DNA of 41,713 nucleotides, from contig JASHNR010000022.1 in assembly GCA_030041535.1 (NCBI GenBank), positions 1 to 41,713 of the forward strand, written 5' to 3'. The position numbers and the translations under genes are program-made. Every line of letters begins with the position of its first letter. The first letter of the stretch is position 1. This document shows positions 1-41,713 of the stretch, piece by piece. Source of the stretch: Nitrosopumilaceae archaeon. Lineage in GTDB: Archaea > Thermoproteota > Nitrososphaeria > Nitrososphaerales > Nitrosopumilaceae. The notes beneath the pieces were generated by a model. That model saw nothing but the letters and a program-made list of their open reading frames with translations, did no database searches and was not told the DNA's origin.

Positions 1-1
1 A

Positions 2-232
2 TTATACGAACATCTTACAGGATCTATCTATTGGGTAGCTAAATATTGTGAAAAGAACGGCTTTCCTCTGCCAAACAAAGGACAACTTTTGACTATGCTT
101 GAAAGGTCTAGTGCTTTATTAGATAAAATCGATCCCAGCAACCGACGCTTAACAGCTAAAAAAACAACCGAAGACGGAACAGAATCTTCAAACAATATCT
201 TTATTAGGTACTCGTACCGTAACATACGGTAA
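2..232 (+). CDS. C-terminal part of an unknown protein (cut by window start)
   Basis: An open frame runs from the first bases to a TAA at 230-232 and encodes 76 residues with no start inside the window, so this is the end of a longer gene. The tail starts LYEHLTGSIYWVAKYCEKNG and becomes rich in Lys, Thr, Asn and Arg towards the end. I do not recognise a domain. The stop lies one base before the radA ATG at 234, so the two genes are probably co-transcribed and translationally coupled. That placement hints at a DNA-maintenance or housekeeping role, but this is inference only. Confidence 0.6.
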   Translation, partial: LYEHLTGSIYWVAKYCEKNGFPLPNKGQLLTMLERSSALLDKIDPSNRRLTAKKTTEDGTESSNNIFIRYSYRNIR

Positions 233-233
233 G

Positions 234-1232
234 ATGGATGATTTAAGATTAGAAAGTCTAGAAGGGGTAGGCCCCGTAACTTCCAAGAAGCTCAGTGATG
301 CAGGAGTCCATAACATACTGGATCTTGTTGTAAGAGGTCCAGTGGATATATCGGAAATTACCGGTATGGATATTGATGCAGCTGTAAAAATAGTAAACAA
401 GGCAAGACAACAACTAGTTGAAAACGGTCAACTTCAAAAAGAGTTTGTCAGTGCAACTGAGATCTACAAAAGAAGACAGGATATAGGCAAGATCTCTACT
501 GGAACTAATTCACTTGATACTCTGTTTGATGGAGGAATCGAAACGCAGGCAGTTACCGAAGTCTATGGCGAATTTGGTTCTGGAAAGACACAACTTTGCC
601 ACACATTATGTGTAAATGTTCAAAAACCAAAAGAAGAAGGTGGATTAGACGGAGGGGTTTTGTACATTGATACAGAAGGAACATTCAGACCCGAAAGAAT
701 CGTCTCAATTGCAAAGGCAAAAGGAATAGAGCCAGAAAAAGCACTTGACAGAATCATAGTAGCAAAAGCATACAATAGCTCTCACCAGGAACTGATAATG
801 CAAGAAGTAGGTCCTGTAGTTGAAGAAAACAAGATAAAATTGATTATAGTAGACTCTGCAGTTGGATTATTCAGGTCCGAATATCTTGGCAGAGGAACTC
901 TATCTGTAAGACAACAAAGACTAAACAAGTTCATGCATTTGCTTGCTAGAACTGCTGAAGCATATAACCTTGCAATAATTGCTACCAACCAAGTTCAAGC
1001 ATCTCCTGACACATTCTTTGGAGACCCAACAAGACCGGTTGGAGGAAATGTTGTCGGTCATGCCTCAACCTACCGTGTTTACCTAAAGAAGTCTGGCAAG
1101 AAGAGAATTGCAAGAATGGTAGACAGTCCGCATCACCCAGAACAAGAGGTTCTCTTTACTGTTACCGAGGGTGGTGTAGCAGACCCAGAAGAAGAGACAA
1201 AGAAGAAAAAGAAAGAAGATCCTGAGGAATAA
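234..1232 (+). CDS. radA: DNA repair and recombination protein RadA
   Basis: RadA is the archaeal RecA/Rad51 recombinase. It forms ATP-dependent filaments on single-stranded DNA and catalyses strand exchange. The 332-residue protein has the usual two-part layout: an N-terminal helix-hairpin-helix domain (residues 5-60, LEGVGPVTSKKL) and the ATPase core with Walker A GEFGSGKT at 112-119 and Walker B LIIVD at 203-207. The loop following TNQVQASPD matches the DNA-binding L2 region of the family. Length is normal and there is no intein. The ATG lies one base after the previous stop. The C-terminus is a Lys/Glu-rich tail, and a pyrimidine-rich stretch after the stop (1234-1254) may end transcription. 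Confidence 0.97.
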   Translation: MDDLRLESLEGVGPVTSKKLSDAGVHNILDLVVRGPVDISEITGMDIDAAVKIVNKARQQLVENGQLQKEFVSATEIYKRRQDIGKISTGTNSLDTLFDGGIETQAVTEVYGEFGSGKTQLCHTLCVNVQKPKEEGGLDGGVLYIDTEGTFRPERIVSIAKAKGIEPEKALDRIIVAKAYNSSHQELIMQEVGPVVEENKIKLIIVDSAVGLFRSEYLGRGTLSVRQQRLNKFMHLLARTAEAYNLAIIATNQVQASPDTFFGDPTRPVGGNVVGHASTYRVYLKKSGKKRIARMVDSPHHPEQEVLFTVTEGGVADPEEETKKKKKEDPEE

Positions 1233-1278
1233 ATCCTCCTTTCCTTTATTTTCTAATGAGATATTCAGACTTGAGATA

Positions 1279-2315
1279 ATGTATGGTTATAAATTCAGAC
1301 TATATCCTAATAATATCGTCGTGGCTAGATTAGGTGCTACCCTTGAAGGTTCACGTTGGTTATACAACTACCTTTTGTCAAGGAACCTACGGTCTAGAGA
1401 TGACATGCAGTTTGCACTTACAGAGCTCAAAGAAAATGAATCCTGGTTGAAACTATACCACAGTAAAATGCTCCAGATGATACCTCATCAGATAGACGGT
1501 GCTAGATGGATGGAGATAAGATTACATAAACTAATAGATGGAAAAATAAAACAAGTAACCATACCAAGAGGGTTGGTAGATGGTATGCCATAATTGCAGT
1601 AGAGACAAAACCATCTTTGCCTAAACTTATAGCTTTGAAGAAAAGTGTTGGCATCGATATTGGGATCAAGAACTATGCATATGATCCAGATGGAAAAGCT
1701 ACACCAAATCCAAAGAACTTACAGAAAATACTGAAGACATTGACAAGAACACAGAGAAAAATGTCAAGAAGAATCAAGGGTTCATGCAATTACAAAAAAG
1801 CAAAACAATGGTATAAAATCATGCATGAACGTATTACTAACAGAAGAAGGGATTTTCAGCATAAACTGTCTACATACTATGCTAGAAATTATGATGTTGT
1901 CTTCATTGAGAAACTGCGGATAACGAACATGATAAAAAATCACAATCTTGCTCAAAAAATAATGGATGCAGGTTGGGCTTCATTTAAAAATATGATTGAT
2001 TACAAATGTATGGTAATTGATGTGGAACCTCGGAACACTACAGTTGATTGTTCAAGATGTGGACATAAGGTTCCAAAGACACTTGCCATAAGAATTCATC
2101 ACTGCTACCAATGTGGTCTACTTATTGATCGCGACCACAATGCAAGCCTGAATATACTCAAAAGAGGGCTGGAGTTGTGGAACCTACCGATGGAACATCG
2201 GGAAGTTATGCCTGTGGAAATCTCAGAGATTGAAGAAACAGGAAGGAACCTATCCGAATGGATAGGTAGTTCACTACTTGCTGGCTGTAAAAAGAAAAAA
2301 GACCTGTTATCCTGA
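1279..2315 (+). pseudogene. tnpB: Decayed IS200/IS605-family TnpB (OrfB) RNA-guided nuclease
   Basis: TnpB is the RNA-guided DNA nuclease carried by IS200/IS605/IS1341 elements. The N-terminal half (1279-1593, YKFRLYPN start) ends at a stop, and the reading resumes one frame over near 1560 as TKRVGRWYAIIAVE and continues to 2315. The C-terminal half keeps a RuvC core: GIDIGIK, FIEKLRI, a zinc finger CSRCG...CYQCG, and DRDHNASLN. Two losses are visible. About 50 residues expected between the helical domain and the IDGKIKQVTI strand are missing, and a shorter gap precedes VEPRNTTVDCSRCG. With the frameshift plus deletions the gene is almost certainly dead as a full nuclease. No TnpA is present. 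It sits between radA and the rpl21e operon. Confidence 0.9.
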
Positions 2316-2337
2316 AATTAGTTCATTCCATATACCC

Positions 2338-2354
2338 CAAGCGGGGCTTGTTTT
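2338..2354 (+). terminator. Hairpin plus T-run after the tnpB remnant
   Basis: CAAGC (2338-2342) and GCTTG (2346-2350) can form a 5-bp stem with a GGG loop, followed by TTTT. It may be a transcription terminator or the subterminal palindrome of the IS right end. It lies directly before the rpl21e TATA box. Confidence 0.4.
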
Positions 2355-2359
2355 AAGAG

Positions 2360-2368
2360 TTAAATTAA
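2360..2368 (+). promoter_or_regulatory. TATA box for the rpl21e operon
   Basis: TTAAATTAA is centred about 27 bases before the rpl21e ATG at 2391. This is the spacing expected for an archaeal TATA box when transcription begins at or within a few bases of the start codon (leaderless mRNA). Position and composition are seen in the sequence; promoter function is inferred. Confidence 0.45.
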
Positions 2369-2390
2369 GGTCAACTGGAGTCTTAGCGAT

Positions 2391-2690
2391 ATGACTACTA
2401 AGAAGCCACGAGGTCACTCTCACGGATTTATGCACAAGGCACGATCCGTAATGACAAAAGATGAGGTTAGAGGAGTCTCATTCTTACTGCGAGAGTACAA
2501 GGTCGGGGACAAGGTCTTAGTGATAATAGACCCATCTCAACATAAAGCTCTACCACATCGTAGGTATCACGGAAAGGTAGGCACTGTAAAAGAAGTGGGG
2601 CGCAGGACAGTAAAATTAGCAGTCAATCTTGGTAAAAAATCAAAAACCTTAATCACTAGGTTAGACCATATCAAACCGTTTGGTGTGTAA
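2391..2690 (+). CDS. rpl21e: 50S ribosomal protein L21e
   Basis: L21e is a large-subunit ribosomal protein found in archaea and eukaryotes. The 99-residue basic product has the family's features: the N-terminal PRGHSHGFMHKARSVM segment and a KOW/SH3-like fold with YKVGDKVLVIIDPSQH, followed by PHRRYHGKVGTVKEVGRR. Length is typical. It is the first gene of a five-gene run (rpl21e, rpoF, DUF655, ksgA, HemK-like), an order conserved in many archaea. A TATA box is placed so that the transcript would have almost no leader. The stop is followed after two bases by the rpoF ATG. Confidence 0.97.
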   Translation: MTTKKPRGHSHGFMHKARSVMTKDEVRGVSFLLREYKVGDKVLVIIDPSQHKALPHRRYHGKVGTVKEVGRRTVKLAVNLGKKSKTLITRLDHIKPFGV

Positions 2691-2692
2691 AT

Positions 2693-3019
2693 ATGGAAGA
2701 AGTTAAGAAAAAACAACCTATCTCTATTCCAGAGGTTAAAGAAATTATGGAAAAGGTAGATCCTGAATCTATGGATCAAATTCAGCGATGGACATATGAT
2801 TATGTTACCAAGTTTGCAAAAATCGATTCAAAGGCCGGAAAAAAACTCAAGCAACAACTTGTCAAAGATTGCAGCATAACTGACGAAGAAGCAGTTGAGA
2901 TTGTAAACAATCTTCCAACTACTGAGGCCGAACTGAGAGCGTTTACTTTTGGCTGGAAAAAACTTATTCTAGCAGAAACGCTTGAAAAAATGCTAAAGCT
3001 CATCAAGGAGAACGCCTGA
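2693..3019 (+). CDS. rpoF: DNA-directed RNA polymerase subunit F (Rpb4-like)
   Basis: RpoF (Rpo4) pairs with RpoE (Rpo7) to form the stalk of archaeal RNA polymerase, which aids initiation and binds nascent RNA. The 108-residue helical protein has the HRDC-like Rpb4 pattern: an N-terminal PISIPEVKEIMEKV segment, then a region where ITDEEAVEIVNNLPTTEAEL is the characteristic part. Its slot between rpl21e and the DUF655 gene is the usual archaeal position and supports the call. It starts two bases after rpl21e and is certainly in the same operon. Confidence 0.93.
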   Translation: MEEVKKKQPISIPEVKEIMEKVDPESMDQIQRWTYDYVTKFAKIDSKAGKKLKQQLVKDCSITDEEAVEIVNNLPTTEAELRAFTFGWKKLILAETLEKMLKLIKENA

Positions 3020-3038
3020 TTTCAGGAGTAGAGTTTTC

Positions 3039-3599
3039 TTGGAGAGAGCTCAAACTAGAAAGTATGAAGAGTACGCATACGTATTAGATTTTGTAACTAG
3101 AGGCAAGTCCACCACCGTACGAGGAAGAGATGGAATTATTGTTACGGCATTAGGTGAGGAAAGGCTTACGATACTAGAGTTACTTGCAATGCCCAATTCT
3201 ACTTTTGAAATTGGTGAACGTGTTTACATAGGAAAGGAAGGAAGAACAAAAATTCTTTCAGTATTGGGAAGACTGGAATTTAATCAAATCTCATCTTCTG
3301 CACAAAGTGAACTAATATCTGTAGTTGAAAAGATAGTTATGCAGAACGAGCAAAGATTTGTAGATTATCTAAACAATGCCCAGCCCCTAACTCCTAGGAT
3401 ACATGCACTGGAATTGATTCCAGGTATTGGAAAAACATACATGAAGACAATGCTTGAAGAGCGAGAAAAACGAAAATTTTCTGATTTCAAGGACCTGCAA
3501 GGAAGAGTGGGACTCAAAGAGCCTGCAAAACAAGTTGCAAAGAGAATCATCGAAGAGATCACTGGTGAAACTAGGATGAATCTCTTTGTCAGGAAATAA
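3039..3599 (+). CDS. DUF655 family protein with helix-hairpin-helix
   Basis: A 186-residue member of the archaeal DUF655 family. The start contains YEEYAYVLDFVTRG, followed by an OB/KOW-like beta region (FEIGERVYIGKEGR) and a C-terminal helix-hairpin-helix (LELIPGIGKTYMKTMLEE, then VGLKEPAKQVAKRIIEE) of the type that grips nucleic acid without sequence specificity. Its invariant place beside rpoF and ksgA suggests a role in RNA or ribosome work, but the exact function is unknown. The chosen start is TTG at 3039, preceded by AGGAG at 3024-3028. The last 14 bases overlap ksgA. Confidence 0.85.
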   Translation: MERAQTRKYEEYAYVLDFVTRGKSTTVRGRDGIIVTALGEERLTILELLAMPNSTFEIGERVYIGKEGRTKILSVLGRLEFNQISSSAQSELISVVEKIVMQNEQRFVDYLNNAQPLTPRIHALELIPGIGKTYMKTMLEEREKRKFSDFKDLQGRVGLKEPAKQVAKRIIEEITGETRMNLFVRK

Positions 3600-4290
3600 A
3601 CGTCATTTACTGGGACAACATTTCCTAACATCTGATTTAATTGCAAAATCTATAGTTAATCTTGCTGCCATAAAAAAAAGTGATGTTGTACTCGAAGTGG
3701 GAACTGGTAGAGGCATCCTGATTCCTTACCTTTGTAATAAGGCAAAAAGTGTGATCTCAGTTGAAAAGGATTCTGGGCTTTACATGGATGCAAAAAGGAA
3801 ATTCTCCAATGTCCAAAATCTGATTCTAGAACACGGTGATGCCTTTGAGATGGACATGGATTTTACCGTATTTGTCTCAAATCTACCGTATTCTGAGAGC
3901 CGAAATGCCATGGAATGGCTAGTGCAAAGAACGTTTTCTCATGGAATAATAATGGTTCAAAAGGAATTTGCTCAAAAGTTACTTGCAGAAAAGGGGAAGG
4001 GCAGAAGAGCCATCTCCGTACTTGCCAGCTATTGCATGGAAATTACAAAACTCATGGATGTCAAGAAAACAAATTTTCAGCCTCAACCAAAGGTAGATTC
4101 AGTGGTATTGTACCTTGAACCAAAGCAAAGGGTATCTGAAGACATCATAATGGCAGTCAACAACCTCTTTTCCTTTAGGAGAAAGACTGTACGAAATGTT
4201 GCAAGACAATTTGGCCTGACTGTAGACTCTGATAAAAGACTGGAAGACCTATCTGATGGAGAGATAATAGATATTGCAAAAAAAATATGA
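3586..4290 (+). CDS. ksgA: 16S rRNA (adenine-N6)-dimethyltransferase KsgA/RsmA
   Basis: KsgA/Dim1 uses S-adenosylmethionine to dimethylate two adjacent adenines in the 3' terminal loop of 16S rRNA during small-subunit maturation. The 234-residue protein shows GQHF at 10-13, the SAM-binding EVGTGRG at 37-43, the acidic VEKD of motif II, and the catalytic NLPY at 99-102, with QPQPKVDSVVL downstream. It is slightly shorter than the common 260-280 residues, mainly at the C-terminal helical domain. The start is TTG at 3586, inside the end of the DUF655 gene. Its own end overlaps the next methyltransferase gene by 17 bases, so translation of the three is probably coupled. Confidence 0.95.
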   Translation: MSGNKRHLLGQHFLTSDLIAKSIVNLAAIKKSDVVLEVGTGRGILIPYLCNKAKSVISVEKDSGLYMDAKRKFSNVQNLILEHGDAFEMDMDFTVFVSNLPYSESRNAMEWLVQRTFSHGIIMVQKEFAQKLLAEKGKGRRAISVLASYCMEITKLMDVKKTNFQPQPKVDSVVLYLEPKQRVSEDIIMAVNNLFSFRRKTVRNVARQFGLTVDSDKRLEDLSDGEIIDIAKKI

Positions 4291-4804
4291 TGAATATTAC
4301 AAGCCAGCAGAAGACACACTATTTCTCGCTGATAGCATTCAAAATGAAAAAGGAAGCACTGCACTTGACATAGGAACAGGATCTGGTTTTCTTGCAAGAA
4401 TTTTATCTGGCAAATTTGAATTTGTAGTGGCTACTGATATCAATTTTCGTGCACTGAAAAAAGCACATGAAATTGTAGAAAATTGTATTTGTTGCAATGC
4501 AGCAGATACTCTCAATTGCAATTTTGATCTAGTGGTATGTAACTTACCCTATTTACCATCCAAAGAAATTGCAGACACTGCAGTAGATGGCTTGACAGAC
4601 GGTCTTGGCGTTACTACCAACATAATAAAATCAGCAAGCAAAGTGGTCAGGCGTAACGGCAAACTGGTATACCTGACATCGTCTCTTGCAAATTATCAGG
4701 AACTAGTAAGAAGAACTGAGAACCTTGGATTTTCTGTAAAAATAATTGCAAAAAAGAGTCTATTCTTTGAAGAACTGATACTTGTGGAATGTGTCAAACT
4801 CTAA
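4274..4804 (+). CDS. HemK/PrmC-like (Mtq2-type) class I methyltransferase
   Basis: This family methylates the glutamine of the GGQ motif in peptide release factors; the archaeal and eukaryotic form is Mtq2-like. The 176-residue protein has YYKPAEDTLFLAD at the start, SAM motif I DIGTGSG at 32-38, ATDIN as motif II, and a motif IV that reads NLPYLP at 90-95 instead of the usual NPPYLP. It has no N-terminal PrmC helical domain, as expected for the archaeal type. The TTG start at 4274 overlaps ksgA. The Leu in motif IV is odd because the second Pro is part of the glutamine-binding motif; substrate assignment is therefore less certain than the fold. Confidence 0.82.
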   Translation: MQKKYDEYYKPAEDTLFLADSIQNEKGSTALDIGTGSGFLARILSGKFEFVVATDINFRALKKAHEIVENCICCNAADTLNCNFDLVVCNLPYLPSKEIADTAVDGLTDGLGVTTNIIKSASKVVRRNGKLVYLTSSLANYQELVRRTENLGFSVKIIAKKSLFFEELILVECVKL

Positions 4805-4862
4805 ACTTATCTGGAAGAGAATAAGCATTACTCATAAGACATGAGTGGAGTTTATCTCTAAA

Positions 4863-5390
4863 ATGGTTGTCTTTGATTCATTGAAATTAAGGTATGCGAA
4901 GTATGGTATTGGATCAATACTTGCTTGTCTTTTCATGCTGACAGGAAGTGCATATGCAACAGATGCTCAAGTAACAATCGTTAATGGTACATCCAACAAT
5001 TGTTTGTCATATCAATCGTGTTACGAGCCTTTTGAGGTTGACATATCTCCAGGTTCTACTGTTACATGGGTGAACAATAATGCCAGAATTCATACTGCTA
5101 CTGCAGAAACTCCAAACTATGCTCAATCTGGAAAATATCGATTAAATTTTGAACCGACTGCAGACAATCTAATTGGACAGACAAATGGAAGCAATGACTA
5201 TTCGTCAGATATAATTTCCATTCCTAAGATTAGCGTAGGTCAAGAGCCAAATCCCGCATCAGAAAACTTTACACTAAGTGGAAACACCACAGTTCCAGAA
5301 TTTGGTTCTATATCTTACTTTATTCTTGTGTTGTCAATTGCTTCCGTTATAGTAATATCTACTCGTTCGCACATGAAAATTAGAATATAA
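4863..5390 (+). CDS. Exported PEFG-CTERM protein with half a cupredoxin-like domain
   Basis: A surface protein with an N-terminal signal peptide (hydrophobic GIGSILACLFMLTGSAYA) and a C-terminal sorting tail: VPEFGSI, a hydrophobic helix, and a short basic end. PEFG-CTERM tails are thaumarchaeal signals thought to be processed by an archaeosortase. The middle resembles the first half of a plastocyanin-like domain (PGSTVTWVNNN, then IHTATAETP with one candidate copper His), but the second half carrying the Cys-His-Met ligands is absent, so copper binding looks lost. Two Cys (NCLSYQSC) could form a disulphide. I chose ATG 4863; a GTG at 4845 adds six residues. Confidence 0.75.
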   Translation: MVVFDSLKLRYAKYGIGSILACLFMLTGSAYATDAQVTIVNGTSNNCLSYQSCYEPFEVDISPGSTVTWVNNNARIHTATAETPNYAQSGKYRLNFEPTADNLIGQTNGSNDYSSDIISIPKISVGQEPNPASENFTLSGNTTVPEFGSISYFILVLSIASVIVISTRSHMKIRI

Positions 5391-5391
5391 T

Positions 5392-6429
5392 TTACTTTCG
5401 TAGTTTTTGTTTTGAAATGTCTGCTATGACTTCAGCCATCTTGGAAGTGTTGGTATTTCCACCAATATCATATGTGACATACTTTCCTTCGTTGATTACC
5501 TGCTCGGTTGCAGCAAATATTGCATTTCTTATGTCTTGTTCGCCAAGATATTCAACCATCCATGCACCTGATAAAATGGCAGCCGTGGGATTGACCTTGT
5601 CCAATCCTTTGTATTTTGGTGAACTTCCATGAGCAGGCTCAAACATGGCATAAGAATCTCCTATGTTGGCAGAATAGACGTTTCCAATTGAACCTATACT
5701 TCCAGATGCACATTCTGATATGATATCCATGAAGAGGTTGGTACTTACCAAGATTGAATCATTAAACCTCTCTGGATTTTTTACCAACTGCTGGGTCATA
5801 TTATCAATATAGTATTCTTCTACCTCAATACCTGGGTTCTCCGCCTTTGCTTTTTCTACCTCGCTCCAAAAAATCCCATCTGTCTCTTTTAGAATATTCC
5901 TCTTGGTTATAGGAAAGATCTTCTTGATGTTATGCTGTTTTGCCCATGCAAAGGAAGCCCTGACAATTCTTTGGCAGCCCTTTCTGGTTGTCTTTCTTAT
6001 TGCAATAGCAGCATCGTCTGATATCTTGAATTCAATTCCTGAATAGAGGCCCTCTGTAGCTTCTCTAAAACAAACAAAATCCAATTTTTTGTTTGGAGAT
6101 AGTCTGTCGTAGGTCTTGATGGGTCTGATATTACTGTAAAGTTGAAATTTTTGGCGTATAGTAACAGCTACACTTCTTGGTGCATCGGGACGTGGAATTG
6201 TTGTGGTAGGACCCTTGTAACATGCATTGCATTCCTCAAGCAATTTCATAGTAGAATCTGGAATGTAGGTAGCACCACCCTGCTTTTCCCACTGCTCAGA
6301 GCCTGCATCACATAAGATTAGTTCAGTTTGAGTATTACAAGCTCGTAGAACACGTAACATGGCATCTACAAGCTCTGGACCGGTGCCATCTCCTTTTATG
6401 ATTGCAGCTTTCTTGCCCAAATCAGCCAA
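5392..6429 (-). CDS. Isocitrate/isopropylmalate dehydrogenase family protein
   Basis: NAD(P)-dependent beta-decarboxylating dehydrogenase, 345 residues. It has GDGTGPELV near the N-terminus, the substrate loop REATEGLYSG, the KRNILK segment and the cofactor loop FEPAHGSSPKYKG followed by NPTAAILSGAWM. The single short domain type covers NAD-isocitrate dehydrogenase, homoisocitrate dehydrogenase and LeuB. In thaumarchaea a protein of this form is usually assigned to isocitrate oxidation in the partial TCA cycle, and no leucine genes lie nearby, so isocitrate is the favoured substrate. That choice is inference. The start is a TTG at 6429, with a TATA-like ATATTTAA (complement strand) at 6445-6452 suggesting a nearly leaderless transcript. 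Confidence 0.88.
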   Translation of the reverse strand: MADLGKKAAIIKGDGTGPELVDAMLRVLRACNTQTELILCDAGSEQWEKQGGATYIPDSTMKLLEECNACYKGPTTTIPRPDAPRSVAVTIRQKFQLYSNIRPIKTYDRLSPNKKLDFVCFREATEGLYSGIEFKISDDAAIAIRKTTRKGCQRIVRASFAWAKQHNIKKIFPITKRNILKETDGIFWSEVEKAKAENPGIEVEEYYIDNMTQQLVKNPERFNDSILVSTNLFMDIISECASGSIGSIGNVYSANIGDSYAMFEPAHGSSPKYKGLDKVNPTAAILSGAWMVEYLGEQDIRNAIFAATEQVINEGKYVTYDIGGNTNTSKMAEVIADISKQKLRK

Positions 6430-6531
6430 GGTGATAGACCCAGCATATTTAACTTTAACTAGAAAATTTTGCCAAAATTAGATTAAAAGAAACCCCAAAA
6501 CTTAATCAACAATTTGTTGTGATGTAATACC

Positions 6532-7278
6532 ATGAAAATAGTTCAAATTTCAGACATTCACGTGGGGGCGCAATTTCAGGAGGATGTCTTCGACCAGGTG
6601 ATACAAGAGGTCAATGATCTCAAGCCTTCTGCTATTGTAGTAACAGGCGATCTGACTAACGAAGGTTTACTCAAAGAATACGAAAGATGCAAGGAAAAGT
6701 TTACCAAATTTGAGACAGATAAAATAATTGCAATAAGCGGCAATCATGACTATAGAAATACTGGATACCTATTGTTCAAAAAATTCTTTCCCATCGATTC
6801 CGTAAATGAATTGGATGAAAATACAATACTGGTAACTCTTGGTACCGCAAGACCTGATCGGGATGAGGGCGAGGTCGGATACAGGCAAAATCTGTGGCTT
6901 GAACGTACCATGAAAAAGTATGAAGGCAAGACAAAGATGCTTGCCATGCATCATCACTTGATTGGTGTGCCTGACACGGGAACCGACAGGGTCACTGTAA
7001 TTGATTCAGGTGACGTATTGCGTACTGCACTTGCATGCAAGATAGACTTGGTAATGTGTGGTCACAAACACAGGCCTTGGTTCTGGCATTTTGGGCACAT
7101 CTCAATTGCTAACGCTGGAACTGCAGCATCAGAAAGAGTGCGAGGTCTTTTTGAAAATACCTACAATATAATTACTGTTGAAAAAGGCAAGATCAAGGTA
7201 GACCTTAAAATTGTAGGTGGTAAGAGAATGCCGCTAAAGGACCTTGTTGAAAACTACAAGCGTTTTGGTGAAGAATAA
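6532..7278 (+). CDS. Calcineurin-like metallophosphoesterase
   Basis: A 248-residue cytosolic metallophosphoesterase with the five family blocks in order: ISDIHVG (8-12 core), VTGDLTNEG, ISGNHDYR, AMHHHLIG and CGHKHRP. These supply the Asp, His and Asn ligands of a dinuclear metal centre. The layout resembles the CpdA/Icc group of phosphodiesterases, but the substrate cannot be read from sequence. No signal peptide is present. It stands alone between the divergent dehydrogenase gene and the left end of the accessory island. Confidence 0.88.
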   Translation: MKIVQISDIHVGAQFQEDVFDQVIQEVNDLKPSAIVVTGDLTNEGLLKEYERCKEKFTKFETDKIIAISGNHDYRNTGYLLFKKFFPIDSVNELDENTILVTLGTARPDRDEGEVGYRQNLWLERTMKKYEGKTKMLAMHHHLIGVPDTGTDRVTVIDSGDVLRTALACKIDLVMCGHKHRPWFWHFGHISIANAGTAASERVRGLFENTYNIITVEKGKIKVDLKIVGGKRMPLKDLVENYKRFGEE

Positions 7279-7377
7279 CCAAATTGCCCTACCAAGATTA
7301 ATTAACAGTCTAAACTTGACAACCTGAAGCTTAAACAACCCAACGTTCTGCCCTGCTATTCACTTATTCCCCATCCT

Positions 7378-7451
7378 GTGGTCTTTTGTCAATTGGCGGA
7401 GTGTGGGAATGAGGGACGAATAACGAACAGAGTGTAAGACAGAAAGACCGC
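7378..7451. repeat. Long-spaced inverted repeat at left side of the island
   Basis: Bases 7378-7386 (GTGGTCTTT) pair with 7443-7451 (AAAGACCGC) as a 9-bp stem with one G-T pair, and the adjacent TGTC/GACA can extend it past a one-base bulge. The enclosed segment is purine-rich (GAATGAGGGACGAATAACG). It lies in the 222-base gap after the metallophosphoesterase and could be an element end, a terminator, or a structured transcript. Confidence 0.4.
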
Positions 7452-7500
7452 TTAACCATTCTAAAATTTTTGTCAACCGTAACCTATATTCAAATCAAAA

Positions 7501-8499
7501 TTAATTCCGAGGATACAATTCCCTCATAACTGATTTTACCATTGTAATTACCCCATCGGGGTCTGGAACATCCCCAATCACTAGATAGGGTTTTCCGTAA
7601 CGCATGAAGACCATGTCACCCACTGTATTACTATCGCCTGATGAATGTGATGGCATAATACCGCCAAAAGTATTGTTTCCATATCCACCAACGATATAAC
7701 TTGTACCTCGTGATTCTGAACGAATATGCCGATTTACAACAACCACATCATCAACATCTGAAAGAAAACTGGATTTTAACATAACATCATCTAGATTGTC
7801 GAAAGCAAACACTCTGTAGTTTGTAACATATTTTGATATGTCAAATCTATTTTTTGAGTTTTCATTTACTTCATTTTGGCTCCAAAGTGTTGCTTCGTTA
7901 TGATGCATTAGAGGCGACATTACATCTACTAACAATGATTTTATTCCATCCCTAGTTGTGATACTGTGTACTACTGGTTCAATGAGTTCATTTTTTAATA
8001 ATTTGTAATGTTCAAAAATATCTTCAATTTTTTCTTCATCAACTTCAAAAACTGGCATCTGGGCAACACCCTGTTCATCAATATATTTTATCTTTATGTC
8101 TCTGTGTTCTTTTTTGATAAACCCACGAGTTAAAGTAATAACTTCCATTCCCACTAACGAAGTAAGAGGCATCACGATTTCGATTTTCTTTTCATCTGCA
8201 TGAAAAGTAATATTGCTCTGTTTTCTTTCACGATTAAAATCCAGTACACCGTTAAACCATTTTTTGTATAGTGAGTGACCTTGAGTATAGGTGCATCTAT
8301 ATTGCCAGGTATTTCGTTTTTCGTTTATTACATCATCTGAAAGTGGTGCAATTTCTCTTTCTTGTATGTGAGTTTGAATTTTTTCTGCTTTTTGCACTGT
8401 TATCTCTGACATTTCTTCACCAGACAACAGTATGGTTCCACATGCTGGACAAAACTTGTAATTGTCAGGAGTTTGTGTTCCACATTGATTACAAAACAT
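7501..8499 (-). CDS. Zinc-ribbon protein with PH-like region, unknown function
   Basis: A 332-residue protein beginning with a double zinc-knuckle ribbon (MFCNQCGTQ and KFCPACGT, residues 1-22), then a charged linker, then a beta-rich region (about 85-170) whose pattern of LDFNRE...ITFHADEKKIEI...SLVGMEVI resembles PH/GRAM-like domains, followed by a helix-rich middle and a Gly-rich segment GGYGNNTFGG near residue 280. No membrane segments are seen. I do not recognise a named family. It is transcribed away from the DUF5677-like gene. Its place among unfamiliar genes suggests accessory DNA. Function is unknown; a sensing or adaptor role is only a guess from the ribbon plus PH-like layout. Confidence 0.7.
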   Translation of the reverse strand: MFCNQCGTQTPDNYKFCPACGTILLSGEEMSEITVQKAEKIQTHIQEREIAPLSDDVINEKRNTWQYRCTYTQGHSLYKKWFNGVLDFNRERKQSNITFHADEKKIEIVMPLTSLVGMEVITLTRGFIKKEHRDIKIKYIDEQGVAQMPVFEVDEEKIEDIFEHYKLLKNELIEPVVHSITTRDGIKSLLVDVMSPLMHHNEATLWSQNEVNENSKNRFDISKYVTNYRVFAFDNLDDVMLKSSFLSDVDDVVVVNRHIRSESRGTSYIVGGYGNNTFGGIMPSHSSGDSNTVGDMVFMRYGKPYLVIGDVPDPDGVITMVKSVMRELYPRN

Positions 8500-8606
8500 T
8501 GAACAGATATGGTGCTCATCTTACTGATAAATCTTCCAGAATAGCCAACAGAATAGATTCACTAAGGTTTAGTTACTATTGCTAAGTTTGATTATTTGGT
8601 TATTGC

Positions 8607-9227
8607 ATGGAAAAGAAACCATCACCGATCTACACGCCAGACAACGAACCTTATTTGGGTCGTGAAACGGTTTTTGCGTTTGATAATGCTATTATCGCAT
8701 GTATGGATACAAATGCACGTATAGCACCATACACTCACAAAATTGAGAAATCGGATTTGCAATGGGCGGCTTGCCAAATAATTCCCCAAGGAATTAGCAT
8801 TGCATTATCAATTCGTGAATTAGTCAGACAAGGATACCTGTTTGGCGCATATGTGTTAATGCGTTCGCTAATCGAACGTGCTACAATCATTTTTTACCTT
8901 CATGATAATCCTGAGAAGGTCGAGATTTGGAAACGAGGCTGGAAGTATGGAGAACGCCCGACTCTAACAAAGATGCTCAACTCTATTGGTAAAGACAAAT
9001 TTCCCAATATTGGAAGTATGCTTACTCCGCTTTACAATAGTTTGACACATGGCGACCCTGATAGCGCAATTTGGAATTTAATCCAAACCAAAGATGGCTA
9101 CCCTGGATACAGTATTTCCAAAATTATTGATGACCCTTCACTATGTGACAAAGTCTGCCTCGAAGGCTCTACATGGCTTACAATTATAACGGTAATGGCA
9201 GCTGCCATATTTCCAGAAGCAGATTAA
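8607..9227 (+). CDS. DUF5677-like helical protein
   Basis: A 206-residue, mostly helical protein. The core LIRELVRQGYLFGAYVLMRSLIERATII (about residues 71-95) and a later LYNSLTHGDPDSAIW block resemble the DUF5677 family, whose conserved Arg/Glu helix and HGD-type motif are often seen in phage-defence or other conflict loci. This is a similarity by eye, so the family call is tentative. It starts at ATG 8607, with a 107-base divergent promoter region before it, and ends two bases from the stop of the converging hexapeptide-repeat gene. No signal peptide or clear membrane span is present. Confidence 0.6.
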   Translation: MEKKPSPIYTPDNEPYLGRETVFAFDNAIIACMDTNARIAPYTHKIEKSDLQWAACQIIPQGISIALSIRELVRQGYLFGAYVLMRSLIERATIIFYLHDNPEKVEIWKRGWKYGERPTLTKMLNSIGKDKFPNIGSMLTPLYNSLTHGDPDSAIWNLIQTKDGYPGYSISKIIDDPSLCDKVCLEGSTWLTIITVMAAAIFPEAD

Positions 9228-9229
9228 TG

Positions 9230-9808
9230 TTACAATCCAAATGCCTTTTTGATTGCTTCTGCTATTATTGGTAAGAACGGCGATGCGTTATTTTTAACAT
9301 ATTCGAGAACATTTTTGGCTTGAGATTTTTGTTCGGGCTTTAGAGTTTCAGACTTATCAACTAAATTTATGATTTCGTTGTAGATGTTTGTTGTGCCTCC
9401 AACATATACACTTCCCCCGTACATAGTGCCTATGTTGACACCAGATGGATTTGTAATCACATCTTGTTTTTGACTACTGCCTGCTTTGATACTCTTACCT
9501 GCTTCTATACTCTCACCTGCTTCTATGCTGCCCTCTGCTTCTATACTACTGCCTGCTTTGATACCCTTACCTGCTTTGATAACACCAGATGGATTTGTCA
9601 CCACGTCTTGTTTTTGAGCTGAATTTAATAATTTTGAAAGGCTTGTGAGTTGTCCTATCCTAATTGGATCGCCCTCCCCATTTGTTATTATTCCTATACT
9701 TCCTTTACATAATGTACATTTTACTTCAATGTCCGCCATTTTCGGTATTGCTTTAGTTTGCGGTCTTCCACAATGCGGACATTCAAAAGTTATTACATTA
9801 GTATTCAT
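9230..9808 (-). CDS. Zinc-ribbon protein with hexapeptide-repeat core
   Basis: A 192-residue protein of unknown function starting at ATG 9808; an upstream open frame runs into the hairpin region and is not credible as coding. Residues 8-35 hold a zinc ribbon (CPHCGRP, CTLC). In the middle are six units of the pattern I-K/E-A-G-x-S/G, flanked on both sides by near-identical QKQDVVTNPSGV and QKQDVITNPSGV. Six-residue Ile-repeats suggest a small left-handed beta-helix, as in bactofilins or hexapeptide transferases, although no enzyme domain is present. A Gly-rich GTMYGGSVYVGGTTNIYN strand follows, then a helical C-terminus ending FLPIIAEAIKKAFGL. The layout recalls adaptor proteins with a beta-repeat stalk and a C-terminal amphipathic helix. 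Confidence 0.65.
   Translation of the reverse strand: MNTNVITFECPHCGRPQTKAIPKMADIEVKCTLCKGSIGIITNGEGDPIRIGQLTSLSKLLNSAQKQDVVTNPSGVIKAGKGIKAGSSIEAEGSIEAGESIEAGKSIKAGSSQKQDVITNPSGVNIGTMYGGSVYVGGTTNIYNEIINLVDKSETLKPEQKSQAKNVLEYVKNNASPFLPIIAEAIKKAFGL
9481..9588 (-). repeat. Six 18-bp tandem repeats inside a gene
   Basis: Six consecutive 18-base units beginning CTGCTT (9481, 9499, 9517, 9535, 9553, 9571) code on the minus strand for the hexapeptide repeats. They are flanked by imperfect 36-base direct repeats at 9438-9473 and 9582-9617 that encode the QKQDV-NPSGV peptides. The high DNA identity suggests recent expansion and possible copy-number variation. Confidence 0.85.
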
Positions 9809-9851
9809 GCGAATTCGTGATACTAACACATTATTAGACTTCCCCTTTTTG

Positions 9852-9879
9852 CCTACTTTTGCTTTTTGCGAAAAGTAGG
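9852..9879. repeat. Perfect 9-bp hairpin upstream of the hexapeptide-repeat gene
   Basis: CCTACTTTT (9852-9860) and AAAAGTAGG (9871-9879) form a perfect 9-bp stem with a 10-base loop, 44 bases before the minus-strand ATG at 9808. It could act in the leader of that gene or end transcripts coming from the GC-rich cluster. Confidence 0.6.
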
Positions 9880-10170
9880 TCGCTGAAAGCGAAACCCCTG
9901 CCAAACGACTATTGACGAAGTCAAAGGAGTGCGGAGCGAAGCGGAGTCCCTGCGAGCAAAATGTAATCCGGTCCCGAAGGGACGAGGACGAGCAAGCCGA
10001 AGGCTTGCGAAGCCCGAGGTGTGTGCAACACACCGAGGGTTACATGGAGGGGACGTGTGCTTCGTGTGTGTATGACACACAGAGGCACCCCGAAGGGCAA
10101 GACTTGGAGCAAAAAGAGGGTGGCTGAGCGAAGCGAAGTCGGGTGAATTGAGACTGAGCGTCTTCAATAG
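9880..10170. repeat. GC-rich cluster of short palindromes
   Basis: Besides the branched element, this region holds TTGAC-GAA-GTCAA (9912-9924), CGCT-GAA-AGCG (9881-9891), TGTGTG/CACACA (10065-10070 with 10076-10081) and repeated GCGAAGCG-type words. Most loops are GAA or TTC. Open frames across it are compositional artefacts of GC-rich palindromes. No gene is supported between 9809 and 10229. Confidence 0.65.
9961..10045. ncRNA. Multi-branched hairpin element, possible structured RNA
   Basis: A closing stem of 9 bp (9961-9969 with 10037-10045, one G-T pair) encloses three perfect hairpins in a row: 9971-9983 (5 bp, GAA loop), 9992-10008 (7 bp, GAA loop) and 10018-10034 (7 bp, GCA loop). The arrangement is like a cloverleaf but has no tRNA features. 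Since the stems are palindromic, either strand could form it. It lies in 420 bases that contain no credible gene and are far richer in G and C than the surroundings. RNA function is a hypothesis; a mobile palindromic DNA element is the main alternative. Confidence 0.4.
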
Positions 10171-10202
10171 TTACAATAGTTACACATAGTTTTAATTATT
10201 CT

Positions 10203-10220
10203 ACCATGCTATAACATGGT
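10203..10220. promoter_or_regulatory. Palindromic operator before the toxin-antitoxin pair
   Basis: ACCATG (10203-10208) and CATGGT (10215-10220) form a perfect inverted repeat around CTATAA, ten bases before the antitoxin ATG. A symmetric site overlapping a TATA-like core is what an autoregulating antitoxin would bind. The palindrome is seen; its role is inferred. Confidence 0.5.
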
Positions 10221-10229
10221 GAAGATAAC

Positions 10230-10376
10230 ATGCAACGAGCCACAAAGAAGACCAAAGTAGAAGACGATCTGACTCCAGAAGAGATAGCAGATGTTAAAGA
10301 GTTCTACAAAGCAAAAGCAGAGGGTAAGACAAAGACAAGTTCATTAGAAGATTTCCTCAAAGAACTGCACGAATAA
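10230..10376 (+). CDS. Small antitoxin-like protein
   Basis: A 48-residue acidic and Lys-rich protein beginning MQRATKKTKVEDDLTPEEIA and ending SLEDFLKELHE. It is too short for a full DNA-binding fold to be recognised, but size, charge, and position directly upstream of a RelE-like toxin fit a type II antitoxin, whose disordered C-terminal helix wraps its toxin. A GTGAAG ribosome-binding-like sequence lies at 10219-10224, and a palindrome precedes the start. A gap of 64 bases separates it from the toxin gene, which is longer than usual. The call rests mainly on context. Confidence 0.6.
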   Translation: MQRATKKTKVEDDLTPEEIADVKEFYKAKAEGKTKTSSLEDFLKELHE

Positions 10377-10440
10377 ATTTGAGTAATACCTGTGTTTTAT
10401 CAGCGTCTAATAAATAAGACCAGAATAAAGAATTACATAA

Positions 10441-10704
10441 ATGTGGATACCTGAAAGAACTAAAAAATTTACAAAACAATACAAAGCACTTCATTCTGAT
10501 TTACAAAAAAAGATTGACTTGGCAATAATTGAATTAAGCAAATCTGAAAAACCCACCGAACTGGGTGATTATAAACCAAGTATCAAAGCCTATGCTTATG
10601 TTCTTGATAAAAGCAACAGGATTCTCTATAATGTATCATTTAACGAAAATTCAATCGAATTCATACGTGTCGGTAGTCATAAACAAGTGTATGGTAAGGA
10701 CTGA
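10441..10704 (+). CDS. RelE/ParE-family toxin
   Basis: An 87-residue protein with the RelE/ParE/YafQ fold pattern: N-terminal FTKQYKALHSDLQKKIDLAI helices, a central strand set (KAYAYVLDKSNRILYNVSF) and the final strand IEFIRVGSHKQVYG. The His and Tyr of the last segment match the catalytic end seen in mRNA-cleaving RelE and YafQ members. It would act as a ribosome-dependent or free mRNA nuclease neutralised by the upstream 48-residue protein. The stop codon overlaps a GC-rich hairpin. The toxin may stabilise the surrounding island. Confidence 0.8.
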   Translation: MWIPERTKKFTKQYKALHSDLQKKIDLAIIELSKSEKPTELGDYKPSIKAYAYVLDKSNRILYNVSFNENSIEFIRVGSHKQVYGKD

Positions 10705-10715
10705 GCCTTCGGCTC
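10703..10715 (+). terminator. Hairpin at the end of the toxin gene
   Basis: GAGCC (10703-10707), loop TTC, GGCTC (10711-10715): a perfect 5-bp stem that begins inside the toxin stop codon, with T-rich sequence downstream. It has the same triloop style as the 9.9-10.1 kb cluster. Confidence 0.55.
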
Positions 10716-10846
10716 GGAGCCTCTGACTTTATTGTATTATTAAAGACAAGCATCGCACGGCTTACCATGACCTAATTATACCTCACAGTTAATTTAAGCT
10801 TGGACTTCCAAAAATCTATTAACAGTTTAAATTTCAGCACATCTGT

Positions 10847-10930
10847 GCGGGGGTCGCCTAGCCTGGTAGGGCGTGGGATTGCTAATCCCATGTCCGCAAG
10901 GACCCGTGGGTTCAAATCCCACTCCCCGCG
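10847..10930 (+). tRNA. tRNA-Ser(GCT)
   Basis: A complete 84-base class II tRNA. The acceptor GCGGGGG (10847-10853) pairs with TCCCCGC (10923-10929), with discriminator G at 10930. The anticodon arm TGGGA-TTGCTAA-TCCCA carries GCT, reading AGC/AGU serine codons. A long variable arm (TGTCCGCAAGGACC) and the T arm GTGGG-TTCAAAT-CCCAC complete it. CCA is not encoded and no intron is present. It marks the right side of the accessory island. Confidence 0.97.
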
Positions 10931-10985
10931 CTTTCTGCGATCTACGCTTAGACTTAATAAACCGAATTTGAGATTCTTTCCAATA

Positions 10986-11147
10986 ATGGTAAGGAGAAAA
11001 ACAGTAAAGCCAAGAACAAGCGGTCCAAAGAACATTACAACGGGGTTGTGTCCTAAATGCGGTACTATAGGAAAGATTTTGATTATAGGCGTGATTGGCA
11101 GCGAGAAAGGCAAGTGCCAGGCATGCAATTCAGAGTTTGACCTGTAG
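10986..11147 (+). CDS. Small zinc-ribbon protein
   Basis: A 53-residue basic protein starting at ATG 10986. The open frame continues upstream through the tRNA-Ser gene, which cannot be coding. It starts MVRRKTVKPRTSGPKN and carries one zinc ribbon, CPKCG and CQAC, separated by a hydrophobic strand (ILIIGVIG). Small basic one-ribbon proteins of this kind in archaea often associate with ribosomes or nucleic acid, but no specific role can be given. It follows the tRNA by 55 bases and may be read from the same transcript. Confidence 0.75.
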   Translation: MVRRKTVKPRTSGPKNITTGLCPKCGTIGKILIIGVIGSEKGKCQACNSEFDL

Positions 11148-11180
11148 CAAAATACTGACAAAACCCTCAACAAAATAAAC

Positions 11181-11190
11181 TATAAATTTT
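11181..11190 (+). promoter_or_regulatory. TATA box before the 57-residue gene
   Basis: TATAAATTTT is centred about 33 bases before the ATG at 11219, so transcription is expected to start only a few bases upstream of the coding region. It supports the reality of the short gene. Confidence 0.45.
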
Positions 11191-11218
11191 TAAGATCAAA
11201 TCCAGTGCAGACTGGATA

Positions 11219-11392
11219 ATGGCAGAGAGTGCAGAAGAGTCCATTTATGAGCGGGTAGCTAGACTTGAAGATGAAGTAGCGACACTCCGACACGAAGTGG
11301 ATATTATAAAAGGTACAATGAGAAACAAGATAGTAAGATACGAACACAAACTGATCAAGAAAGGAACCGACATTAAATCAATTATTGATTAG
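11219..11392 (+). CDS. 57-residue coiled-coil protein
   Basis: A short gene from ATG 11219 to TAG at 11390-11392. The product is one long charged helix: RVARLEDEVATLRHEVDIIK follows a heptad pattern with Val/Leu/Ile at a and d positions, then a basic tail (MRNKIVRYEHKLIKKG). It probably forms a coiled-coil oligomer or binds a partner. No family is recognised. A well placed TATA box and its compact ending, which overlaps the converging gene by 11 bases, favour a real gene. Confidence 0.65.
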   Translation: MAESAEESIYERVARLEDEVATLRHEVDIIKGTMRNKIVRYEHKLIKKGTDIKSIID

Positions 11393-12203
11393 CTTTTTCC
11401 TTGATGCTTCTTATCAAATCTAGGACATTATCAACATCGTCTGCTTCAGGTGCCAACTCCAGATACCTTTCAAGTGACTGTAAGGCAAACTCGTTTTGAA
11501 GTAATCTTGATTGCACAATTCCCTTATCTCTGATCTCATCTGGAGAATCAGGAACCAGTCCTAGAACCATGTTTATGCAATGCATGGCCATTTTGTAGTT
11601 GAAAGACTGCATATAGGAATTTTTTAGATTTTTTAGAATCCTGATCAGTATATTTTCTGGCTCTATCTCATTTAGATAATCTGGGTTGAACTGTATGCCG
11701 TCTCCATATGTAGTATCAAGTATCTCTTGTAGATCATCGACATCTAGCAACATGCCTCCGTTGAAAGGATCCAGTATCATCTCTTCTGAGTATTTTACCA
11801 GAAAATGACCTGGAAAGCCAACAGGTCTTAGGTCTAATTTTATGTGGCTACCAAGATGAATGTAAATTATTGACAGTGTGATTGGGATGCCACTTTTTTT
11901 ATCAATTACTATATTTAGAAAGTTATTTCTGGGGTTATAGTAATCGTCACCGTCCCCATGAAAATCGAGGTTATCAAACATGTATTCATTTAACATGGAA
12001 ATCAAGTATGTTGGATTTTTCACATCGGAAACAGAATTTCGTAACTCTTCTCCCATTGAATTTAGTTTTTGAATATAGTGACTTAGGCTAAGATCCGGAA
12101 ACTCTAGAGTCTGAGCAAGTTTCAGGCATTTTTCAACAAGGGAATATCTAGGATTCCTTGCGTAAGTAATCCACTCTGCTACAAATGGATCAAAATCATT
12201 CAT
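11382..12203 (-). CDS. SirB1-family transglutaminase-like protein with TPR-like tail
   Basis: A 273-residue protein with the SirB1/Transglut_core2 pattern: LNEYMFDNLDFHGDGDDYYNPRNN, then KSGIPITLSIIYIHLG (typical of the family), PVGFPGHFLVKY and ILDPFNGG. The catalytic Cys of true transglutaminases is not seen at the expected site, which is usual for this family, so it may be non-enzymatic. The C-terminal third (SYMQSFNYKMAMHCINMVLG onward) is a helical TPR-like segment. Its start overlaps the stop of the 396-residue gene by four bases (ATGA), so the two are one operon and may act together. Confidence 0.82.
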   Translation of the reverse strand: MNDFDPFVAEWITYARNPRYSLVEKCLKLAQTLEFPDLSLSHYIQKLNSMGEELRNSVSDVKNPTYLISMLNEYMFDNLDFHGDGDDYYNPRNNFLNIVIDKKSGIPITLSIIYIHLGSHIKLDLRPVGFPGHFLVKYSEEMILDPFNGGMLLDVDDLQEILDTTYGDGIQFNPDYLNEIEPENILIRILKNLKNSYMQSFNYKMAMHCINMVLGLVPDSPDEIRDKGIVQSRLLQNEFALQSLERYLELAPEADDVDNVLDLIRSIKEKANQ

Positions 12204-13390
12204 AGTCTTTTGAGATAGCTCTCAGGATTTTTGAGCTCTCTTGTTGTAGGAGGATCATCAATTAATCTCTTGTACGTGCCTTTGCCAATCTTGGCTGACA
12301 CATATTCTGTGAAATCCATGCCAATACTCTTTCTTACCTGATATGAAGATATGTCCGTGTTTGCAAATGTTGTTAGGTAGTTGTGAAAATCCTTGTCATC
12401 CCTTAATATGCTTCTAACTGCAAATTCAGCCATTCCTTCCATGATTGTAAATGCTGCATGATGAATTTGTATGGGCTTGAGCCATCTCTGATAAACGTCT
12501 AGCAGTTGAGGAATCATTTCTAATATCTTTGGGTCAACTGAGACATTGGTAAATGTCATTACATCAGGTCCAAGAACTCTGACGATAAAGTTGTCAGGAT
12601 TTAGAGTAAAAAAGAGATTTGCTCTTTGCGCTATTGGATATTCGTCTGGTACGGGGGGAAGTTGCAGGTATTCATAAAGTGCTTTTATTTTGGAGCTATC
12701 AAGTGCCAGTATTATGTTTGCAAGTTCCTCGTTGATCTCATTTACCATAGTTACTGCATTCTTGTTTGTTTCATAGAGATTCTTTTGGACCGAGTGAACC
12801 TGCTCTTCCAACATGGTCATCTTCAAGGCCCCAATATATCCTGAATTTACTTGATCAAAATTAGATTCGTATGGAACTCCGCGCTTGTGCAAAATTATTT
12901 GTGGATAGCCTGAAAGGACAAATCTGTTTAGGTATATTGCTGACTCGTAAAAGTCCCCGTAGGTGGTAGATATCTGTGAAATGTATCCTTTGGCATACGT
13001 GGAATACACAAGAAACTGTGAAGTATTGTTCTTTGCAAGTTGTGCTATTCTCTTAGTGTCTTCGTACGCTATTGAGGTGAAGAGTTCGTCTACAAATGAG
13101 AAGGAATTTCTTGTAGGGAAGACCTTGCGACCCTTTAGGCGCTTGAATTCTATCAAATCTGGAGACTCAACTTTGGTATTGTCTGGAACTGAAATTCCAG
13201 TAAATTCAAGCACTTTTTGGGCACTATCCAAAAACAATCTCTCTGATATTTCCTTAATATCATCAAAAGATATCTTTGAGGCAAAGGCCTCAACAGCATT
13301 TGATTGAGATTCTTTTATCGTATTTTCTTCGCTTAATTCTACTGAAAGTTGGTCTAAAAGAGCAAAGGCAAATTCTTCAAACTCGTCCAT
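12200..13390 (-). CDS. Unknown 396-residue protein, possibly degenerate metallopeptidase
   Basis: No named family is recognised. The protein is soluble, with an acidic helical N-terminus (MDEFEEFAFALLDQLSVELS) and a long mixed region. Two patches recall zincin peptidases: EEQVHSVQ, where HExxH would need His at the first Glu, and EGMAEFAVRS, like the Glu-bearing third-ligand helix in gluzincins. They are about 130 residues apart, so the resemblance may be chance or reflect a dead enzyme. It is the first gene of an operon with the SirB1-like gene. Confidence 0.7.
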   Translation of the reverse strand: MDEFEEFAFALLDQLSVELSEENTIKESQSNAVEAFASKISFDDIKEISERLFLDSAQKVLEFTGISVPDNTKVESPDLIEFKRLKGRKVFPTRNSFSFVDELFTSIAYEDTKRIAQLAKNNTSQFLVYSTYAKGYISQISTTYGDFYESAIYLNRFVLSGYPQIILHKRGVPYESNFDQVNSGYIGALKMTMLEEQVHSVQKNLYETNKNAVTMVNEINEELANIILALDSSKIKALYEYLQLPPVPDEYPIAQRANLFFTLNPDNFIVRVLGPDVMTFTNVSVDPKILEMIPQLLDVYQRWLKPIQIHHAAFTIMEGMAEFAVRSILRDDKDFHNYLTTFANTDISSYQVRKSIGMDFTEYVSAKIGKGTYKRLIDDPPTTRELKNPESYLKRL

Positions 13391-13731
13391 CCCAAATTTG
13401 ACAATCTAAACCCATTTAACATTAACTTTGACATCAAATATTGTTAAAAGATCAAAAAAGACAACAAATCTATCAAAAATGCTAAAAATGACTTGAAACT
13501 TCAGTTTCTAATCGAAATTATGTTGTATCCAATCTAAAAATTTCACTATATTATTTCTAATTCTGTTCTTGTTAATATGAAATATTTTTTCTTTATACAA
13601 TTGACTGAGAAGATTTAATCTTTCCAAGTCTGGCAAAATCTGAAAAAAATCACGCTCAAATCTTAGGTTGAGAAGATTTTAGCACGCTGTGAGAATAATC
13701 TTCACATCTATGCAGAAATAGTTACAAAAAG
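13391..13731. other. AT-rich 341-base gap between divergent genes
   Basis: No gene is supported. It should hold promoters for both flanking genes. Related GAGAAGATTT words occur at 13607 and 13670. The first belongs to the near-palindrome AAGATTTAATCTT (13610-13622), and GAAGATT (13672-13678) with AATCTTC (13697-13703) forms a 7-bp inverted repeat 29 bases before the channel gene. Confidence 0.5.
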
Positions 13732-14718
13732 ATGAGAGAACATCTAATGTTTCATCAAAAAAGATCTAGTTTAGCTTTGTCAATGTATGGCATGATGATA
13801 TTTTCTGTAATTGCACTAAGTGCAAACTTGGCATATGCTCAAACTAGTACTTCTAGTAGTACCTTCTATACTCCAGAAACTGTTGCATTGACAACCTTTG
13901 CTAGTTCAGTAGCAGGAGCAGCTCCTAAAATAATTGCGGCTGGTGTCCTCTTGGCAATTGGATTTGTTATAGGAAAAGTGGTGGGCAGGATTGTAGAAAA
14001 AGCTGCAAAAAAACTCATGCAAAAAACAAACTTGCAAAGCATCTCTGAGGTTCACTTGGTCGAAGAAACCATGGGTAAATTTGACTCTGTTCACTTGGTT
14101 TCAGCAACAATAAGGTGGTTTGTTTATCTTTTCTTTGTAGTGGCAGCAATTAACGCATTACAACTACAACAACTTACTACTGCAATGACATCGCTTTGGT
14201 TATGGATTCCAAACCTACTTGCTTTCGTACTTATTGTCATGATAGGTTCTATTATTGCAAACTATGTGATCAAGTGGGTAAACCATGAACTCATGGTCAG
14301 ACATTATGGTGGTTCAAGATACATAGGAATAGGAGTAAAGACTGTGATTTACAGTATTGTCTTTGCAGTGGGACTAACACAAATAGGAGTTGGCCAATCA
14401 ATAATACCCACTCTTGTTTCTGCATTCTCATGGAGTATTGCAATAGCAATAGGGGTAGCTATTGCAATAGGTCTGGGATTCACTCTAAAGGATGTATTAC
14501 CAGCGGCAATAGCTGGTGCATCTGCTCAAAGAACGATATTCAAAGTAGGTCAGAAAATTAAGATTGGAGATATAGCAGGAACAATCACGGCTTCCGAATT
14601 GCTGCACATAATTGTAACAAATGAGAAAAACGAAAGCGTGGTAATTCCAACAAAGGAGCTCATGAACAAGCATGTCACCATAATAAACAAGTCCGGTAAG
14701 GACGTGCTTACAGTCTAA
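13732..14718 (+). CDS. MscS-like mechanosensitive channel family protein
   Basis: A 328-residue membrane protein. After a signal-like first helix (SMYGMMIFSVIALSANLAYA), it has helices near residues 62-85 (KIIAAGVLLAIGFVIGKVVG), 122-140, 152-180, 200-218 and a pore-lining region FSWSIAIAIGVAIAIGLGFT followed by LKDVLPAAIAG, then a small beta domain (FKVGQKIKIGDIAGTI, VVIPTKELMNKHVTI). The KDVLPAAIAG/VGQKIKIGD passage matches the start of MscS-type beta domains. Such channels release osmolytes when turgor rises. The C-terminal domain is much shorter than in E. coli MscS. Inverted repeats upstream may regulate it. Confidence 0.82.
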   Translation: MREHLMFHQKRSSLALSMYGMMIFSVIALSANLAYAQTSTSSSTFYTPETVALTTFASSVAGAAPKIIAAGVLLAIGFVIGKVVGRIVEKAAKKLMQKTNLQSISEVHLVEETMGKFDSVHLVSATIRWFVYLFFVVAAINALQLQQLTTAMTSLWLWIPNLLAFVLIVMIGSIIANYVIKWVNHELMVRHYGGSRYIGIGVKTVIYSIVFAVGLTQIGVGQSIIPTLVSAFSWSIAIAIGVAIAIGLGFTLKDVLPAAIAGASAQRTIFKVGQKIKIGDIAGTITASELLHIIVTNEKNESVVIPTKELMNKHVTIINKSGKDVLTV

Positions 14719-14759
14719 ATCTAGAAAAACATATCTTTCTGTTTGTATATCAAGAAAAT

Positions 14760-15518
14760 ATGCAATCAAGCTGTTCTAATCTTGATTTTGACACAATCAA
14801 GAATTCTTTCTTATTCTACAAGACCGTAACAAGTCAATACAAGGATCCTCAAGTCTTGAGATCGGTTAGGAACTTGATACCTAAAGATGTGCTGGAGGGA
14901 GCAGATCTGGTTCCATCTCTTTTGAAGTGGTTTACAGGTTTTATGACCTGGACCCAAAATCAAATCTCCTGCAGTAATTGTAATGATGACTCGAAGAACT
15001 TGATGCAGGTTAAAGTGCAGACAGGAGATTCCTGGAGAGTACGCAAGACAGAGATTCACACTTGCAGTAAATGTGGAGCAGAAAAAATAATTCCAAGATA
15101 TAGTGATGTATTGAAAATTGCCCAAGAACGGTATGGAAGATGCGGTGAATGGTCCATACTCTTTGGTGCCATACTAAACTCAGTCTCAGTCAAATCAAGA
15201 ATAGCATATGACTACCTTGATCATTGCTGGAATGAAGCATATGTTGATGGCAAGTGGTTTCACGTGGATTCAACGTTTCAATATCCTCACTCATTTGACA
15301 ACGCACACTATTATGAGAAAAACTGGAAAAAGCAATACGTATACGTTATTGCATTTTCGCAAGACAAGATAGAAGATGTTACAGGCAGGTACACAGAACA
15401 ATGGAATGCCGTCCTATCAAGAAGAAATAGCCTTGGAAAGTTTGGAAATATTGATGTAAACTCTATTTCAGACCTTCAGAATTTTTATGATAGTGTACAG
15501 TCGTTGTATTCTAGTTAG
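14760..15518 (+). CDS. Peptide:N-glycanase (Png1/NGLY1)-like transglutaminase-fold protein
   Basis: A 252-residue soluble protein that matches the catalytic core of eukaryotic cytosolic PNGase, which removes N-glycans from misfolded glycoproteins. Seen: a zinc site C71-x2-C74 and C102-x2-C105; the nucleophile segment GRCGEW with Cys128; DHCWNEAY with His155; WFHVDS with Asp170; and a downstream YVIAFSQDKIEDVTGRY that closely mirrors YVIAFS-DVT-RY in PNGases. Cys-His spacing (27) equals that of yeast Png1 as I recall it. N-terminal PUB and C-terminal PAW domains are absent. Archaeal substrate is unknown; deglycosylation of N-glycoproteins is a reasonable inference because thaumarchaea make glycosylated S-layers. 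It starts 41 bases after the channel gene. Confidence 0.85.
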   Translation: MQSSCSNLDFDTIKNSFLFYKTVTSQYKDPQVLRSVRNLIPKDVLEGADLVPSLLKWFTGFMTWTQNQISCSNCNDDSKNLMQVKVQTGDSWRVRKTEIHTCSKCGAEKIIPRYSDVLKIAQERYGRCGEWSILFGAILNSVSVKSRIAYDYLDHCWNEAYVDGKWFHVDSTFQYPHSFDNAHYYEKNWKKQYVYVIAFSQDKIEDVTGRYTEQWNAVLSRRNSLGKFGNIDVNSISDLQNFYDSVQSLYSS

Positions 15519-16747
15519 GATTTTTGCTGTGTCGTAACTGATCTTTGCTTTCCGGGTTTTAGGAAAAATGCACAAGCAATGATTGCTCCGGCACATACTT
15601 CTGTTATGGTAAAACTGTAAAATGGAAATGTGTAGTTTATAGTGAAAAGTATGGCACCGATTATTGTTCCAGCAGACACTGACACATTTCTTAATGTGTC
15701 ATATACTGCAAATAGCGCAGGCCTTTTTGCCCTCGGTGTTAACTCGATTTGAAGAGCCTCATGCGTTGGGCCATAACTGATACCTGTCGCAACCATTGCA
15801 AGCAATATTGCAAGTATTCCAAGGAAAGAATGCTCCAAGATAAGAAATATTGAGAGTGGAGCCGTTGTGATGACAGACAGAAATAGCATTTTTCTCTTGT
15901 CAAACCTGTCTGAAACAATTCCAAGAGGGGTTCTAACAAGATTTGCAAACAGGATCTGCATGCTCAGTATTATCCCCCACTGGAAGCTATCAAGTTTTGC
16001 GACTGTAATGCCATAAAATATCAGATAAGGACTAGTCGTTGAATTTGCTATGATGACTAGTACGTAGGCTGAAAGCAACGGAACCAATGGCTTTGGCAAC
16101 GTAGTAAGATTGGACCAGAAATCCCTTGAATGGGAAAACACTGATTCAAGTGGCTCTTGCTTTTTGGTGCCATCTGGCAATACTTGCTGATCATGTGGCG
16201 ATTTTGGATCTTTTTCGCGCAAGAATCTGACTAGCAATATGGTGGAAACTGGTGATATTGCAAGTGATACCAATGCTCCAAGCCTGAATCCGTCTACTGT
16301 TCCCATGGTATGAACCAAATATCCTCCAACAAGCGGTGCAAAGATCAAGGGTATAGTGGTAAGTGTTTGGTAAACTGAGAGCTGGGCAGTCCTGTTTTTC
16401 TGTACTGTGGCATCAGCTACTAGCTGTCGCCAGGCTGTTGAGCTAATTGCACCTGTTGCACCAATCAATATGGGAATTGAAAGCACAGTCCAGCTGTTTG
16501 AGAGATAGTATCCAAGAAGTATGGCTGGCCCTATCCATGATGTCAGGATTGCAATCTTTTTGAGGCTATGTCGCCCGGCAATGATTCCACCTGAAATAGT
16601 AGATGGTATCCCAATGAGTGTCGCAAATGTCGTGATTATTCCATACTGGAGTACTGTTCCGCCAAGTGAGGTAAAGTAGATTGGCAGAAATGATAGTGCT
16701 ATGTTGCCTATGCTTCCAATTGAGGTAGCAACAATCAGTATACCAAT
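15515..16747 (-). CDS. Major facilitator superfamily transporter with no canonical start codon
   Basis: A 12-helix MFS permease. The first ATG/GTG/TTG in frame is GTG 16486, but that would remove about three helices. Coding clearly continues upstream in the same frame: GILIVATSIGSIGNIALSFL, PIYFTSLGG, QYGIITTFATLIGIPSTISG, and a basic GRHSLKKI loop that is the usual helix 2-3 turn. The open frame reaches a TGA at 16787-16789 with no canonical start. ATT at 16747, preceded by AAAGGG (16752-16757), is the best candidate. Either a rare start codon is used or the gene has lost its start. The substrate is unknown. It converges on the PNGase-like gene and ends within its last four bases. Confidence 0.78.
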   Translation of the reverse strand: MGILIVATSIGSIGNIALSFLPIYFTSLGGTVLQYGIITTFATLIGIPSTISGGIIAGRHSLKKIAILTSWIGPAILLGYYLSNSWTVLSIPILIGATGAISSTAWRQLVADATVQKNRTAQLSVYQTLTTIPLIFAPLVGGYLVHTMGTVDGFRLGALVSLAISPVSTILLVRFLREKDPKSPHDQQVLPDGTKKQEPLESVFSHSRDFWSNLTTLPKPLVPLLSAYVLVIIANSTTSPYLIFYGITVAKLDSFQWGIILSMQILFANLVRTPLGIVSDRFDKRKMLFLSVITTAPLSIFLILEHSFLGILAILLAMVATGISYGPTHEALQIELTPRAKRPALFAVYDTLRNVSVSAGTIIGAILFTINYTFPFYSFTITEVCAGAIIACAFFLKPGKQRSVTTQQKS

Positions 16748-16861
16748 GTTTCCCTTTGGGATGATCTCCTTCGTATCGCTATATCTTCAGTAAACTATTC
16801 TTTAATCTGTTGGGTTGAAATTTACTGTATCCAAAATTCGTTGGATGTTAAAAAAACTGTA

Positions 16862-16956
16862 TACCGGGGGTGGGTTTCGAACCCACGACCTCCAGATTAT
16901 GAGTATTGTCCTTTTTGTGGAGACTGGCACTCTAGGCCAGGCTGAGCTACCCCGGC
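16862..16956 (-). tRNA. tRNA-Met(CAT), elongator type, with non-canonical intron
   Basis: Minus-strand gene. Acceptor GCCGGGG (16950-16956) pairs with CCCCGGT (16863-16869), with discriminator A at 16862. The T arm is GTGGG-TTCGAAA-CCCAC. Mature anticodon arm CCAGA-CTCATAA-TCTGG forms only after removing 19 bases (16905-16923) between stem positions 30 and 31, giving a normal 76-base tRNA. The anticodon is CAT; the elongator-Met body is favoured over tRNA-Ile2. CCA is not encoded. Confidence 0.92.
16905..16923 (-). other. 19-base intron in the anticodon stem of tRNA-Met
   Basis: The insertion TCTCCACAAAAAGGACAAT (minus strand) lies between tRNA positions 30 and 31, not at the canonical 37/38. 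The boundaries cannot slide without breaking the stem. Archaeal splicing endonuclease would have to accept a relaxed bulge-helix-bulge here. Confidence 0.8.
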
Positions 16957-17148
16957 ATAGATTACGCGTTATTTCAACTGCAATTAAATGTAGCTCGTGT
17001 AAAATATTGAGCAAATTTCAAAAACCAATTCTTTTAAAATACAAAAAGATATTTGCAGTCTAAAATTAATTAGACTGCTTTTTTTTGGGAGGGCGCAAAT
17101 GACGCGATAGTTAATCAACCAAATTGTTAGTACAATCTTTTGCTGACT

Positions 17149-17619
17149 CTATCCGCGTATTAGGTCTGCCCACATTTTTCGCTCTTCCATCGGAATGTAG
17201 TGAGGTCTTCCTTCAGCTTGCTCTTTTATCTGGTCCACTGCAAGTTCTGCCTCCATGTGCAGCTCATCTGCAATTGTTCCTGGGAAGAAACGAGCTGGTC
17301 CTGAGATCTTGTAATCCATCTTGACCTCAAGAAGCGTTCCATTACCAAGTGATGTCAGGATAATGTCTTTTGTTCCTGTTATCACTCCTTTTGTCCAAAG
17401 GACATGAACTGCTTCTTTTGGCAAGAGAGTTATTTTTTGATGGCATTTTTCCATCTTGCCCAAGATCACTTCTCTGATTATCTCGTTGCCGTTCTTTGAG
17501 ATGTTTCGTATAGACTTGGCGAGATTCCAAAATTTTGGATCGTCATCAACTCTTGATACGACATCCCATACTTTTTCTATTGGTGCGTCAATCTGTACCT
17601 TGACCTTGATTTCTACCAT
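17149..17619 (-). CDS. SRPBCC/START-like ligand-binding protein
   Basis: A 156-residue protein with the SRPBCC (polyketide cyclase/CoxG-like) pattern: VEIKVKVQIDAPIEKVWDVV at the N-terminus, a DDPKFWNLAKSIRNI turn, central strands (IIREVILG, VHVLWTKGVITGT) and a long C-terminal helix (ELHMEAELAVDQIKEQAEG). These folds bind a hydrophobic ligand in a deep pocket. No partner gene is adjacent to indicate the ligand. The start is an ATG at 17619 with no unusual features. Confidence 0.82.
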   Translation of the reverse strand: MVEIKVKVQIDAPIEKVWDVVSRVDDDPKFWNLAKSIRNISKNGNEIIREVILGKMEKCHQKITLLPKEAVHVLWTKGVITGTKDIILTSLGNGTLLEVKMDYKISGPARFFPGTIADELHMEAELAVDQIKEQAEGRPHYIPMEERKMWADLIRG

Positions 17620-17705
17620 ATCATTATACTGTCAAAACCACCATAAATTGTCTGGGTATACATTGTAAGACAAGATACTGCCAAGTTATCGGTAAACAAA
17701 TCCCA

Positions 17706-17921
17706 TCACTTGACTGCATCGACTCGACAGATTATCAGCTCCTTGCTACCAGATTCTATCGTCACCGCTTCACCTGCAGTCCCGTCTGGCACAACCCCTG
17801 TGCCTCGAAGCAAGATGTTGTGAGCAGCGTTGATGTCTCTATCAACACGGTAATTATGATACGTCCAGATAACTTGACAGTACCTAAGACAACATTTTGT
17901 TGAGCGAATGCTCACTAACAA
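17706..17921 (-). pseudogene. C-terminal fragment of an IS605-type TnpB
   Basis: Only the end of the nuclease is left: YRVDRDINAAHNILLRGTG holds the third RuvC aspartate and the DRD-NAA-NIL signature, followed by the usual tail VPDGTAGEAVTIESG. Upstream frames show no RuvC I/II or zinc finger, so the gene has lost most of its length. The flanking spacer shows no clear element ends. It differs from the copy near radA in its tail, so the two derive from different element lineages. Confidence 0.8.
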
Positions 17922-17963
17922 TGTTCATCATTTCATAAATATCAAAAGTCAGAAATACATCTC

Positions 17964-18503
17964 ATGGGGGAGTCCGATGTCATCAAGAAAAAGACTGCTA
18001 CTATCACATTTCGATTTGAAGAGGGTCTCATAAACAAACTACAACAAGAAGCAAAGGAGCATCAGATAAGCACCAACACGCTTGCAACTCAAGCCATGAA
18101 AAGATTTCTCGAGTGGGACGTTTATCAGCCAAGAATAGGCCTGGTCAGCCTCAACAAGCCTGTATTTGTAAAAATTTTCGGTGGTTTAAAGGAGAAGGAA
18201 GTGATAGAAATTGCGCGCACCATAGGCAAAGACGAGGTAAAAGACGTTGCATTATTCATGAAAGGAGACGTTGACATTGATTCATTCATGTCATGGTTTG
18301 AGATACAGATGGTAAATTCTTCTGTCCAGGTAAGCCACATGTCTGAAAAAGGGGTGCATACTTTTGTCATGAAACACGATCTTGGAAAAAACTGGTCGTT
18401 ATACAACAAGACTATACTGGAGCTAATCTTTGATGACTTATTTCACAAAAAGATAACTGTCAAGTATAATAAAAATACATTTGCACTACGATTCTCTGAA
18501 TAA
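17964..18503 (+). CDS. Possible ribbon-helix-helix DNA-binding protein
   Basis: A 179-residue protein. Residues 10-50 (KTATITFRFEEGLINKLQQE, then STNTLATQAMKRFLEW) fit a ribbon-helix-helix: one strand and two helices, as in the Arc/MetJ class, where the strand pairs to form the DNA-binding surface. The remaining 130 residues alternate strands and helices (FVKIFGGLKEKEVIEIARTI, KDVALFMKGDVDIDSFMSWF) and end in a basic strand; I do not recognise them, but they could bind a ligand or mediate oligomers. It starts 43 bases after the tnpB fragment and is probably a regulator. Targets are unknown. Confidence 0.6.
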   Translation: MGESDVIKKKTATITFRFEEGLINKLQQEAKEHQISTNTLATQAMKRFLEWDVYQPRIGLVSLNKPVFVKIFGGLKEKEVIEIARTIGKDEVKDVALFMKGDVDIDSFMSWFEIQMVNSSVQVSHMSEKGVHTFVMKHDLGKNWSLYNKTILELIFDDLFHKKITVKYNKNTFALRFSE

Positions 18504-18532
18504 ATTTTTCAAAAAAACAAGCAGAAAAAAAC

Positions 18533-18554
18533 AGCCCGCAGTTATTGTCGGGCT
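18533..18554. terminator. Hairpin terminator between converging genes
   Basis: AGCCCG (18533-18538) and CGGGCT (18549-18554) make a 6-bp stem with a 10-base loop in the 80-base gap between two converging genes. With A-rich sequence on the left, it could end transcription of the minus-strand gene as well. Confidence 0.55.
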
Positions 18555-18583
18555 ATCTATTGTCCCAAGTTGGGGTTTGTGCG

Positions 18584-18889
18584 TTAGCCGTAAGTGTTCA
18601 TTCTGTCCTTTATCTTGACATCATATGTTCCCATGATGTACTGGCCTGGCTGGACATTGTGATATGTACCTGTTAATTTTACTAGGTAGTTGTCTTGTGT
18701 GTCTGCCCATACTCCGCTTGGGTCTACTGAGACTACCTTGACTTGTTCAGTGACATATTGCGGGAATAGATTCCAGATAGGCCAAACCATAGTCATCATG
18801 ACAGCTATGATTGCAAGCATTCCCAACCCGAAAAACATTGGCATCAGATTTCTTGGTGCCTCGCGGTCTTCGTGTTTTGATTCTGTCAT
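18584..18889 (-). CDS. Small single-pass membrane protein
   Basis: A 101-residue protein with a short charged N-terminus (MTESKHEDREAPRN), one membrane helix at about residues 17-38 (MFFGLGMLAIIAVMMTMVWP) and a C-terminal beta-rich domain (VKVVSVDPSGVWADTQDNYL, VKLTGTYHNVQPGQYI) that would lie outside if the N-terminus is cytoplasmic. No family is recognised. The domain has an OB-like look, but this is weak. It may be a subunit or assembly factor of a membrane complex. Confidence 0.65.
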   Translation of the reverse strand: MTESKHEDREAPRNLMPMFFGLGMLAIIAVMMTMVWPIWNLFPQYVTEQVKVVSVDPSGVWADTQDNYLVKLTGTYHNVQPGQYIMGTYDVKIKDRMNTYG

Positions 18890-18984
18890 GGTATTATTTG
18901 CACTGGCAAAAATATAATCAGGGCGTATTCAATGTAAGACAAAGTATGACGCAGGACCCTGAAATGGTTATACTGAGAGTGAAA

Positions 18985-20562
18985 TTAATCTTTGGCAATA
19001 TCTTTCCAATTTGCATCTACTTTGGAAACCCACTGGAATTTCTTTTGTAATGCACTAGTGTAGAGTTTCTCCCATTCTAAACCTACCTGGTCAGACCATG
19101 CTTTGACTACTCTTGGATCTATATAGTTGCGCAGCGACGTACCAAGATTGTAATCCCGTGTCTTTTCGGTAAGTTCTATGGTAAGTTTTAGTTTCTCTTC
19201 TCGCTGTTTTTGTTTTTCTGCCTGCTTTTCAGTCTTGGTGGGAATCTCCTTGAGTTTTTTTAGCGCATCTCTTTTTTTCTGGAGTGCTTCCTCAAAACTC
19301 TTAGGGATGGTTCTCTTATGGTTACATGTTATTGCTGCCTCAAGATTTGCCATCTTTGCATGATAAATCTTGATGTTTTCTGACTTTGAATCCAATTTGT
19401 CTACCTTCTTCAGATAATTCCTAACTACATTTGTTGCCAAATATGTCCTGAATACTTTGGCAGTAAGTCCCTTGACTACTCCACTCAAAAACTCGTTTAC
19501 ATGTCTTGAAGTAATACCATCAAATATGAGATCGTCTGGCTTTTTCTTTTCAGTAAACCTTCTGAGGTTTTCATAAAAGACCTTGTCCTGTTCTCCTACT
19601 GGTAATGGCTTTTGCCATCTTACACTGTCCTTTCCAAGAAAGTCAAATTCTATGATACCCGGTTTTAGCTTGATGTGTTCCACACGTAGAGTTGTGGCAC
19701 CTACCGTGTCTGCCTCATCAGGATCCTTTTCATCTCCTACCCTCATTGCAGTCTTGTAAATTAGATAACTAACTGTAGCTATGCGCCTTACCTTGTCTTC
19801 CTCATCTGACATCTTTTTGACTATGGCATCGAGCACCTTGTCTATGTGCTCTGACAGCTTGGTTGCCTTTTCATATTTCATCTTGTCACGCTCTTGCTTT
19901 AGGTCCGAAGTGTCAGAGAGCCAGACATACTTTCTCTTCTCAGTTAGGCTGTCCTCCCAGCTTGCAAGCCACATAAAATCAGACTCATGAATTACTTGAC
20001 CCCACTTTCCTGGCGGGACTTTGGCATGTTCTCCAAGGTTTAGTGTGACGTCCTTTTCAGTGACTCGAGGCTTCCATCGTCCTCTGATTGGGTGATCGCC
20101 ACGCCCTATGAAAAGGCCAGGTGGTTCTGCCATCCAGTTGGCAACCTCTACTTCCTTGCCATCCATTATTGCCTTTCCGTATACTCCCTTCATCTTTTCC
20201 TTGATCTCCTTTCTCGTGGCTGCAATCTTCTTTTTTTCCTCTTTTGTTATTGTGAGTTTGGCGTCTTTTTCTTTATCCACAACCTTGAAGGCATCTGAAA
20301 AATCAATATCTGAAAACACAGTTTTCTTGTATTTTTCTGGAAGTACAGTGATGAAATCAGAAAAGAAATTTTTCTGAAAAACAGAGTCTTTCACATACGG
20401 AGTGTCTTTCTTTTTTGCCCACTGGTATGCCATCTCTTCTGCATCCAAGCTCAGGGGGACCTTCTCGCCCTTGATCCTAATCGTTATCCCCTTTGATTCA
20501 AAGGGGGGAGGGAATGCAATACCATTATGTTGTAATGTCTTCCATTTCATTTTCAATATCAC
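18985..20562 (-). CDS. Eukaryote-like DNA topoisomerase IB
   Basis: Topoisomerase IB relaxes supercoils by a transient 3'-phosphotyrosine link. This 525-residue protein has the eukaryotic TopIB order: a core start WKTLQHNGIAFPPPF, the cap domain with PGLFIGRGDHPIRGRWKPRV, the catalytic domain with YKTAMRVGDEKDPDEADTVG and FRTYLATN, a linker coiled coil (KQAEKQKQREEKLKL), and the C-terminal SLRNYIDPRV with the nucleophile Tyr480. Among archaea this enzyme is a hallmark of Thaumarchaeota and relatives. It is shorter than the human enzyme because the charged N-terminal region is absent. Start is GTG 20562 or ATG 20550. Confidence 0.96.
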   Translation of the reverse strand: MILKMKWKTLQHNGIAFPPPFESKGITIRIKGEKVPLSLDAEEMAYQWAKKKDTPYVKDSVFQKNFFSDFITVLPEKYKKTVFSDIDFSDAFKVVDKEKDAKLTITKEEKKKIAATRKEIKEKMKGVYGKAIMDGKEVEVANWMAEPPGLFIGRGDHPIRGRWKPRVTEKDVTLNLGEHAKVPPGKWGQVIHESDFMWLASWEDSLTEKRKYVWLSDTSDLKQERDKMKYEKATKLSEHIDKVLDAIVKKMSDEEDKVRRIATVSYLIYKTAMRVGDEKDPDEADTVGATTLRVEHIKLKPGIIEFDFLGKDSVRWQKPLPVGEQDKVFYENLRRFTEKKKPDDLIFDGITSRHVNEFLSGVVKGLTAKVFRTYLATNVVRNYLKKVDKLDSKSENIKIYHAKMANLEAAITCNHKRTIPKSFEEALQKKRDALKKLKEIPTKTEKQAEKQKQREEKLKLTIELTEKTRDYNLGTSLRNYIDPRVVKAWSDQVGLEWEKLYTSALQKKFQWVSKVDANWKDIAKD

Positions 20563-20707
20563 TACATTTTTTACCTAAATCTGTTGACTTTGACAAAAAT
20601 TGACTCTCTGACTTATATCAATCTATTCAAAAATAATGTAAAAAATTCATACATTTTTTGAATAATTATACATGTTGTGTTGAAAATATTTTATATGTAG
20701 AAAAGAT

Positions 20708-21541
20708 CTAGCTAAAAAGTTCCTTTTTTATATAATTTTCAAACTCGATATCAGTCTTACTCTTTTTGGCCTCAAGAAACATTATGGCATCATTACCCAC
20801 GGGATATCTGGGTAATGGGTCCTCAGAGCTTACTGCATTGATTATGGTTCTTGCTACCTCTTGAGCGGGAGTGCCCATCTCAGACATCATGGTCAAACCA
20901 AGCATCACTTTTTCAGTGATATCCTTGTAAACGGAATCTGGTTTTGTAGATTTTTTCAGTGACGCAAACAGGTTGGTCTTGACAACACCGGGTTCTATTA
21001 TTATTGTCTTGATGTTAAATGGTGCAAGTTCATATCTCATGGATTCACTGAGCCCTTCGAGTGCAAATTTTGAGCTGATATATGCAGGTGTTACAGGAAA
21101 TCCAATTCTTCCAGCAACTGAACTTACGTTTACTATGATTCCTGACTTTTGCATGCGCATTGTTGGCAAGACTTCTTGGATTGTTCTTACAACGCCAAAG
21201 AAATTAGTCTCAAACTGTGCCTTGATGTCTTTAATTGAGAGGTCTTCAAGGCAACCAACTAGGAAATATCCAGCATTATTTACAAGCACATCTATCCTTT
21301 TCTTATCCTGAACTATTTTTTTTATAGAATCTTTGATTATCTCTTCCTTGTCTACGTCTAGTTCTAAAACCTCTACCTTCAGGCCCTCTTTTTTTGCCAC
21401 CTCCAGTATCTTGCTACTTTTCCTTGTATCACGCATTGTAGCATATGTGAAATAGCCATCTCTTGCCAAGGCAAGTACGGTCTCAAAGCCTATACCGCTT
21501 GAGCTGCCTGTGACAATTGCAACTTTTTCCATAGTTAGCAT
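20708..21541 (-). CDS. Short-chain dehydrogenase/reductase
   Basis: A 277-residue classical SDR with the NAD(P)-binding TGSSSGIG near residue 11, LVNNAG, the catalytic Ser in VNVSSVAG and the YISSK Tyr-Lys pair, plus EPGVVKT after it. The length and C-terminal extension resemble SDRs that act on retinol-like, steroid-like or long-chain substrates in other organisms, but the archaeal substrate is not inferable. It is separated from topoisomerase IB by a 145-base AT-rich gap and may form its own unit. Confidence 0.88.
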   Translation of the reverse strand: MLTMEKVAIVTGSSSGIGFETVLALARDGYFTYATMRDTRKSSKILEVAKKEGLKVEVLELDVDKEEIIKDSIKKIVQDKKRIDVLVNNAGYFLVGCLEDLSIKDIKAQFETNFFGVVRTIQEVLPTMRMQKSGIIVNVSSVAGRIGFPVTPAYISSKFALEGLSESMRYELAPFNIKTIIIEPGVVKTNLFASLKKSTKPDSVYKDITEKVMLGLTMMSEMGTPAQEVARTIINAVSSEDPLPRYPVGNDAIMFLEAKKSKTDIEFENYIKKELFS

Positions 21542-21605
21542 TCTAAAATCGTATTAATATTTTCTATCATTGTGGATGGTATTGCAGAAAAGACAAGATC
21601 TAATT

Positions 21606-24116
21606 CTAGACTAGCGGCTTGTCTCCTTCAACAGGTTCTGACACCTCGGTTACCTCGCCGTCTGTGATTCTTTGGAGAATCTCGGCAGATGCCAATTTGT
21701 GCAGATATTCATTGTTGTTGCCACACCTATATGAAAAGGTACAGCGTGGACATCCTGCTTCGTTTTTGCAGGGACATTCTTGTACTATGTGCAAACTACG
21801 ATCAAATGCCTTTTCTAGTCTATCATACAATGCCTTACTTGCACCATTACCGCCAATTGCAGAATCATACACAAAAATTAGTCCTGATGTGCCAAGAGAG
21901 ATCCCACCCAAGTCTTGTGACACCCCCCCTGTAATCATGTTGCTGCCTTCTATGATTACATGCTCTGTTGCATGATATCCACTTGCTTCTGTATATTCCT
22001 CATTTTCAGACTTGCTTATCTCGACTAGCGGTCTTGGAGCCTTGAAGACAATTCCTTTTGTGACAAAATCATAGTCTAATGGCTTCTCAAGAATGACTTT
22101 TTGGCCTTGTGTCACCTCTTGGCCAAGCTCAATATTGACATAGCCATATACTCGTTTTTGTATGTGTAGTTTGCAAAATGCCACCTCAATTCCATTTGCC
22201 TGTCTTTTCTCAAAAATTGTCTCAATGGTTGGCCACTCTTCCGTAAGTGCCTTTGTATAGTACGGGTAATTTTTTGGAAGATATTCTAATTTTGCAGACA
22301 TGTTCTTTGGATATCCAATCTCCTTTACTCGGTATCTTGTTCCTGCAAGAAAATAGACAGCTGATGGGTGGAGTTCTTCTAATGCAATGGGGAGAATTCT
22401 GTCTCCTACCTTTTTGCCATTTAAGAAAATATCAATTGACTTGCCAATTCCCCTTATGCTATAGTCTTCCAGAAGGTCCTTAATCTGATCAAAGTTTGGC
22501 ACATATCTATTTTCAACTAGAACTAGATTTCCAACATTCAGGTGTCTCTGAATGACATCTTTGTGTTCTGGCAATTCGTGTTTTGCAATAGGTTTATCAC
22601 ATGCCATTGCAAGCACCTGAAATTCTTCAACAAATGGATTTTTTGGGTCTATGTAAATTTGTTCCGTGTCCTCAAAGTAGTCGCTTGGATGATTTTTGTA
22701 ATATTGCGATATTGGATCATTTCCAAGTACCAGAAATGCAAAACCATCTTGGCCTTTTCTTGCAGCCCTTCCAATTCTTTGAACTAGGCGATTGACTGGA
22801 ATGGTAGATGATATAACGCCATCGACATTTCCAACATCTATTCCAAGCTCAAGAGTTGGGGTTGCAGAGACTGCCAACAATTTATCATTTTTGAACAAGT
22901 TTTCAATTGACCGTCTATAGTTTGCCATCAGGCCTGCCCTGTGAACCTTGATGTCTATTTTTTGTCGTCCTGCCTGTAGGGCTAAAAGTTCGGAATTTAG
23001 GTGTGAATTGCTGAAAACCAATGTCTTGCGCTTTTTTGATGCAAGCTTCTTTAGTATGTCAATCATTAAGGCGCGTTGAGTAACAAGGGATGGAAACAGC
23101 ATGCAAAACTCTATTCTTCCCTTCTTCCCAGATCCTGTAACCTGTGTCATGCCAGCCCCAAACAGGCCTTGGCAAAACAAGAGGGCATTTTCAAGTGTGG
23201 CAGAAGATGCCACAAACTGCATCTTGGGGCAGATTCTCTTTAGCCTCTTGATGATATAGTGAACGTTGGAGCCAAAAATTCCAGAATATGTATGAGTTTC
23301 ATCTACTGCCAAAAACTTTATTGTATTTAGTAGTGTAGCAAACTTTGTCCTATGCCAGAGATGATAATGCAGCACATCAAAGTTTGTTATTATTATCTCT
23401 GGAGAAGCATACATGATTTCTTTTCTTTCAGTCTCCTTTGTATCTCCATCAAAAACTGCAATTCCTAGATTGAGTCTGTCTGCAATCTCCTTTATCTTTG
23501 GATATTGATCACGTGACAGGGACTTGGTTGGATAGACAAAGAGGGCATAAACGCTATGCCTTGGTGCCTTTGAATCAATTATTTTTTGCATTATTGGTAT
23601 GACAAAGGCCTCTGTCTTGCCTGATGCTGTTGGCGCAGTTATGATTACATTTTTTCCAAATACAATATCATGAATGGCATCTTCCTGAAATTTGTAAAAT
23701 TTTGAAATCCCTTTTGCTTTTAACACATCTATTATTCTCTCATCTAATCCCGAGTCGTCAACGGTAGAGCCCATCTTGGGGTCTGGCTCTATAATTGATT
23801 TGAAATGTGATACGTAATGTTTTTTTGAGAACAATACTGACTTGGTCAACTCGTCAATCTTTGAATCTCCTATCATCTTTTTGATCTCATCTTCACTTTG
23901 AAGCAGACCCTCTTTCTCTAGTGTATTTTGAGATTCTTTCTTGGTTGGGGTCTGCCCAATGTCAAATTTTAGCAGAAAATCAAGATACGCCTCATCTAAA
24001 TTCTTGTTATAGTCTATTACATCTTCAATCTTGCAGTGTGCACAACCAAATAGGATTTTTTGATTAAATGTTCTTTGAACTTCTAACTTGGATTTGCATT
24101 TGGGGCACGAGTGCAT
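21606..24116 (-). CDS. MrfA/Hrq1-like superfamily 2 helicase with DUF1998 tail
   Basis: An 836-residue ATP-dependent DNA helicase. It starts with a zinc ribbon (CPKC...CAHC, residues 4-28), followed by SF2 motifs: Walker A APTASGKT at 161-168, DETH at 272-275, SATLE, and the second RecA domain ending QRIGRAARKGQDG. The C-terminal part has the DUF1998 pattern, with a cysteine cluster CPCKNEAGCPRCTFSYRCG that binds a metal in MrfA. MrfA in bacteria and fungal Hrq1 work on DNA crosslinks and adducts, so a role in lesion repair is likely. Length is close to the family norm and no motif is missing. Confidence 0.88.
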   Translation of the reverse strand: MHSCPKCKSKLEVQRTFNQKILFGCAHCKIEDVIDYNKNLDEAYLDFLLKFDIGQTPTKKESQNTLEKEGLLQSEDEIKKMIGDSKIDELTKSVLFSKKHYVSHFKSIIEPDPKMGSTVDDSGLDERIIDVLKAKGISKFYKFQEDAIHDIVFGKNVIITAPTASGKTEAFVIPIMQKIIDSKAPRHSVYALFVYPTKSLSRDQYPKIKEIADRLNLGIAVFDGDTKETERKEIMYASPEIIITNFDVLHYHLWHRTKFATLLNTIKFLAVDETHTYSGIFGSNVHYIIKRLKRICPKMQFVASSATLENALLFCQGLFGAGMTQVTGSGKKGRIEFCMLFPSLVTQRALMIDILKKLASKKRKTLVFSNSHLNSELLALQAGRQKIDIKVHRAGLMANYRRSIENLFKNDKLLAVSATPTLELGIDVGNVDGVISSTIPVNRLVQRIGRAARKGQDGFAFLVLGNDPISQYYKNHPSDYFEDTEQIYIDPKNPFVEEFQVLAMACDKPIAKHELPEHKDVIQRHLNVGNLVLVENRYVPNFDQIKDLLEDYSIRGIGKSIDIFLNGKKVGDRILPIALEELHPSAVYFLAGTRYRVKEIGYPKNMSAKLEYLPKNYPYYTKALTEEWPTIETIFEKRQANGIEVAFCKLHIQKRVYGYVNIELGQEVTQGQKVILEKPLDYDFVTKGIVFKAPRPLVEISKSENEEYTEASGYHATEHVIIEGSNMITGGVSQDLGGISLGTSGLIFVYDSAIGGNGASKALYDRLEKAFDRSLHIVQECPCKNEAGCPRCTFSYRCGNNNEYLHKLASAEILQRITDGEVTEVSEPVEGDKPLV

Positions 24117-24212
24117 TATACCACAGAAACATGCTGTATGATTTAATTTTTAGTTACATGTGGAATTTCACTTGAAGTCAAACATTTAAGCAAGAAATTC
24201 TAGCTTGAGCTG

Positions 24213-25103
24213 TTGGTAGTACTTGTAACAGGAGCTACGGGATTTATAGGAACAAAACTAGTCGACAAGCTGATTGGGCGAGGAGATGAAGTAACTGCGC
24301 TTGTACGTACAGGACAAATCCCAAATCCAAAAGTTAAGGTAGTTACAGGAGACCTTACTTATCTTGACTTTGACTTTATAGATGATCAATATGATGTAGT
24401 GTACCATCTTGCGGCTGCATGGCCAGGTGAGAAGGACAAGAAACTGCAGAGAAAGGTAAACTATGATGGGGCAGTTAACCTGTTCAACAAGATAAAGGAC
24501 AAGACCAAGTTCTTTGTGTATGTCTCAGGTCTTGGTGCTTTTGGGGACACAAAAGGAAACATGATAGATGAGAACACAAGTCCGAGCCCAAATACAGACT
24601 ATGCCAAGATTAGACTAGAAGCACAAAAGTATCTTGAAGACAACTGCCGACAAAACGGAATTCCGTTTAGTGTTGTGTATCTTGGAGATGTGTATGGCAA
24701 CGGTGGTTGGTTCAAATCCATGATGATTGAAAGGCTCAAGAAAGGCTCGTTTAAAATTCCAGGTTCTGGAAAATATTATAGAAGCTTTGTCCACGTAGAC
24801 GATGTTGCATCTGCATTGATATCAATTGCAGAGAAGAATCAGACAAACCAGTCATTTGTCGTAACTGATTCTAATCCTGTCATGTTTTCAGAGTTTGTAA
24901 GTTTTGTATGCTCCAAATTGGGTGTAAAAATACCAGGAACCATTCCAACGTTTCTTGCAAAAAGTGTTCTGGGTTCAGATTTTGTAACCTTGCTTACAAC
25001 ATCGGTCAAGGCATCAAACTCAAAAATATCAAAAATATACAATCTTGCATATCCGTCATATCAAGAGGGAGTAAGCTCTGCTGTCTTGGAAATAAAATCC
25101 TGA
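24213..25103 (+). CDS. NAD-dependent epimerase/dehydratase
   Basis: A 296-residue extended SDR. The nucleotide-binding LVTGATGFIGTKLVD lies at the N-terminus, YVSGLGAFGD gives the Ser region, and YAKIRLEAQKYLED supplies the YxxxK-like catalytic pair (Y-A-K-I-R, where the spacing differs). VYGNGGWF and FVHVDDVASALI are typical of the sugar-nucleotide or sterol-type epimerase branch. The substrate is not inferable. The start is TTG 24213. Three genes follow in the same direction with short gaps (epimerase, UbiE-like methyltransferase, TatA-like), so they may form an operon. Confidence 0.85.
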   Translation: MVVLVTGATGFIGTKLVDKLIGRGDEVTALVRTGQIPNPKVKVVTGDLTYLDFDFIDDQYDVVYHLAAAWPGEKDKKLQRKVNYDGAVNLFNKIKDKTKFFVYVSGLGAFGDTKGNMIDENTSPSPNTDYAKIRLEAQKYLEDNCRQNGIPFSVVYLGDVYGNGGWFKSMMIERLKKGSFKIPGSGKYYRSFVHVDDVASALISIAEKNQTNQSFVVTDSNPVMFSEFVSFVCSKLGVKIPGTIPTFLAKSVLGSDFVTLLTTSVKASNSKISKIYNLAYPSYQEGVSSAVLEIKS

Positions 25104-25137
25104 TTGACATATAATATGTATCACAGTCTGGGTTTAT

Positions 25138-25827
25138 GTGGGCCTTGGAAGCAGTTGGGGACAGGTACTAGATGTTCTGGAGCAAATAATTCCAGTCTAT
25201 GACAGGGTCAACTCGTTTATCTCCCTTGGAAAGGACTTGGAGTTCAGAGAGCGTGGAATCCGCGGTCGAGTAAACAAGGGAGACTGGGTTCTTGATGCAG
25301 GTTCTGGATTTGGCAACATGTCAAAGACTGCAATGAAAATCTGCAACGATGATCTGCATGTAACATTATACGATCCTCTAAGACCAATGTTGAAGAACAC
25401 AAGCAGACTGTTTGCAAAAACTCCTGCTCTGACCTGTGGCGTCTTTGAGCACATACCGTTCCAAGACGAGAATTTTGATGCAGTAATTTGTGGATACTCG
25501 TTGCGTGATGCAATCAGTCTTAGAACGGCAATATCTGAAATACACCGTGTCTTAAAAAAAGGGGGACGATTTGTTATTGTTGATCTTGGCAAACCAGACA
25601 ACCTGCTGATTAGGACAGGTGTCTCATTTTACTTGCGGGTCTTTCTTCCTGTTATTGCACTGGCTGCAGGCGGAAAACTGGGATTGAAATTTGCAGCGCT
25701 TTATGACACGTACAGATTGTGGCCACAAAATAAAAAACTCAAATCACTGCTTCTTGAAAAGTTTGCAAGAGTTGAATTTGATACCGGGATGATGGGCGGA
25801 GCAGTAATAGTTGCCGCTTACAAATAG
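25138..25827 (+). CDS. UbiE/MenG-like methyltransferase
   Basis: A 229-residue SAM-dependent methyltransferase with the UbiE layout: YDRVNSFISLGKDLEFRER near the N-terminus, motif I LDAGSGFGNMS, motif II YDPLRPM, FQDENFDAVICGYSLRD (motif IV/V region) and VLKKGGRFVIVDLGKP. Family members C-methylate demethylmenaquinone or a related quinone precursor; thaumarchaea use menaquinone-type quinones, so that role is plausible. The C-terminal part has a hydrophobic segment (FLPVIALAAGGKLGLKFAAL) that could sit on the membrane surface. The start is GTG 25138, 35 bases after the epimerase stop. Confidence 0.82.
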   Translation: MGLGSSWGQVLDVLEQIIPVYDRVNSFISLGKDLEFRERGIRGRVNKGDWVLDAGSGFGNMSKTAMKICNDDLHVTLYDPLRPMLKNTSRLFAKTPALTCGVFEHIPFQDENFDAVICGYSLRDAISLRTAISEIHRVLKKGGRFVIVDLGKPDNLLIRTGVSFYLRVFLPVIALAAGGKLGLKFAALYDTYRLWPQNKKLKSLLLEKFARVEFDTGMMGGAVIVAAYK

Positions 25828-25864
25828 TCTAAAGCTTTAATTTTGGAAGGGGCAAAATCACTGC

Positions 25865-26221
25865 GTGACAGATTTCTCCCTTGTCATAATGGGCAATGAC
25901 TGGATAATGATAGCATTTGTGGCACTAGTGATGTTGCTTGGAACAAAACGTATGCCAGAGGCATCAAAAAAGATAGGGAAAATTATGGGACAATTCAACA
26001 AAACAAAAAACATTGTACAAGACGAGATCCAAAAGGCCAAGGGTGATTTTAGCATACCAATACAGGGACCAGCGACTTCGGAGAGGCAAAAACTAGAGGT
26101 TATGGCGCAGACTCTTGGAATAGATTCTAAAGACAAGACCGATGACGATCTGAAAAATCTGATCTCATCCAAACTTGGAGGGACAAATGTTGGTAAAGGA
26201 TCTGAACAGCCTACCAAGTAA
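25865..26221 (+). CDS. tatA: TatA/TatB-like protein translocase subunit
   Basis: TatA-type proteins form the membrane-weakening component of the twin-arginine pathway, which exports folded proteins. The 118-residue product has a single N-terminal membrane helix (WIMIAFVALVMLLG), the short hinge TKRMPEASKKIG and an amphipathic helix (KKIGKIMGQFNKTKNIV), which is the family layout. The C-terminal 65 residues are charged and end with a SAP-like DDDLKNLISSKLG. No tatC lies in the window. The start is GTG 25865, behind GGAAGGGG. Confidence 0.85.
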   Translation: MTDFSLVIMGNDWIMIAFVALVMLLGTKRMPEASKKIGKIMGQFNKTKNIVQDEIQKAKGDFSIPIQGPATSERQKLEVMAQTLGIDSKDKTDDDLKNLISSKLGGTNVGKGSEQPTK

Positions 26222-26243
26222 GATGCGATCTGTTCTCAACAAA

Positions 26244-26251
26244 TTTAAATA
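26244..26251 (+). promoter_or_regulatory. TATA box for glutamate dehydrogenase
   Basis: TTTAAATA is centred about 30 bases before the TTG start at 26278, placing transcription initiation within a few bases of the codon. GGAG at 26261-26264 lies between them but would be outside a leaderless transcript. Confidence 0.4.
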
Positions 26252-26277
26252 CAATACCTAGGAGACAATCGGTAAGT

Positions 26278-27525
26278 TTGAACAAGATAGATCCATGGCA
26301 GAATGCACTAAAACAACTTGCGTCTGCTGCAAAGATTTTAAAACTTGATCCAGGCGTACATGAAATGCTTGCATCACCAAAAAAAGTCTTGACTGTTTCT
26401 CTTCCAATAAAAATGGATGATGGAAGAATCAAAGTTTTCACAGGATTTCGATCTCAGCATAATGATTTTAGGGGACCATTCAAAGGTGGAATAAGATATC
26501 ATCCCGATGTAACAATAGAAGAAGTAAAAGCGCTTTCCATGTGGATGACTTGGAAGTGTTCAATAGTTGATGTTCCCTTTGGAGGAGGAAAGGGTGGAAT
26601 CATTTGTGATCCTAAAAGACTCTCTGCTGGAGAAAAGGAGAGGCTGACGCGAAGATACGCATATGCTATTTCTGAAATAATAGGACCTGGCAAAGATGTA
26701 CCTGCTCCCGATGTTTACACAACAGGAAAGGAGATGGCACAGATAATGGATGTTTACAGTGTGATGCACGGGCAAGGAGAGCCCGGCGTAATTACTGGCA
26801 AACCGCTTTCTATAGGAGGTTCCCAGGCAAGAAATGTTGCAACAGGCCTTGGGGTGTCATACTGCGTAAGAGAAGCTGCCAAGAAACTTGGATTGAGACT
26901 AAAAGGCGCAAAGGTTGTAGTGCAGGGATATGGAAATGCTGCAACATATGCTGCAGAGTATATAGAAAAAATGGGCGCAAAAATAATTGCAGTCAGTGAC
27001 TCTAAAGGTTCTATAATAAACACAAAGGGACTAGATTCCAAAAAAGTACTAGAGTACAAGAACAAGAATGGAAGTGTAGTAGGATACCCTGGAAGCAAAA
27101 AGATCACTACAGAACAACTTCTCACTACTCCCTGTGACGTATTGGTACCAGCAGCTCTTGAAAATCAGATAACACCACAGATTGCAAAAAATGTTGATTG
27201 TAAGATAGTTGCAGAGGCAGCAAATGGCCCGACAACTCCAGAAGCTGATGAGGTTTTGTTCAAGAACAAGATTACAGTCATCCCAGATATACTGGCAAAC
27301 TCTGGAGGCGTATGCATTTCATACCTGGAATGGGTACAGAACTTGCAGAGATACTATTGGTCATTTGACGAGGTAGCAGGCAAGATGGAACACCACATTG
27401 TCAGGGGGTTCAATGACACACTTGCTTTATCAAAGAAGCACAACGTTGACATGAGAAAAGCAAGCATGGTGCTTGCCGTAGGACGAGTCTTAGAGGCGTA
27501 TGATGCAAGAGGCCTCTGGCCATAA
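26278..27525 (+). CDS. gdhA: Glutamate dehydrogenase
   Basis: Catalyses reversible reductive amination of 2-oxoglutarate, the main ammonia entry route in many archaea. The 415-residue protein has FRSQHNDFRGPFKGGIRYHP and the catalytic lysine in VPFGGGKGGI, then PAPDVYTTGKEMAQIMD, the Rossmann loop VQGYGNAA in the second domain and PAALENQIT, ending in a normal-length C-terminal helix. Cofactor preference (NAD or NADP) cannot be set by eye; the residue after the second strand is Ser (AVSDSKG), which leans to neither. The start is TTG 26278. Important in an organism that oxidises and assimilates ammonia. Confidence 0.96.
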   Translation: MNKIDPWQNALKQLASAAKILKLDPGVHEMLASPKKVLTVSLPIKMDDGRIKVFTGFRSQHNDFRGPFKGGIRYHPDVTIEEVKALSMWMTWKCSIVDVPFGGGKGGIICDPKRLSAGEKERLTRRYAYAISEIIGPGKDVPAPDVYTTGKEMAQIMDVYSVMHGQGEPGVITGKPLSIGGSQARNVATGLGVSYCVREAAKKLGLRLKGAKVVVQGYGNAATYAAEYIEKMGAKIIAVSDSKGSIINTKGLDSKKVLEYKNKNGSVVGYPGSKKITTEQLLTTPCDVLVPAALENQITPQIAKNVDCKIVAEAANGPTTPEADEVLFKNKITVIPDILANSGGVCISYLEWVQNLQRYYWSFDEVAGKMEHHIVRGFNDTLALSKKHNVDMRKASMVLAVGRVLEAYDARGLWP

Positions 27526-27554
27526 ACTGATTCTTTACCTTTCGATGATATGCA

Positions 27555-27782
27555 ATGACCAAAGCATTTGTAGCTATTCATTGTGAGACTGGAAAAGAGT
27601 CGCAGGTAATTCGAAAACTTGACGAGATAAGGGGGATAAAAAATGTCACAGGTGTCCTTGGCCTTTATGATGTTATAATAGAAGTAGAATCTAATGATTC
27701 AATTACTCTGGAACAGGTCGTTACAAGATACATACGCAAAGTGCCTTACGTACTTTCTACCATGACACTAATTGTGATCTAA
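27555..27782 (+). CDS. Stand-alone Lrp/AsnC ligand-binding (RAM) domain protein
   Basis: A 75-residue protein comprising only the ferredoxin-like RAM domain of the Lrp/AsnC family: TKAFVAIHCETGKESQVIRK, then GIKNVTGVLGLYDVIIEVES and a final strand YVLSTMTLIVI. It has no DNA-binding helix-turn-helix. Such proteins bind amino acids as dimers or octamers and can modulate full-length Lrp regulators. The position 29 bases after glutamate dehydrogenase suggests sensing of glutamate or another amino acid tied to nitrogen status. Confidence 0.85.
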   Translation: MTKAFVAIHCETGKESQVIRKLDEIRGIKNVTGVLGLYDVIIEVESNDSITLEQVVTRYIRKVPYVLSTMTLIVI

Positions 27783-27831
27783 AATATTCTTTCCAGTAGA
27801 TATCAAAAAATAAAAATTAAAAGATCTGAAT

Positions 27832-28182
27832 TTAAGAGGTGCTAAACGAGTGACCGCAAGAGCATGACTTGGTCACGTTTGGATTGTTTATCTTAAATCC
27901 AGCGCCCATTAGGCTCTCGATGTAGTCAATATTTGCGCCTTTGAGGTATTCAGCACTATAACTGTCCACGATCATCTTTACACCATTCTCTTCGATCAGG
28001 AGATCATCTTCTTCGGCCTGTTTTTCAAAGCCCATTCCGTATGACAATCCTGAGCATCCGCCGCCCTGTACGTAAACTCGCAGAAACTCTGGTTTCTCTG
28101 CTTCTTCTTTCATGAAAGCAGTTACCTTTTCTGCTGCCTTTGGTGTGATTGTGACAAGTTTTGTTGTCTGTGTATTGCTCAT
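27832..28182 (-). CDS. HesB/IscA-family iron-sulfur carrier
   Basis: A-type carrier that delivers iron-sulfur clusters to target enzymes. The 116-residue protein has the three conserved cysteines: one in GGGCSGLSYGM and two in SCSCGHSFS at the C-terminus, with VDSYSAEYLKGANIDYIES between. It closely fits the ErpA/IscA length. The IscU-like scaffold at 40950-41390 may hand clusters to it, although they are not in one operon. The next gene, a carbon-fixation crotonase, does not need a cluster. Confidence 0.92.
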   Translation of the reverse strand: MSNTQTTKLVTITPKAAEKVTAFMKEEAEKPEFLRVYVQGGGCSGLSYGMGFEKQAEEDDLLIEENGVKMIVDSYSAEYLKGANIDYIESLMGAGFKINNPNVTKSCSCGHSFSTS

Positions 28183-28264
28183 AAGTCAAACTTGGCATCT
28201 AAATTATAATAATCTTTTCATACCGGGCATATTAGGAATGGATGGCAGTAAGAAGGCAGTTTTT

Positions 28265-29026
28265 CTATTTCTTTGACTTGTTTACAAAGGCAGTCATTCT
28301 CTCGGCTCTATCTGGGTGTGTAAAGCACAGCCCCCATGTGTAAAGCTCAAGTGCAAGGCCTGTATCGATATCTGAGTTTCTACCCTTGTTTATTGCAACC
28401 TTTGACATTCTAACTGCCATGGGGGAGTTTTGTGCAATCGTCTTGGCAACGTTTGTAGTCTCTTCCATTAATTTTGCAAGCTCGACTACCTTGTTTACCA
28501 GTCCCATCTCTTTTGCCTCGTCTGATTTTATCATTCTTCCAGTGTAGATCAAATCCTTTGCCTGTGATATTCCGATGATTCTCTGCAGTCTTTGTGTGCC
28601 ACCCCATCCAGGACAGACTCCAATTGTAACCTCGGGCTGGCCCATTCTTGCAGTATCTGCAGCTATTCTCATGTCGCATGCAAGTGCAAGCTCGCATCCG
28701 CCACCGAGTGCAAATCCATTGACTGCCGCAATTGTTGGCCTGCTACAATTTTCTACGGTAAAAGTCAGAAGATGACCTACCTTGGCATATGCCTCAGCCT
28801 CAATTGGCGTAATAGTTGACATGTATGCAATGTCTGCACCTGCAGAGAATGCCTTGTCTCCCTCGCCTGTGATAATTACTACCTTTACTGAATCGTCAGT
28901 TTCTATTTCTTTGAATACTCTGATGATGTCATTTGCAACATCCATGTTCATGGCGTTAAGCTTGTCTGGCCTGTTTATCTTGACGGTGCAGATTCCATCT
29001 GATTTTGAAACAATAACAAGAGACAT
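28265..29026 (-). CDS. Crotonase: probable 3-hydroxypropionyl-CoA dehydratase/crotonyl-CoA hydratase
   Basis: Enoyl-CoA hydratase family, 253 residues. Seen: [13 protein letters not shown], the oxyanion segment [29 protein letters not shown] with the first catalytic Glu and [17 protein letters not shown] with the second. In Nitrosopumilus the homologous enzyme (Nmar_1308, from memory) serves two hydration steps of the thaumarchaeal 3HP/4HB cycle and lies beside the 3-hydroxypropionate-CoA ligase gene. The same adjacency here, with the ligase only 26 bases upstream on the same strand, strongly supports that role. Both genes are probably one operon. Confidence 0.92.
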
Positions 29027-29052
29027 GTTGGGACTCTAAAAACTAGAGGAAA

Positions 29053-31185
29053 TTAAACCTTGTCTGGCTTTTGCTTTCCCCATTGGTGTAAAGCAGCGGC
29101 TGTTGCTACCCAGTTTCTAATGTCGTCATATACTGGAACATTGTGTTTCTCAATTAGCGCTGAGACCTTTTGTGTGTAAGGACCGCCATTTCCACCTACA
29201 AGCAATGGTTTTTTCCCTTGCTTTGAGAATTCTCCTAGGTAGTCAATTATTGTCTCCTCCAGTGGATCATCTTGGAACACAAACCACGGCATTACAATGT
29301 CGATGTTTGGATCGTCCAGGAACTTTTGAATTGCATATCTGTAATCGTCGGCATTTGCTCCGCCGGTAACGTCAGCAGGATTGCCATTTCCAATTACATA
29401 TGTTGCAGGATAGTGCTCTTTCATCTCTTTTATTGTAGCCTCTGTGACTTTGCCAAGCTCCAATCCAAACTTTTCAAACTGGTCAATTGCTCCAATCATT
29501 GGACCTGCTCCGTTGCTCACTAGAGCAACTCTTGGACCTTTGGCATGTGGTTGCCATGCAAGTCCCTTGACAACAGATGCAAGTTCCTGATAGCTCTCTA
29601 CTGAGATTATGCCAGCTTGCTTGAAGGCGCCCATGATGATTGCGTTAGAGCCTCCAAGTGAGCCTGTATGCGATGCTGCTTGCTTTGCACCAAGTGCGGT
29701 TCTTCCACTCTTCCATATCACAATGGGCTTTTTCTTCTCTTGCATCACGCGTTTTGCAGTCTCGATGAATTTACGCCCGTCTCCAAATCCTTCTACATAA
29801 AGTGCAATTACCTTGGTCTGTGGGTCATTTGCCAAGTACCAAATCATGTCAGCTTCGTCTACATCTGACCTGTTTCCGTAACTTACCATTTTAGATAATC
29901 CAAAAGAATCTGCCGTCTCAAGGAAACTAATTCCCATTGTTCCACTCTGGGAAAGCAATGCTACTGAACCTTGTTTTGCACGAACCATTCTTGCCTGACC
30001 CTGGAACGCACAATCAAGTCTGTTTGCTGCATTGAACATGCCTATGCAGTTTGGACCAATTATTCTAATCTTGTTTTGCTCTGAGAGTCTCTTTATCTCA
30101 GCTTCATATGCAGCTCGCTCTCCGCCAAGCTCCTTTCCTCCGCCTGATACTATCACAACATTGTGGATTCCCTTCTTTGCACACGTCTCAAGTACTGGCG
30201 CGGTAATAGAGAGGTCTACACATACGACAACAAGATCCACAGGATCCTGTATTGCCTCAAGAGATGGGTAACACTTGATTCCAAGAATCTCATCTGCTTT
30301 TGGATTTATTGGGTATACTTTTCCTTTGTAGTCGTGCTTTGCAATACTATCAAGTACAGAGTTGCCGACCTTTCCTGGAGTGGCAGATGCGCCAACCAGT
30401 GCAACTGATTGTGGGGTAAAGAATGTCTCCATGAATTCTATGTTAGGTTGAGCTTTTGAGATTGCGCCCTTTTGGACCTCTTTTTTTAGAATTATCTTTG
30501 CATCTACAACATAGTATGATTTTGGATATACCACAATTGGGTTAAAATCCACGCTGTCAAAATAATCTGCATTGTCAACTCCTATCTTTCCAATCTGAAC
30601 TAGTGCCTTTGCAAGCATGTTCAGATCAATTGGCTTGCTGCCTCTGTACCCATGAAGTATCTTGGAGCCTTTCAGTTCCGCAAGCATTGATTTTGCATCA
30701 TCGATACTGATTGGAAGCATTCTAAATGCCACATCCTTGAATATCTCAGTCAAGATTCCACCAAGTCCTACCATTATGACAGGACCGAACTGGTGGTCAT
30801 TTTGCAATCCAACTATGAGCTCAACTCCTTGCGGAACCATCTTTTCAAGCAAAATTCCTTTTAACTGCACACCTTTCTTCTTGGAGAGCCTAGAGTACAT
30901 GTCAGTGAAGGCCTTCTTTACCTCCTTTTCATTTTGTAAGCCGACCTTGACTCCTCCGACATCTGTCTTGTGAAGAATTTGTGGTGATACTACTTTCATG
31001 ACAAGAGGAAACCCTAGTTTTTTAGCTGCACGTGTTGCCTCTTTTGCATTATTTACAAGTGCATATCCTGGCACCTTGACTCCATATTTTTTTAAAACTG
31101 CTTTTGAGAGTTCTTCTGTTATTACCTTGTGATCTGTTGATATGGTTTGTTCAAAAACTTTCTTGACTGCGCTCAAAGTAAACAC
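29053..31185 (-). CDS. ADP-forming acyl-CoA synthetase: probable 3-hydroxypropionate-CoA ligase
   Basis: A 710-residue fused NDP-forming acyl-CoA synthetase. The ATP-grasp part comes first (residues 20-240, with [20 protein letters not shown]), then the CoA-binding domain (from 255, [18 protein letters not shown]) and the ligase domain with phosphohistidine segment SHTGSL (His506). Thaumarchaea use such ADP-forming ligases in place of AMP-forming enzymes to activate 3-hydroxypropionate and 4-hydroxybutyrate, saving energy. The neighbouring crotonase matches the Nmar_1309-1308 arrangement, so the 3-hydroxypropionate form is favoured over the 4-hydroxybutyrate paralog. Substrate is inferred from context. 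Confidence 0.9.
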
Positions 31186-31397
31186 TCCTTTTTGCTTGCA
31201 TAGAATCCACTCTGCATTCTAGTTTGAGATATCATAACTAGATCCGAGTCTTGATGTCATTATATTAAACTTTTTGTCAAATTAGAACTCTATCTAGTAG
31301 TTTCTTTTATTGGAAGAATCTTACTGTGTGAATCTACGCCAGTTTTTTAAAGTTTGAAGATTCAATAATATTATATTTTGAAAACAGGAAAAAGGAA

Positions 31398-31892
31398 ATG
31401 AAACCAACATCATATTACATTGCAGTATCAGGTTGTATAGCGCTAATCGTATTCGGGGTCTATCTCTCAAACTGGACATACTATTATTATCTGTGGAAAA
31501 TGGATGCTGCACGGGTTTTGTTATCAAGCATGCAATCTACATCAAACCCGAACTCTCTTGAATCTTATATCGAAGCAACAAAGACTGTATTGCCAGAAGA
31601 TGGAAACCCAGTATGGCTATTCCCTACAGAGGATACAGACTTTAGATTGATTCAAGGAGATCTGCAGACAATGCTACAAACTGCAAATAATATTGCTGAG
31701 GTATCTTTTAATAGCAACAACTTTCATAGTGGAATTTTAAACATTCATGCACAAGCTGCAGTAATCACGATCAATCTGCTTGATGCCGAGTCTGAGGTAT
31801 GGGTCTCACCTGCTTTCCTACTTGCAAATTCTGTCTGGATAGTTGGTGTGGCAGGAATGTGGAAACTTGCACCAAAATACAGAAAGTTGTAA
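31398..31892 (+). CDS. Two-helix membrane protein of unknown function
   Basis: A 164-residue protein with an N-terminal membrane helix (YYIAVSGCIALIVFGVYLSN), a roughly 110-residue polar domain probably outside the membrane, and a C-terminal helix (LLANSVWIVGVAGMWKLAP) with a basic end. The N-terminal TYYYYLWKMDAARVLL is aromatic-rich. No family is recognised. A TATA-like TTATATTT at 31371-31378 and AAAGG before the ATG support the start. The next gene begins five bases after the stop, so the two exported products probably act together. Confidence 0.65.
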   Translation: MKPTSYYIAVSGCIALIVFGVYLSNWTYYYYLWKMDAARVLLSSMQSTSNPNSLESYIEATKTVLPEDGNPVWLFPTEDTDFRLIQGDLQTMLQTANNIAEVSFNSNNFHSGILNIHAQAAVITINLLDAESEVWVSPAFLLANSVWIVGVAGMWKLAPKYRKL

Positions 31893-31897
31893 TAGAA

Positions 31898-32518
31898 ATG
31901 AAATCTCTGCATCTTACAGTAATTTTTGTTCTGGTTGCGGTAGCAGCACTCCTTGTAAACAATGTATTTGCACAAACTGACAATAATTCTACACAAACTA
32001 TGAAACTAGTAATTGGTTCTATTCAGGGAAGTAATTACGAAAATGGCACATACGTCCAGACAATTAATTTCGAGGGAAATGTAGGTACAGTAGAGATAGG
32101 ACAACCAGTTTTCATTAAGATCTTTAAAAATGGTTCTTTGTACAAAACAGACCTTATCACACAGGGCAACATTACCTCAGATAAATTGTTTTACTATCCC
32201 ATCACAATAAGGGGGCAAGTTGGTCTAGACGAATATGGCATTTACTTCACATATGGAAATGAGAATGTGAAAAAAATCCTCCCTGTGACTCCTACCGGGG
32301 GCATATCTATGCCCGACACATCAGACTCTGCCCCACCATTAAAACAATTCAGGTCGGGAATTCAAGCACAAAGTATTCAATGCGAAACAGGAGATGAATT
32401 AATTCTCAAATCGCAGGACGGCTCACCGGCGTGCGTGAAACCCACGACTGCTAAAATATTGATCGAGCGTGGCTGGGGTCACTGTCCTTTGCGACTTGGT
32501 TTTGTTAACTGTCCCTAG
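31898..32518 (+). CDS. Exported protein with C-terminal cysteine-rich repeat-like motif
   Basis: A 206-residue secreted protein starting at ATG 31898 (the open frame upstream overlaps the previous gene). The signal peptide VIFVLVAVAALLVNNVFAQ has a clear FAQ cleavage region. The middle is beta-rich (KLVIGSIQGSNYENGTYVQT, VEIGQPVFIKIFKNGSLYKT). Near the end is a module with CETGDELILKSQDGSPACVK and AKILIERGWG, which I recall in many thaumarchaeal exported proteins, followed by two more Cys. No PEFG tail or second membrane helix is present. Function is unknown; secretion is the firm inference. Confidence 0.7.
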   Translation: MKSLHLTVIFVLVAVAALLVNNVFAQTDNNSTQTMKLVIGSIQGSNYENGTYVQTINFEGNVGTVEIGQPVFIKIFKNGSLYKTDLITQGNITSDKLFYYPITIRGQVGLDEYGIYFTYGNENVKKILPVTPTGGISMPDTSDSAPPLKQFRSGIQAQSIQCETGDELILKSQDGSPACVKPTTAKILIERGWGHCPLRLGFVNCP

Positions 32519-32635
32519 TACAAAAGTAAGAGTAAATGTCATGTTTTGGAATTAGACCACTGGATTGCAGTTGACTAAACATTAGTACCTTGAAATGTGA
32601 GTTTAAGAGAGTTCAATACGACATCAAACTTTTTG

Positions 32636-33325
32636 TCAAAGCTTAAACTCTGACTTGAAATTTTGGTAAAATATTAGCATGTTTTTTTGTATGGCATCCA
32701 TGTTTTTTGGGATGCTCCGGGCTATATCTCCGGGATTGATGTATGGTACTGTGCTTAGTTCCTCTTTTGATTTGTCAAGCCATAACTGTATGGTAGGCTC
32801 GTCTACCTCAAGATGAAACTGCACCCCTACCGCACTTCCAATCTTTATTGCCTGATTCTGATAGTCTTTTGAATGGGCAAGCCTTGTGGCGTTATAGGGA
32901 AGATCAAACGTATCACCATGCCAATGAAATACGGTAACAGGACTTGATATTCCCTGGAAGAGCCTTGATTTTGTGGTATTGTCAAACTCCACATCATGGT
33001 AGAATCCTATCTCTTTTTTCTTGCCTTGGTAGACCTTGGCACCAAACGCCTTGGCTATAAGCTGCGACCCAAGGCATATTCCAAGAACTGGGATATCCTT
33101 TTTGACTGCATTTTGTATCAATGCCGCCTCTTCTTTGAGATAAGGTAGGTCATCGTTTGCACTCTCTGGCGCACCAAGTATTACTATGACACCAGGGTCT
33201 ATGTCTGGAATTTTTTCTTTTTTTGCAAGAACTGTTGTGATTCTAAAGCCGTCCTCTTCAAATAACTTGCCTAGCGTGGCAATTCCTTCGTTTCTTGTAT
33301 TCTGTATTGCCAAGACCTTTCCCAT
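32636..33325 (-). CDS. Class I glutamine amidotransferase-like protein
   Basis: A 229-residue class I amidotransferase domain with the nucleophile elbow LGICLGSQ and the His-Glu pair in VQFHLEVDE, making a full triad. VFHWHGDTFDLP is typical of the GMP-synthase-like stand-alone group. There is no synthetase domain, so it may hydrolyse glutamine or gamma-glutamyl compounds, or serve a partner encoded elsewhere. Its ATG at 33325 faces the TOPRIM gene across a 48-base divergent promoter. Confidence 0.85.
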   Translation of the reverse strand: MGKVLAIQNTRNEGIATLGKLFEEDGFRITTVLAKKEKIPDIDPGVIVILGAPESANDDLPYLKEEAALIQNAVKKDIPVLGICLGSQLIAKAFGAKVYQGKKKEIGFYHDVEFDNTTKSRLFQGISSPVTVFHWHGDTFDLPYNATRLAHSKDYQNQAIKIGSAVGVQFHLEVDEPTIQLWLDKSKEELSTVPYINPGDIARSIPKNMDAIQKNMLIFYQNFKSEFKL

Positions 33326-33373
33326 GGGTGAATTTTTAAAAATTGCTTAATATGTTTAATTGCAAGTGAAACC

Positions 33374-33751
33374 ATGCCCCTTGATGAATCTGAGATATCC
33401 GAATTACACCGCTTCATCCAGTCTCTTGATTCCAAAAGGAACTGTATCGTGGCAGTAGAGGGAAAAAAAGATGAAGAGGCACTTCGAGAACTTGGCTTTT
33501 CTGGCAAAGTCTGCCAGTTTCACAGCTTCAAGGGCCTGGTAAAATTTGTAGACTCGATGCCAAAATACAAGAATCTGATTGTGCTTTTTGATTACGACAG
33601 GAAGGGGGCATATCTTACTAAAAGGACAGTCTCGCACCTTGAGCATCGCATGACTGTAGATCTGTCATTTAGGCGAAGGCTGACCAAGATAACAAAAGGC
33701 AAGGCACGACATATTGAGGATCTCTCTTTGTATTCTAGAACGAGAATCTGA
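33374..33751 (+). CDS. Small stand-alone TOPRIM-domain protein
   Basis: A 125-residue protein formed by little more than a TOPRIM fold: IVAVEGKKDEEALRELG holds the conserved Glu, and LIVLFDYDRKG holds the DxD. TOPRIM domains cut or join nucleic acids with metal ions in primases, topoisomerases, OLD nucleases and RNase M5. The C-terminal tail is basic (RRRLTKITKGKARHIED), consistent with nucleic-acid binding. It lies 63 bases before dnaG, itself a TOPRIM protein, so the two may share a pathway. The target is unknown. Confidence 0.82.
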   Translation: MPLDESEISELHRFIQSLDSKRNCIVAVEGKKDEEALRELGFSGKVCQFHSFKGLVKFVDSMPKYKNLIVLFDYDRKGAYLTKRTVSHLEHRMTVDLSFRRRLTKITKGKARHIEDLSLYSRTRI

Positions 33752-33814
33752 CAATAAGCACTTATATCTGCCCATGAGAAATGTTAATTGATAAAAAATT
33801 AAGAGGATAATGAT

Positions 33815-34960
33815 TTGCCATATAGTGGAATTGTCAAGTATCACGTTAAGCTCAGCTTTGACGTAGATGGACTCGTCGAAAAAGCCGATATCATAGGCGC
33901 TATTTTTGGCCAAACAGAAGGTCTGCTTGGTCCAGAGATGAACCTAAATGAACTTCAGAAAGTCTCGAAAGTAGGACGAATCGAGGTCAACACTACGAGC
34001 ACGACTAATCAAACAAAAGGCGATGCCTTGATTCCTATGAGTACTGACATAAACACTGCCGCATTAATTGCAGCAGCAATAGAAAGCATAGATAAAGTGG
34101 GTCCATTCCAGGCAAACTTTAAACTGGAAGCAATCGAGGACGTTCGTTCTGCCAAAAAGAAAGAGATTGTTGACAGAGCAAAACAGATTGTTCAGAAATG
34201 GTCTACCAAAACAATTAGCGAAGGAGACGAGATGCTAAAGGACGTCCAAGAAGTAACATCATCTGGAAAACTTGTTGCATTTGGAAAAGAAAAACTGGCA
34301 TGCGGTTCAGGAGTCTTTGACGCACCTTGGGTGATTCTAGTTGAGGGAAGAGCAGATGTGATAAATCTTCTAAGGGCTGGATTTGACAATGCACTTGCAA
34401 TCGAGGGTGCAAGGATTGATGAATCCATCAAGTCACTTTGCGAATCAAAGCAGAAAGTTGTAGCATTTCTTGACGGAGACAGAGCAGGCGGTTTCATCTT
34501 AAAAGAACTAAAGTCACTTGTAAATGTCGATGTGATTCATCGCGCGCCAGAAGGCGTTGAAGTGGAAGAGCTTACTCCTCAACAGATTGCCGATATTCTC
34601 AAGGAAACAGCAGAGGAGATGAAAAAAGAGACTGCCAAACCAAAACTTCAGGATCCAAAAGACGAACCAATCGCAAACATTGTAAAAAAAGTATATCCAG
34701 ATCTCAATGAATCTCTAGAAGCCGTAGCGCTAGATGAAGGACTCAACAGCCTATTCAAAGTTCCTGTAAGTGAGATAGTGGCAAAACTCTCTCCTGGTTC
34801 TGGAATAAAGTACCTCGTACTTGATGGCATCATAACACAGAGGCTCATTGATTCTGCAAAACAGGCAGGAATAGAGTGCGTTGTAGGGCACAGGGCTGCA
34901 AACCTAAAATCAACTGATGGACTAACCCTCAAAACATTTACAGAGCTTGGTATTGCATAA
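33815..34960 (+). CDS. dnaG: Archaeal DnaG primase-like protein
   Basis: Archaeal DnaG has a bacterial-type primase TOPRIM core but lacks the zinc and helicase-binding domains; it is best known as a subunit of the RNA exosome that favours adenine-rich RNA. The 381-residue protein has the N-terminal YHVKLSFDVDGLVEKADIIG, the TOPRIM block VILVEGRADVINLLRAG with AIEGARID and VVAFLDGDRAGG, and a C-terminal SPGSGIKYLVLDGIITQRLI. Length is somewhat below the 400-450 common in other archaea. The start is a TTG at 33815, behind AGAGG. ribK follows after five bases. Confidence 0.94.
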   Translation: MPYSGIVKYHVKLSFDVDGLVEKADIIGAIFGQTEGLLGPEMNLNELQKVSKVGRIEVNTTSTTNQTKGDALIPMSTDINTAALIAAAIESIDKVGPFQANFKLEAIEDVRSAKKKEIVDRAKQIVQKWSTKTISEGDEMLKDVQEVTSSGKLVAFGKEKLACGSGVFDAPWVILVEGRADVINLLRAGFDNALAIEGARIDESIKSLCESKQKVVAFLDGDRAGGFILKELKSLVNVDVIHRAPEGVEVEELTPQQIADILKETAEEMKKETAKPKLQDPKDEPIANIVKKVYPDLNESLEAVALDEGLNSLFKVPVSEIVAKLSPGSGIKYLVLDGIITQRLIDSAKQAGIECVVGHRAANLKSTDGLTLKTFTELGIA

Positions 34961-34965
34961 AACCA

Positions 34966-35658
34966 ATGCCGGAACTAAAGCTACAACACATACTCACGCT
35001 TGCAGAACTTTTTGCCAAAGGCGCTCGATATAATTACATTCCAATCACAACCTCATCGCTTGGACAAAGCATACACAAATCTCAACAAGCTGCATCAAAA
35101 CACCTCTTGGAACTAGAAGCTGATGGATACATAGAGCGGCTAAGGACAGGACCAAAAGTATCTATTCGAATTACAACCAAAGGACATGCAGAGATGTCAA
35201 AGATTTTCTCAGTCTTAAAGTCAAGTCTTGAGACCTCTTTGCCATATGTGGAGTTTAGGGGAACCATAATCTCAGGGATGGGAGAGGGGGCATACTACAT
35301 GTCCATGAAAGGCTACACAAAACAATTCAAGTCAAAGCTTGGCTATGTTCCGTTTCCGGGAACACTCAATGTAAAACTCAAGGACAAGGAGTTCATTGAG
35401 GCAAAACGATCGCTTGATGCACATCCTGCAATAATGGTAACTGGATTCTCGGATGGTAAGCGTACCTATGGATGGGTCAAGTGCTATCCGGCAAGGGTCA
35501 ACAACGTGGATGCCGCACTGATTCTACTGGAACGAACACATCATGATGATTCTATAATAGAGCTTGTCTCAAAAGAGAACATCAAAAAGTTGGCAAAACT
35601 TTCAACGGGTTCCCAAGTTACGATTCGGGTCAATGTAAAACCTAAACTTTCACAGTGA
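34966..35658 (+). CDS. ribK: CTP-dependent riboflavin kinase with N-terminal winged helix
   Basis: RibK phosphorylates riboflavin to FMN using CTP, an archaeal trait. The 230-residue protein joins a winged helix-turn-helix (residues 10-75, SSLGQSIHKSQQAASKHLLE) to the DUF120 kinase domain, with FRGTIISGMGEGAYYMSMKG and FPGTLNVKL, the residues that hold the nucleotide and flavin. Proteins with this fusion (RbkR-type) can also repress riboflavin genes. It follows dnaG by five bases and converges on an FAD-synthase-like gene, so both steps from riboflavin to FAD are encoded here. The possible regulatory role is inferred. Confidence 0.92.
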   Translation: MPELKLQHILTLAELFAKGARYNYIPITTSSLGQSIHKSQQAASKHLLELEADGYIERLRTGPKVSIRITTKGHAEMSKIFSVLKSSLETSLPYVEFRGTIISGMGEGAYYMSMKGYTKQFKSKLGYVPFPGTLNVKLKDKEFIEAKRSLDAHPAIMVTGFSDGKRTYGWVKCYPARVNNVDAALILLERTHHDDSIIELVSKENIKKLAKLSTGSQVTIRVNVKPKLSQ

Positions 35659-35666
35659 CTATACAC

Positions 35667-36311
35667 TTAGATGCCGTAGATGGATTTTCCGTAATCGCTT
35701 TCTATCTTTGAACTTTTGACATCTGGGATTGGGGACTGGAGCCTTGCAATAGATACATCAACTCCAATCTTTTTACATCCATCTATGATGAATTTCTCTT
35801 GGTGTATCTGGTCATAGCCTAATGCTACAATGTTGGGCTTGATGCGCTCTACAGTCTTGAATATGTCGCCCTCGCGGCCAACAACTGCATAGTCTACCAT
35901 TGACAGCGAGCCAACAAGGTCCCTTCGTAATTCCATGTTATGCAACGGTATACGTTTTTTCATCTTTTGCGCAGTAGCATCTGTTGCAACCACTACTACC
36001 AAGACGTTTCCAAGTGCCTTTGCACCCCTCAGTGTGTGTATGTGCCCGGGATGAATTATATCAAAGACTCCGCCTGCCAGCACTACTCTGATAGCGCCCC
36101 TCCCAATATCAGTCAATGTCCTGTCTTTTTCAATCAGACCATTTTTTACAAGCAGATCTAGTCTGCCTGAGATGTAATCAGGGCTGACAGACAGTTTTTT
36201 TCTTATCATCTCTACTGGGTCTTCGCCGGAAAGTGAGGAGACATAACATGTTGAAATTATCTCCTTGTCAAGTGCATCCAAATGTATCCACAGGAGCTGA
36301 AGCTTTACCAC
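35667..36311 (-). CDS. ribL: FAD synthase-like cytidylyltransferase with N-terminal helix-turn-helix
   Basis: A nucleotidyltransferase with GGVFDIIHPGHIHTLRGAK, the HxGH active site, and later VALGYDQ. It matches archaeal FAD synthase RibL (FMN + ATP or CTP to FAD), also related to glycerol-3-phosphate cytidylyltransferase. The first 70 residues are extra: DKEIISTCYVSSLSGEDPVE to LLVKNGLIEKDRTLTDIGRG resembles a winged helix. The catalytic domain is the usual length. It converges with ribK, with eight bases between the stop codons. FAD synthase is favoured by context; the DNA-binding extension is unusual. Confidence 0.82.
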   Translation of the reverse strand: MVKLQLLWIHLDALDKEIISTCYVSSLSGEDPVEMIRKKLSVSPDYISGRLDLLVKNGLIEKDRTLTDIGRGAIRVVLAGGVFDIIHPGHIHTLRGAKALGNVLVVVVATDATAQKMKKRIPLHNMELRRDLVGSLSMVDYAVVGREGDIFKTVERIKPNIVALGYDQIHQEKFIIDGCKKIGVDVSIARLQSPIPDVKSSKIESDYGKSIYGI

Positions 36312-36320
36312 TTGATTAAT

Positions 36321-37358
36321 CTATGTCCACGGGTCTATGCCCTTTGAGAGACGCAACGCATCGATCAGGCCCTCTGCATATCCAATGCTAAGTATTGCAA
36401 GCTCTTCTTTTCCCTCGCTTTGAAATTTCTCAGCGTCATTGATATAGAGATGCGCATTTTCTATGACTGGCTGTACGCTCTTGTCGTCTTGGAAGATCTT
36501 GATGACCTCGTCTAGTGCTCGTCTTGCCTTTGGAACATACTTTGTAATCATCTGATCTGATATTTTTTGTATCTTCGATGAATTATCAAAGGGCTCGTCA
36601 ATACATTTGGCAAACACCTTGAGCGCGTCTGTTTCTGTAAAGTGCATTCTTCCTGGAATGATGACTGTATGGGGGGGTTTTCCAAAATCAATCTTGGAAA
36701 GACTGGAGATTTTTCCAGCAGTTATGCTCTGGCTCCTAGAGCCAATCCTAGACGCTACTATGATAAATGTTGATTCGTCGATAACATTTCTTTTCTGTTC
36801 ACTTTCTGCAAATAAGAGACTTGAGATCGCATCTTTTGGATCTAAAAAGAAATTTTCAATGCTGCTGTATTCAAGTATCAAAATACTGTGTGCGCCCTTT
36901 ACAAGATTCTCGTAAATGGTGTGGTATACTGTATTCCATGATTTTTGCTCTCTCATTACCGTGACGGGGCGTCCAATCTTGTAGTACTGTAATCCGCACT
37001 CTCCAACAAGGGATGGTATTGCAGATGCCGCATGTACAGTTTGGGTCTTGATCTTTTCAGTCTCTGCCCTAGTTCGCAACTCGATATGCGTGGTTGCAAT
37101 GTAGGGGTCGCCATACGCAAGAAGGACAACTGTCTTTTTCTTGGCCGATGCAAGAATTGTCTTGCCATCCTCTACTAGCCACCGCGGAGCAACCCTGAAC
37201 CTGTTTTTGACAAGTTTTTTTATTTTGGACTGGTCGCTTTTTGGTATGGGGCTTGTAAAGTTTTCAAAGAAAACCAGATCAGCTTTTTTTAAAATCTTTG
37301 ACGTGTCTGGGCTAATTCCATCTAGTCCTGAAATCCCAAGTCCGATAAACCATAACAT
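36321..37358 (-). CDS. dph5: Diphthine synthase fused to DUF357
   Basis: Dph5 methylates the modified histidine of elongation factor 2 during diphthamide synthesis. The N-terminal 255 residues match: MLWFIGLGISGLDGIS, ADLVFFENFTSPI, VVLLAYGDPYIATTHIELR (SAM site), then AASAIPSLVGECGLQYYKIG and PPHTVIIPGRMHFTE. The protein then continues with an extra 86 residues (260-345) that fit DUF357, with YINDAEKFQSEGKEELAILS and YAEGLIDALRLS. DUF357 is usually a separate short archaeal protein. The stop is ten bases upstream of the ribL-like start on the same strand. Confidence 0.9.
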   Translation of the reverse strand: MLWFIGLGISGLDGISPDTSKILKKADLVFFENFTSPIPKSDQSKIKKLVKNRFRVAPRWLVEDGKTILASAKKKTVVLLAYGDPYIATTHIELRTRAETEKIKTQTVHAASAIPSLVGECGLQYYKIGRPVTVMREQKSWNTVYHTIYENLVKGAHSILILEYSSIENFFLDPKDAISSLLFAESEQKRNVIDESTFIIVASRIGSRSQSITAGKISSLSKIDFGKPPHTVIIPGRMHFTETDALKVFAKCIDEPFDNSSKIQKISDQMITKYVPKARRALDEVIKIFQDDKSVQPVIENAHLYINDAEKFQSEGKEELAILSIGYAEGLIDALRLSKGIDPWT

Positions 37359-37400
37359 AATGCAAATCTCTTTGTTGTATATTTTGGTGTTCGTTTTATG

Positions 37401-38537
37401 TTATTTGTCAGAACTTGTGTGATTGTCATGCAGTCTCTTGAGATGGTGCAACATTCTCTTGAATACCTCTATACTTCGCACATATTCATCTGTTGATACG
37501 CGTTCATCAATTGTGTGTGATGCATGTGGGTCGCCAGGCCCGTATGTCACCACTGGAATATTCAGTGAGTTTCCAATTATGTTCATGTCGCCTGTTCCTG
37601 TCTTTCTGATAAGTTGTGGTCTTGCCTTTTCGACATCTAGTACTCCTAATGTCAATGCCCTGACAAGTGGTGAAGCATGCGGTGCCTCAAATGGCTCTGT
37701 CTCATCTAGAACAGAATAAAATGCATTTACTCCTTGCTTTTTGGCAACCTCTTGAACTGTTGTTGCAATTTTTTCTCCAACCATTTTGCAGTTCATGTCT
37801 ACTGGAATTCTAATGTCCATGATTGCATCACACTCTACTGCAGTTACATTATGGCTTGAGCCCCCCTTTATTTCAGTGAGTGCAACTGTTAACATCATGC
37901 TTTTTGGTTTGCCATCCTGGTTTCCTTCCAGTGCTTCTTTTATTGCAGTGGTAAAAACATATGATTCTTCAATTGCATTTTTTGCAAGCCATGGTGCACT
38001 GGCATGAGCGCTGTCTCCTACATTTATCTTCAAGTTTATTGCAATTCTTCCCTTGTATGCAATGGTGATATTTTTTATGCTGCTAGGCTCGCCAAATATT
38101 GCATAATCAATATCCAATTTTTGTTTGACCAAACTTTTGATCCCAGTTGCATTTCCTTCCTCATCAACCACTGCTGCAAAGACAACAGTTCCGGTATTAT
38201 TTTGAACAGATGCGGCTGCTAGCAACATTGACATCAATGGTGCCTTTGCATCAGAGGCCCCTCTGCCATAGACATACCCGTTCTCATTTCTGACCTTTAT
38301 CTTTCCTGGAACCGTATCCATGTGGCCGCAAAGAAGTATCTTGGGAGAACCAGAGCCCTTTGTTGCAATAAGGTTGCCTACCTCATCGACATGAATATTT
38401 TCAAAGCCCAAGTCATCACACTTGTCTGCCAGAAACTCTGCAAGCGGTTTTTCAGAAAGCGATGGCGTATAAAGTCTTAGAGCCTTCTCTAGCATCTTTA
38501 CTGCATATGTTGGTGTAATGGTAATTGAAGAGTCCAA
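37401..38537 (-). CDS. lysK: [LysW]-lysine/ornithine hydrolase LysK
   Basis: LysK is an M20-family zinc hydrolase that releases lysine (or ornithine) from the LysW carrier protein in the last step of LysW-dependent lysine/arginine synthesis. The 378-residue protein has LLCGHMDTVPG, GRGASDAKAPLMSM, VVDEEGNATGI with the catalytic Glu pair, FGEPSS and a terminal YGPGDPHASHTIDERVST. A dimerisation domain sits in the middle. It is the last gene of a lysW-lysX-lysK run, which settles the substrate better than the fold would alone. The gap to lysX is three bases. Confidence 0.9.
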   Translation of the reverse strand: MDSSITITPTYAVKMLEKALRLYTPSLSEKPLAEFLADKCDDLGFENIHVDEVGNLIATKGSGSPKILLCGHMDTVPGKIKVRNENGYVYGRGASDAKAPLMSMLLAAASVQNNTGTVVFAAVVDEEGNATGIKSLVKQKLDIDYAIFGEPSSIKNITIAYKGRIAINLKINVGDSAHASAPWLAKNAIEESYVFTTAIKEALEGNQDGKPKSMMLTVALTEIKGGSSHNVTAVECDAIMDIRIPVDMNCKMVGEKIATTVQEVAKKQGVNAFYSVLDETEPFEAPHASPLVRALTLGVLDVEKARPQLIRKTGTGDMNIIGNSLNIPVVTYGPGDPHASHTIDERVSTDEYVRSIEVFKRMLHHLKRLHDNHTSSDK

Positions 38538-38540
38538 TTC

Positions 38541-39389
38541 TTATTTTCTCAATTGCATTGCGTAATCTATCATCAAGGCTGGTATATCTACGCCAGTAAC
38601 TCTTACGGTATTTTTGTATTCCGTTGTGTTATTGACCTCGTGAACCACCAGTCCGTTTTCCTTGCTTTCCATCAGATCTACTCCTACTATATGCCCCTGT
38701 ACTGCATTTTTTGCCTTTATACAAATCTCTTCTAGTTCCTTTGTCACCTTCAATGGCTCGGCCTTGCCGCCAAGAGCCATGTTTGTCTTCCACTGCCCAT
38801 CGCCAGAATAGCGATAAATTGCTGCAACCACCTGATCACCTATCATTATGGCTCTGATATCGCGTGGTGGCCTGTTGACAAACTCCTCCAAGTAGTACAC
38901 CTGATAAATTGGATACATTGCCTCTCGTGTCTCCATTATTCCTTGTGCGGAATCGTGGTCCTTTAACAAAGCAATCATCCTTCCCCAACTTCCAACAGTT
39001 GGTTTTAGAACCATTGGGTATCCTCTTTTTTCCAAAGTCTCTAGCGCTGCTTCTTCTGAGAATGCAACTGCACTAAATGGTGTTGGAATTCCATTTTTTA
39101 CCAAGAGCATGTGGGTAAAGAGCTTGTTTCCGGCAAATATGCTAGTGTTTAAGCTGTTAATTACATTGACACCTTTTCCCTCAAGTGCGGCAGTAGAATG
39201 CAGACTGCGATAATAGCTGACACATCTCTGTATAGCAGTACCGTAGTTCTCTTGCGTCTTGTCTAAATTAATGGATAAACTCTTACAATCAACCATCTTT
39301 GCATCGATGCCTTTTTTCTTTGCGGCATCAAACAGGGCTTTTTCTTCCCATCTGATGGTATCGTAGAGTATCGATAGACCGGAGCTCAC
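38541..39389 (-). CDS. lysX: Alpha-aminoadipate/glutamate-LysW ligase LysX
   Basis: An ATP-grasp ligase of the RimK type that joins the amino group of alpha-aminoadipate (or glutamate) to the C-terminal side chain of LysW. The 282-residue protein shows YPMVLKPTVGSWGRMIALLK, RDIRAIMIGDQVVAAIYRYS and VVHEVNNTTEYKNTVRVTGV. The NNTTEYKN segment is in the loop that separates LysX from ArgX; many thaumarchaea appear to use one ligase for both. The start is GTG 39389, overlapping the lysW stop by four bases (GTGA), so the two proteins are made together. Confidence 0.93.
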   Translation of the reverse strand: MSSGLSILYDTIRWEEKALFDAAKKKGIDAKMVDCKSLSINLDKTQENYGTAIQRCVSYYRSLHSTAALEGKGVNVINSLNTSIFAGNKLFTHMLLVKNGIPTPFSAVAFSEEAALETLEKRGYPMVLKPTVGSWGRMIALLKDHDSAQGIMETREAMYPIYQVYYLEEFVNRPPRDIRAIMIGDQVVAAIYRYSGDGQWKTNMALGGKAEPLKVTKELEEICIKAKNAVQGHIVGVDLMESKENGLVVHEVNNTTEYKNTVRVTGVDIPALMIDYAMQLRK

Positions 39390-39550
39390 TGGCCCCAGTC
39401 CTCACCAACAGTTTGTGCTGGTTTTAACTCAAAGCCTGAGGATCCTTTGGATAACTCAAAACTTGCACCACAGTCTGGGCAAGTCACAATCTCTCCCTCC
39501 ATCGAATCCTTTGGGGGGTTGATGTTGGCATCACATTCTATGCATTTCAT
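39386..39550 (-). CDS. lysW: LysW amino-group carrier protein, C-terminal Gln
   Basis: LysW is a tiny zinc protein whose C-terminal glutamate holds the growing amino acid through its gamma-carboxyl. This 54-residue product has the exact family length, zinc ligands CIEC (3-6) and CPDC (24-27), and the terminal VGEDWG segment. The last residue reads CAG = Gln54, where the family has Glu54 (EDWGE). One base (C for G) makes the difference. Gln has no free gamma-carboxyl, so either deamidation, an unusual linkage, or a base error must apply. A TATA-like sequence at 39603-39612 precedes the gene by about 55 bases. Confidence 0.93.
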   Translation of the reverse strand: MKCIECDANINPPKDSMEGEIVTCPDCGASFELSKGSSGFELKPAQTVGEDWGQ

Positions 39551-39701
39551 ATTACTTACCTGTCTTTACCTTAACCTGGGTGTCATTAATTATCTTTCTT
39601 TCCATATAAAATACGGAATTAAGTATTCATTATGCCTACCTGCAACGAGTTTCACTAATCTTTATGATTTTGAGGTTATGACAAGTTAATTTCATCTAAA
39701 T

Positions 39702-40817
39702 CTATTGTAATGTATTGGCCAAGTCCACTTTTTTGGGTAGCTTGATCAGAAACGTGGTCCCGCTCTTCTCAGTACCTTTTACTGTGATCGTACCTTTGTG
39801 ATTTTCTATGATATTTTTACAACTTACAAGTCCAAGTCCGGTCCCAATCTGTTTTGTTGTAAATAATGGTTCAAATATTCTCTCCAAAAGTTCTGGTGGT
39901 ATTCCAGGACCTGTATCTGAAAATTCTATATTTATCCATTCTTTTTCATCGTACGCTGCAATGGAAATAGATCCCCTTTCCTCCATTGCCTGCGTCGCAT
40001 TTATTATAAGATTGATAAAAACAACTTCCATTTTTTCAAGGTCACAGAATATTTCATAATCCTTTTGTGGAAATTTGAGTTGGATCTTATCTGGAATTTT
40101 GAGTCTCTCTATAGTAAATTTAAGTAAAGTACTTAAAAAAATTTTTTCCAAGTTTACAGGTTTTTGTTTTACATATGATAATACTTCATCAACCTGATGT
40201 GCCATTCTTGTTATGGCATGTTCCATTCTTATAAAATCACTAGAAGTATTTTCATACAATATTGGATTTTTGAGCTGTATTAGAGGAATTGTGTTTTTTA
40301 AAACACTAAGTGGGTTCCTAAGATCATGTGCAAGTCGTGCTGATAATTCTCCTACCACTAGGAGTCTCTTCTTTGTCTGTTCTTCTATTTGTTTCTTTAA
40401 TTTGTTCATTTCAGATATGTCTCTAAGAAAGATGGTCTGACCTACTACGCTGTTGTTGTAAATAATGTTAATAGTGTTGAAAAGTACTGGGAATATTGTG
40501 CCATCTTTTCGCTCAATCCAAATCTCCACGTTTGTAGATTTTTTTAAAGTTGCTGACCATTGGTTAAATTCATTTACTATTAGCTCTTTGCTGATGTTTG
40601 AAACATACTTGAATATTGATTGCCCTATGATTTCCTCTTTTGTATATCCTAAATTTTTTGCATAAGATCCATTACAATCTGTGATGATGCCATAGATATC
40701 AACTGAACATAAAAGATCTGGATGGTTTTCGTATAATTCATCATGTCTTTTTTCAAATTCAATCTTCTCGTTTTCAATCTTCAAATCTTTTTGCGATATG
40801 GGAATGTTGTATTGCAA
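39702..40817 (-). CDS. Soluble PAS-domain sensor histidine kinase
   Basis: A 371-residue kinase with no membrane segment. It begins with a short coiled coil, then a PAS domain with PAC (LLCSVDIYGIITDCNGSYAK to TIFLRDISEMNKL, about residues 33-140), a HisKA dimerisation helix with phospho-acceptor LAHDLRNPLSVLK, and an HATPase domain with the N box NLIINATQAM, DTGPGIP, FEPLFTTK and GTGLGL. All motifs are intact. No response regulator gene lies beside it. PAS may bind a redox or small-molecule cofactor. Confidence 0.92.
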   Translation of the reverse strand: MQYNIPISQKDLKIENEKIEFEKRHDELYENHPDLLCSVDIYGIITDCNGSYAKNLGYTKEEIIGQSIFKYVSNISKELIVNEFNQWSATLKKSTNVEIWIERKDGTIFPVLFNTINIIYNNSVVGQTIFLRDISEMNKLKKQIEEQTKKRLLVVGELSARLAHDLRNPLSVLKNTIPLIQLKNPILYENTSSDFIRMEHAITRMAHQVDEVLSYVKQKPVNLEKIFLSTLLKFTIERLKIPDKIQLKFPQKDYEIFCDLEKMEVVFINLIINATQAMEERGSISIAAYDEKEWINIEFSDTGPGIPPELLERIFEPLFTTKQIGTGLGLVSCKNIIENHKGTITVKGTEKSGTTFLIKLPKKVDLANTLQ

Positions 40818-40949
40818 AATGTTCTACTGTTTATGATACAATGTGGAATATAATGGAATTCAAATATGTAACACGTACAAGAAATGTGCAAGAAATGTGT
40901 AGAATTGGATATGGATCTCTACAAGCTAAAAATTGATTTCAAAATAGGA

Positions 40950-41390
40950 TTAGAACAGACTTTGTACTTCTTCTTTCATTTTATCAGCTGATTCTACATC
41001 TCGTAAATTATCTGATAAATATGTGTATAATCCATACTTGAGAGCCTTGAGGGAAAGTAACGCACATTTTATTCTTGCAGGACCTAGATCTGGAAGTCCG
41101 AGATTTTCAAGTACGGTCTCTTTTGATAATTTTTTTACAAACTCAAAATCCTTACCCACGATAAGTTCCGTTAGCATGGATGCACTTGCCTGGCTTATGG
41201 CGCACCCCTTTCCTACAAATTTTACATCAGACACTTTGTTGTCTTTTATGTTGACATAGATCTCAATATCATCACCGCATAATGGGTTACTATCATGCTT
41301 GAAAATATCAGCATTTTCAATAATGCCGTAGTTTCGTGGATTCCTATAATAGTCAAGTATGATTTCTCTGTAAATATCTGTACTACTCAA
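40950..41390 (-). CDS. IscU/SufU-like iron-sulfur scaffold
   Basis: A scaffold on which [Fe-S] clusters are built from cysteine desulfurase sulfur. The 146-residue protein has the three ligand cysteines in NPLCGDDI, GKGCAISQAS and RIKCALLSLKA, with YYRNPRNYG at the start. The sequence between the second and third Cys (LTELIVGKDFEFVKKLSKET) is a longer insertion, as in the SufU group. No desulfurase lies in the window. The start is TTG 41390. It is followed by a 130-base gap with a repeated CAAGAAATGTG (40878-40899). Confidence 0.9.
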   Translation of the reverse strand: MSSTDIYREIILDYYRNPRNYGIIENADIFKHDSNPLCGDDIEIYVNIKDNKVSDVKFVGKGCAISQASASMLTELIVGKDFEFVKKLSKETVLENLGLPDLGPARIKCALLSLKALKYGLYTYLSDNLRDVESADKMKEEVQSLF

Positions 41391-41438
41391 GTTCTAAACT
41401 CCTATTGATTTTTTTCATATTAAGCATAGTTGTAATTT

Positions 41439-41713
41439 TTAGTCATTGAAATTCTCCATTGTTTGGTCTTTTACCTCGTTTTTTAATTCTTGAAATATCT
41501 CACGTTGATATTCTAACAGATTTTCATCTTCCATGAGCCTAGGCCTCCTGTAATCAATCGTAATCTCCTTCTTTATTTTAGAAGGCCTATTTTTAAAAAC
41601 TATTACGCGATTTCCCAGTATGACCGACTCTGAAATATTATGTGTCACAAAAATAATTGTCTTTTTTGTCTTCTCCCAAATGAGCTGAAGCTCCACAAGT
41701 AGTAAATCTCTTG
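41439..41713 (-). CDS. ABC transporter ATPase, C-terminal part (cut by window end)
   Basis: The open frame continues to the window edge; no start is needed at 41696. The visible 90 residues begin at the D-loop region (RDLLLVELQLIWEKTKKT) and contain the H-loop segment IIFVTHNISESVILGNRVIVF, then KNRPSKIKKEITIDYRRPR. This tail resembles the nitrate/taurine/sulfonate (SsuB/TauB/NrtD) group of import ATPases. Walker A, Walker B and signature motifs lie outside the window. Substrate is unknown. Confidence 0.85.
   Translation of the reverse strand, partial: RDLLLVELQLIWEKTKKTIIFVTHNISESVILGNRVIVFKNRPSKIKKEITIDYRRPRLMEDENLLEYQREIFQELKNEVKDQTMENFND

What the first reader, a model, noticed from the sequence alone, without database searches (positions are those of the whole stretch)
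14760..15518. Eukaryotic-type peptide:N-glycanase core in a thaumarchaeon
The translation carries the full PNGase signature: paired CxxC zinc site, GRCGEW nucleophile, DHCWNEAY, WFHVDS, and the downstream YVIAFS...DVTGRY that I associate with Png1/NGLY1 and not with generic transglutaminases. Cys-His spacing is 27 residues, the same as in yeast Png1. Eukaryotes use the enzyme to strip N-glycans from misfolded proteins before proteasomal decay. A proteobacterial or generic transglutaminase origin would not be expected to keep the post-Asp segment. It may point to glycoprotein quality control in archaea, or an ancestral form of the eukaryotic enzyme.
Basis: partly seen in the sequence, partly recalled or inferred. 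Interest (0 to 1): 0.82.

Follow-up and report, generated by a model that had tools for sequence, protein, structure and literature searches.

The report
Archaeal cytosolic N-glycan-removing enzyme (PNGase)
A soil-type ammonia-oxidising archaeon carries a close relative of the enzyme that human and yeast cells use to strip sugar chains off proteins, with its catalytic and zinc sites intact and its own transporter gene beside it, so the origin and purpose of that enzyme can now be tested in archaea.

Summary
ORF 14760-15518 (+, 252 aa) is a Png1/NGLY1-type peptide:N-glycanase by sequence. In the PDB it matches only mouse and yeast PNGase (E 8e-29, 1e-25; family profile 2e-43). Its confident model (pLDDT 92.6) also finds PNGases first, then Rad4/XPC. 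[quoted passage not shown] In a tree without the zinc domain it joins the eukaryotic PNGases (97/92 and 92/79 in two builds), not the archaeal core-only transglutaminases.

It is an accessory gene of Nitrososphaerales: 12 of 37 genomes of the genus (one a remnant), 35 of 70 Nitrososphaeraceae, including cultured Ca. Nitrosocosmicus franklandus C13.

Corrections: the post-Asp segment is not exclusive to PNGase, the loop after the catalytic Asp is 3 residues longer than in mouse and yeast, and nothing links it to proteasomal quality control. New: an MFS transporter gene sits tail-to-tail with it and occurs only in PNGase-bearing genomes. A published nitrogen-rich, chitobiose-core N-glycan in this group is a plausible substrate. 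Activity is untested; direction of descent relative to eukaryotes is unresolved.

The parts
14760..15518 (+). Png1/NGLY1-type peptide:N-glycanase gene, 252 aa, no signal peptide seen
14970..14981 (+). first CxxC of the zinc site (C71, C74)
   Evidence: invariant in 30 archaeal sequences, mouse and yeast
15063..15074 (+). second CxxC of the zinc site (C102, C105)
   Evidence: invariant; yeast C165T in this motif abolishes activity (PMC2866665)
15135..15152 (+). GRCGEW with nucleophile C128 (yeast C191)
   Evidence: C128, E130, W131 invariant; core-only archaeal TGases have EF or GF/GY in place of EW
15219..15242 (+). DHCWNEAY with catalytic H155; W157 and E159 equal yeast W220 and E222
   Evidence: invariant; essential-residue list from PMC3502110
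15255..15272 (+). WFHVDS with catalytic D170; W166 equals yeast W231
   Evidence: invariant
15273..15299 (+). loop after catalytic Asp, 3 residues longer than in yeast and mouse PNGase; Asp+3 is Leu/Phe instead of Glu
15342..15392 (+). post-Asp segment YVIAFS...DVTGRY; R210 is the position of human NGLY1 R390 (mouse R387), variable in archaea
   Evidence: PMC12248763
15515..16777 (-). MFS transporter (DHA1-like, about 420 aa, start codon unresolved), convergent with the PNGase and overlapping its stop by 4 bp; orthologues found only in PNGase-bearing genomes

Best explanation
The gene encodes a cytosolic, minimal (core-only) peptide:N-glycanase of the Png1/NGLY1 family. C128, activated by H155 and D170 in a transglutaminase fold braced by a four-cysteine zinc site, attacks the side-chain amide of a glycosylated asparagine, releases the glycan as a glycosylamine and leaves aspartate. 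Shown here: family, fold, intact catalytic and zinc residues, purifying selection, patchy spread in Nitrososphaerales, and a linked MFS transporter. Inferred: the reaction; the substrate (glycopeptides or unfolded proteins carrying the diacetylamino-sugar chitobiose-type N-glycan found in Nitrososphaera viennensis, which could explain the changed loop); and the role (salvage or clean-up of N-glycopeptides in the cytosol, with the MFS protein moving the glycan or the glycopeptide). A Rad23/proteasome-coupled ERAD-like role is not supported. About 0.93 that it is a Png1-family member, 0.6 that it catalyses PNGase-type deglycosylation, 0.25 for the salvage/transport role.
For: PDB sequence search finds only PNGases in earnest. 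AlphaFold model pLDDT 92.6; Foldseek best hits mouse and yeast PNGase at E 4e-15 to 6e-14, next Rad4/XPC at 1e-6, transglutaminase 2 only at 5e-3. Zinc cysteines, triad, R147, W157, E159, W166, W189 and K191 invariant in 30 archaeal sequences and present in mouse and yeast. Tree on the core without the zinc domain: archaeal plus eukaryotic PNGases (with one zinc-less g5 sequence) one group at 97/92; eukaryotes with core-only archaeal TGases rejected, p-AU 0.005-0.006. Own genome encodes the oligosaccharyltransferase STT3/AglB. Nitrososphaera viennensis makes a chitobiose-core N-glycan (PMC12153357). MFS orthologue in 9 of 11 PNGase-bearing genomes of the genus (8 full-length, 1 truncated) and 0 of 26 others, p=4e-7 without correction for kinship, and adjacent also in two Nitrososphaeraceae.
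Against: No activity data. The Asp+3 Glu and loop length shared by yeast and mouse are not kept, so glycan recognition must differ. Archaeal N-glycosylation takes place outside the cell, so how a cytosolic enzyme meets a substrate is unclear. The MFS partner is missing from most Nitrososphaeraceae that have the PNGase (present in 2 of 35).
Confidence: 0.6

Rival explanations
1. Same fold and active site, different reaction: a cysteine amidase, deamidase, protease or transglutaminase that acts on a non-glycosylated amide; the PNGase-like sequence reflects ancestry only.
For: The glycan-side loop differs from both eukaryotic references; core-only archaeal relatives with the same triad exist and are uncharacterised; Arabidopsis PNGase also has transglutaminase activity (PMC9102325).
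Against: All zinc and second-shell residues needed for PNGase activity are invariant; the nearest structures by a wide margin are PNGases and not TGases or proteases.
Confidence: 0.25
2. The archaeal gene was acquired from a eukaryote (or the reverse) by horizontal transfer, rather than being an inherited archaeal precursor of NGLY1. (A rival on origin, not on function.)
For: Found in no Thermoproteota outside Nitrososphaerales in a 398-genome sample; patchy within the order; family members and eukaryotes are sister groups.
Against: Archaeal sequences are one deep, diverse clade (43-53% identity across families) with an archaea-specific loop, native gene context and composition; losses are visible (G317 remnant, G442 and G509 with stops), so patchiness can also be loss.
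Confidence: 0.35
3. PNGase-like amidase plus MFS exporter form a resistance or detoxification pair: the amidase cleaves an amide in a foreign compound and the MFS pump exports it.
For: The MFS protein's weak family hits are mostly drug-efflux models; strict linkage and patchy, accessory distribution.
Against: Most Nitrososphaeraceae keep the PNGase without the pump; MFS hits are weak and also include sugar and phosphoglycerate transporters; the gene pair is convergent, not an operon.
Confidence: 0.1
4. A non-catalytic scaffold, like the inactive PNGase orthologues of Neurospora and Drosophila.
For: Inactive orthologues with biological roles are known in eukaryotes (PMC2866665, PMC9102325).
Against: Those lost a triad or zinc residue; here all are invariant.
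Confidence: 0.04

Closest known systems
Cytosolic peptide:N-glycanase (yeast Png1, mouse/human NGLY1; EC 3.5.1.52)
   Same: Transglutaminase-fold core, two CxxC zinc motifs, Cys-His-Asp triad with Cys-His spacing 27, R/W/E/W second shell, DVT...Y segment; 35-38% identity over 166-175 residues
   Different: No PUB or PAW domain; loop after Asp 3 residues longer, without the Glu at Asp+3; His-Asp spacing 15; no Rad23 partner found; archaeal, with an MFS gene partner
XPC/Rad4 transglutaminase-like domain
   Same: Same fold family (Pfam Rad4 hit 3.6e-7) and a similar W..VD...DVTxRY stretch
   Different: Foldseek far weaker than for PNGases; Rad4 lacks the active triad (known from literature) and is a DNA-repair protein
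Core-only archaeal transglutaminase-like proteins of other Thermoproteota (L006-L010 and kin)
   Same: Same triad and second shell, DDPEMYERDWKK and DVTxxY segments
   Different: No zinc domain, GKCGEF instead of GRCGEW, about 170 aa or longer with added segments; separate group in the tree
PNGase F / PNGase A
   Same: Catalyse the reaction inferred here
   Different: PNGase F has an unrelated beta-sandwich fold with acidic active-site residues (PMC9102325); PNGase A is likewise not of the transglutaminase fold (my knowledge)

Membership tests
Cytosolic PNGase (Png1/NGLY1) | Cys-His-Asp triad in a transglutaminase fold, Cys-His spacing as in yeast | tested here: met
   C128, H155, D170 invariant, spacing 27; model and Foldseek
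Cytosolic PNGase (Png1/NGLY1) | Zinc-binding domain with two CxxC motifs needed for activity | tested here: met
   C71, C74, C102, C105 invariant in 30 sequences; need for the second CxxC from PMC2866665
Cytosolic PNGase (Png1/NGLY1) | Conserved R, W, E, W around the triad (yeast R210, W220, E222, W231) | tested here: met
   R147, W157, E159, W166 invariant; residue list PMC3502110
Cytosolic PNGase (Png1/NGLY1) | Groups with eukaryotic PNGases apart from other transglutaminase-like proteins | tested here: met
   97/92 and 92/79 in two trees; rival grouping of eukaryotes with core-only TGases rejected, p 0.005-0.006. Only two eukaryotic sequences available
Cytosolic PNGase (Png1/NGLY1) | Loop after the catalytic Asp and Glu at Asp+3 as in yeast and mouse (glycan side; role from memory; not counted as family-defining) | tested here: not met
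   3-residue insertion and Leu/Phe at Asp+3
Cytosolic PNGase (Png1/NGLY1) | Rad23/proteasome coupling (typical of yeast and mammals) | tested here: inconclusive
   No XPC-binding domain found in own genome, but no control genome rang either
Cytosolic PNGase (Png1/NGLY1) | PUB and PAW domains (animal enzymes; yeast lacks them, so not family-defining) | tested here: not met
   No Pfam hit
Cytosolic PNGase (Png1/NGLY1) | Glycan release with Asn to Asp conversion | not testable with these tools
   needs purified protein
XPC/Rad4 | Catalytic triad lost; BHD DNA-binding domains follow | tested here: not met
   Triad intact; no BHD domain in 252 aa
Generic (animal-type) transglutaminase | Closest to solved transglutaminases | tested here: not met
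   No TGase in the PDB sequence search; Foldseek TG2 E 5e-3 versus PNGase 4e-15

The most novel reading that the evidence does not exclude
Soil-type ammonia-oxidising archaea have a dedicated N-deglycosylation module (Png1-type PNGase plus a linked MFS carrier) that takes apart their own nitrogen-rich chitobiose-core N-glycoproteins or glycopeptides, and the eukaryotic NGLY1 enzyme descends from such an archaeal enzyme rather than being a eukaryotic invention.
Probability: 0.15. Interest if true: 0.85.

Novelty: new variant of a known kind. Interest (0 to 1): 0.6.

Why it matters
Cytosolic PNGase is treated as a eukaryotic enzyme in the papers read here, and no held paper reports it in archaea. 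A zinc-bearing archaeal relative in cultured organisms gives a simple, apparently Rad23-free system to study the NGLY1 reaction, whose loss causes a human disease. It also makes the origin of NGLY1 testable next to the archaeal roots of the chitobiose core and the oligosaccharyltransferase. For ammonia oxidisers it suggests a way to recover nitrogen from N-glycans, or a way to handle mislocalised glycoproteins. The MFS link is a concrete genetic handle.

Tried and rejected
Viral or plasmid origin: no relative in viral contigs (two scans), phages or plasmids; no convincing viral fold. Contamination: rejected; same locus order in other genomes of the genus, archaeal neighbours (RadA, topoisomerase IB), similar GC. 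Operon with the upstream MscS gene: not conserved (absent in L100; opposite-strand ORF between in L024 and L027). M1 aminopeptidase and multicopper oxidase-ZIP-DtxR neighbours in three relatives of one genus (L089, L094, L095): noted, too few and too closely related to weigh. ENGase (GH85) as a partner: absent. First ORF extraction mishandled minus-strand loci and was redone. Asgard and bacterial homologues could not be reached with the collections left. The yeast chitobiose-complex paper (PMC2722417) is not held, so sugar-contact residues could not be checked from print.

Full report
Observation. ORF 14760-15518 (+) encodes 252 aa. Pfam sees Transglut_core (1e-11) and Rad4 (4e-7), both above cut-off. 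phmmer against all PDB chains returns mouse PNGase (8e-29) and yeast Png1 (1e-25, 2e-25) and nothing else of note. A profile of 21 archaeal relatives gives 1.6e-43 and 3.4e-40 for the same entries, and only one other sequence at 0.016.

Residues. In 30 archaeal sequences C71, C74, C102, C105 (zinc), C128, H155, D170 (triad), R147, W157, E159, W166 (yeast R210, W220, E222, W231 by position; list of conserved residues in PMC3502110), W189 and K191 are invariant and agree with mouse and yeast. The importance of the second CxxC comes from the yeast C165T mutant (PMC2866665). One difference stands out: between the catalytic Asp and the D-x-P turn the archaeal proteins have three extra residues, and Leu/Phe replaces the Glu that mouse and yeast share at Asp+3. 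I recall that this side of the cleft binds chitobiose in the yeast structure, but that paper is not held, so this is a lead, not a test. R210 of the window (human R390, a disease position, PMC12248763) is Arg in only 16 of the 30 archaeal sequences.

Structure. AlphaFold on the archaeal alignment gives mean pLDDT 92.6 and pTM 0.91. Foldseek on the PDB ranks mouse and yeast PNGases first (E 4e-15 to 6e-14, TM up to 0.75), then Rad4/XPC (about 1e-6), a bacterial putative cysteine protease (3e-4) and transglutaminase 2 (5e-3).

Relatives and tree. The gene is found in 12 of 37 genomes of the window's genus (one is a remnant: G317, first 40 codons with stops) and 35 of 70 Nitrososphaeraceae, 20 of 37 good-quality ones (a few of these are decayed copies). 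In 398 Thermoproteota genomes every full match with the zinc domain lies in Nitrososphaerales; all others start at or after its second CxxC. G584, in another genus of the same family, has the core and the N-terminal helices but no zinc domain. On 122 core columns, zinc domain excluded, archaeal PNGases are one group (98/94), eukaryotes another (99/91), and together with the G584 protein they form one group against all core-only archaeal transglutaminases (97/92). Leaving out the G584 protein and the long rows lowers this to 92/79. Putting eukaryotes with the core-only proteins is rejected (p-AU 0.005 and 0.006). With two eukaryotic rows and no Asgard or bacterial rows, direction of descent cannot be read. 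Closed genomes exist with the gene (G215, G363, G370) and without it (G376, G398, G400). G215 is Ca. Nitrosocosmicus franklandus C13: its contig has exactly the published 2,836,447 bases. By size, the three closed genomes without the gene fit N. gargensis, N. viennensis and N. evergladensis, and G363 (2.99 Mb, region GC 33.9%) fits Ca. N. exaquare (sizes from PMC5398378); these are inferences.

The segment after the catalytic Asp is not unique to Png1. Core-only archaeal proteins read DPSEKRIDDPEMYERDWKK...YAFE...VT, and human XPC aligns over the same stretch. What separates PNGases is the zinc domain together with the tryptophan after the catalytic Cys-x-Glu, and the tree.

Neighbour. The MFS gene at 15515-16777 (-) ends inside the PNGase stop codon. 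Genomes of the genus with the PNGase: 9 of 11 have its orthologue (62-82% identity in the others; 8 full-length, 1 truncated in G301); genomes without an intact PNGase: 0 of 26 (Fisher 4e-7; among genomes at least 90% complete 6/6 against 0/13, 4e-5; kinship is not corrected for). In Nitrososphaeraceae it occurs only in G227 and G391 (50-53% identity), both times tail-to-tail with the PNGase while other neighbours differ. G323 and G302 have the PNGase without it. Weak family hits are mostly efflux models, and no PDB sequence matched below 0.01. So the pair is linked by selection or moved together; cargo unknown.

Function. The protein has no visible signal peptide or membrane segment, so it is probably cytosolic. 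The genome encodes STT3/AglB but no GH85 ENGase. Nitrososphaera viennensis carries an N-linked hexasaccharide with a chitobiose-type core of diacetylamino sugars on its S-layer protein and multicopper oxidases, proposed as a nitrogen store, while the marine Nitrosopumilus piranensis shows none (PMC12153357). The PNGase is likewise present in Nitrososphaeraceae and one genus of Nitrosopumilaceae and nearly absent from the rest of Nitrosopumilaceae. That is suggestive, but N. viennensis itself seems to lack the gene. My best reading is PNGase-type amidohydrolysis of N-glycopeptides or unfolded glycoproteins in the cytosol; the salvage role is a hypothesis. An ERAD-like, Rad23-coupled route is not supported.

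Novelty. In the held literature cytosolic PNGase is treated as eukaryotic, and no paper joins it with Thaumarchaeota, Nitrososphaera or Asgard in a relevant way; subscription literature and automatic database annotation could not be checked. I therefore file it as a new variant of a known kind: the known enzyme family in an archaeal, minimal form with a modified glycan-side loop and a transporter partner.

Noticed in passing
15515-16777 (-): MFS transporter strictly linked to the PNGase; the ORF listing starts it at 16486, but homology runs to about 16777 with no ATG/GTG/TTG in the first ~95 codons, so its start codon is non-standard or unresolved.
   Followed up: partly
16861-16957 (-): ARAGORN reports a tRNA with a four-base anticodon (ccac) just upstream of the MFS gene, probably an intron-containing tRNA mis-parsed; a tRNA beside an accessory gene pair may mark an integration site.
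   Followed up: no
11382-12203 (-): A second transglutaminase-fold gene (Transglut_core2 plus TPR, SirB1-like) lies 2.5 kb upstream of the PNGase and is syntenic in the genus, beside a conserved 396-aa protein without any Pfam hit (12200-13390).
   Followed up: partly
L073 (G584, same family, other genus): A PNGase relative that keeps the N-terminal WF..FMKW helix and the long post-Asp loop but lacks the whole zinc domain; a natural deletion or a pre-zinc form.
   Followed up: partly
L104:4545-4664 (G317); G442 and G509 hits: Decaying copies of the PNGase with internal stops, at the same locus after the MscS gene in G317: the gene is being lost in some lineages.
   Followed up: partly
L089, L094, L095: In three relatives of one Nitrososphaeraceae genus the PNGase is divergent from an M1 aminopeptidase and next to a multicopper oxidase / ZIP transporter / DtxR-type regulator cluster; multicopper oxidases are among the few known N-glycoproteins of N. 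viennensis.
   Followed up: partly
L006-L010 and other core-only loci of Thermoproteota: A widespread, uncharacterised archaeal family of about 170 aa with a PNGase-like triad and post-Asp segment but no zinc site; some members are longer, with hydrophobic segments.
   Followed up: partly
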